Part shown: piece by piece, positions 1 to 36,329 of the stretch
Layout: each line of letters begins with the position of its first letter
Numbering within the stretch: the stretch's first letter is position 1
Origin: Nitrospirota bacterium
Lineage (GTDB): Bacteria > Nitrospirota > Thermodesulfovibrionia > Thermodesulfovibrionales > SM23-35
Reading direction: 5' to 3'
Assembly (NCBI GenBank): GCA_014859105.1
Contig: JACUUX010000025.1
Span: 1 to 36,329 of the forward strand
Length of the DNA stretch: 36,329 nucleotides
Made by a program: the position numbers and the translations under genes
The notes under the pieces: model-generated
What the model was told of the DNA's origin: nothing
The model's database searches: none
The model's input: only the letters and a program-made list of their open reading frames with translations

Positions 1-88
1 AACAGTTATAATCTACAACCTTTAAAGGAACCTGTCAATCACAAAGGTTATTTACAGCAATTCTCGGTGATCTCGGTGAAAAAGGAGC

Positions 89-170
89 AAGATTCCTCAG
101 TCGCTTTTGCTCCTTCGGAATGACAATGCGAACTTTCTTCAATGTCATTTCGAGCGAAGCGAGGAATCTT
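89..170. repeat. Inverted-repeat intergenic element
   Basis: A perfect 10-bp inverted repeat, AAGATTCCTC at 89-98 and its complement at 161-170, bounds an 82-bp element. A second inner pair, AATGACA at 119-125 and TGTCATT at 143-149, lies inside it. The flanking words (GGAATGACA, GAGGAATCTT) resemble the small hairpin repeats scattered through many bacterial genomes. No coding potential is visible. It sits in the gene-free start of the window. Confidence 0.7.
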
Positions 171-196
171 AAAGTTTTACAAATTTGCTGAGAAAT

Positions 197-222
197 GCTC
201 GTTATTTAATCGGGCTTTTTTT
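197..222 (+). terminator. Possible intrinsic terminator
   Basis: GCTCG at 197-201 can pair with CGGGC at 211-215 (one G-U pair, 9-nt loop), followed directly by seven T at 216-222. The stem is short. It would end a plus-strand transcript coming from outside the window. The rest of 1-289 holds only the inverted-repeat element at 89-170 and the leader of the first gene. Confidence 0.4.
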
Positions 223-289
223 AGAGGCAGTAAAAGATGTACAATAAATTAGCTTGATTGTCAGGTATAGCTTTCATGGAGGTAGTTTT

Positions 290-778
290 ATGCCTATTTA
301 TGAATTTTATTGTGAAGATTGCAACACCATTTTCAACTTTTTTTCAAGCCGTATAAACACCGAAAAGAGGCCAATGTGTCCGAAGTGCAACAGTGGCCCC
401 ATTGTGAGACTCATGTCGAGGTTTGCATTCGTAAAAGGTGCAAAAGAAGATGATGCGATGAAGATGCCTGACCTCGATGAAGAAAAACTTTCGAAGGCTA
501 TGCATTTGCTCGAGCGAGAGGCAAAGAATATAAATGAAGAAGACCCGAAACAGGCTGCTCAAATTACACGAAAGCTGTTTGATATTGCAGGATTAAACCT
601 TGGTGCTGGTGTAGAGGAGGTACTTAAACGGGTTGAAGCCGGAGAGGACCCGGACAGGATTGATGAAGAGATGGGTGATATGTTAAATGAAGAAGAGATT
701 TTTAACACGCCTTCAAAATCACGCCAAACCGTAAAGAAGAGACCACCTGAAAGGGATGAAACACTTTATTATTTATAA
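290..778 (+). CDS. FmdB-family zinc-ribbon protein
   Basis: The product is a small protein of 162 aa with an N-terminal zinc ribbon of the FmdB type. The start MPIYEFYC is typical, with metal ligands C8, C11, C30 and C33 (CxxC plus CPKC). The rest is acidic and charged, with a lysine/arginine-rich tail and no recognisable enzyme motif. I chose the ATG at 290 because GGAGG at 278-282 lies 7 nt upstream and because FmdB proteins begin at this Met; an upstream in-frame start at 254 would add 12 unconserved residues. FmdB was first linked to regulation of formamidase/amidase genes, but the family's real role is poorly known. A nucleic-acid or protein-binding role is only inference. Confidence 0.8.
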   Translation: MPIYEFYCEDCNTIFNFFSSRINTEKRPMCPKCNSGPIVRLMSRFAFVKGAKEDDAMKMPDLDEEKLSKAMHLLEREAKNINEEDPKQAAQITRKLFDIAGLNLGAGVEEVLKRVEAGEDPDRIDEEMGDMLNEEEIFNTPSKSRQTVKKRPPERDETLYYL

Positions 779-913
779 ATCATTTATAAAAATTATTGTA
801 GGGTTAAAATCTCTGGATGCTGAACTGCTGCTCGGTCAGGCTCAGTTAGTCTGAAAAATGCTAAGAAATGGAAACCCTCAAAAATTGGTTTGCATTGGAA
901 TAATTAAGCAGGC

Positions 914-1525
914 ATGATTGCGATAATAGATTATGGAATGGGAAACCTGAGGAGCGTTGAGAAAGGTTTTCTTAAGGTAGGAGTGGATGCCGGAGTTGTT
1001 TCAAATCCAAAGGCAGTGGATAACGCTGAAGCTGTTGTGCTCCCCGGGGTTGGGGCATTCAGAGACTGTATAAGAAACCTTGATAAAATGTCACTTACTG
1101 AATCCATTATAAGGTCAATTCAGAAGGGAAAACCTTATCTGGGCATCTGCCTCGGTCTGCAGATTTTATTTACCGAATCAGAGGAATTCGGTATTTATAA
1201 AGGTTTAGATATCCTGAAGGGAAAGGTAGTCAGGTTCCACATAGACCTCAAGGTGCCGCACATGGGCTGGAACAATGTAAAACTTCTGAAAAAACCGCCG
1301 GTTTTTGGCGGTATAAAGGACGAAGCTTTTTTCTATTTTGTGCACTCTTTTTTTGTTGCACCCGATAATAAAGATGTGGTTGCTGCCACCACTGATTATG
1401 GCATAACCTTTACTTCAATGGTATGGAAGGATAATATTATTGCAACACAGTTTCACCCGGAAAAAAGTCAGGAAACCGGGTTGAGGTTACTGAGAAATTT
1501 CGGAGATTTTGTAAAGAAGTCCTGA
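914..1525 (+). CDS. hisH: Imidazole glycerol phosphate synthase, glutaminase subunit HisH
   Basis: HisH hydrolyses glutamine and passes ammonia to HisF, which makes imidazole glycerol phosphate and AICAR in histidine synthesis. At 203 aa the length is normal. It is a class I glutamine amidotransferase. The start IDYGMGNLRS is characteristic, the nucleophile is C79 in GICLGLQ, and the catalytic pair H181/E183 is in FHPEKS. Its partner hisF and the neighbouring hisA/hisB genes are not beside it, and hisD lies about 23 kb away on the other strand, so the pathway is dispersed here. The gene ends 1 bp before the convergent diguanylate cyclase gene. The ribosome binding site is weak. Confidence 0.95.
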   Translation: MIAIIDYGMGNLRSVEKGFLKVGVDAGVVSNPKAVDNAEAVVLPGVGAFRDCIRNLDKMSLTESIIRSIQKGKPYLGICLGLQILFTESEEFGIYKGLDILKGKVVRFHIDLKVPHMGWNNVKLLKKPPVFGGIKDEAFFYFVHSFFVAPDNKDVVAATTDYGITFTSMVWKDNIIATQFHPEKSQETGLRLLRNFGDFVKKS

Positions 1526-1526
1526 C

Positions 1527-3527
1527 CTACTGACTGCCCCATAGAACAGTCTTGTCTTTGCCTTCCATCTTCCCTCTGTACAGGGCTTTGTCAGAATTCC
1601 TTATAAGTTCTTTTCTGTCTTTGCCATCGAATGGATACGTGACAATTCCTATGGTTACTGTTAAGGTGTCTTTTGGAAACGAACTCCAGAACTTCGGTAT
1701 TTGTTCCTTTATGGATTTCCTTATTCTTTCAGCAACAAGAAAAGCCTCATCCTTGTCAGTCTGCGGCATAATGACAGCGAATTCCTCTCCGCCAAATCTT
1801 GCCAGGACATCGCTGACCCGTAAACAGTCCTTGGCAATATTAGCTATTGTTTTCAATATTTCGTCCCCTGCAAGATGACCTTCTGAATCATTAAAGACCT
1901 TGAAATCGTCTATGTCCATCATCGCAAGTGAAAAAGTCAGGTTGTGACGCTCTGAACGGTGAAGCTCTTCAAAGAATCTTTCCTCAAAATATCTCCTGTT
2001 AAAAAGGCCTGTCAGGGAGTCTGTGATCGATAGCTCTCTAAGATGGCCTACAAGACTGTAATAAGTCGCCCGCTCAAGTGCAATTGATACGTACGATGCA
2101 AAGGATTTCATAAGAACCATATCCTCTTCTGAAAAAACTTCTCCTGTTAATTTGTCTGATACGTTGAGAACCCCCATGGTCTTTTCCCCTATCTTGAGAG
2201 GGATACTTATAAAAGAGCCTGTACGATATTTAGGCCTTTTCCTTGAGAGAACCCTGTCATTCTTTTCTATATCTTCTACCCTGAGCGGTATGCCCTCTCT
2301 GAAAACCCAGCCTGCTACTCCTTCTCCGGATTTAATCCTTATATCACCAAGGAGCCTTTTGTTTATCCCTCTTGCAGCTTTTATTGTTAAATACGCAGTA
2401 TTGTCTTCAGAAAGCATTAAAGAGCCTTTCTCAGCACCTACAAGATGCACTGACGTATCAAGTATTGTTTCGTATAACATTTCCGTCTCTCTGATGGGGT
2501 TAAGGCGTTCAGCTGCCGTACTGAAAAAATCTATCTCCTCTATGCATTTATTGTAAATGGATTGTAAATCTATAAGTCTGAAGATAAAGCCTGTAATCCT
2601 GCATATTTCGTTGATAATGAATGCGTCTTCCCGAGGGATTCCGGTATTAAAAATGCAAAATAGAGCGGATAACTCATCTCCGGACACGATGGGGAATATA
2701 TATACAGATGTTACATCGTCACTGAAGCCCAATCGCAATATATCAAGAACGTTATCAGAGTAAACAGGCTTTTGTTTTTCTACTAATTCTGATACGATGC
2801 CTGTGATACCTAAAGATACGTTTTGAAGATTGTCTCTCAGCCTGCCGGCTGTTTTTTCAGGGATGAACAAGTTTTTTTCCCTGTGCATAATAGCCAGGCT
2901 GTCCGCATTGAACAAAAAAAGCATGGCATCCGTTAAAACGTCATACACCTCTTCTTCCTGTTTCTCTATTTTTATGTCGGATATCAGACTCAGGATAGTT
3001 TTCATCAGCCTGTATCGCTTTTCATTAAGGTTGCTTTTGTAATTATCTCTGAGAACAAGATTGAATATCGACCGCAGGTATCTTGCCTGATCAAGAACTT
3101 CCTCACGTTTCCTCATTATATTTTCCATAACCGGGAACTGAAGAATCTGAGGATAGAGGCCATAATTTTGAAAATCTTTTTTGCAGAAGCTTTCAAAATC
3201 TTCTGTGGAAAGGAATACGCCGCCTCCTGTCATGACGAAAGCTGATTTATCAATACGCAAAGGAGCAAAGAAATGGTACATCCCTGCGGGGTCCTTAAAT
3301 AAAGATACATCATTTCTGAACATTGAGATTTCAATGTTTTTCTTTACGAATTCATTATATTCATCCCGTCCCCTGGAGGACGTCCTGATGGTTGAAAGCA
3401 GCTTGTTTTCTTTTACCGGAGGGAGAATAAGGTTTCCTTTTTCGCCGTAAAGGGATAGATAAAATCCTGTGAGGGCTGACATGTGGATTTGCAGGGAAGA
3501 TATTATATCAATATCAAACAGTTCCAT
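1527..3527 (-). CDS. GAF-GAF-GGDEF diguanylate cyclase
   Basis: This 666-aa cytoplasmic signalling protein should make cyclic di-GMP from two GTP. The GGDEF domain occupies about residues 499-666; its active-site signature is GGEEF at 579-583, a functional variant. An RVSD inhibitory site (RxxD) lies at 570-573, suggesting feedback inhibition by product. Upstream are two GAF-like domains (about 175-320 and 340-485), the second well formed. Residues 1-160 match no domain I recognise; the opening has a faint likeness to PocR-type sensors. There is no transmembrane segment. The start codon lies 2 bp after the folK stop, so it is translated as the last gene of an aminotransferase-folK-cyclase unit. 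What the GAF domains bind cannot be told from sequence. Confidence 0.93.
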   Translation of the reverse strand: MELFDIDIISSLQIHMSALTGFYLSLYGEKGNLILPPVKENKLLSTIRTSSRGRDEYNEFVKKNIEISMFRNDVSLFKDPAGMYHFFAPLRIDKSAFVMTGGGVFLSTEDFESFCKKDFQNYGLYPQILQFPVMENIMRKREEVLDQARYLRSIFNLVLRDNYKSNLNEKRYRLMKTILSLISDIKIEKQEEEVYDVLTDAMLFLFNADSLAIMHREKNLFIPEKTAGRLRDNLQNVSLGITGIVSELVEKQKPVYSDNVLDILRLGFSDDVTSVYIFPIVSGDELSALFCIFNTGIPREDAFIINEICRITGFIFRLIDLQSIYNKCIEEIDFFSTAAERLNPIRETEMLYETILDTSVHLVGAEKGSLMLSEDNTAYLTIKAARGINKRLLGDIRIKSGEGVAGWVFREGIPLRVEDIEKNDRVLSRKRPKYRTGSFISIPLKIGEKTMGVLNVSDKLTGEVFSEEDMVLMKSFASYVSIALERATYYSLVGHLRELSITDSLTGLFNRRYFEERFFEELHRSERHNLTFSLAMMDIDDFKVFNDSEGHLAGDEILKTIANIAKDCLRVSDVLARFGGEEFAVIMPQTDKDEAFLVAERIRKSIKEQIPKFWSSFPKDTLTVTIGIVTYPFDGKDRKELIRNSDKALYRGKMEGKDKTVLWGSQ

Positions 3528-3529
3528 AA

Positions 3530-3991
3530 CTATTTCCTGTAAAACTGCTGCACAAGCTCAGCTATACTGCGATTTAATAAAGGATGATTTATCTTAGGAG
3601 CAATCTCATTCAAAGGTTTTAAGACAAAACCCCTTTTATGCATCAAAGGATGAGGGATTTTTAAGTCTTTTTTATTTAGTATTATATCATCAAATATTAA
3701 AATATCAAGGTCTATTATCCTGGGCCCCCACTTAAGGGTATTTTTTCTGCCAAGTTTTTTTTCTATGTCCTTCAATAGCCTTAAAAGCTTATCCGGTTCG
3801 AGTTCTGTTTCTATTTCCACTGCCATGTTTAAGAAAATGGGCTGTTGTTTAATTCCCCAGGGTTCTGTCTCGTACAATGAAGATTTCTTTTTGATTTTAA
3901 TTCCCTTTTTCTCAAGAAGTTCTATTGCATGAAAACAATTTTCTTCCCTGTTGCCGAGATTTGAACCAATGCCGATATAAGCAGTAGACAT
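3530..3991 (-). CDS. folK: 2-amino-4-hydroxy-6-hydroxymethyldihydropteridine diphosphokinase (HPPK)
   Basis: FolK transfers pyrophosphate from ATP to 6-hydroxymethyl-7,8-dihydropterin, giving the activated pterin used by dihydropteroate synthase in folate synthesis. The protein is 153 aa, a normal length. It begins with the conserved YIGIGSNLGNR and carries the HPPK signature KWGPRIIDLDILIFDD, whose aspartates bind the two magnesium ions. The HPLMHKRGFVLKPL region near the C-terminus is also typical. It lies between the aminotransferase gene (5-bp gap) and the diguanylate cyclase gene (2-bp gap), so the three are almost certainly co-transcribed, though no pathway link is evident. No folP or folB is in the window. 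Confidence 0.95.
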   Translation of the reverse strand: MSTAYIGIGSNLGNREENCFHAIELLEKKGIKIKKKSSLYETEPWGIKQQPIFLNMAVEIETELEPDKLLRLLKDIEKKLGRKNTLKWGPRIIDLDILIFDDIILNKKDLKIPHPLMHKRGFVLKPLNEIAPKINHPLLNRSIAELVQQFYRK

Positions 3992-3996
3992 TGAGG

Positions 3997-5169
3997 CTAT
4001 AAAATCCTCTTTAACCTGTCAACAGCCTCATATAGACTTTCTTTAGGTGCTGTGAAAGCAAACCTTACATATCCTTCACCCGCTTCTCCGAAGCCGTTGC
4101 CAGGAGTGGCAAGCACACCTGCTTTATCAAGCATGTATGTAACAAATTTCATTGAATCGAACCTGGATGGTACCATGACCCATGCATAAAAGGTTGCCTT
4201 TGGTTTTATAAGGTTCATACCGAGTTTCTTCAAGCCATTATAGAGGATATCCCGTCTTTCAAGGTATTTTCCCCTGATATGGGACAGGATGCTGTCATCC
4301 GTACCAAGGGCAGTTACTGCTGCTTCCTGTATCGCCTGAAAAACTCCTGAATCAAGATTAGTCTTTATTTTCCCGAGTCCTGCCAGGACATTCTTATTCC
4401 CAACAGCAAAACCTATCCTCCAGCCTGTCATATTGTAAGTCTTTGACAGGGAATGGAATTCAATGCCAACATCCTTTGCCTCCGGTATCTGCATAAAGCT
4501 TAGAGGCTTTTTATCATAATAAATCTCGGTATATGAGGCATCATGACATATAATAATTTTGTATTTCAAGGCGATTCTTATTGCTTCTGTAAAGAATTCG
4601 CGCGGTGCTGTAGCAGAGGTTGGATTGTTAGGATAATTCAAAAATATAAGTTTTGCATTATGTAATACATTTTTGGGGATTTTATTTAAATCAGGAAGGA
4701 AGTTATTCTCTTTTCTCAAGGGCATACTGTAACTTTTGCCACCTGCAAACAGTGTTCCGACTGAATAAACCGGATACCCCGGTGAGGGTACAAGCACTGT
4801 TTGCCCGGGATTGACAAAAGCCAAAGGAATATGACCTATTCCTTCTTTAGAGCCGATTAATGAAAGTACTTCTGTATGCGGGTCGAGTTTCACATTGAAC
4901 CTTTTCTTGTACCATTTTGCGACAGCTTCTCTATACGAAAGCATTCCTTCATATGAAGGGTATCGGTGGTTGGCAGAGTTCTCGACTGCCTTTTTCATCG
5001 CATTGACTATATGGGATGGAGTAGGCATATCAGGGTCGCCTATGCTTAAATCTATAAGGTCAACCCCTTTCTCTAAAGATTTTTGCTTCATTTTGTCTAT
5101 GGCAGCAAAAAGATACGGTGAAAGATGATTTACGCGTGAAGCGAGATCAAAAAATACTTTTTTTTTCAA
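3997..5169 (-). CDS. Class I/II aminotransferase, probable LL-diaminopimelate aminotransferase
   Basis: This is a PLP-dependent fold-type I aminotransferase of 390 aa. Landmarks are IDLSIGDPDMPTP near the N-terminus, NYPNNPTSA, HDASYTEIYYD and the PLP-binding lysine K243 in HSLSKTYNMTGWRIGF. These motifs fit the DapL family, which converts tetrahydrodipicolinate directly to LL-diaminopimelate with glutamate as donor, serving lysine and peptidoglycan synthesis. Close relatives act on alanine or aspartate, so substrate assignment is tentative and I give no symbol. The start is TTG at 5169, chosen because a strong GGGGAGGG lies just upstream. It is the first gene of a unit with folK and the diguanylate cyclase. 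Confidence 0.85.
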   Translation of the reverse strand: MKKKVFFDLASRVNHLSPYLFAAIDKMKQKSLEKGVDLIDLSIGDPDMPTPSHIVNAMKKAVENSANHRYPSYEGMLSYREAVAKWYKKRFNVKLDPHTEVLSLIGSKEGIGHIPLAFVNPGQTVLVPSPGYPVYSVGTLFAGGKSYSMPLRKENNFLPDLNKIPKNVLHNAKLIFLNYPNNPTSATAPREFFTEAIRIALKYKIIICHDASYTEIYYDKKPLSFMQIPEAKDVGIEFHSLSKTYNMTGWRIGFAVGNKNVLAGLGKIKTNLDSGVFQAIQEAAVTALGTDDSILSHIRGKYLERRDILYNGLKKLGMNLIKPKATFYAWVMVPSRFDSMKFVTYMLDKAGVLATPGNGFGEAGEGYVRFAFTAPKESLYEAVDRLKRIL

Positions 5170-5203
5170 GATTCCCTCCCCTTTTATCTTTTATTGTAGG
5201 TAT

Positions 5204-5209
5204 ATTATA
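5204..5209 (-). promoter_or_regulatory. Candidate -10 box for the aminotransferase-folK-cyclase unit
   Basis: Read on the minus strand, TATAAT lies about 35 nt upstream of the TTG start and is followed by a leader with the GGGGAGGG ribosome site. No convincing -35 element is seen; TTCTAT 16 nt upstream is the best. The box is in an AT-rich run, so the call is weak. Confidence 0.35.
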
Positions 5210-5251
5210 TAATACAGTAAAATTTATAGAAAATATTGAACCTTTTGGCCA

Positions 5252-5302
5252 TTAAATTCATAGCGAGCCCTGTTCCAATAGTTGATACGTTAAGCTGTTA
5301 TT
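5252..5302. repeat. Degenerate copy of the dispersed mosaic repeat (5' part)
   Basis: About 50 bp from 5252 closely match the start of the large repeat at 32121 (TTCATAGCGA, CTGTTCCAAT, GTTGATAC and TTAAGC in the same order and spacing). After that the similarity is lost. The remaining gap, 5303-5465, shows a CAGATA...TATCTG inverted pair near 5363-5397 and no gene. The gap as a whole therefore holds a promoter, this repeat remnant and the terminator at 5466-5499. Confidence 0.6.
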
Positions 5303-5465
5303 GACCCGTAAATGCATCCGCCAGGATCTTTGATGATCTATAGCATAAGTTGTAGTCACTGCCAGATATAGCATTTGAATGAGAATACTGTATCTGCCAA
5401 TATTTTTCTGAATGATAATCCGGGTTTGATTTAGAATTTATTCTGGGGTGATATCTGAGTTAAAA

Positions 5466-5499
5466 ATAAAAAGGGCACTGAATTTCAGTACCCTTTTTA
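5466..5499 (-). terminator. Intrinsic terminator of the secreted-protein gene
   Basis: AAAAAGGG...ACTGA and TCAGT...CCCTTTTT form a long hairpin with a 3-nt loop, 25 bp past the stop codon of the minus-strand gene. Read on the minus strand the stem ends in a T-rich tract. The symmetry means it could work in both directions. Confidence 0.8.
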
Positions 5500-5523
5500 T
5501 TAAAATTATTTTTTCTGCAAATA

Positions 5524-5940
5524 TTATTCAGCCTTCTTTTCTGCTGGTGCTGCAGGCTTTTTAGCAATGCTTTTAGCCGTATTCTTGCCATCTGCCTCAA
5601 TATACTTAAGGGTAACATTTTCGCCTGCCTTCACATCTGCGAGCGTTTTCTTCTCTCTGCCCATCATAATCTTTGTCTTGTCAGTAACTGTTGCAACAGC
5701 CTCTATCACCCGGCCCCTCATCTTCTTGGTTACGGTGATAGTCATAGCCTTTGCATCAACTGCTGTGACCTCACCTGTTATCTGCTTGACCCTCGGCTTT
5801 TCAGCAGTTACAGGTTCAGCCCTCTTCTCGGCCGGAGCCGGATTCGGTGCTGGTGTCTTTTTTTCCTCGACCGCTAACGAGACTGATGTGATAGCGAATA
5901 CAAAGAGAACTGCCATGATAATAGTGAGAGCTTTCTTCAT
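5524..5940 (-). CDS. Small secreted protein with a beta-rich (DUF5666-like) domain
   Basis: This 138-aa exported protein has a clear signal peptide (MKKALTIIMAVLFVFAITSVSLA, cleavage near residue 23). A proline/alanine/lysine/glutamate linker follows (about 24-52). The compact domain at about 53-125 runs ITGEVTAVDAKAMTITV...VTDKTKIMMG...ADVKAGENVTLKYI, a pattern seen in small OB-like DUF5666-type proteins. The tail is again lysine- and alanine-rich. No catalytic residues are evident; it should lie in the periplasm. The start has a strong AGGAGG upstream. A near-perfect sigma-54 promoter precedes it at 6043-6058, and the adjacent upstream gene encodes a sigma-54 activator, so it is probably the output of that two-component system. 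Function is unknown. Confidence 0.85.
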   Translation of the reverse strand: MKKALTIIMAVLFVFAITSVSLAVEEKKTPAPNPAPAEKRAEPVTAEKPRVKQITGEVTAVDAKAMTITVTKKMRGRVIEAVATVTDKTKIMMGREKKTLADVKAGENVTLKYIEADGKNTAKSIAKKPAAPAEKKAE

Positions 5941-6042
5941 TCAATTCACCTCCTTTCATTTAAAATATTTTAAGTATGTAATTCCCACAGAAAGCAAAAA
6001 TAATTTCAGAAAATCTATTTACTTTCAGCGAAGTAAAAGGGA

Positions 6043-6058
6043 AGCAATAGATATGCCA
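6043..6058 (-). promoter_or_regulatory. Sigma-54 (-24/-12) promoter of the secreted-protein gene
   Basis: On the minus strand the sequence reads TGGCAT-ATCTA-TTGCT. This matches the sigma-54 consensus TGGCAY-N5-TTGCW at every defined position, with the required 10 nt between GG and GC. Transcription would start near 6032, giving a leader of roughly 90 nt before the ATG at 5940. It lies just past the stop codon of the NtrC-type regulator gene, which suggests the regulator acts on its own neighbour. Confidence 0.8.
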
Positions 6059-6106
6059 GTATAAAAACCCACAGAATATAAGAGTTGACCGGCTAATTTT
6101 TCCCTT

Positions 6107-7483
6107 TTAGGAAGGATTATCCTTTTTTGGGGATTGAAGCCGGAACTTTTCCCACCTGTACCAGAAAGTTTTATAGCTCATGCCGAGGAGCTTTGCTGCC
6201 TTTGATGCTACGCCGTTTGCCTTCTGCATCGCCTTTCTGAGAAGTTCTTTTTCAATCTCTTCGAAATCGACCCCCTCATTAGGAAGGTCAAAATCAAGGA
6301 TATCCCTTACCTGAAAAAACCTTAATTCACCTTTTATATCATTAAGAGATATATTTGAAGAATCACACATGAGAATAGCACGTTCTATAACTGATTCAAG
6401 TTGGCGTATGTTGCCCGGCCAGTGATATTCTTTAAGTGCTTTCATCGCATTTTCTTCTATGCCCTTTATCCTCTTCCCGAATTCCTGATTATATTTACCG
6501 ATAAAAAAGTTAGTCAGGTCAGTGATGTCTTCTTTTCTTTGACGTAATGGTGGCAGCTCAATGGTCACAACCTTCAACCTGTAATAAAGGTCTTCCCTGA
6601 AATTTTTATTTATGATTTCCTTCTCAATGTCTTTATTAGTTGCAGCAATCAACCTGACATTCACCTTTATGTTTTCACGTGCCCCAAGCCTTCTTATCTC
6701 CTTGTCCTGAAGTACCCTCAGGATCTTGGATTGTGTCAGAGATGGAAGATCCCCGACTTCATCAAGGAATATAGTGCCTCCATTTGTAGCCTCAAAAAGC
6801 CCTATATTTCTTGATAAAGCGCCTGTAAAAGCACCTGGCTCGTAACCGAAGAGTTCGCTTTCTATCAGGTTTTCAGGGATTGCTGCACAGTTCACTGCCG
6901 TGAATGGTCTTGTCCGCCCCGGGCTGTTATAGTGTATAGCCCTTGCCACAAGCTCTTTCCCTGTGCCGCTCTCCCCGAGAATAAGCACGGTAACATTACT
7001 CGTGGAAACCTTTTTCATAATCTCAACTGCTTCCTTCATTTTTTGTGATTTACCTACGATTCCCTCTATTTTAAATCTGTCAAAAAGAGCCCTCTGAAGT
7101 TCGAGATTTTCTTTTTGAAGTTCGGCGATTTCGGCTGCCCTTTTAACAGTTATAAGGAGAATATCCTTATCAAGAGGTTTGGTGAGGTAGTCAAATGCCC
7201 CTTTTTTGATTGCCGCGACAGCAGAGGAGATGGTTCCATATGCTGTCATAACTATAGCAGGAGGTTTAAAAGGCTCTCCGGGAAGAGATTCTATGAATTC
7301 TATTCCATCCATCCCTTCCATTTTGAGGTCGGTGAGAACTATGTCAGGATTTACCTTTTTTACAATCTTGAGCCCTTCCTCCGCCGAGGGGACAGAATAT
7401 GTTTCGTATCCTTCTTCATCGAGGATAGTCTTGACGATATCCCTCTGCAGCGGCTCATCATCAACAATCAATACAACAGCCAT
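6107..7483 (-). CDS. NtrC-family sigma-54-dependent response regulator
   Basis: This 458-aa transcription activator has three domains. The receiver (about 1-120) has phospho-acceptor D52 and the conserved K102 in LTKPLD. The AAA+ ATPase (about 140-370) has Walker A GESGTGKE at 170-177, GAFTGA at 217-222 and Walker B GGTIFLDEVGDL around 235-245. GAFTGA is the loop that contacts sigma-54. A Fis-type helix-turn-helix lies near 418-450 (ASKAAKLLGMSYKTFWYRWEKF). All key residues are present, so it should be a working activator. It follows the histidine kinase gene on the same strand, 169 bp away, and precedes the sigma-54 promoter at 6043-6058. It has a good ribosome site (CAGGAGG). Confidence 0.96.
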   Translation of the reverse strand: MAVVLIVDDEPLQRDIVKTILDEEGYETYSVPSAEEGLKIVKKVNPDIVLTDLKMEGMDGIEFIESLPGEPFKPPAIVMTAYGTISSAVAAIKKGAFDYLTKPLDKDILLITVKRAAEIAELQKENLELQRALFDRFKIEGIVGKSQKMKEAVEIMKKVSTSNVTVLILGESGTGKELVARAIHYNSPGRTRPFTAVNCAAIPENLIESELFGYEPGAFTGALSRNIGLFEATNGGTIFLDEVGDLPSLTQSKILRVLQDKEIRRLGARENIKVNVRLIAATNKDIEKEIINKNFREDLYYRLKVVTIELPPLRQRKEDITDLTNFFIGKYNQEFGKRIKGIEENAMKALKEYHWPGNIRQLESVIERAILMCDSSNISLNDIKGELRFFQVRDILDFDLPNEGVDFEEIEKELLRKAMQKANGVASKAAKLLGMSYKTFWYRWEKFRLQSPKKDNPS

Positions 7484-7530
7484 TTGTACCTCCTGACTCC
7501 TAATAAATTTACAATTAAGACAACTTGTAT

Positions 7531-7590
7531 GTCATTTCCGCATGTCGGGAATCTTTCTTAAAGAAGGATTCTGGACAAGCCAGAATGAAA
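7531..7590. repeat. Dispersed mosaic repeat, short copy
   Basis: This stretch starts with GTCATTTCCGCATGTCGGGAAT and ends with the hairpin ATTCTGG-ACAAG-CCAGAAT (7569-7587). The same two modules, in the same order, occur in the large copy at 32121-32365, and the second occurs at 14251-14275. It separates the histidine kinase gene from its response regulator gene. No gene is seen in 7484-7652. Confidence 0.7.
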
Positions 7591-7652
7591 AAAAATTGAG
7601 ACACAAATATCGTTTTATTTATGAAATTTTTAGTACTTCTATTTATTAATTC

Positions 7653-9080
7653 TCATTCCCTGATCGGCAAAGATATCGTTACAGTACTTCCCTTGCCTTC
7701 TATACTATGGAAAATTACCCTGCCGCCGTGATCTTCAACGACCCTTTTTGTCATGGCAAGACCGAGGCCGAGCCCTGCGATTTTAGTTGAGAAGAAAGGA
7801 TCAAAGACTTTTTGCAGGTTATCCTTTGAAACACCGATACCTGTATCTTCAATGACAATATAAGCTCTGTTATCGGATTTATTCGTACTTAAAGTGAGTG
7901 GTCCTCCTGAGTGCATTGCCTGGAATGCATTTAAAATGATATTGAATATACAGGTTTTGATCAATTCCGGATCAATATAGAGTGCAGGAAGTGGTGCAAG
8001 CTGAGTATTAATCTTTATACCGTCCTTTTCTGCTTTTGCACGTACAAGTGATACAACTTCATTTATCAGGCTGTTTATATCAGTCTCTTTCAGGCTTAGT
8101 TTAAGGGGTCTTCCGTAGTCAAGGAAATCACCCACGAGTTTGTTAAGCCTTTGAATTTCGTGTTTTATGCTTATAATAAGCGATTCAAATGCCTCTTTAT
8201 CCTTGATTTCATGCGGAGCATGTTTGTTTCTTAAATGGTCTATTGAAAGACTTATAAAATTCAGGGGATTTCTTATTTCATGTGCTATGCTTTTTGCCAG
8301 TTGTGCTATGCCGGAAAGATGCTCGGCTTCACGCAATTTCTCCTCAAGTGCACGTTCTTCACGCAGTTTCTGAACCATGAAATTAAAGCTCTGCGTAAGT
8401 CCACCGATCTCATCCTTCCTATCTGTGGACAGGTTTATTGTGAGATCACCTGCAGCAACGCTTCTGGCAGCATTAACCACGTTATGTATTGGTCTTGTGT
8501 ACATCCATGAGAGGAAAACCGCAAGGATTATTCCGATGCCAAAGACCAGAGAGGTTGCCATCATCCTTTTTATTGCATTACCTTTCAATATTTCCGAAAA
8601 ATCTTCTACATTGATCTTAAGATGTATATAACCATAATGTTCATTTTCGGCGATAACCGGGAGAATAACATTGTAAACCTTCTCCTCTTTAGAAACAGGG
8701 TCTCCGAGTTCTGCTTTTATAATACGCTCTTTTTTTTGGGGGCTGACTTCCTCTCCTACCCTCATGGGATCAGTGCTTGCAACAATTTCGTCTGTGTTAC
8801 TTATAATCGATATCTCTTTAACCCCCTTTGCATTGAGATGCTGAAGGTATCTTTTAAGCCTCATCTCGTCTGTGTAACCACTGCTCGTAACTTCCTCAAC
8901 ACCCACCTGGATTGCCTTCGAAAGCTCTGCCGTCTGTTTTTCAATTTCTGCAAGCAATGCTTTTTCTGATTGGGAGTATAAGAACAACAAAACAGAAACC
9001 ATATAGAGAGAGAGAAGGATCATTATCCCTATCAATTTTTTATTTAGAGAGAGACTGAGAAAGTATCTTCTTATAGACAT
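7653..9080 (-). CDS. Membrane sensor histidine kinase with HAMP domain
   Basis: A 475-aa sensor kinase, taking ATG at 9080 as the start. Two membrane helices (about 16-36 and 174-194) flank a periplasmic region of about 135 residues with no signature I recognise. HAMP follows (about 195-247), then the HisKA helix with phospho-acceptor H267 in SIAHEIRNPLNFI, then the ATPase domain with its N box (NIILNAFQAM), DTGIGV and FDPFFSTK...GLGLGLAMTKRVVEDHGG. A longer reading frame begins with a TTG at 9119, but that TTG falls in the -35 box of a consensus-spaced promoter, so I reject it. It is paired with the sigma-54 regulator downstream. The signal is unknown. Confidence 0.93.
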   Translation of the reverse strand: MSIRRYFLSLSLNKKLIGIMILLSLYMVSVLLFLYSQSEKALLAEIEKQTAELSKAIQVGVEEVTSSGYTDEMRLKRYLQHLNAKGVKEISIISNTDEIVASTDPMRVGEEVSPQKKERIIKAELGDPVSKEEKVYNVILPVIAENEHYGYIHLKINVEDFSEILKGNAIKRMMATSLVFGIGIILAVFLSWMYTRPIHNVVNAARSVAAGDLTINLSTDRKDEIGGLTQSFNFMVQKLREERALEEKLREAEHLSGIAQLAKSIAHEIRNPLNFISLSIDHLRNKHAPHEIKDKEAFESLIISIKHEIQRLNKLVGDFLDYGRPLKLSLKETDINSLINEVVSLVRAKAEKDGIKINTQLAPLPALYIDPELIKTCIFNIILNAFQAMHSGGPLTLSTNKSDNRAYIVIEDTGIGVSKDNLQKVFDPFFSTKIAGLGLGLAMTKRVVEDHGGRVIFHSIEGKGSTVTISLPIRE

Positions 9081-9090
9081 TTTTAGATAT

Positions 9091-9119
9091 TTTATATTTG
9101 ACTGGTATCCATTAGTCAA
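9091..9119 (-). promoter_or_regulatory. Sigma-70 promoter of the histidine kinase gene
   Basis: On the minus strand, TTGACT (9119-9114) is followed after exactly 17 bp by TATAAA (9096-9091). The predicted start of transcription is only about 3 nt before the ATG at 9080. No Shine-Dalgarno sequence is present. This placement decides the start codon and implies a nearly leaderless transcript. Confidence 0.65.
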
Positions 9120-9147
9120 CGGGCTTTAATCTATACAATGTTATATA

Positions 9148-9156
9148 TGATATAAT
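9148..9156 (+). promoter_or_regulatory. Extended -10 promoter of the acylphosphatase gene
   Basis: TGA-TATAAT is a consensus extended -10 element. The ATG at 9162 lies 5 nt after it, so transcription would begin at about the start codon. There is no good -35 (AATCTA at the right place) and no Shine-Dalgarno sequence. Confidence 0.55.
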
Positions 9157-9161
9157 TTAGC

Positions 9162-9443
9162 ATGGAAAAGGCAAGGGCTTGCTTATTCATAGATGGCAGG
9201 GTTCAGGGGGTTTTCTACAGAGTATTTACAATGGAACTTGCTCGAAACCTTGGCCTTAAAGGCTGGGTGAAAAATCTTAGAGATGGAAGAGTCGAGGTGC
9301 TGTTTGAGGGTGAGAAGGATGTTATTGAAAGAGCAATCAGGGAATGTTATGTGGGCCCGCCCGGAGCGAGGGTTTCAAATATAGACGTTCAATGGCAGCT
9401 GTATAAAGGTGATCAGGAGGAATTCTCCATAAGATATTTATAA
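9162..9443 (+). CDS. acyP: Acylphosphatase
   Basis: This 93-aa enzyme hydrolyses the carboxyl-phosphate bond of acyl phosphates such as acetyl phosphate or carbamoyl phosphate. It carries the signature DGRVQGVFYRVFT with catalytic R20 in the phosphate-binding loop, and GWVKNLRDGRVEV with catalytic N38. Length and fold pattern are normal. It is divergent from the histidine kinase gene, 81 bp away, and appears to be a single-gene unit. It has no visible ribosome site; an extended -10 box abuts the ATG, which suggests a leaderless message. Confidence 0.95.
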   Translation: MEKARACLFIDGRVQGVFYRVFTMELARNLGLKGWVKNLRDGRVEVLFEGEKDVIERAIRECYVGPPGARVSNIDVQWQLYKGDQEEFSIRYL

Positions 9444-9461
9444 AATTTGTATCTTTAAATC

Positions 9462-9507
9462 TTGTCTGACCCTCTTTGCCAAAGAGGGGTATTTCGGGGT
9501 CAATGAC
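9462..9507. repeat. Nested hairpin after acyP
   Basis: CCCTCTTT (9470-9477) and AAAGAGGG (9481-9488) form a perfect 8-bp stem with a 3-nt loop. Around it TTGTC-TGACCC and GGGTCA-ATGACAA can form a second, outer or alternative stem. No T tract follows, so it is more likely a small hairpin repeat than an intrinsic terminator, though it could slow or protect the transcript end. The gap 9444-9709 shows nothing else except the recN promoter. Confidence 0.5.
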
Positions 9508-9674
9508 AAATTAGTTGAAAATATTTTTCTTTAACATCAATAAGTTAAAAGAGAACCCGGTACTCTCAAGTTAGGTTTATTGAAAAAATAAAATACAAAA
9601 TTTGATTTTTTGGTATAAAATAATTCTTTTATGTCTTTTATTGATAAAGTTTTAATTTCTTATTCGGGTTCGTA

Positions 9675-9703
9675 TTGAAAGGTATTTTTCTTTATGTTAT
9701 TTT
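9675..9703 (+). promoter_or_regulatory. Sigma-70 promoter of recN
   Basis: TTGAAA (9675-9680), a 17-bp spacer and TATTTT (9698-9703), preceded by TGT (extended -10), give a well-spaced promoter. The ATG at 9710 lies 6 nt after the -10 box, so the message would be leaderless. No Shine-Dalgarno sequence is present. I do not see a LexA-type palindrome. Confidence 0.5.
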
Positions 9704-9709
9704 TTATGA

Positions 9710-11353
9710 ATGCTTAAAGAACTCATGATTAAGAACCTTGCCATTATTGATGACCTGAGAGTGAGGTTTGAAAATGGATTCAATGTTCTTACAGGTGAGA
9801 CAGGTGCCGGGAAGTCCATAATAGTGGACTCACTGGGTCTTGCCCTCGGCAGCAGGGCACAAACGGATTTAATAAGAACAGGAGAAAAAGATGCGGTTGT
9901 GCAGGCATTCTTTGAAGTAGAGAATATCAAGGAACTTTCTGACATGGACATAGATACATCTGAAGGTCTTATTCTGAGGAGGAATATCTCTGCTTCAGGC
10001 AAAAGCAGGGCTTACATAAATGATACAATGGTGAGTCTTCAGAGCCTTTCAGAAATCGGTAGGACGCTTGTTGATATCCACGGGCAGCATGAGCCCCAGA
10101 GCCTCCTCACGGTCGATAAGCATATAATATTTATCGATTTGTTCGGCAGACTCTATAATGATAGAGAAAAAGTTAAATCGCTTTATAAAGAGGTTCAGAC
10201 ATTGAGACAGGAAGAATCGAACTTAAGACAGAAAGCCAGAGAAAGATCACACAGACTTGACCTGCTGAGGTTTCAGATAAATGAAATAGATGCTGCCTCA
10301 TTAAGTATTACCGAAAAAGGGGAATTGACAGAAGAGAGAAATATTCTGTTGAACATGAGCAGGTTAAAAGAGAGCGGCGAAAAAGCCTATTGTAATATTT
10401 ATAGCGAAGAGGGTTCCTGTATAGAAAAACTTACCTCTGTGATAACAAAAGTAAAGGAGATGTCATCTGTGGACCAGCGCCTGTCTGAAGTATTGAGTTT
10501 GCTTGAGGCGGCAATGCCCCTGATTGAAGATGCATCGTTTTCTCTCAGAGGATATAAGGATAAATTTAATCCTGAACCCGAAAGACTCGCAGAAGTCGAA
10601 GACAGATTAGAGTTCATTAAAAGGCTCGAAAGGAAATACGGCGAAGGGATTGAAAATATTCTCATATACAGAGACGGGGCAGAAAAAGAATTGAAGAGCC
10701 TTGAGATTATAGATGAAAGACTCGATACGATAGAGGCCGAATGCAAAGAAAAAGAAGATATGCTTCTTCAATCTGCGATAATTCTTTCTGAAAAAAGGAA
10801 AGAAGTAGCCCAGGAGTTGGAAGGACTTGTAAAAAATGAACTTAAAGAACTTGCCTTCAGTGATGCAGAATTTGTGATAGATGTAAAACAGGAACCCGTC
10901 TCAACTCACGGTATTGATAAAATAGAGTTCCTCTTTTCCGCAAATCCTGGAGAGCCACCCAAGCCTCTTGCAAAAATAGCTTCCGGCGGTGAGCTATCAA
11001 GGGTTATGCTCGCATTAAAGAGTATTTTCGCAGATTTTGACAGTATCCCGGTAATGATATTCGATGAAGTTGATGCGGGAATAGGGGGCAAGACAGCAAA
11101 AAGTGTCGGCAAAAAACTAAAAGCAATATCACACAGGCACCAGGTCCTCTGTACAACCCATCTCCCGCAGATCGCTTCCATGGGAGACTTTCATCTGAAG
11201 GTTGAGAAAGGACAGAAGAATGAAAGGGTATGTGTGGAAGTTAAGGAGCTTAAAGGCGGGGAAAGGATTAATGAGATAGCGCGGATGCTCAGCGGGAAAA
11301 TAACAGAAGTTTCATTAAGGCATGCCAAAGAACTGCTGGAAAGCGCGACATGA
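9710..11353 (+). CDS. recN: DNA repair protein RecN
   Basis: RecN is an SMC-like ATPase that acts early in recombinational repair of double-strand breaks. The 547-aa length is normal. The N-terminal ATPase half has MLKELMIKNLAIIDDL and Walker A GETGAGKS at 29-36. The middle (about 155-370) is charged coiled coil. The C-terminal half has the ABC signature IASGGELSRVMLALK and Walker B with DEVDAGIGG, then the H-loop CTTHLPQIA. It begins a plus-strand unit and overlaps the ferredoxin gene by 4 bp. The start codon has no ribosome site and lies directly after a promoter. Confidence 0.97.
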   Translation: MLKELMIKNLAIIDDLRVRFENGFNVLTGETGAGKSIIVDSLGLALGSRAQTDLIRTGEKDAVVQAFFEVENIKELSDMDIDTSEGLILRRNISASGKSRAYINDTMVSLQSLSEIGRTLVDIHGQHEPQSLLTVDKHIIFIDLFGRLYNDREKVKSLYKEVQTLRQEESNLRQKARERSHRLDLLRFQINEIDAASLSITEKGELTEERNILLNMSRLKESGEKAYCNIYSEEGSCIEKLTSVITKVKEMSSVDQRLSEVLSLLEAAMPLIEDASFSLRGYKDKFNPEPERLAEVEDRLEFIKRLERKYGEGIENILIYRDGAEKELKSLEIIDERLDTIEAECKEKEDMLLQSAIILSEKRKEVAQELEGLVKNELKELAFSDAEFVIDVKQEPVSTHGIDKIEFLFSANPGEPPKPLAKIASGGELSRVMLALKSIFADFDSIPVMIFDEVDAGIGGKTAKSVGKKLKAISHRHQVLCTTHLPQIASMGDFHLKVEKGQKNERVCVEVKELKGGERINEIARMLSGKITEVSLRHAKELLESAT

Positions 11354-11559
11354 GAGGGATGATAATAATAGATAAAGAATTGTGTAAAGGGTGTGGCTAT
11401 TGTGTGGATGCATGCCCTCCGGGCGTAATAGCAATTGAAGAGAATTTTAACCAGAAAGGTTTTTTCCCTGCATCGCCCGAACATTTTGAGAAATGTACAG
11501 GGTGTGGCATGTGTGCAGAGATGTGCCCGGAAATAGCAATCGAGGTTTACAGGGAATAA
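11350..11559 (+). CDS. 2[4Fe-4S] ferredoxin-like protein
   Basis: The product is a 69-aa iron-sulfur protein with two CxxCxxCxxxCP motifs, at C12-C15-C18-C22 and C49-C52-C55-C59, each expected to bind one [4Fe-4S] cluster. The long spacing between them (FNQKGFFPASPEHFEKCTGCGMC) is like the delta subunit of 2-oxoacid:ferredoxin oxidoreductases (KorD/VorD). In other genomes that subunit stands before the alpha and beta genes, but none follow here. It could be a stand-alone electron carrier or a subunit encoded away from its partners. It overlaps recN by 4 bp (ATGA) and is followed 7 bp later by the ROK gene. Confidence 0.9.
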   Translation: MRGMIIIDKELCKGCGYCVDACPPGVIAIEENFNQKGFFPASPEHFEKCTGCGMCAEMCPEIAIEVYRE

Positions 11560-11566
11560 TAGAGCT

Positions 11567-12487
11567 ATGCAGAAAAAATATGCGGTAGGCATCGATCTTG
11601 GCGGTACTAATCTGAGGGTTGCTCTTGTTTCAAGAGACGGAGAAATTATCAAAAAGATTAAGGTGGCAACTACAGAAGAAGTCTTGAACTCCCTTTCAGA
11701 TGCAGTGGATAGTTTTTTCTCTGACGAGGTTGCCGGAATCGGTATAGGGGTTGCCGGCCTCATCAGCAGGGAAGAAGGTAAAGTTTTAACTTCACCTAAT
11801 TTACACGTTATTGAAAAGATTGATCTTGTGAATGAAATAAAAGAAAAGTTCAGGGTTCCGGTCCTGATTGAAAATGATGCGAATGCTGCTGCATTTGGAG
11901 AGATGTGGGTTGGATCAGGCAGAAAGTTTTCGAGTTTCGTTCTATTCACTCTTGGAACCGGAATAGGTGGGGGCATAATTTACAGGAGAAAACTTCTTAA
12001 TATTCCGGCCGAAATAGGTCATATGAGCATAAATGCAGACGGCGAAAAATGTCCATGTGGTAATTCAGGGTGCCTTGAATCCTATGCCTCTGGAAGGGCA
12101 ATACTGTCAGGAGCGGTTTCGTCCCTCGAAAAAGGCAGGGAGAGTTTGCTTAAAGAATATTCTGCCGGGAATATCTATAAACTTACAGCAGAAGATGTTT
12201 ATAAAGCTGCACTCGACGGAGACACTTTTGCCAGAGAATTACTGAAAAATGCAGGAAGATACCTCGGTATCGGATTTGCAAATGTGATAAACATTATGAG
12301 CCCTGAAGCAATTGTCCTCTCAGGCGGGCTTGTAGGTGCCTGGGATATATATGTACAGGAAGCCATAAGGGAGGCATCGAGAAGGGCTTTCAGGGAACTT
12401 TATGATAAAGTTAAAATTGTACCATCGGTCCTTATGGATGATGCAGGGATTACAGGTTCCGCAGGTCTGATATTCCATAGCACTTGA
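11567..12487 (+). CDS. ROK-family sugar kinase (glucokinase-like)
   Basis: This 306-aa ROK-family protein probably phosphorylates glucose or a related hexose with ATP. The phosphate-binding motif DLGGTN is at 10-15 and catalytic D104 is in IENDANAAAFGE. The ROK zinc site is H152 with C162, C164 and C169 (GEKCPCGNSGCLE). There is no N-terminal helix-turn-helix, so it is a kinase rather than a ROK repressor. The exact sugar cannot be read from the sequence. It lies between the ferredoxin and lepB genes, with a 7-bp gap upstream, and has only a weak ribosome site. Confidence 0.9.
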   Translation: MQKKYAVGIDLGGTNLRVALVSRDGEIIKKIKVATTEEVLNSLSDAVDSFFSDEVAGIGIGVAGLISREEGKVLTSPNLHVIEKIDLVNEIKEKFRVPVLIENDANAAAFGEMWVGSGRKFSSFVLFTLGTGIGGGIIYRRKLLNIPAEIGHMSINADGEKCPCGNSGCLESYASGRAILSGAVSSLEKGRESLLKEYSAGNIYKLTAEDVYKAALDGDTFARELLKNAGRYLGIGFANVINIMSPEAIVLSGGLVGAWDIYVQEAIREASRRAFRELYDKVKIVPSVLMDDAGITGSAGLIFHST

Positions 12488-12488
12488 G

Positions 12489-12521
12489 TTATCAAAATCT
12501 CCTCTTAACCTCTTTTGATAA
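12489..12521. repeat. Hairpin after the ROK gene
   Basis: TTATCAAAA (12489-12497) and TTTTGATAA (12513-12521) form a perfect 9-bp stem with a 15-nt loop directly after the ROK stop codon. No T tract follows. A G-rich run (AAAGGGGGGAAA) lies just beyond. It may attenuate transcription into lepB or be a small repeat remnant. Confidence 0.5.
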
Positions 12522-12612
12522 ATTTGGTAAAGGGGGGAAATGATTTTGAATACTGGTTAAGGTGTTCTGTTTATATGCCCGAACTGGATTCAGAAAGCTG
12601 GAGGACGCCCGG

Positions 12613-13221
12613 ATGAAAGACAAAAAGAGATTATTAAGAGAGTACGCAGAAGCCATTATTACAGCCCTGATTCTTGCGCTTCTGATAAGGACATTCGTTG
12701 TGCAGGCATTTAAAATACCGTCCGGTTCAATGATCCCGACTCTTTTAATCGGAGACCATATACTCGTTAATAAATTCATATATGGCACAAAAATTCCTTT
12801 TACTGACAAAGTGATTTTGGTATTCAGAAAACCGGAACGGGGGGATATAATAGTATTTAAATATCCGGAAAACCCTAAAAAAGACTTTATAAAAAGGGGC
12901 ATTGCGATTGGGGGTGATATAATAGAGGGAAGAAATAAAGTTGTTTATATTAATGGTAAATCAATCGAAGAACCTTATGTGCGTCACTATGACAGAAATA
13001 TAAGACCTGGAGGATTCGATCCGAGGGATAATTTCGGGCCTTTGGTTGTTCCGGAAGGCAAGGTATTTGTTTTGGGTGATAATCGGGATCAAAGCTATGA
13101 CAGTCGATACTGGGGTTTTGTTGACCTGAAAGATGTCAAGGGCACAGCATTTATCATATATTGGTCATGGGATCCCGATGACTGGGCCAGGTTTAGTAGG
13201 ATAGGGAGGTTGATAGAATGA
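12613..13221 (+). CDS. lepB: Signal peptidase I
   Basis: LepB is the membrane serine protease that removes signal peptides from exported proteins. With the ATG at 12613 it is 202 aa. One N-terminal membrane segment (about 11-31) leads into the catalytic site: nucleophile S39 in IPSGSMIPTL and general base K94 in DFIKRGIAIGGD. The C-terminal box GDNRDQSYDSRYWGFV is intact. I chose this start because GGAGG at 12600-12604 lies 8 nt upstream; an earlier in-frame ATG at 12562 adds 17 residues not typical of the family. It overlaps the next gene by 4 bp. Confidence 0.95.
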   Translation: MKDKKRLLREYAEAIITALILALLIRTFVVQAFKIPSGSMIPTLLIGDHILVNKFIYGTKIPFTDKVILVFRKPERGDIIVFKYPENPKKDFIKRGIAIGGDIIEGRNKVVYINGKSIEEPYVRHYDRNIRPGGFDPRDNFGPLVVPEGKVFVLGDNRDQSYDSRYWGFVDLKDVKGTAFIIYWSWDPDDWARFSRIGRLIE

Positions 13222-13565
13222 AAATACTCAAAGAACAGGGGGGATTTATCAGGTTTGCTCTTGTAATGGCTTTACTTGCATTCTGTGTATATGCAGGAAT
13301 AAAGTTCGGAATGCCTTACTACAAATATTCAGCATTCAAATCTGACGTAAAAGAGTTTGCCAGAATAAGTCTTGGAGATACAGAAAAAACAAGGGCACAG
13401 ATTTTTGAAAGGGCTGCAGAACTGAGACTTCCTCTTGAAGAAGAGGATATAAAGGTTACAAAAAAAGAAAAATTGGTTCGTGTGAGGACAGCATGGTCAG
13501 AGACGGTTGACATACTCGGAGTGTACCAAAAAAAGTTAAATTTTAACATAGATATAGAGGAATAA
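13218..13565 (+). CDS. DUF4845-like single-pass membrane protein
   Basis: The product is 115 aa, with a short cytoplasmic start, one membrane helix (about 10-32) and a soluble remainder predicted to be outside. The beginning (EQGGFIRFALVMALLAFCVYAGIKFGMPYYKYSAFK) and its position after lepB match DUF4845 proteins, which often follow lepB. Function is unknown. The 4-bp overlap with lepB (ATGA) and 1-bp gap to ribE show tight translational coupling. Assignment to DUF4845 is from remembered pattern, not a search. Confidence 0.7.
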   Translation: MKILKEQGGFIRFALVMALLAFCVYAGIKFGMPYYKYSAFKSDVKEFARISLGDTEKTRAQIFERAAELRLPLEEEDIKVTKKEKLVRVRTAWSETVDILGVYQKKLNFNIDIEE

Positions 13566-13566
13566 T

Positions 13567-14208
13567 TTGTTTACAGGTCTAATACTCGAAATGGGTGAGA
13601 TAATATCAATGAAAAGACGCAGTGGTGGCGCGGTACTTTCTCTTAAATCGAGAGAAGTTTCGTCTGATTCAAAGGTGGGATACAGTATCTCTGTGAATGG
13701 TGTCTGTCTGACTGTTGCAAACAAAGACAGAAATGAACTTTCTTTTGACCTGTCTGAAGAAACTCTCAGGAGCACGAATCTCGGCAGTCTTAAGGCAGGA
13801 GATATTGTAAATCTGGAGCCTTCCCTTACACCAGATACGAGGATAGGCGGCCATTTTGTGACCGGACATGTTGATGCAGTCGGTAAAATTCGGACAAAAG
13901 CGAATGAAGGTGATATGTTAAAATTCGGTATCGAAGTGCCATCGGATATAATCGATTTTCTTGTAGAAAAAGGGTCGGTTGCTTTAGATGGAATAAGCCT
14001 TACGGTTATTGATATACTAAAAGACAGTTTTACAGTTGTTATTATCCCGCATACAGCAAAAATGACGACTTTAGGGTTTAAAGGACATGGCGATACCGTT
14101 AATATCGAGGCAGACATTTTGGGAAAATATGTTGCCAGATTTTTAAGCAGGAGAGAAGATAAAAATTCAAAGTTTATGAGAACCTTGATGAGAGAGGGAT
14201 ATACTTGA
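13567..14208 (+). CDS. ribE: Riboflavin synthase alpha subunit
   Basis: Riboflavin synthase dismutates two molecules of 6,7-dimethyl-8-ribityllumazine to riboflavin and the pyrimidinedione that RibH re-uses. The 213-aa protein has the two lumazine-binding repeats: MFTGLILEMGEI...SVNGVCLTV in the first half and GHFVTGHVDAVG...VALDGISLTV in the second. The start is TTG, required to give the conserved MFTGLI beginning; GAGG lies 6 nt upstream. It is followed by ribBA and ribH, but a copy of the dispersed repeat (14215-14357) separates ribE from ribBA. Confidence 0.96.
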   Translation: MFTGLILEMGEIISMKRRSGGAVLSLKSREVSSDSKVGYSISVNGVCLTVANKDRNELSFDLSEETLRSTNLGSLKAGDIVNLEPSLTPDTRIGGHFVTGHVDAVGKIRTKANEGDMLKFGIEVPSDIIDFLVEKGSVALDGISLTVIDILKDSFTVVIIPHTAKMTTLGFKGHGDTVNIEADILGKYVARFLSRREDKNSKFMRTLMREGYT

Positions 14209-14214
14209 TATAGA

Positions 14215-14357
14215 CAGCAAACTCTGTTCCAATGGTTGATGCATCAGGTTGTCATTCTGGACAAGCCAGAATGACAGAATTAAAGATCTGAAACAACTTT
14301 TAAGATCTTTGAGGATTAATAACATAAATAGTTTATAAACATAGAGAATTATCCGTT
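14215..14357. repeat. Dispersed mosaic repeat, medium copy
   Basis: This 143-bp stretch fills the gap between ribE and ribBA. Its 5' part (ACTCTGTTCCAATGGTTGAT) and 3' part (caac loop with TTTTAAGATCTTT, then AATTATCCG) match the copy at 32121-32365 in order. A perfect 10-bp stem, GTCATTCTGG and CCAGAATGAC with a 5-nt loop, lies at 14251-14275. Compared with the 32-kb copy it lacks an internal module of about 100 bp. I looked for an FMN riboswitch here and see none. Confidence 0.75.
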
Positions 14358-14371
14358 TAAGGAGAAAAACG

Positions 14372-15586
14372 ATGGATGTTTATAAATTCAACACAGTTGA
14401 TGAGGCTGTCGAAGATATAGAAAAAGGTAAAATGGTTATTCTTGTTGATGACGAAGACAGGGAAAACGAAGGTGATTTGTGCATGGCAGCTGAGAAAGTG
14501 TCGCCTGATGCAATAAATTTTATGGCCAAATATGGCAGAGGCCTTATCTGTCTCTCACTCACACCTGAGCGCGTGGAAGAACTGAAACTTCCTATGATGA
14601 CAGATGAAAACACTTCACCATTTGGTACTGCATTTACAGTTTCCATAGAGGCTAAAAAAGGGGTCACAACAGGCATATCGACAGCAGACAGGGCAAGGAC
14701 TATACTGACAGCTATCGATCCAAAGACACGGCCTGAAGACATGGCTAGACCCGGCCATGTCTTTCCTCTAAAGGCAAAACCGGGTGGAGTACTGCAGAGG
14801 GCCGGGCAGACAGAGGGCTCTGTTGATTTAGCAAAACTTGCACGGTTATATCCGGCGGGAGTTATATGTGAGATTATGAACGATGACGGCACAATGGCAA
14901 GGGTACCGGAGCTTATGGAATTTGCAAAAAAACGTGATTTGAAGATTGTTACCATAAAGGACATTATTAAATACAGGATGAGGACAGAATTATTTGTAAA
15001 AAGACTTGTGGATATAAAACTCCCAACTCTATACGGCGGTGAATTTAATATTATTGTTTATGCCAATGATATAGATAGCAATATACATCTGGCTCTGGTA
15101 AAGGGCGAGATAAAGCCTGAAGATGAGATTCTTGTCAGGGTCCATTCCCAGTGCCTGACAGGAGATGTCTTCGGTTCTGAAAGATGTGATTGCGGAGAGC
15201 AGCTTCATAAGGCAATGGAGATGATTAAAAACGAAGGGAAAGGCATTATCCTCTATATGAGGCAGGAAGGCAGGGGTATAGGCCTGCTTAACAAACTGAA
15301 GGCATATGAGCTCCAGGATAGGGGACTTGATACTGTTGAGGCTAATATCAAACTTGGCTTTAAACCTGATTTGAGAGATTATGGTATCGGTGCGCAGATA
15401 CTTGTTGATCTTGGCGTCAGGAAGATGAGACTTATGACAAATAATCCAAAGAAGATTGTCGGTTTGGAAGGGTATAATCTTAAGGTAGTGGAAAGGGTTC
15501 CTATAGAGACAAAGCCAAAAGAAAGGAATCTCATCTATCTCAAGACAAAAAAGAAAAAACTCGGGCATATTCTGGACAGCGTGTAA
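14372..15586 (+). CDS. ribBA: Bifunctional 3,4-dihydroxy-2-butanone 4-phosphate synthase / GTP cyclohydrolase II
   Basis: RibBA supplies both precursors of riboflavin: DHBP from ribulose 5-phosphate, and the pyrimidine from GTP. The 404 residues divide into a DHBP synthase half (1 to about 200) with acidic loop [10 protein letters not shown] at 26-35 and [10 protein letters not shown], and a GTP cyclohydrolase II half with zinc cysteines in [21 protein letters not shown] and the [20 protein letters not shown] motif. Both active sites look complete. A good ribosome site (AAGGAG) precedes the ATG. ribH follows after 58 bp. Confidence 0.97.
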
Positions 15587-15644
15587 GACCTGTCAGAGTT
15601 TTCTGAAGTGATTTTCTTTCTAACGGGTAAAGAGGGAGGGTTTT

Positions 15645-16106
15645 ATGAAGATTATCGAGGGTGAGCTTCAGGCAAAGGGGTTAAAATTTTGCATTATATT
15701 GAGCAGGTTTAATGAGTTTATTACAAGCAAGCTCCTTGACGGGGCAAAGGATGCCCTTTTGAGGCACGGCGTTAAAGAAGAGGACATCGATATTGTTAAG
15801 GTTCCGGGCTCTTTTGAAATACCGATGATAGCTAAGAAGATGGCATTGAAAGGTACTTATAATGCCATAATATGTCTTGGAACGATAATCAGGGGTGCGA
15901 CACCGCATTTCGAATATGTCGCTGCGGAGGTTTCAAAAGGTATTGCTACAGTCTCCATGGAGACAGGTATCCCTATAGCTTTCGGAATTATAACATCAGA
16001 TACAATCGAACAGGCTGTTGAAAGGGCAGGTACAAAGAGTGGTAACAAAGGCTGGGATGCCGCGTTATCAGCAATTGAAATGGCACAACTCCTGAAAAAA
16101 ATGTGA
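15645..16106 (+). CDS. ribH: 6,7-dimethyl-8-ribityllumazine synthase
   Basis: RibH condenses DHBP with the ribityl-aminopyrimidine to form the lumazine that riboflavin synthase uses. The protein is 153 aa, normal for a family that forms pentamers or 60-mer capsids. Motifs are GSFEIP at 55-60 and [14 protein letters not shown] at 79-92, with catalytic H88. A strong GGGAGGG ribosome site precedes the ATG. It completes the riboflavin set with ribE and ribBA; no ribD is in the window. Confidence 0.97.
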
Positions 16107-16181
16107 AGATATCCGATTTAATCCACAAGCCTGCAAAAAAGTCTTCTTCGAACTTCATATTTTTTAATTCCTGTTATTCTT

Positions 16182-16595
16182 ATGAAACGTCGTAAGGCCC
16201 GGGAATATGCACTTCAGCTGTTATTCCAGGTGGATTTTACGGAAAGAAAAATTGATAAAGAAGGCCTTGAAGAGTTCTGGTCTGATAAAAAAGATAATAA
16301 AAAAGATGTAAGAAATTTTACCGAGGAAATTGTTTTCGGAACTTTAGACAAACTTGACGAGATAGACAAGATGATCGAGAAATTTACAGAGAACTGGGCA
16401 TTAAAAAGGATGGCTGCAGTGGACAGGAACATATTGAGATTTGCAGCCTATGAAATAATTTACAGGAAGGACATACCTTCTGCCGTAACAATAAATGAGG
16501 CATTAGAGATAGCAAAAAAATTCTCATCATCAGAATCCGCCTCATTTTTAAATGGTATCCTTGATAGACTTGCAAAAGAGGCAGGAAAAGTCTGA
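16182..16595 (+). CDS. nusB: Transcription antitermination factor NusB
   Basis: NusB is a small all-helical RNA-binding protein that, with NusE (ribosomal protein S10), binds boxA and supports antitermination on rRNA operons. The 137-aa product starts with the typical RRKAREYALQLLFQVD and contains NWALKRMAAVDRNILRFAAYEI and ITINEALEIAKKFS-type helices near the end. NusB following ribH is a common bacterial arrangement. Its stop codon overlaps the start of the phosphoesterase gene (TGATG). Confidence 0.95.
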   Translation: MKRRKAREYALQLLFQVDFTERKIDKEGLEEFWSDKKDNKKDVRNFTEEIVFGTLDKLDEIDKMIEKFTENWALKRMAAVDRNILRFAAYEIIYRKDIPSAVTINEALEIAKKFSSSESASFLNGILDRLAKEAGKV

Positions 16596-17314
16596 TGCTT
16601 TTTGCAGTAATATCTGATGTTCATTCAAATTTTGATGCCCTTGATGCGGTTTTAAAAGACATAGGAAGGAAGAAGATAATAGATATCTTCTTCCTCGGAG
16701 ATTCTGTTGGATACGGACCTGATCCCAACGAATGCGTAGAAATGCTTTCGGAGACCTGTCAGATTCTTCTTGCAGGCAATCATGACTGGGGTGTCCTGGG
16801 ATTGACAAATATTTCCTATTTTAATGAATATGCAAGATTTACAATCGAATGGACAAGAAAGGTGCTAACTGAAAAAAATAAAAACATGCTTGAATCTTTT
16901 CCTCTTAAGAAAGAATTTAACGATATGCTTTTTGTTCACTCTACACCAAAGGAACCGGAGGAATGGCATTACTTGTTCACGCTATGGGATGCTGAGATAA
17001 ACTTCCGGTATTTTGATAACAAGCTCTGTTTTCTGGGACATAGTCATCAACCCTTCATTATTGAAAGGGTACCTTCGGGAGAGCTTGTTACATACAGGGG
17101 AAAAACCCGAATGAAAGACGGTAGCAGGTATATTGTAAATGCCGGCAGCGTGGGGCAGCCACGTGATGGAGACCCGAGGGCCTGTTATGTAATAGTTGAA
17201 GATAAGGATATCCAGATAAACAGGGTTCCATATGATATCGAGACGGTTCAGAATAAGATGAGGAAGAAAAATTTACCGGATTTGCTTGTAGAAAGGCTAT
17301 CAGAAGGAAGGTAA
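16595..17314 (+). CDS. Calcineurin-like metallophosphoesterase
   Basis: A 239-aa soluble two-metal phosphoesterase. Metal and catalytic residues are in order: D8 and H10 (SDVHSN), D36 (GDSVGYGPDP), N62 and H63 (GNHD), a histidine in FVHSTP and GHSHQPF near 150. The GDSVGYGPDPNE and NAGSVGQPRDGDPRACY motifs place it with the YfcE/diadenosine-tetraphosphatase-like subgroup. The substrate (nucleotide, phosphodiester or phosphoprotein) cannot be settled. It overlaps nusB by 1 bp and is followed 5 bp later by the FG-GAP protein gene. Confidence 0.9.
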   Translation: MLFAVISDVHSNFDALDAVLKDIGRKKIIDIFFLGDSVGYGPDPNECVEMLSETCQILLAGNHDWGVLGLTNISYFNEYARFTIEWTRKVLTEKNKNMLESFPLKKEFNDMLFVHSTPKEPEEWHYLFTLWDAEINFRYFDNKLCFLGHSHQPFIIERVPSGELVTYRGKTRMKDGSRYIVNAGSVGQPRDGDPRACYVIVEDKDIQINRVPYDIETVQNKMRKKNLPDLLVERLSEGR

Positions 17315-17319
17315 TCAAA

Positions 17320-19032
17320 ATGAGGCAGAACCCGGGACAAAGAGCAAAGGGCAAAGAGAGGGCTTATGTATTGCTGATAGCTCTGTGCTCTGTGCTCTAT
17401 ATCCTGTGCTCTGCTGTAGCCTCTTATGCCGCTGATAATCCGCTGGAAAATTTAAGGGACGAGACGGTCTCCTATTTCAAACCGATGACGGGAAAGATAA
17501 TTAAGGCAGAAGGAAATAAGGTAGTAATCAACCTCGGTGCAAAAGATTCTGTAAAGCAAGGTATGAGGTTTAACATACTCATAGAAGAAGCACCTTTTAG
17601 GCATCCTGTTACAAAAGAACCTTTAGGCCATGTAGAATTATTAAAAGGAAAACTCGAGATAAGGGAAATAAATTCCGATTCATCTGTAGGTGAAGTAATT
17701 CAAGGGGAGGCAAAAGAGGGGTATAAGGTTAGGATATCAGAAATCAGGGTAAATCTTATATTCTGCCAATCATCTGCTATAGACTGGTATTTAGCCGAAT
17801 CATACTACAGAAGCCTCAAAGAAACAGGAAGATATAATATGATTGATACATGGCTTGAGACAGATGACCCCCGAGTGGTTGTTGAAGAGGCGAGAAAACG
17901 TGATGCGGATGTAGCCCTTTTACTGACAGCTAGAGTCACAGATTCTGATACTTATCTAAAACAGAGACTTTTCTGGGTGGCAGATGGTATTAAGTTTTTC
18001 GAAAAGGACGTAATAATCGATGCTACACTCACAAAAGAACTGAGATTCGGAGAAGAGTATTTTTCACCGGGTAGAGAAGAGGCACTGATGAAGATAGATT
18101 TACCCGGCGGAGCAAGGCTTATCGCAATGGGAGACATAGACGGAGATAAAAAACAGGAGATTATTATTAGTACAGAAAAAGAGGTCAGGGTCTACACATC
18201 TGGCGTTGACCTGCAGCCTGCACTTGGTGGAATTAAGATAGAAACCTCAGCCGGTAATATCTGGCTCGATTCAATCGATCTTAACAGAAACGGAAAAGAT
18301 GAGGTCATAATTACATCTATGAAAGATGATGCTGTTATTTCTTATATTTATGAATTGAAAAACAGCGAATTCACTCTCCTGTACGAAGATAATTTATTCC
18401 TGAGAAGATTGGGAAATAAACTTATAGCTCAGGTCTATTCACCTGCTGAAGGATATGATGGCAAAGTGTTTGGTATAGTATACGACGGTGAGTATAAAAA
18501 AGCAGAAGAGATTAATCTCCCGCCAGGCGTCAATATATACGATTTCGTATATTTTGAAGACCCCTTAATGGGAAAACTAATACTTGCATATGATCACATG
18601 TCACTCAGCCTGTACGACGATAAAAATATAAAGATATGGAGAAGTGATACCAGTACGGGAGGTTTTCTTAAAACATTCAAAAAGTCATCCCCCACTGTTA
18701 TGCTTGATAGGGGTGAATGGATTGTCAGAGACAGGCTCTTGCTCTTAGGAAACAGAAATGCGATTTTCGTCAAAAGGATTCCTTTGTTAGAGATGGTAAA
18801 GGGGCTTGGATACAAGAATTCCCAGATTAAAACCCTGTGGTGGAATGGACTTTCTATGGAAGAAAGTGTTTTAATAGATAATATAAAAGGATCTGTCCTT
18901 GATTATACAATTGAAGGTGACAAGATGTTTGTCCTGACAGCCCCCCTGTTCGGTATAAAACCCGGTAATATATTAAAAGGGGAAAATCCTTTGGGAACAA
19001 GGCTATATATATATTCTATTAAAGGGATATAA
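17320..19032 (+). CDS. Secreted protein with FlgT-C-like and FG-GAP repeat regions
   Basis: A 570-aa exported protein with no assigned function. A signal peptide (about 1-38, SAVASYA-AD) leads to a small beta domain (about 55-90, KIIKAEGNKVVINLGAKDSVKQGMRFNI) like the C-terminal domain of flagellar FlgT and related envelope proteins. The middle (about 140-250) contains the helical segment YYRSLKETGRYNMID. From about 255 to 340 there are FG-GAP-like calcium loops, MGDIDGDKKQEIIIS and IDLNRNGKDEVIITS, suggesting a partial beta-propeller that continues to the C-terminus. Oddly, its signal-peptide region is encoded by 7-bp repeats (see 17338-17414). GAAGGAAGG lies 8 nt before the ATG. It is probably periplasmic or surface-located. 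Confidence 0.8.
   Translation: MRQNPGQRAKGKERAYVLLIALCSVLYILCSAVASYAADNPLENLRDETVSYFKPMTGKIIKAEGNKVVINLGAKDSVKQGMRFNILIEEAPFRHPVTKEPLGHVELLKGKLEIREINSDSSVGEVIQGEAKEGYKVRISEIRVNLIFCQSSAIDWYLAESYYRSLKETGRYNMIDTWLETDDPRVVVEEARKRDADVALLLTARVTDSDTYLKQRLFWVADGIKFFEKDVIIDATLTKELRFGEEYFSPGREEALMKIDLPGGARLIAMGDIDGDKKQEIIISTEKEVRVYTSGVDLQPALGGIKIETSAGNIWLDSIDLNRNGKDEVIITSMKDDAVISYIYELKNSEFTLLYEDNLFLRRLGNKLIAQVYSPAEGYDGKVFGIVYDGEYKKAEEINLPPGVNIYDFVYFEDPLMGKLILAYDHMSLSLYDDKNIKIWRSDTSTGGFLKTFKKSSPTVMLDRGEWIVRDRLLLLGNRNAIFVKRIPLLEMVKGLGYKNSQIKTLWWNGLSMEESVLIDNIKGSVLDYTIEGDKMFVLTAPLFGIKPGNILKGENPLGTRLYIYSIKGI
17338..17414. repeat. Inverted 7-bp repeat arrays inside a coding region
   Basis: Three units of CAAAGAG/CAAAGGG (17338-17358) are followed by a 21-bp spacer and five units of GCTCTGT-like heptamers (17380-17414). 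The second array is nearly the reverse complement of the first: 15 of 18 positions pair. The arrays encode residues 7-13 and 21-32 of the FG-GAP protein, its signal peptide core. Unit length 7 is not a multiple of 3, so gain or loss of a unit would shift the frame. Confidence 0.75.
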
Positions 19033-19037
19033 ACAGG

Positions 19038-19757
19038 ATGTTGCTGACAGGCCGCATACCAAGACATATAGGCATTATCATGGATGGCAACGGGCGGTGG
19101 GCCGAGTTACGCGGACTGCCGAGGATCGAAGGCCACAGGCAGGGAGTCGAAAGGTCAAAAGAGATCATCGAGATATCTGCAGAGCTCGGTTTAAAGGTTT
19201 TGTCACTGTATGCTTTTTCAATAGAGAACTGGCAGAGACCCTCATCAGAGGTAACCACTTTAATGAAACTCCTTGAATTGTATTTGAAAAAGGAGATCGA
19301 AGTCCTTTCGAAAAAGGACATTGTCTTTAAAACTATGGGGGATACACAGAGACTACCGGAGCATATTCAGGGAATCATAAGGGAAGCTGTAGACAAAACA
19401 ACTGCGAATAGAGGGATGGTTCTTAATTTAGCTTTGAGCTACAGTGGACGTAATGAGATTCTAAGGGCAGTAAAAAAGATTTTACGTGCAGATATGAAAC
19501 CTGAAGAACTCACAGAAGATGTTTTCAGTTCATATCTCGATACAGCCGGTTTGCTGACTCCGGATTTAATTATAAGAACAAGCGGAGAGATGCGGATAAG
19601 TAATTTCTTGCTCTGGCAGGCTGCATATGCTGAGTTCTATTTTACTGATACACTCTGGCCAGATTTCACAAAAGATGAATTTCTCCTTACGATACAGGAT
19701 TATCAGCAGAGGGAGAGGAGATTTGGTGCTATATCAGTGAGGGTTGATGCACCTTAA
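19038..19757 (+). CDS. uppS: Isoprenyl transferase (undecaprenyl diphosphate synthase)
   Basis: UppS is a cis-prenyltransferase that makes undecaprenyl diphosphate, the lipid carrier of peptidoglycan and LPS sugars. The 239-aa protein has the P-loop-like HIGIIMDGNGRWAE with catalytic D16, GHRQGVERSKEI, LYAFSIENWQRP, and the RTSGEMRISNFLLWQAAYAEFYF motif that binds the homoallylic substrate. It starts the uppS-cdsA-dxr-rseP series found in this order in many bacteria. It overlaps cdsA by 14 bp. Confidence 0.97.
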   Translation: MLLTGRIPRHIGIIMDGNGRWAELRGLPRIEGHRQGVERSKEIIEISAELGLKVLSLYAFSIENWQRPSSEVTTLMKLLELYLKKEIEVLSKKDIVFKTMGDTQRLPEHIQGIIREAVDKTTANRGMVLNLALSYSGRNEILRAVKKILRADMKPEELTEDVFSSYLDTAGLLTPDLIIRTSGEMRISNFLLWQAAYAEFYFTDTLWPDFTKDEFLLTIQDYQQRERRFGAISVRVDAP

Positions 19758-20541
19758 AAGGCTTATTGTTGCTGCAGTTTTTCTGCCTGCTATTTATTTC
19801 TATATAATGTATCTTCCTTCAGGATACTTCCTCTTGATACTCATTCTTACGTCCTTATTAGCCATGTCAGAATTTTATCACATGTACCGTGTAACAGGAA
19901 TATTGAGATACTCCTGCCTTTTTCTGGGGTCGTTAATCATTCTGGTTTCCTATATCTGGAAAGAATATACTCTTGATGTCATAATGTTATCATTGATTGC
20001 AGTGATGTGTGTAAGGCTGATAATAAAAAGAAATCCTCTGGCGGCACTTCATGACATATCTCCCCCTGCAGTAGGCCTCCTATATATTCCGGGATTTTTT
20101 ACATTCCAGATGCAGATAAGAACACTCGGGCCTGAATGGATAATATTTCTTTACGCATCGGCATGGATGTCAGATTCGATGGCATATTATCTTGGAAAGG
20201 GTATCGGAAAAAGAAAGCTTTACAGAGAAGTGAGTCCTAACAAGACAGTTGCGGGTGCTGCAGGTTCACTTATCGGCGGTGTGATTGGAGCCCTGCTTGT
20301 TAATACGATTTTTATATCCTCTTTTAAAACTTTTTCAATAATATTGATTGGAATAATGATAGGAGCTGTTTCTGTAATAGGTGACCTTATTGAATCCATG
20401 TTTAAACGTGATGCAGGCGTGAAAGACTCAAGCCTTTTTATTCCAGGACACGGAGGTATTTTAGATAAAATTGACAGTGCCTTGTTTGCAGGGCCTGTCC
20501 TGTACTGGGTGTTAAAATTTGCAGGGATAATGAAGTATTAA
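19744..20541 (+). CDS. cdsA: Phosphatidate cytidylyltransferase
   Basis: CdsA is an inner-membrane enzyme that makes CDP-diacylglycerol from phosphatidate and CTP for phospholipid synthesis. The 265-aa protein is strongly hydrophobic with seven or eight membrane helices. The CDP-diglyceride synthase signature is in the last third: SPNKTVAGAAGSLIGG, GDLIESMFKRDAGVKDSSLFIPGHGGILDKIDS. The first in-frame start is TTG at 19744, directly followed by ATG at 19747, so the ATG may be the real start. Translation is coupled to uppS by overlap. dxr follows after 3 bp. Confidence 0.95.
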   Translation: MMHLKRLIVAAVFLPAIYFYIMYLPSGYFLLILILTSLLAMSEFYHMYRVTGILRYSCLFLGSLIILVSYIWKEYTLDVIMLSLIAVMCVRLIIKRNPLAALHDISPPAVGLLYIPGFFTFQMQIRTLGPEWIIFLYASAWMSDSMAYYLGKGIGKRKLYREVSPNKTVAGAAGSLIGGVIGALLVNTIFISSFKTFSIILIGIMIGAVSVIGDLIESMFKRDAGVKDSSLFIPGHGGILDKIDSALFAGPVLYWVLKFAGIMKY

Positions 20542-20544
20542 ATT

Positions 20545-21711
20545 ATGAAACGTATAACTGTTCTTGGTTCAACAGGTTCTATAGGAAGAAATGCCCTCGA
20601 TATAATTGCACGCCACAGGGATAAGTTTGAAGCCGCTGTTTTAACTGCAGGAGATAATATTGACCTGCTTGAAAAGCAGATAAAGACTTTTTTGCCAAAG
20701 GTTGTAGCTCTGGCTGATGAAAAAGCAGCTGAAACATTACAGAAAAGACTTCAGGGAAGGTATTCTTCGAGTTTGCAGATACTGTCTGGACAGCAGGGTA
20801 TTTCAGATGCCGCATCATATAAAGACTCAGACTTTGTGCTTTCGGCTATTGTAGGTGCAGCAGGCCTTATCCCGACCATTTCAGCTATACGTTCGGGAAA
20901 AACAATAGGACTTGCCAATAAAGAGGCACTTGTAATAGCAGGTGACATTATAATCGAAGAATCTAAGAAGTCAGGGACAACTGTTCTTCCTGTGGATAGC
21001 GAACATAGTGCAATATTCCAGTGTATTGAAGGTTACAGAAAATCTGATATTAGAAGGATTATTTTAACCGCCTCCGGAGGACCATTTGCAGACAGAGATA
21101 AAAGCGATCTGGCCAGTATTAAACCAGGAGATGCGTTGAAACACCCCAGATGGAAAATGGGGAGAAAAATCACAATAGATTCCGCAACCCTTATGAACAA
21201 AGGTTTTGAAGTAATTGAAGCGCATTATTTATTTGGTCTTCCCCCGGACAGAATAGATGTCCTTATACATCCGGAGAGTATTGTGCATTCAATAGTTGAG
21301 TTCAATGACAGAAGTTGCATCGCACAGCTCTCAATTCCTGATATGAAAGGACCCATAGCCTACGCCCTTACATACCCGGAAAGACTTGAGGATGTATTGC
21401 CGGGGCTTGACCTTGCAAGTATAAGTTTTCTGAGTTTCAAAAAACCTGATACCAGATGTTTTCCCTGCCTTTCTTATGCTTATAAAGCTCTGGAGGCCGG
21501 AGGTACAATGCCCTCTGTAATGAATGCAGCAAATGAGGTCGCTGTGAATGCATTTCTTAACGAAAAAATCAAGTTCACTGACATACCTGTTATAATTAAG
21601 AAAACCATGGGGTTACATACAGTAATATTCGGTTCAGGTCTTGAAACCGTTATGGAAGCTGACAGGTGGGCAAGAAAAAAGGCAGAGGAGGTTGTTAATA
21701 GATTAACCTAA
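20545..21711 (+). CDS. dxr: 1-deoxy-D-xylulose 5-phosphate reductoisomerase
   Basis: Dxr converts DXP to 2-C-methyl-D-erythritol 4-phosphate with NADPH, the committed step of the MEP isoprenoid pathway. It thus supplies the precursors of the uppS product. The 388-aa protein has the NADPH-binding GSTGSIG at 8-14, GLANKEALVIAGD, the metal site PVDSEHSAIFQ, and the substrate motifs ASGGPF and HPESIVHSIVEF. All appear intact. It sits 3 bp after cdsA; the usual next gene, rseP, is separated by an unusual 238-bp gap holding a hairpin element. Confidence 0.97.
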   Translation: MKRITVLGSTGSIGRNALDIIARHRDKFEAAVLTAGDNIDLLEKQIKTFLPKVVALADEKAAETLQKRLQGRYSSSLQILSGQQGISDAASYKDSDFVLSAIVGAAGLIPTISAIRSGKTIGLANKEALVIAGDIIIEESKKSGTTVLPVDSEHSAIFQCIEGYRKSDIRRIILTASGGPFADRDKSDLASIKPGDALKHPRWKMGRKITIDSATLMNKGFEVIEAHYLFGLPPDRIDVLIHPESIVHSIVEFNDRSCIAQLSIPDMKGPIAYALTYPERLEDVLPGLDLASISFLSFKKPDTRCFPCLSYAYKALEAGGTMPSVMNAANEVAVNAFLNEKIKFTDIPVIIKKTMGLHTVIFGSGLETVMEADRWARKKAEEVVNRLT

Positions 21712-21725
21712 ACGTTGCATTAAAA

Positions 21726-21886
21726 GGAGGCAGACATACTGAAAAACCCTTGCAATTCGACAAAATTTTATTCTTATACACATGACTGCATTCTTCACCT
21801 TATGTGCCTTTCAGCAAAAGGCTGGCTGGCCACATTAAGGTCTTTGTGGAGTCTCAGGGCAAGCCTTTTTCAGCATATCTGCCTCC
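21726..21886. other. 161-bp structured inverted-repeat element between dxr and rseP
   Basis: Two 28-bp ends, 21726-21753 and 21859-21886, are reverse complements at 24 of 28 positions. Inside are nested pairs: CCTTATGTG (21798-21806) with CACATTAAGG (21831-21840), enclosing CCTTT-CAGCA-AAAGG (21807-21821). Two of the four end mismatches become G-U pairs if the minus strand is transcribed. It could be a MITE-like element or a structured RNA. There is no open reading frame of note and no obvious target-site duplication. It accounts for most of the 238-bp gap. Confidence 0.7.
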
Positions 21887-21949
21887 AATATACGAATAAA
21901 TTTTATGCAACTGATGGGTTAAGTTAATCATTGAATTACGGGGAATAAA

Positions 21950-23020
21950 ATGACATTTTTATATGCAATAATTCTGCTCGGGGTCATAATATTTGTACAT
22001 GAACTTGGGCATTTTCTATTCGCAAAACTTATGCGTGTCAGGGTATTAAAATTCTCACTGGGATTCGGTCCGAAGTTAATCGGGAAGAAGTATGGTGATA
22101 CGGAATACCTGATTTCATCTATACCTTTTGGTGGATATGTAAAAATGCTGGGTGAAACACGTGAAGACGAACTTAGGGAAGATGAAAAACCTTATGCTTA
22201 TAATAATCAGCCTGTGTGGAAAAGGTTTATAATTGTACTTGCCGGTCCGCTATTTAACATAATTTTTGCTGCAATTATTTTTTTCTTCATATTTCTGAAG
22301 GGTCTGCCTGTATTGATGCCCGAAATAGGAAACATAATGCCTGAATCACCGGCAGAAAGGGCAGGGCTCAGGGAAGGAGATAAGATTGTAGAGATTAACG
22401 GAATCAATATTTATCAGTGGCATGAAATGACGAGGATAATACACGGAAGTCCGGAGAGATTACTTGATTTCACAATAGAAAGAGCTAACGATACTTTTAA
22501 GATGACAATGGTTCCGGAGAAAAAGATAGTAAAGGATTTTTTTGGAGAGGAGAAAGAGATTGGGCTGATCGGAATAATGCCTTCCGGAAGTACTTTCATT
22601 AAACAGGACAGTGTTATCGAAGCTTTTGTAAATAGTATAACCAGAACATTGGAAATATCAGTATTGACTGTAGTTGCCATTGTAAAGCTTATTCAAAGGG
22701 TACTTCCTATGGACACCATAGGTGGGCCGATACTCATTGTTCAGATGGCAGGCGAACAGGCCTCTCAGGGTTTATTGAATTTATTTGTATTTATGGCCAT
22801 TATAAATGTTAATCTCGGTATACTTAATCTCCTTCCCATCCCTATACTTGATGGCGGACATATACTGTTTCTCGGGATTGAAGCCATCAGGGGTAAACCG
22901 CTAAATGAGAAAGTCATCGCTATTTGCCAGAGAATCGGACTTGCCTTTATCCTTATACTCATGTTCTTTGTTTTATACAACGATATCATGAGATTAATTA
23001 CAGGAAAAACATTCCCGTAA
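21950..23020 (+). CDS. rseP: RIP metalloprotease RseP (site-2 protease)
   Basis: RseP is an inner-membrane zinc protease that cuts anti-sigma factors and remnant signal peptides within the membrane. The 356-aa protein has HELGH at 17-21 in the first helix, one PDZ domain (about 105-185, IMPESPAERAGLREGDKIVEINGI), and the second metal motif NLLPIPILDGGH near 290-302. A membrane helix follows each motif. E. coli RseP has two PDZ domains; a single one is common elsewhere. It is the last of the uppS-cdsA-dxr-rseP series. An ACGGGGAA ribosome site precedes the ATG. The stop overlaps the Nudix start (TAATG). Confidence 0.96.
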   Translation: MTFLYAIILLGVIIFVHELGHFLFAKLMRVRVLKFSLGFGPKLIGKKYGDTEYLISSIPFGGYVKMLGETREDELREDEKPYAYNNQPVWKRFIIVLAGPLFNIIFAAIIFFFIFLKGLPVLMPEIGNIMPESPAERAGLREGDKIVEINGINIYQWHEMTRIIHGSPERLLDFTIERANDTFKMTMVPEKKIVKDFFGEEKEIGLIGIMPSGSTFIKQDSVIEAFVNSITRTLEISVLTVVAIVKLIQRVLPMDTIGGPILIVQMAGEQASQGLLNLFVFMAIINVNLGILNLLPIPILDGGHILFLGIEAIRGKPLNEKVIAICQRIGLAFILILMFFVLYNDIMRLITGKTFP

Positions 23021-23460
23021 TGAAACCTGCAGCCTTAAAAACTCAGGTCTCCTCTGGAGGAGTCATATTCAGAAGAAACAGAGATATTATAGAAATAGCA
23101 ATGATATCGTTGAAAGGGGGCTCTGTATGGTGCCTTCCAAAGGGTGTCATTGATAAAGGAGAAAGTGCAGAGGAGACAGCACTGAGGGAAGTCAAGGAAG
23201 AGACAGGGCTTAAGGGCAGGATAATAGAAAGACTGGGGAAAATAACATACTGGTATTATTTAAAAGAAGAGAATGTAAAATATAAAAAAACAGTTCATTT
23301 TTTTCTGATGGAATATGAAAGTGGTGATATCTCAAATCATGACTGGGAAGTGGACAGCGTTTCATGGTTCCCAATAAATGAAGCAATAAAAAAGGCCATA
23401 TATAAGGGAGAAAAGGAAATGATGGAGAAGGCAAAAAAGAGACTAACAAATAGTCATTAG
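23020..23460 (+). CDS. Nudix hydrolase
   Basis: A 146-aa pyrophosphohydrolase of the Nudix family. The Nudix box G42-x5-E48-x7-R56EVKEETGL is complete, so it should bind magnesium and cleave a nucleoside diphosphate linked to another group. The short length and KGGSVWCLPKGVIDKGE context resemble diadenosine polyphosphate hydrolases of the MutT/Ap4A type, but the substrate is not certain. I begin it at 23020, where ATG overlaps the rseP stop by 1 bp; the open frame extends upstream into rseP. The last three codons and stop lie in a 7-bp repeat array. Confidence 0.93.
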   Translation: MKPAALKTQVSSGGVIFRRNRDIIEIAMISLKGGSVWCLPKGVIDKGESAEETALREVKEETGLKGRIIERLGKITYWYYLKEENVKYKKTVHFFLMEYESGDISNHDWEVDSVSWFPINEAIKKAIYKGEKEMMEKAKKRLTNSH

Positions 23461-23520
23461 TCAGTGGTCATTAGTCAATGATTTTTTTACTAATGACTAT
23501 TGACCAATGACTAATGACTT
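23452..23520. repeat. Inverted 7-bp repeat arrays after the Nudix gene
   Basis: Four AGTCATT-like heptamers (23452-23479) are followed by a T7-containing spacer (23480-23488) and four ACTAATG-like heptamers (23489-23516). The right array is the approximate reverse complement of the left, so the transcript could fold into a hairpin with a stem of about 30 bp. The architecture is the same as at 17338-17414 with different unit sequence. The array also supplies the end of the Nudix reading frame. Confidence 0.8.
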
Positions 23521-23526
23521 AAAGAT

Positions 23527-23982
23527 ATGGGAAAGATACTAAACTGGAACGAGTTAAAGGATGTTATTGAAAGACTGAAAGCAGATGGCAAAAAGATTGT
23601 TTTTACAAATGGCTGTTTTGACGTTATACATATAGGACACATCAGGTATCTGAAAAAGGCAAAGACCCTCGGAGATATACTTGTTGTAGGTTTAAACTCA
23701 GACAGGTCGGCTGCGCTTATAAAACCAGGCAGGCCAATCAATACTCAGGATCAGAGAGCAGAGGTCCTGTCTTCACTCGAGATGGCTGATTATGTGGCCA
23801 TATTTGATGAAGAGACTCCTTACGAATTAATAAAACTGATACAACCCGATGTACTTGTTAAAGGAGGAGACTGGAAGGAAGATGATATTGTTGGGTCAGA
23901 TCTCGTCAGAGAGACCTACAGTCTACCCTATGTCCAGGGTATTTCAACATCAAAAATCATAGAACGTATCAAGAACCTTTAA
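23527..23982 (+). CDS. rfaE2: D-glycero-beta-D-manno-heptose 1-phosphate adenylyltransferase
   Basis: This enzyme adds AMP to heptose 1-phosphate to give ADP-heptose for the LPS inner core. At 151 aa it is the adenylyltransferase domain alone, without the kinase domain fused to it in E. coli HldE. Motifs are VFTNGCFDVIHIGHIRYL with HIGH at 35-38 and GDWKEDDIVG. The gene implies an outer membrane with heptose-bearing LPS. The partner kinase gene is not in the window. It begins 7 bp after the 7-bp repeat hairpin and ends 11 bp before the convergent hisD. Confidence 0.93.
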   Translation: MGKILNWNELKDVIERLKADGKKIVFTNGCFDVIHIGHIRYLKKAKTLGDILVVGLNSDRSAALIKPGRPINTQDQRAEVLSSLEMADYVAIFDEETPYELIKLIQPDVLVKGGDWKEDDIVGSDLVRETYSLPYVQGISTSKIIERIKNL

Positions 23983-23993
23983 TTTTTAACTGC

Positions 23994-25271
23994 TTATAAA
24001 CCTTCCCTTATCAAAATTGAATTTTTATGCGCCTCGAGTCCTTCTGCTTCGGCGATTGTTTTAACCGTCTTGGCAAGTTTCTTAAACCCGTCCTTGGTAA
24101 AATTCAACAAACTGGAACGTTTTACAAAGTCATACACACCAAGGGGAGATGAGAACCTTGCTGTCCCACCCGTTGGAAGAGTATGATTGGGACCTGCAGA
24201 ATAATCACCTAATGCTTCGGGTGTCCATTCTCCGAGGAATATAGCCCCGGCATTATTAATCACTGGCAGGAGATTTTCTGGTTTTTTTGTCATAACTTCA
24301 AGATGCTCAGGTGCGATGAGATTTGAAAGTACCACAGCATCTTTAATATCTCTTTTTAATATAATTGCGCCGTAATTATCGATAGATTTTCTTGCGATGA
24401 GTTTTCTCTTTAGATTACCTAACTGTATTTCAACCTCTTTATTCACAGCCTCTGCCAATCCTTCAGAATTGGTAAGTAATATTGATGATGCAAATTCATC
24501 GTGTTCCGCCTGACTGAGTAAATCTGCCGCAACAACCGCAGGGTTTGCTGTATCGTCTGCAATAATAAGTATTTCGCTCGGACCCGCAATCAAGTCTATA
24601 TCAACTTCTCCAAAGACCATCTTTTTTGCTGTTGCAACATAGATGTTACCAGGTCCTACAATTTTATCAACCTTCTTTATTGTTTGTGTCCCAAAAGCCA
24701 TAGCTCCTATTGCCTGTGATCCTCCTATCCTGTAAACTTCGGTAACACCGAGCATTTTTATTGCAGCCATAACATAGGGATTTATCTTCCCTTTCGGAGT
24801 AGGAACACACAGGGCAATTTCTTTGACACCTGCTACCTGAGCAGGAATAATATTCATCAACACAGTAGAAGGATAGGAAGCCTTCCCGCCGGGTATATAT
24901 ACACCGACCCTTTCAAGCGGCCTTATCAACTGGCCGAGAATTGTATTACCTTCAGTGAATGACCATGACTCTTCTGTCTGCATTTTATGGAACGACCTTA
25001 TCCTCGCTGCTGTTCGTTTAAGGGCTTTTATAACTTCTGTGTCAGCTTTCCCTGCATATTCTGAAATCGCATCTGGATTTATCCTCAAGCTGCTGAGTTT
25101 CAGGGAATCAAACATTCTGGTGTATTTCAGGACAGCCTTATCGCCGTTACTCCTGACATCATCAAGGATAGCTTTTACTCTTTGCTCGATTTCATAATTT
25201 ATGCCGGATGCACGTTCTTTAAGAATTTTCAGGAAGGCTATAATATCTTTATCTTTTCTTATAATTCTCAT
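23994..25271 (-). CDS. hisD: Histidinol dehydrogenase
   Basis: HisD catalyses the last two steps of histidine synthesis, oxidising L-histidinol to histidine with two NAD+. The 425-aa protein has GVYIPGGKASYPSTVLMNIIPAQVAGV, the DKIVGPGNIYVATAK loop and the zinc-binding segment GPSEILIIADDTANPAVVAADLLSQAEHDE. The C-terminal SPLGVYDFVKRSS is typical. It is apart from hisH and the rest of the his genes. It has its own promoter at 25280-25308, with transcription predicted to begin at the start codon, and no ribosome site. Confidence 0.96.
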   Translation of the reverse strand: MRIIRKDKDIIAFLKILKERASGINYEIEQRVKAILDDVRSNGDKAVLKYTRMFDSLKLSSLRINPDAISEYAGKADTEVIKALKRTAARIRSFHKMQTEESWSFTEGNTILGQLIRPLERVGVYIPGGKASYPSTVLMNIIPAQVAGVKEIALCVPTPKGKINPYVMAAIKMLGVTEVYRIGGSQAIGAMAFGTQTIKKVDKIVGPGNIYVATAKKMVFGEVDIDLIAGPSEILIIADDTANPAVVAADLLSQAEHDEFASSILLTNSEGLAEAVNKEVEIQLGNLKRKLIARKSIDNYGAIILKRDIKDAVVLSNLIAPEHLEVMTKKPENLLPVINNAGAIFLGEWTPEALGDYSAGPNHTLPTGGTARFSSPLGVYDFVKRSSLLNFTKDGFKKLAKTVKTIAEAEGLEAHKNSILIREGL

Positions 25272-25279
25272 AAGTAGTG

Positions 25280-25308
25280 ATTGTAACCTTTATGCGCTGA
25301 TTGTTCAA
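25280..25308 (-). promoter_or_regulatory. Sigma-70 promoter of hisD
   Basis: On the minus strand TTGAAC (25308-25303), a 17-bp spacer and TACAAT (25285-25280) form a well-spaced promoter. Only 8 nt separate the -10 box from the ATG at 25271, so the message would begin at or within 2 nt of the start codon. Confidence 0.6.
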
Positions 25309-25354
25309 CTCAAATGAGAAAGACAGGATGTTATTTGAGACGTTCAGAATTCAA

Positions 25355-26428
25355 TCAAAGAGAGAATTCTTTCCAGAGTATTTCTTCCTCAACATATTTT
25401 GCCATTAATTCCTTTTCTGAATTGTATTTTTTATTTAAAGACAGCAGCCTCTCTGCATATCCCTCAGCTTTTATATAGCCTACCCTCCTGGCTTTTTCTA
25501 TGAGTAACCAGTCGCCTGTCCCGAGAAATAAATGGAAAGCATCAGATATCTCAGGAAATATGATTTTTCTTAACCCCCCAAGGAATACAATATAAAAACC
25601 GAGAGAGCCTTCTTTCTGGTTTTCTATGATGTGTTTTAACATGCCATTTTCAGATGTGTCTGACAGGATATCTTTAACTGATCGTACAAATATTTCCGCC
25701 TTGTTGCGGGAAAGGGACGAGAGAATAATTTTATCTCCTACTTTTTCTTCCTCAATAGCTTCGCCAAGCTCATGGTAAATATATGTTTCTACCTCGGAGC
25801 GCGCAATCATATGTATACGTCTGTAAATATCTTCTGATGGCTCTTCTTCAGGTGAAATGCCATATTTTGAAAATGCGAATTTGAGTGCACTGTTCGAGCT
25901 TTTTAATCTCAATTCTTCAAACTTGCCCCAGATAAGTTGAATTGTCGGATCAATTCTCACATAGATTTTCTTGTCCTGTAGCATTGCAGGGTATCCTGAA
26001 AGGTCTCTTGAAAATTCTTCACCGGCAACATAAACATCAAATCTACCTATCTTTTCTTTAGAAATAAGCTCGCTGAGAAAAAAGGAAGGTTTCATACGAA
26101 GGCCATATCCTGCACCGTATATGAGACCCTCATTCTCCAGTTCAGCATTAATCTTTTCGATATCGAAAGGATTATAAAAATTCTGCTCAAGAGGGATGTC
26201 CTCTAAATCTTTATTTTCAAGTTCTTTCCAGAGGTTTTCCCTGTCTGATATCCATTCTCCGATTTCTTTCTGATCGATCTTCTCCCAGGGTTTAATCTTA
26301 TTTTCAATGAGGTATAATTCTCTGAGTTTTAGCAGAAGGCTACAGATAGAATAGTAACCCCAGTGTGTCGCATCAGAGATGTTACAGTTTCTCTTAATAT
26401 AAAAAGCAAGAGTTTTTATATCTACCAA
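25355..26428 (-). CDS. Conserved protein of unknown function (Sfum_1244-like)
   Basis: A 357-aa soluble protein with no catalytic motif that I can name. The beginning, IKRNCNISDATHWGYYSICSLLLKLRELYLIENKIKPWEKID, and the LIYGAGYGLRMKPSFFLSEL segment recall a conserved family known from sulfate-reducing bacteria (Sfum_1244 type). That link is from memory and is tentative. The start is TTG at 26428 with AGAGG 7 nt upstream and a TATAAT box at 26447-26442 (minus). It is transcribed toward hisD (84 bp away) and is divergent from truA. No signal peptide or membrane helix is present. Confidence 0.8.
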   Translation of the reverse strand: MVDIKTLAFYIKRNCNISDATHWGYYSICSLLLKLRELYLIENKIKPWEKIDQKEIGEWISDRENLWKELENKDLEDIPLEQNFYNPFDIEKINAELENEGLIYGAGYGLRMKPSFFLSELISKEKIGRFDVYVAGEEFSRDLSGYPAMLQDKKIYVRIDPTIQLIWGKFEELRLKSSNSALKFAFSKYGISPEEEPSEDIYRRIHMIARSEVETYIYHELGEAIEEEKVGDKIILSSLSRNKAEIFVRSVKDILSDTSENGMLKHIIENQKEGSLGFYIVFLGGLRKIIFPEISDAFHLFLGTGDWLLIEKARRVGYIKAEGYAERLLSLNKKYNSEKELMAKYVEEEILWKEFSL

Positions 26429-26490
26429 TTTTGACCTCTGAATTATATTTTATCAGAAGAAGCGAGGAAGTGTTTATACACCGAACGCAA

Positions 26491-26520
26491 TTGCCGAAAA
26501 AATAAGTGTGGTGATAATAT
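26491..26520 (+). promoter_or_regulatory. Promoter of truA
   Basis: TTGCCG (26491-26496), an 18-bp spacer and TAATAT (26515-26520) preceded by TGA (extended -10) stand 8 nt before the ATG at 26529. No Shine-Dalgarno sequence is seen, so a nearly leaderless message is likely. Confidence 0.5.
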
Positions 26521-26528
26521 TGTAGAAC

Positions 26529-27299
26529 ATGAGAAAGATCAGACTTGTCATAGAGTATGACGGCACGGCTTACAGGGGCTGGCAGATTCAAAAAAAGGAA
26601 TTGATGACTGTGCAGGGTATTATTGAGGACAGGATATCAGGGCTGACAGGTGAAAAGTTAAGGGTTATCGGGGCGAGCAGGACAGATGCAGGAGTGCATG
26701 CCTTCGGCCAGGTAGCTGCATTCAGAACGAAATCAAGACTTGATACCGAAACAATAAAGCGGGCATTGAATGCCTTGTTACCCCTGGATATAAGGATTAT
26801 CGATGTTTTCGAAGCTGAGGATTCATTTTCCCCGAGATACAGTGCTGTCAGAAAGAGCTATTTTTATGTAGTTGCAAATCAGCGTGAATCAACAGCATTT
26901 CTTTTCAGATATGCCTGGCTTGTTCAACAGCCCCTTGATCTAAAATCCATGATAAAAGCATCAAAGGTTCTCATTGGAACACATGATTTTTCTACTTTTA
27001 TGGGAACAGGGAGCAGTATTAAAAACACCGTCAGAGAAATATTCTCCTTAAATATAGAAAAGTTTAACCAGATTGATTTTATGACTGTTGGTATGACAGG
27101 TGAATTTATAAAGATATCTATAGAAGCGGACGGCTTTCTCAGGCATATGGTCAGAAATATTGTCGGAACACTTGTAGAGACAGGGAGAGGCAATTTTTCT
27201 GAGAGCAGTATGATGGAAATCCTTGCGGCTCGTAATAGAAGGCTGGCTGGGCCAACCGCACCGCCGAATGGGCTCTATTTAGAAAAGATTATTTATTGA
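26529..27299 (+). CDS. truA: tRNA pseudouridine(38-40) synthase TruA
   Basis: TruA converts uridines 38-40 of the tRNA anticodon arm to pseudouridine. The 256-aa protein begins IRLVIEYDGTAYRGWQIQ and has the catalytic aspartate D53 in GASRTDAGVHAFGQVA. KSYFYVV and the FLRHMVRNIVGTLVETGRG motif are also present. All are standard. It runs convergent with the HD-domain gene and overlaps it by 7 bp. It appears to be a single-gene unit. Confidence 0.97.
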   Translation: MRKIRLVIEYDGTAYRGWQIQKKELMTVQGIIEDRISGLTGEKLRVIGASRTDAGVHAFGQVAAFRTKSRLDTETIKRALNALLPLDIRIIDVFEAEDSFSPRYSAVRKSYFYVVANQRESTAFLFRYAWLVQQPLDLKSMIKASKVLIGTHDFSTFMGTGSSIKNTVREIFSLNIEKFNQIDFMTVGMTGEFIKISIEADGFLRHMVRNIVGTLVETGRGNFSESSMMEILAARNRRLAGPTAPPNGLYLEKIIY

Positions 27300-27841
27300 G
27301 CCCCGAATATTTTTATCCAATCATCGAACTTTTTCAGTTTATCTTTCCCGTAACGTGCAATGCCTTTTCTTATCAATTCGAATGGTTTTTCTTTCATCAG
27401 AAAGTCCGAATCCTTGGAGAAGAATTTATCAGCAAAGCATATAATTTGTTCTTCAATGGAAACCGGCACCATATCCCTTTTTGGAACAGGAAGATTTTTT
27501 TCTATAATATCTTTAATATTCAGACCAACTCCAATGTGTCTCTCACATACAAGTCCATGTTTAAGCAGACCTTCTCTTTCCAGCAATTTTCTTCCGAGGT
27601 ATCCATGGCAGATATATGGCTTGTCACCATAACATCCAATTTCGGGTTCGTTTGTTAAGAAAATTCCGATGTCATGAAGCATCGCAGCTTCTTCAATGAA
27701 CTTTAAGTCAGGATTAAGATGCAGTACTTTGGTAGCAATATTCAGGGCTTTTTCCGTGACCATCCCGCTGTGTTTTATTAATAAATTGTATGCAATGGAA
27801 TCAGAAGAATAATATTTTCCTATAATTTTTAGTGGATTCAT
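27293..27841 (-). CDS. HD-domain phosphohydrolase
   Basis: A 182-aa protein of the HD superfamily of metal-dependent phosphohydrolases. Ligands are H24 (LIKHSGMV), H56 and D57 (AAMLHDIGIF), histidines in CHGYLGRKLL and CERHIGVGL, and a later aspartate in ICFADKFFS. Pattern and length fit the small stand-alone uncharacterised HD proteins; the likely substrates are nucleotides, but this is inference. There is no HD-GYP signature. It overlaps truA at the 3' ends by 7 bp. The start has no clear ribosome site. Confidence 0.85.
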   Translation of the reverse strand: MNPLKIIGKYYSSDSIAYNLLIKHSGMVTEKALNIATKVLHLNPDLKFIEEAAMLHDIGIFLTNEPEIGCYGDKPYICHGYLGRKLLEREGLLKHGLVCERHIGVGLNIKDIIEKNLPVPKRDMVPVSIEEQIICFADKFFSKDSDFLMKEKPFELIRKGIARYGKDKLKKFDDWIKIFGAQ

Positions 27842-27979
27842 GATTTATTTATCAGGAAAGGTCTCATAACAATTTTTCCCGGTAGCACAGGTTATGATTT
27901 TATTATAACAACTGTATGAAAGTTCTAAAAATCATCAGATTTTCAAATAGTGAATAAAGAATGATATTATAATCATCAT

Positions 27980-28015
27980 AACATAATACTTGACAAGAAT
28001 AGACTAAATTATGTT
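27980..28015. promoter_or_regulatory. Inverted repeat around the dnaJ promoter, candidate operator
   Basis: AACATAAT (27980-27987) and ATTATGTT (28008-28015) are perfect 8-bp inverted copies, 20 nt apart. They flank the -35 box of the dnaJ promoter, and the right copy touches the -10 box. The operon encodes an HspR-like repressor, so this is the natural candidate operator, although it does not match the HspR (HAIR) consensus CTTGAGT-N7-ACTCAAG. Confidence 0.45.
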
Positions 28016-28020
28016 AGAAT
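27990..28020 (+). promoter_or_regulatory. Promoter of the dnaJ-hspR-clpB operon
   Basis: A perfect TTGACA (27990-27995) is followed after 19 bp by TAGAAT (28015-28020), which has the extended -10 TGT in front. The spacer is longer than ideal, which could make the promoter dependent on regulation. The ATG at 28030 is 9 nt past the -10 box, so the leader would be about 3 nt. The gap 27842-27989 holds no gene. Confidence 0.55.
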
Positions 28021-28029
28021 GATGATGGT

Positions 28030-29121
28030 ATGACTCAGGAAGTGAAAGACTATTACAAGATACTTGGCGTAAATAAAGATGTCTCTCAGGAAGAGATAAA
28101 AAAGGCTTACAGGAAACTTGCGCGTAAATATCATCCTGACCTGAACCCTGGAGATAAGGCTGCGGAGCAGAAGTTCAAGGAAGTTAATGAGGCATACGAG
28201 ATCTTAAGCAATCCTAAAAAGAGGGCTGAGTATGACCAGTTCGGCAGTTCACCTTTTGGAGCAGGTGGCCCGGGATTTAAGGGATTCAGAACATATGATT
28301 TCAGCGAGACCTTTGATTCCGGAAGCTTTGGTGACATTTTTTCAGACCTTTTCGGGACAAGGATAAGACCAGAAACTCAATATGCAAAAGGTCGTGATTT
28401 TGTAATGGGCATTGAGCTTACTCTTGAAGAGGCATTCTCTGGAGTAGCCAAAACAATAACATTTAACAGAGAGTTTACCTGTAAATCGTGTAATGGGTCA
28501 GGAGCCGAATCATCTCAAATATGTGATGTATGTGGAGGGACAGGAACTGTAAAAACTTCTAAAGGCTTTTTCAAGATGTCCCAGCCATGCAGCGCTTGCG
28601 GAGGTACGGGCAGAAGGGTTTTAAAGGTTTGTCCTTCATGCGGCGGAACAGGGAGGACTTTTCAAACAGAAACCGTGAAGGTCAAAATTCCAAAAGGCGC
28701 TGATACAGGTTCGAGGGTTAAACTGAGAGGTATGGGAGGTGCGGGAATCAGAGGTGGTCCACCAGGTGATTTATTCATAGAAATTACTGTAAAACCACAT
28801 CCGATATTCAAAAGAAAAGGAGAAGATGTCTACCTTGATTTACCAGTAACATTTGCCGAAGCTGCTCTTGGAGCAAAGATTGAAGTCCTCACCCTAGATG
28901 GTACAGTTACTATGACACTGCCTCCGGGAACACAGGGCGGTCAGAGATTCAAGCTTAAAGGGAAAGGATTCCCTTCACCAAAAACCTCAGTAAGGGGTAA
29001 CCAGTATGTTGATGTCAAGATAGCGGTACCGAAGGATATTAATAACAAGGGAAGGGAAGCAATAAAAGAAATAGAATCTTTATATAAAGAAGATCCAAGA
29101 AAGAGATTGTTAAGAAAATGA
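28030..29121 (+). CDS. dnaJ: Chaperone DnaJ (type I Hsp40)
   Basis: DnaJ delivers unfolded proteins to DnaK and stimulates its ATPase. The 363-aa protein has a J domain (1 to about 75) with HPD at 35-37 and a G/F-rich stretch (about 75-110). The full zinc-finger domain has four CxxCxGxG repeats ([32 protein letters not shown]), and the C-terminal substrate domains include [17 protein letters not shown]. It is the first gene of a dnaJ-hspR-clpB operon; dnaK and grpE are not next to it. It overlaps hspR by 4 bp. Confidence 0.96.
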
Positions 29122-29468
29122 TAGACACCGGAGATAAAAAACAACCTTTATTCGTGATCAGCGTGGTAGCGAAGATGCTCGATGTACATCCTCAAACATT
29201 GAGGTTGTACGAAAGGGAAGGGCTTATAACTCCATATCGTACAAAAAGAGCAAGGCTTTACTCCCAGGAAGACGTTGAGAAATTAGCAATGATTCTACGT
29301 TTAACGAGAGAACTCGGTGTAAACAGATCTGGTGTTGAGATAATCCTGAGATTACGAGACAGATTGGAGTTTTTTCAGAGGGAAATGGAAGAGATGATGA
29401 ATTTTCTCGATGAAGACGTGAGAAGGAATTTTGTCGAACGTGTTAAAAAGATTCTTTTTGAAGAATAA
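29118..29468 (+). CDS. hspR: HspR-like MerR-family heat-shock repressor
   Basis: A 116-aa MerR-type DNA-binding protein. The winged helix-turn-helix fills about 12-80: [46 protein letters not shown] coiled C-terminal helix (about 85-116) serves dimerisation. There are no cysteines for metal or redox sensing. The domain pattern and position after dnaJ match HspR, which represses chaperone operons with DnaK as co-repressor in actinobacteria and epsilonproteobacteria. It overlaps dnaJ by 4 bp and precedes clpB, so it probably controls its own operon. Confidence 0.92.
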
Positions 29469-29479
29469 GGAGGTTTTTC

Positions 29480-32116
29480 ATGGATAAATTTACTATAAAA
29501 AGTCAGGAAGCTATACAGGAGGCACAGAAGCTTGCTGAAAGAAAAGGTAACCAGCAGATTGATGCTGAACACCTTCTGTGGGCTTTGCTAAACGATGAAG
29601 AAGGCATAGCTTCACAGATACTTAAAAGGCTCGATGTTGATATCTCTTTATTGAAACGAGATGTAGAAGAAGTAATAGACAGGTTTCCGAAAATAATCGG
29701 AGCAACGCCATTAGGACAGATTTATATATCGCCGAGATTGAAAGAGGTTTTTGAAAATGCCGAGAAAAACGCAACACATCTTAAAGACGAATATATCAGT
29801 GTTGAACATTTCCTGATAGCCCTTGCTTCAATAGGTGGGCCATGTTCTGATCTCTTAAAAAGATATAGAGTGTCAGCTGATAAAGTTCTTGCAGCAATGA
29901 GAGAGATCAGAGGCGCACAACGTGTTACTGATCCAAACCCGGAAGAGAAATATCAGGCCCTCAAGAGATACAGCCGGGATCTTACGGAACTTGCGAAGAA
30001 GGGAAAGCTTGATCCTGTGATAGGAAGGGACGACGAGATAAGAAGAATAATACAGGTCCTCTCGCGAAGGACAAAAAACAATCCCGTGCTGATAGGAGAG
30101 GCGGGTGTTGGTAAAACTGCTATTGTGGAAGGCCTTGCCCAGAGGATAGTTGCCGGCGACGTGCCTGAAACATTAAAGGACAAGAAAGTAGTTGCTTTAG
30201 ACATGGGGGCGATTGTTGCCGGAACAAAATTCAGAGGAGAATTTGAGGAGAGGTTAAAAGCCATCCTTAAGGAAATCGAGCAGTCAGAGGGAAGGGTTAT
30301 TTTGTTTATAGACGAGCTTCATACCATTGTTGGCGCCGGTGCTGCTGAGGGTGCCATTGATGCGTCAAACATCCTAAAGCCTCCCCTCGCAAGAGGAGAT
30401 CTCAGGTGCATTGGCGCGACGACCATAGATGAGTATAGAAAGTATATAGAAAAGGATACAGCCCTTGAGAGAAGATTCCAGCCCGTACCCGTAAAGGAAC
30501 CAACTGTTGAGGATACGATTTCAATACTGCGAGGTCTTAAGGAAAGGTATGAGGTTCATCACGGAGTCAAGATTAAAGACTCGGCTTTGATTTCTGCGGC
30601 AGTACTGTCAAATAGATATATAACGGACAGGTTCCTTCCTGACAAAGCAATTGACCTTATAGACGAGGCAGCTTCTAAACTCAGGATGGAGATCGACAGC
30701 ATGCCTGTAGAACTTGACGAAATAGAGAGAAAGCTGCGACAACTCGAGATAGAAAAACAGGCAGTAATGAAAGACGGGACAAAAGATGCTCAGGAGAAAC
30801 TTGAGAAGATAAAGAAGGAAATGGCCGAACTGCAGGCGAAACGCGATGAACTCAGAGCTCAGTGGATGAGTGAGAAGGAGATTATAGCAAAGATAAGGGA
30901 ATATAAAGAACAGATTGAAAAGACAAAGATTGAATCAGAAAGGGCAGAGCGCGAAGTAGACCTTACGAAGGCGGCGGAACTGAGATACGGAAAATTACTT
31001 GAACTTCAGAGGGCACTCGAAGAAATAAATAAAAAACTCGTCGAAACCCAGAAGAGAAGGAAAATGTTAAAAGAAGAGGTTGACGAAGAAGATATAGCAG
31101 AAGTTGTTTCAAAATGGACAGGAATACCTGTGAGCAGGATGCTCGAAGGGGAAGTCCAGAAACTCCTTCATATGGATGAGCGACTGAAACAGAGGGTTGT
31201 CGGACAGGATGAGGCGATCGAAGCTCTATCGAATGCCGTCAGAAGGGCACGTGCAGGTATTCAGGACCCTAACAGACCTCTCGGCTCTTTTATATTTCTT
31301 GGCCCTACAGGCGTTGGCAAGACCGAACTTGCTAAAGCTCTCGCTGAATTTCTCTTCGATGACGAAAACGCGTTGATAAGGATAGACATGTCCGAATATC
31401 AGGAGCGGCACACAGTCTCAAGGCTTATCGGTGCACCCCCTGGTTATGTCGGATACGAAGAAGGTGGGCAGCTTACCGAGGCTGCGAGGCGCAGGCCATA
31501 TTCGGTTATTCTCTTTGATGAGGTCGAGAAAGCTCATCCAGAGGTATTCAATCTTTTATTACAGTTACTTGATGACGGCAGACTTACAGACAGCCATGGA
31601 AGAACGGTTGATTTCAGAAATACAGTTGTTATCATGACATCGAATATAGGCAGCCCCCATATACAAGAAATGCTTGAAGAGAGAGCGAAAAGGCCGGCTG
31701 CCTATTGGGTTAGCAGCAATGCAGAATTGAAGGAAAAGATTATAGAAGACCTCAGGTCTTTCTTCAGACCTGAATTTCTGAACAGGGTTGATGAGACTGT
31801 AATCTTTAATCCGCTGACCGGAGAGCTTCTGAAGCAGATTGTGGAGATACAGGTGAACAGAATGAAAAAGTATATCAGAGAGAAGAATATTGACATAAGT
31901 CTTACAGATAGTGCAAAAGATTATTTTGCAGATATAGGTTTTGACCCTGTTTATGGTGCAAGGCCATTGAAGAGGGCTTTACAGAGAGAAATATTGAATC
32001 CACTTGCGTTGAAAATTCTTGACGGGACATTTCAGGAGGGCGATACAGTCCGGGTGGATTATGAAGAGGGCAAGATTACTTTTACAAAGGAGATAGTTGC
32101 TGAAGTAGAAGTTTAG
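29480..32116 (+). CDS. clpB: ATP-dependent disaggregase ClpB
   Basis: ClpB is a hexameric AAA+ chaperone that, with DnaK/DnaJ, pulls proteins out of aggregates. The 878-aa length is normal. The N domain spans about 1-145. The first ATPase has Walker A GEAGVGKT at 206-213 and [13 protein letters not shown]. The M-domain coiled coil (about 405-530) distinguishes ClpB from ClpA/ClpC. The second ATPase has GPTGVGKT at 608-615 and the GYVGYEEGG pore loop. The start has a strong AGGAGG. It ends the dnaJ-hspR-clpB operon; its regulator is encoded directly upstream. Confidence 0.97.
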
Positions 32117-32120
32117 CCTA

Positions 32121-32365
32121 TTTAATTCATAGCGAACTCTGTTCCAATGGTTGATACTTTAAGCCGTCATTCCCGCTTGCCCTGTTAGAAATAAACTTTC
32201 TAACAGGGCTTGTCGGGAATCCTTCTGAATCCCCCTTAGTAAAGGGGGTTAGGGGGTTGTTCAAAGAAAGATTCTGGACAAGCCAGAATGACAGAATTGA
32301 AAATCTTAAACAACTTTTAAGATCTTTGAAGATTGATAACACAAATTTTATGAATTATCCGGGTT
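32121..32365. repeat. Dispersed mosaic repeat, long copy
   Basis: About 245 bp just after clpB hold a series of hairpins. ATTCCCG (32170-32176) and CGGGAAT (32214-32220) enclose CCCTGTTAGAAA and TTTCTAACAGGG, a perfect 12-bp stem. CCCCCTT-AGTA-AAGGGGG follows, then ATTCTGG-ACAAG-CCAGAAT, and ATCTTAAA-CAAC-TTTTAAGAT. Its ends match the copy at 14215-14357; its start matches 5252-5302; inner modules match 7531-7590. It may also stop clpB transcription. The following stretch, 32366-32627, shows no gene I can support. Confidence 0.75.
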
Positions 32366-32627
32366 AGATTAGTCAAGTGTATAAAAATGTCTGTTTTGTC
32401 GTCATTCCGGACTTGATCTTTTTCACCCCGGCGAATCATTCACTTAAGCGAACCCGCCAGCACTTTATCTATCAATTCCTCGATACCTTTCCTATTCCCA
32501 TTACTCCCGAACATATTCTAACCGCAAAATTGCGACAAGAGGTTTCCTCTTCTTTCGGTTCTTCCACTCCAGAAAAAATTTATTGATCGTACGCTGAAAC
32601 ATAATGTAATATTTTATAACCTATTAT

Positions 32628-32885
32628 TCAATAAATTGGAATATGTCCTATGGCATCACAATGTTCCCCAATTGCTTTGAGCTCCTCAAGAAAACACTCA
32701 AAGTCCTGTGGGATCCATTCCCAAGACTCTGAACCTATTGAAAATGAAATCATCAAGAAGCCATACTTCCACACCACAACGGAAGGAGGTGGCTTATAAT
32801 GAACTCTGGCAAAACCATTTTTGCACGAGTTATGGAGTTTCTCCCAATTCATGAATTTCGGAAATGCGTTAAGCTTCAAGCTCAT
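32628..32885 (-). CDS. Hypothetical protein
   Basis: An open frame of 85 aa that I do not recognise. It is soluble, rich in aromatic residues (SESWEWIPQDFECFLEELKAIGEHCDAIGHIPIY) and has a plausible helix near its C-terminus. The ATG at 32885 has no visible ribosome site and no clear promoter. It is divergent from the toxin-like pair that starts at 32968. Balanced amino-acid use argues for a real gene or gene remnant; lack of start signals argues against. Confidence 0.4.
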   Translation of the reverse strand: MSLKLNAFPKFMNWEKLHNSCKNGFARVHYKPPPSVVVWKYGFLMISFSIGSESWEWIPQDFECFLEELKAIGEHCDAIGHIPIY

Positions 32886-32890
32886 GTCAG

Positions 32891-32934
32891 AGGCAAGCTC
32901 GTGCCTTCACACTGTTAAATGTTTACTATATAAT
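32891..32934 (+). promoter_or_regulatory. Promoter and operator-like palindrome of the DUF2283 gene pair
   Basis: TTCACA (32906-32911), a 17-bp spacer and a perfect TATAAT (32929-32934) form a strong promoter about 33 nt before the ATG at 32968. The palindrome AGGCAAGCTCGTGCCT (32891-32906, 14 of 16 positions symmetric) touches the -35 box. That is where a self-regulating toxin-antitoxin operator would be expected. Confidence 0.6.
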
Positions 32935-32967
32935 AGGGTATAAAGGTAAAGAAATAATTGGCTCAAC

Positions 32968-33306
32968 ATGTTAATCTTTGAAGTACTCTCAAAGTTGAAT
33001 AAGAAAATTAGACTTACTGAAATCCAATGGGCTCATATTGAGTCAAAACATAAGGAGTTAAAAAACCAAATTCAGAAGATGATAGCCACTTTAGAGAATC
33101 CTGACTTTGTCTATTATTCACCAACAGAGGAAAACTTTCATTACTATAAACGCTTTGAAGAAACTCCGGTGACTGAAAAATATCTTCTAATGGTTGCCAA
33201 ACATTTCAACGATGATGGGTTTATCATAACTGCCTTTTTTGTCAGTAAAATAAAGAAAGAAGGCAAGGAGGTTATATATGGAGAAGAAAATATCCATAAG
33301 TTATGA
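32968..33306 (+). CDS. Toxin-like small protein, possible PBECR-type RNase
   Basis: A 112-aa basic protein. The pattern RLTEIQWAHIESKHKELKNQIQKMIATLENPDFVYYSP...HYYKRF...KYLLMVAKHFNDDGFIITAFFVSKI recalls the small PBECR/BECR-fold nucleases (relatives of RelE, barnase and EndoU), with the conserved histidines H23 and H29. The recall is tentative. It overlaps the DUF2283 gene by 29 bp, the usual layout of a toxin and its partner, and both follow one strong promoter. It could instead be a host-defence or metabolic protein. No membrane segment is present. Confidence 0.7.
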   Translation: MLIFEVLSKLNKKIRLTEIQWAHIESKHKELKNQIQKMIATLENPDFVYYSPTEENFHYYKRFEETPVTEKYLLMVAKHFNDDGFIITAFFVSKIKKEGKEVIYGEENIHKL

Positions 33307-33493
33307 TCGAGATGTTGATGTGGTTTATCTTACATTTGGGGAACCGACTGAAGCGGTTGGAGAGGAAATAGAAGAAGGTATTTTCGCGAGATATGACCCC
33401 AAAACTGAAGAGCTGGTAGGATTGACCATTATTAATTTCTCCAGGAAATTTGGTGTCAAGCCAAAAGAAGTAGCTGTCCCTATATATAAATAG
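33278..33493 (+). CDS. DUF2283 family protein, possible antitoxin
   Basis: A 71-aa acidic protein with the DUF2283 pattern: ISYDRDVDVVYLTFGEPTEAVGEEIEEGIFARYDPKTEELVGLTIINFSRKF. The family is small, beta-rich and widely found beside small basic proteins in what look like toxin-antitoxin pairs; its biochemical role is not established. An AAGGAGG ribosome site lies before the ATG, inside the upstream gene. The 29-bp overlap shows coupled translation. An antitoxin role is inference from the acidic composition and the gene layout. Confidence 0.8.
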   Translation: MEKKISISYDRDVDVVYLTFGEPTEAVGEEIEEGIFARYDPKTEELVGLTIINFSRKFGVKPKEVAVPIYK

Positions 33494-33775
33494 GGCTATT
33501 TAAGAAACTTGTCATTTGCCTCAATAAACTGGAATTTGCAGCCCCTGCCTCCATGGCTGCTATCTGCCATGCTAAATTGTCGCCAATTGAAAATTCTGCC
33601 AATAATCTTAAATCTTTTATAAAACAGTTAAAGTTTCAATCTGGAGATATTATTCGGGTTACAGTGAGAAAATTTATTATTTCACCGCATGTAATAAAAA
33701 TTGCTTCTTCGATAATGAGGTGTGCTGGCCAGATTTTGGTTTGTCTGTTAAACCAAAAAAATAATCATGTACTCT

Positions 33776-34024
33776 TCAATTTGTCTTATCAGGAAAAAGA
33801 AACCTTCGTGTTGTACCTTTGCTTTCTATCCATCTTGTACATTCTTCGTTTGATGCTGCCGGTAAAACAAGCTTAACAAATATTTGTTCACCGATTTTAT
33901 TTTTCTTCTCATATAGGCTCCAGATTTCTGATAAATCCACTCTTAAGTCCATCTGAGCAACATAGATAGCACTCTGATTGTTCGCCCTTTCATTAGCTAT
34001 TTGTTTTTGGGGATGAAATATCAA
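33776..34024 (-). pseudogene. Probable truncated gene remnant, possibly FRG-domain C-terminus
   Basis: An open frame of 82 codons whose only start would be a TTG without a ribosome site. NERANNQSAIYVAQMDLR...EQIFVKLVLPAASNEECTRWIESKGTTRRFLFPDKTN resembles the end of FRG-domain proteins (NxR...Q, then a KxxIPA-like strand and a final LFPD). If so, about two thirds of the gene is missing. Its beginning abuts the broken end of the integrase remnant, so this is likely a junction of two decayed genes. The gap 33494-33775 shows no gene I can support. Confidence 0.35.
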
Positions 34025-34197
34025 ATCATCGTGGTCTGAAGGTTTTTATGTCCAAGGAGTTCCTGAATTGTCCTGATGTCATATCCGTTTTCCAGAAGGT
34101 GAGTAGCGAAACTATGCCTGAGTGTTAGGACTGAACATTTTTTATGAGACTGACTTTCATCACTGCAATCTTGGGCGCTCGCCGGTGTTGTCTTCGA
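34021..34197 (-). pseudogene. C-terminal fragment of a second integron-type integrase
   Basis: Directly after the stop codon of the intact integrase, and in the same frame, lie 59 codons. They include [38 protein letters not shown] and then a stop. This contains the HxxR-equivalent region (here LTLRH) and the GHK box of tyrosine recombinases but breaks off before the catalytic tyrosine. It differs from the intact copy at many positions ([14 protein letters not shown] against LQSGVNIREVQSLL), so it is the remnant of another integrase, not a recent duplication. Confidence 0.85.
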
Positions 34198-35505
34198 TCA
34201 TGATTTCTGTTCCTTGTACAGCGTATCAAGCGGACTCTGGGGAGCATTCGACATATTTCTTAGCACATGCGTATATACCATAGTCGTTTCGACATTCTTG
34301 TGGCCGAGGAGGCTTTGCACTTCCCTTATGTTAACCCCGCTCTGGAGAAGATGCGTTGCAAAGCTGTGACGGAGTGTATGAACTGAGGCATGCTTCGGTA
34401 TGCCCGCCTTGCTCAACGCATTCTTTATCGAATCTTGTATTGCCGTATCGCTGATATGGTGGCGCCTAATCTTTCCGCTGCGAGGGTCAACAGAAAGCTT
34501 AGCCGATGGAAACACATACTGCCATGCCCATTCCTTTCCCATATTCGGATATTTGCGGCTCAGTGCATCGGGGAGAAATACCTCTCCGTATCCTTTGGTC
34601 AGATCATGCGCGTGCAAGGCTTTTACTTCTTTCAGATGCTGGCGCAGCTTCTCTTTGACCGCCGCCGGCAACACAGTCGAGCGGTCCTTGTCGCCCTTTC
34701 CGCTTCGGACAAAAATCGTGTTTGCATCAAAGTCAATGTCTTTCACTCTTAGTCGGGCAAGTTCCATAAGGCGCAACCCCGCACCGTATAGCAATTCGGC
34801 AATTAAAAGACTATTGCCAAACATATGGGCAAACAGGCTTTTTACTTCATCCACTGAAAGCACAACCGGCAGTTTCTTCCCCCGCTTTGCGCGTACCGTG
34901 TTGCTGAGATCGCCGATTTCTTTGCCAAGCACATTACGAAAAAGAAATACAATTGCATTGAATGCCTGATTCTGGGTTGAAGAAGAGACTTTCTGTTTTA
35001 AGGCAAGATGACTGATAAAGTTCTTGAAATCCTCTGCTGCAATATCAGGTATTTTTTCCCTCCTCATTGTTTGCAATGCATAATTAAAAAATCGTTCTAT
35101 CCATTGAAGATATGTCCTCTCTGTGCTGTACGAATAATGTTTCAGCCTAATCAGGCGCTTGGTTTCCTTAAGTATTCCGGAAATATCATTTAAAGAAATT
35201 CCTGTAAAAAACTGTGCACCTTCCTTTCCAAGATAATGGAAATAATAGAGTTTTATCGCATCTTCGGCCTGACGAGGCTGCCAGTCAAGGACTCGCTTGT
35301 CTGTTCTCAGGATATCGAGAAATTCCATGACCGCTGATTCTTGATACTCATCAACTGGATATTCATGCTTTCGGGAGAATTCAAGAAACCGGCTTACCCA
35401 GTAAGCAAAAAATCGTATGTTTTTCTCTGGTACGAGTTTCCGTGCCAGAAGGAACTTCTGAAATTTGGGGAGGAGTTCCATCCCGTCTTTGGACACTTTT
35501 GCCAT
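34198..35505 (-). CDS. intI: Integron integrase (IntI-type tyrosine recombinase), N-terminally extended
   Basis: IntI inserts and removes gene cassettes by recombining attI with folded attC sites. Catalytic residues are present: R245 (GAGLRLMEL), K270 (SGKGDKDR), H376 and R379 (HTLRHSF), H402 (LLGHKN) and the nucleophile Y411 (MVYTHVL). The insertion unique to IntI is at about 296-350 (LPDALSRKYPNMGKEWAWQYVFPSAKLSVDPRSGKIRRHH); it separates IntI from XerC/D. The usual IntI length is about 320-340 aa; this one has roughly 110 extra N-terminal residues before YSYSTERTYLQWIERFFNY, perhaps a second SAM-like DNA-binding domain. Cassettes lie divergently upstream, as expected. No strong ribosome site is seen. 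Confidence 0.93.
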   Translation of the reverse strand: MAKVSKDGMELLPKFQKFLLARKLVPEKNIRFFAYWVSRFLEFSRKHEYPVDEYQESAVMEFLDILRTDKRVLDWQPRQAEDAIKLYYFHYLGKEGAQFFTGISLNDISGILKETKRLIRLKHYSYSTERTYLQWIERFFNYALQTMRREKIPDIAAEDFKNFISHLALKQKVSSSTQNQAFNAIVFLFRNVLGKEIGDLSNTVRAKRGKKLPVVLSVDEVKSLFAHMFGNSLLIAELLYGAGLRLMELARLRVKDIDFDANTIFVRSGKGDKDRSTVLPAAVKEKLRQHLKEVKALHAHDLTKGYGEVFLPDALSRKYPNMGKEWAWQYVFPSAKLSVDPRSGKIRRHHISDTAIQDSIKNALSKAGIPKHASVHTLRHSFATHLLQSGVNIREVQSLLGHKNVETTMVYTHVLRNMSNAPQSPLDTLYKEQKS

Positions 35506-35551
35506 ATTTTACCAGCTTGCCTTTTTATCCATATTACCACAAAATACCAAG
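35506..35551 (+). other. Putative attI site
   Basis: The 46 bp between the integrase start codon and the proposed cassette boundary end in AAAATACCAAG followed by TTATGT. This gives a core site GTTATGT at 35551-35557 (recombination G|TT). The core complements the R'' box GCATAAC of the first cassette's attC at 6 of 7 positions, as a cassette's own ends should. attI sites have no strong secondary structure, so the call rests on position and core. Confidence 0.6.
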
Positions 35552-35591
35552 TTATGTATTTTTATTTTGCTTGATTTTAAATACTTTTTTG

Positions 35592-35620
35592 TTTATCCAG
35601 ACCCTGAATTGTGTTATAGT
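35592..35620 (+). promoter_or_regulatory. Candidate promoter at the start of cassette 1
   Basis: TTTATC (35592-35597), a 17-bp spacer and TATAGT (35615-35620) with TGT in front (extended -10) form a plausible promoter near the array start. It could be a cassette promoter reading into brnT. It is weaker than the element at 35685. Confidence 0.4.
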
Positions 35621-35684
35621 ATCACTATGAAATCAGTAAAAGGCAACTTGGTATAATTATTGCTTAATAATTTCCAACCATACA

Positions 35685-35713
35685 TTGTCAAACCCATTTA
35701 CGCAAGCTATAAT
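35685..35713 (+). promoter_or_regulatory. Sigma-70 promoter of brnT-brnA
   Basis: TTGTCA (35685-35690), exactly 17 bp, and a perfect TATAAT (35708-35713) lie about 20 nt before the brnT ATG. A GAGGGG ribosome site (35725-35730) follows. BrnTA operons are normally repressed by the BrnTA complex at this promoter. I see no clear palindrome here. Confidence 0.75.
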
Positions 35714-35732
35714 AATCCGAAGATGAGGGGAT

Positions 35733-36017
35733 ATGTTTTTATTTGAATGGGATTCAGACAAAGCAAGAAAGAATATCGAAATTCATGACGTATCTTTTGA
35801 TGAAGCAAGCACAGCTTTCGGAGATGCTTTATCATTGACAATTCATGATCCTCTGCATTCTGATGAAGAAGACAGATTCATTTTAATTGGAAATTCTTAC
35901 AAAAATCGTCTTCTGGTAGTTGTGCATACAGAAAGAGGAAATAAAATCAGGATAATAAGCGCAAGAAAAGCAACTAAAAAAGAAAGGAAGCAATATGAAG
36001 AGAATGCCAAAAGATAA
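35733..36017 (+). CDS. brnT: BrnT family toxin
   Basis: A 94-aa RelE-fold ribonuclease toxin that stops translation when free of its partner. The family pattern is complete: FEWDSDKARKNIEIHDVSFDEASTAFGDALSLTIHDPLHSDEEDRFILIGNSYKNRLLVVVHTERGNKIRIISARKATKKERKQYE. The RIISARKAT motif and basic C-terminus are hallmarks. It is the first gene of the integron cassette, has its own strong promoter, and overlaps brnA by 23 bp. In BrnTA, unlike most systems, the toxin gene comes first, as seen here. Confidence 0.95.
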   Translation: MFLFEWDSDKARKNIEIHDVSFDEASTAFGDALSLTIHDPLHSDEEDRFILIGNSYKNRLLVVVHTERGNKIRIISARKATKKERKQYEENAKR

Positions 36018-36204
36018 AGACATGCTCGAAGAATATGATTTCAGCAAAGGCATTCAGGGGAAGTATGCAAAAAGGTATGCAGAAGGCACAAATGTTGTAG
36101 TTATTGAACCTGACGTTGCAAAATATTTCCCGGATCATGAATCTGTAAATCAGGCATTGAGATCATTAGCTGAAATTATTAAAAAGCAAAAAAAGACTGC
36201 ATAA
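35995..36204 (+). CDS. brnA: BrnA-like antitoxin
   Basis: A 69-aa partner of BrnT. The N-terminal half (EEYDFSKGIQGKYAKRYAEG) would bind the toxin. The C-terminal half, NVVVIEPDVAKYFPDHESVNQALRSLAEIIKKQ, has the strand-helix-helix layout of a ribbon-helix-helix DNA-binding domain. The ATG at 35995 has GGAAG upstream; internal ATG codons at 36004 and 36022 are possible alternatives. It ends inside the attC R'' box: the stop codon at 36202-36204 is part of the recombination site, showing how tightly the cassette is packed. Confidence 0.85.
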   Translation: MKRMPKDKDMLEEYDFSKGIQGKYAKRYAEGTNVVVIEPDVAKYFPDHESVNQALRSLAEIIKKQKKTA

Positions 36205-36281
36205 CAACCGCATCGAGCCGACACGGTTTTAACGTGTTTTTACACAGGCATGTCCCGTGCGGCTCATGCGAAACGTTAAGC
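36199..36281 (+). other. attC recombination site (59-base element)
   Basis: The R'' box GCATAAC is at 36199-36205 and the R' box GTTAAGC (fits GTTRRRY) at 36275-36281. Between them, arms 36209-36226 and 36255-36270 form 16 perfect base pairs, broken only by two unpaired bases on the left arm, C36214 and A36221. On the recombining bottom strand these are an extrahelical G and T, the same two bases known from attC structures. The spacers AAC and AAAC form the unpaired central spacer. The apical part carries GTGT-TTTT-ACAC. The total length, 83 bp, is in the normal range. Confidence 0.9.
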
Positions 36282-36329
36282 GGAAAAATTATAACAAAGT
36301 GAAATCAGCAGGTATCTGCGATATGTGTG
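36276..36329 (+). mobile_element. Start of integron cassette 2 (cut by window end)
   Basis: The 54 bp after the attC cleavage point begin with TTAAGC and should belong to a second cassette. No start codon with a ribosome site is seen before the window ends, so its content is unknown. Confidence 0.6.

Follow-up and report, generated by a model that had tools for sequence, protein, structure and literature searches.

Opposed tandem heptanucleotide arrays of a dispersed class probably encode a predicted signal peptide in a Nitrospirota bacterium

Dispersed tandem heptanucleotides (heptads), palindromes within coding DNA and one leader partly derived from a MITE are already known from other organisms. 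In Geobacter metallireducens, paired heptanucleotide and octanucleotide sites occur in multiple copies inside and between genes (PMC2700814). As in the Nitrospirota genomes studied here, its tandem heptads stand at many places, some of them as opposite-strand pairs with variable spacing (PMC2700814). Each Geobacter class, however, is described as having one fixed consensus and was proposed to bind a regulator, and the portion of that account available to us mentions neither signal peptides nor a change of unit at fixed sites, whereas predicted signal peptides and unit change were both found here (PMC2700814). The GGGAATC heptads of Xanthomonas and Nostoc are likewise dispersed and often form inverted pairs (convergent in those genera), and most are reported from the same place in two species (PMC4692102). 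Their units are described as G-rich, quadruplex-forming and the same in both species (PMC4692102). The units in our genomes are not G-rich (AAAAGTT, ACAGGAT and GCTCTGT do not fit the G-rich G-quadruplex heptad GGGNATC), change between congeners and are often protein-coding. Marine Beggiatoaceae also carry abundant heptad sets, of the unit TAACTGA, many of them just 5' of start codons (PMC4679880). Unlike the arrays described below, these are reported as a single dominant unit in direct orientation and almost wholly intergenic, and the term "signal peptide" is absent from the text of that paper (PMC4679880).

Other comparable systems share features without sharing the heptad period. Rickettsia palindromic elements and bacterial MITEs are, like the elements here, small inverted repeats in frame within protein genes, and a review describes the predicted signal peptide of Yersinia YPO1552 as partly MITE-derived (PMC2229807). 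Those elements are described as copies of one sequence of 100-200 bp (PMC2229807), whereas the copies here share just period 7 and opposed arms rather than one sequence, and one orthologous leader has been spelled out repeatedly in different units. Nematomorph mitochondria have coding inverted repeats in which the complement of a hydrophobic stretch encodes hydrophilic residues; in the accessible part of that report these are long, perfect organelle palindromes without a heptad period or signal peptides (PMC6649704), unlike the arrays here. The DNA uptake sequence dialects of the Neisseriaceae are dispersed motifs particular to each species; some form dyad pairs, and stop codons restrict where they can lie within genes, as with our arrays. 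They differ in being a single short motif with a known receptor, ComP, and, as far as the consulted text describes them, in having no tandem arrays (PMC3630211). A literature search conducted mostly outside subscription journals found no earlier description of signal peptides written in heptads or of one unit replacing another at a fixed site.

The window, the whole stretch of 36,329 nucleotides that was analysed, contains a gene for an FG-GAP-like protein of 570 residues that begins with an ATG at 17320 (Table 1). Pfam matches to FG-GAP_3 (E 1.8e-5) and FlgT_C (E 1.4e-4) both narrowly missed the curated cut-off. Two opposed heptad arms follow right behind the start codon. The left arm reads CAAAGAG CAAAGGG CAAAGAG and its codons 7-13 translate as QRAKGKE; the right arm reads GCTCTGT GCTCTGT GCTCTAT ATCCTGT GCTCTGC and its codons 21-32 translate as ALCSVLYILCSA. 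The sequence-only reading had described residues 7-13 and 21-32 as encoded by heptamer arrays that are almost reverse complements, and this was confirmed by reading of the DNA and by Tandem Repeats Finder, which returned period 7 for both arms; AGAGCAA and AGAGCAC agree at 6 of 7 positions. Its count of five heptamers in the right arm was generous because the arrays are short and imperfect: the arms amount to about 2.7 perfect units, with run scores of 9 and 12 and a degenerate fourth unit in the right arm.

Table 1. Coordinates of the heptad elements and associated features in the window.
Feature	Position	Strand	Basis
FG-GAP / FlgT_C-like exported protein gene, 570 aa (P0001)	17320..19032	+	ORF, translation, Pfam, matches in relatives
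Predicted signal peptide MRQNPGQRAKGKERAYVLLIALCSVLYILCSAVASYAAD, first 39 codons	17320..17436	+	reading and simple hydropathy rule
Left arm, 3 x CAAAGAG-type heptads, residues 7-13, basic n-region	17338..17358	+	
Inter-arm spacer, 21 nt, residues 14-20	17359..17379	+	
Right arm, 5 x GCTCTGT-type heptads, residues 21-32, hydrophobic h-region	17380..17414	+	
Second inverted heptad element, TAGTCAT arm / ACTAATG arm, mostly intergenic	23451..23519	.	Tandem Repeats Finder and pair scan

By reading and a simple hydropathy rule, the leader has the parts expected of a Sec signal peptide, namely a basic n-region, a hydrophobic h-region and a small-X-small motif before the mature part. The N-terminal 10-residue segment of highest hydropathy overlaps the right arm, and cleavage would likely occur near ASYA/AD. 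We consider it probable that two opposed tandem arrays from a dispersed heptad class were co-opted here as a predicted Sec-type signal peptide.

The same arms could matter at the RNA level if a 5' mRNA hairpin, a fold that the sequence-only reading had also predicted, controlled translation in cis and the peptide were a by-product. The 5' end of the window mRNA does fold (-44.8 kcal/mol, z -2.43 against 200 shuffles, or z -1.37 for a slightly different stretch), and the orthologues L003 and L073 reached z near -4. The fold is not conserved, however: mean z was -0.28 in 20 heptad-bearing orthologues compared with +0.16 in 40 without heptads, and 2 of the 20 fell below -2. Moreover, the two arms come from different unit families in several orthologues, where the heptads of the n-region (AAAGTCA in L004, AGGCAGA in L098 and AGTCAGA in L079) belong to another family than those of the h-region. 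A hairpin can thus be granted to this locus, but a regulatory one as the reason for the arrays is very improbable.

The protein was matched in 58 of the 61 genomes searched, and the named relatives are Nitrospirota MAGs, many of them labelled Thermodesulfovibrionales or Nitrospiraceae. N-terminal period-7 arrays (score >=8) were present at 15 of 45 named loci, as against at most 2 of the 45 for any of periods 5, 6, 8, 9 and 10; these 45 were drawn from 79 named loci, with L080, L087 and L100-L131 omitted as partial or distant and L077, which has N in its leader, scored as without heptads. A deduplicated set that included further genomes (60 orthologues, with L077 omitted and 13 near-duplicates removed) had 20 members with N-terminal heptads and at least nine changes on the tree, which was built by a quick method with the leader columns included. 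The heptads write the leader with different units in different orthologues: GCTCTRT in the window, L003 and L055; TTCACTR in L004, L006, L098, L018, L061, L016 and L073; TCTGTTA in L067 and L071; TGTTCTG in L099; TTACTGC in L026; and TGTCTGG in L011. L079, whose mature protein nearly duplicates that of L018 and which was removed for this reason, has TATTCTG as its leader unit.

Period-7 arrays, called by an autocorrelation scan, are not confined to this gene. A 315 kb sample of the window's genome contained 8 runs with a score >=11, the right arm among them, and an order-1 Markov copy contained 0; in the same sample, the other periods from 4 to 15 gave 0-3 runs each, except period 14, a harmonic of 7, which gave 6. 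Larger samples had 4.9 period-7 runs per 100 kb in the window's genome (G000) and 19.8 and 16.5 in G032 and G043, two congeners of each other, compared with 1.8, 3.9 and 3.1, respectively, for the next-best period (4-12). The inverted share of neighbouring run pairs was 5 of 14 in G000, 23 of 27 in G032, 20 of 21 in G043 and 9 of 22 at the named loci; at other periods in the first sample, there were 0 inverted pairs at periods 5, 6 and 9-11 and one at period 8. The window itself holds a second opposed pair, longer and cleaner than that of the leader, which lies between a nucleotidyltransferase gene and a NUDIX gene, the end of the latter running 10 bases into it. Since period-7 runs are enriched and a second element lies in the window, the leader element is one member of a dispersed class. 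The search for similar arrays suggested by the sequence-only reading therefore succeeded at the level of the class, but a second copy of the window's exact unit was not found in its genome (<=3 mismatches over 22 bases).

A given heptad family turns up repeatedly within a genome, and congeners use different ones: G032 has AAAAGTT and its relatives, G043 has ACAGGAT and its relatives. Several unrelated families coexist within one genome, and the units inside one array vary freely. Array density in the G032 sample was 72.8 per 100 kb in intergenic DNA, 12.4 in the first 120 nt of ORFs and 9.9 in ORF bodies. Gene starts are thus barely richer in arrays than gene bodies in G032, which counts against our explanation.

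Comparison of close relatives showed that text is replaced at single sites between genomes that are 91-96% identical. L069 and L079 share 94.4% identity over 3.4 kb upstream of the leader and 96.4% over 4.4 kb downstream, whereas the DNA between the end of the preceding gene and the cleavage region is unalignable and built from different heptads. L016 and L017, which belong to one genus, likewise have different heptads in the leader. When 160 kb of G032 was compared with 260 kb of G043 (about 91% identical), 35 of the 37 G032 elements were anchored by both flanks; the G043 counterpart was a different heptad family at 17 sites, nothing above the threshold at 16 (at least one of these "empty" sites contains a period-8 array) and the same text at 2. 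The flanks were mostly 80-97% identical while the site text had changed wholesale, and the families of G032 (AAAAGTT, AACTCTT, AAAAGTG and others) overlapped little with those of G043 (ACAGGAT, ATCATGC, AAGATAC and others). Array sites common to both congeners numbered 10 of 21 in coding DNA, compared with 9 of 333 random control positions (p 3e-9), and 5 of 14 in intergenic DNA, compared with 8 of 151 (p 0.002). Leaders in general do not diverge that fast, because heptad-free signal peptides, taken as controls, kept a median N-terminal identity of 0.93 between G032 and G043 (n=16). A signal peptide can thus be exchanged as a block between genomes whose flanks are 94-96% identical, with the mature protein hardly altered.

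Plain local slippage of 7-nt units in tolerant DNA, with nothing moving between sites, would fit the tolerant nature of the array sites (leaders, loops and intergenic DNA), and heptad over-representation has been reported for many genomes (PMC4679880). Slippage does not yield inverted pairing, however, and it is at odds with families that recur genome-wide and differ between congeners and with wholesale text change between such similar flanks; we consider it unlikely. Under the exaptation of a dispersed heptad class, replacement would draw on a genome-specific pool of arrays and proceed by insertion or by ectopic conversion; repeated insertion at the same tolerant sites and array conversion would both be compatible with the replacements. 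No target-site duplication was noticed by eye at clean empty sites (the MurE site, G032 compared with G043). Octad arrays (GGTGAATC type) also occur beside the heptads of G043 in similar sites, for example in the gap orthologous to G032:C17:152472-152502. The G043 counterparts of G032:C17:15387, 50742 and 61738 have a different palindrome (GCTCGCCTCAGGCGAGTCGCCGAGGAGA type) nested in or beside the heptad arrays.

The length difference between G032 and G043 was divisible by three at 19 of the 21 coding sites and at 5 of the 14 intergenic sites, so arrays within genes are translated and their reading frame is maintained. Frame keeping bears directly on the proposal of the sequence-only reading that the gene is a phase-variable contingency locus, in which slippage by one heptad would shift the frame and switch the FG-GAP protein on or off. 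The unit length, which is no multiple of 3, and the position of the arrays directly after the start codon would suit such switching, as would the long near-perfect arrays of relatives, for example the 120-nt GCTCTAT array at L328, although that one is intergenic. The few imperfect units of the window do not form a long homogeneous tract, however, the frame was kept at nearly all coding sites, and L067 and L071 retain the same TCTGTTA-type array with the unit number unchanged. No off-allele was encountered in a set with one genome per species, and the protein had a match in nearly all genomes searched. The proposal is not borne out, and we regard phase variation as extremely improbable.

Heptads also write the leaders of other secreted proteins. 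Among the best 30 DacA loci, from 30 of the 47 genomes with a match, 18 had leaders with heptads of varied units, and no other period exceeded 2 of 30; DacA, MurD and MurE are names assigned by reading of the sequence. The DacA leader is MKTKLRVKSLELKVKKRIFFILFFSLFTFHFQLSTCLADEI in G032 and MKQSSVRYKKVFLFIVVSLFAVHCSLFTVSADEI in G043, and in the window's own genome it is written in TCATCGG heptads. Elsewhere in that genome, heptad leaders were present in a TonB-receptor-like protein, an LptE-like lipoprotein and several genes of L147, again named by sequence reading. L147 (G000:C100:80001-100000) is heptad-dense, with four predicted exported proteins that have N-terminal heptads, and at L192:14726-16596 in G043, adjacent pilin-like proteins (GFSLIEI-like motif) have heptad-written leaders. 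The other suggestion of the sequence-only reading, a mobile repeat domesticated as a signal peptide, fared better than phase variation, in that a dispersed class does build the leaders of other secreted proteins; mobility itself we infer. Domestication of repeats as signal peptides is supported as a recurrent process in this Nitrospirota group, and it represents a concrete, repeated route from repeat DNA to a functional protein part.

Arrays were not limited to leaders. Heptads were present in 16 of 29 MurD orthologues (L262-L291; 30 loci minus L283, which has no ORF), and 47 of the 49 arrays lay at four fixed sites with lineage-dependent units. At one of these sites, loop length is about constant throughout (for example, SEKLKVKSEK compared with GNRQWAIGNR), so the text there seems to have been overwritten rather than simply added. 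Like Rickettsia-type elements, the MurD arrays and the 19 of 21 frame-keeping coding sites lie in frame inside conserved genes.

Placement of the arrays within genes was evaluated with signal peptides called by hydropathy and reading. In the window's genome, 7 of 10 genes with N-terminal heptads were signal-peptide-like, compared with 118 of 529 overall (p 0.0015), and 6 of 11 were so in G032 (p 0.028); the G043 sample showed no enrichment (2 of 10, p 1). A gene-blind search with bare DNA patterns across 200 genomes of the class detected TTCACTA-type arrays in 44 genomes and GCTCTRT-type arrays in 42, while the backward control patterns were found in 4 and 0 genomes, respectively. One locus from each of 30 of the matching genomes was classed per family, and position was taken as the distance to the most upstream start. 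The hydrophobic strand, where coding, lay within 60 codons of that start in 21 of 25 cases for TTCACTA-type arrays and 7 of 9 for GCTCTRT-type arrays. The combined 28 of 34 contrasts with 441 of 1310 random sense positions (p 1e-8), which were drawn from the same array-centred loci so that their 34% is not a genome-wide rate, and with 3 of 13 for the coding hydrophilic strand (p 3e-4). TTCACTA, whose other strand contains TAG, was never coding on that strand in the gene-blind sample. The genes encountered, by sequence reading, included those of TolB-, LolA-, LptA-, BtuF- and CbiM-like proteins, DacA and the window protein. The hydrophobic strand is thus found near N-termini, where the heptad-written peptides would act as signal peptides, although its placement may in part arise because other positions do not tolerate it.

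The coding logic of a heptad suggests how such placement could arise. Since 7 and 3 are coprime, each of the three frames of a strand reads a tandem heptad as the same cyclic heptapeptide; an array therefore fits any frame, and the junction alone must total a multiple of three. The left arm, purine-rich in most families, encodes residues that are hydrophilic and often basic; its approximate reverse complement, the pyrimidine-rich right arm, encodes a peptide rich in Leu, Phe, Cys and Ile. An element read through on either strand would then give a hydrophilic followed by a hydrophobic peptide, which is the order from n-region to h-region. An opposed repeat pair would in this manner encode what a signal peptide requires. 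Outside the window's genome, 51 of 52 inverted pairs had the purine-rich arm on the left; inside it 1 of 5 did, so the rule is not universal. Mean hydropathy of the translated arms was -0.67 on the left and +0.71 on the right, and shuffled arms gave nearly equal values (-0.62 and +0.52), indicating that base composition, not the heptad as such, explains the contrast. The heptad family would be swappable while the gene keeps working, because selection would hold frame and hydropathy, not letters.

Two further explanations concern what moves or maintains the arrays. The elements are small hairpins, and Y1_Tnp genes were detected in 48 of 61 genomes, that of the window included, as would be expected if a REP-associated (Y1, RAYT-like) transposase mobilized such hairpins. 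Heptad-rich G043, however, is without Y1_Tnp, and period-7 runs numbered 4.3 per 100 kb around 30 Y1 loci compared with 16.3 in other loci of the same genomes. The Y1 transposase was rejected as the mover since it is absent from G043 and its genes are not flanked by heptads; transposition by such an enzyme is a highly unlikely source of the arrays. Alternatively, the arrays may be species-specific recognition marks for a DNA-binding or uptake protein, which coding sites merely tolerate. Many sites per genome, inverted pairs and genome-specific families at shared sites are consistent with marks of this type, and the opposite-strand heptad and octad pairs of Geobacter metallireducens were interpreted by their authors as sites of a global regulator (PMC2700814). 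A recognition protein is harder to reconcile with unrelated families that coexist in one genome and with units that vary freely within an array, and we consider recognition marks unlikely.

More tentatively, the exapted leader could be one outcome of a genome-wide rewriting that keeps fixed sites (leaders, protein loops and intergenic gaps) stocked with opposed arrays and from time to time exchanges these for another family specific to the genome. The agent would be array conversion or a hitherto undescribed enzyme able to write or copy 7-nt units. Were this rewriting, possible though not favoured, to operate, export signals would be rewritten wholesale, not letter by letter. The old puzzle of heptad abundance in bacterial genomes is now testable because congeners with different families at the same sites exist.

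Another coding palindrome, with a peptide like NPPLPPFSKGG (CCCCCCTT...AAGGGGGG), recurs in leaders and protein loops at L132, L141, L146, L147 (in the window's own genome), L003/L053 and L267. The intergenic array at L328 (G201:C65), almost perfect over its length, was the best spot met for real copy-number change.
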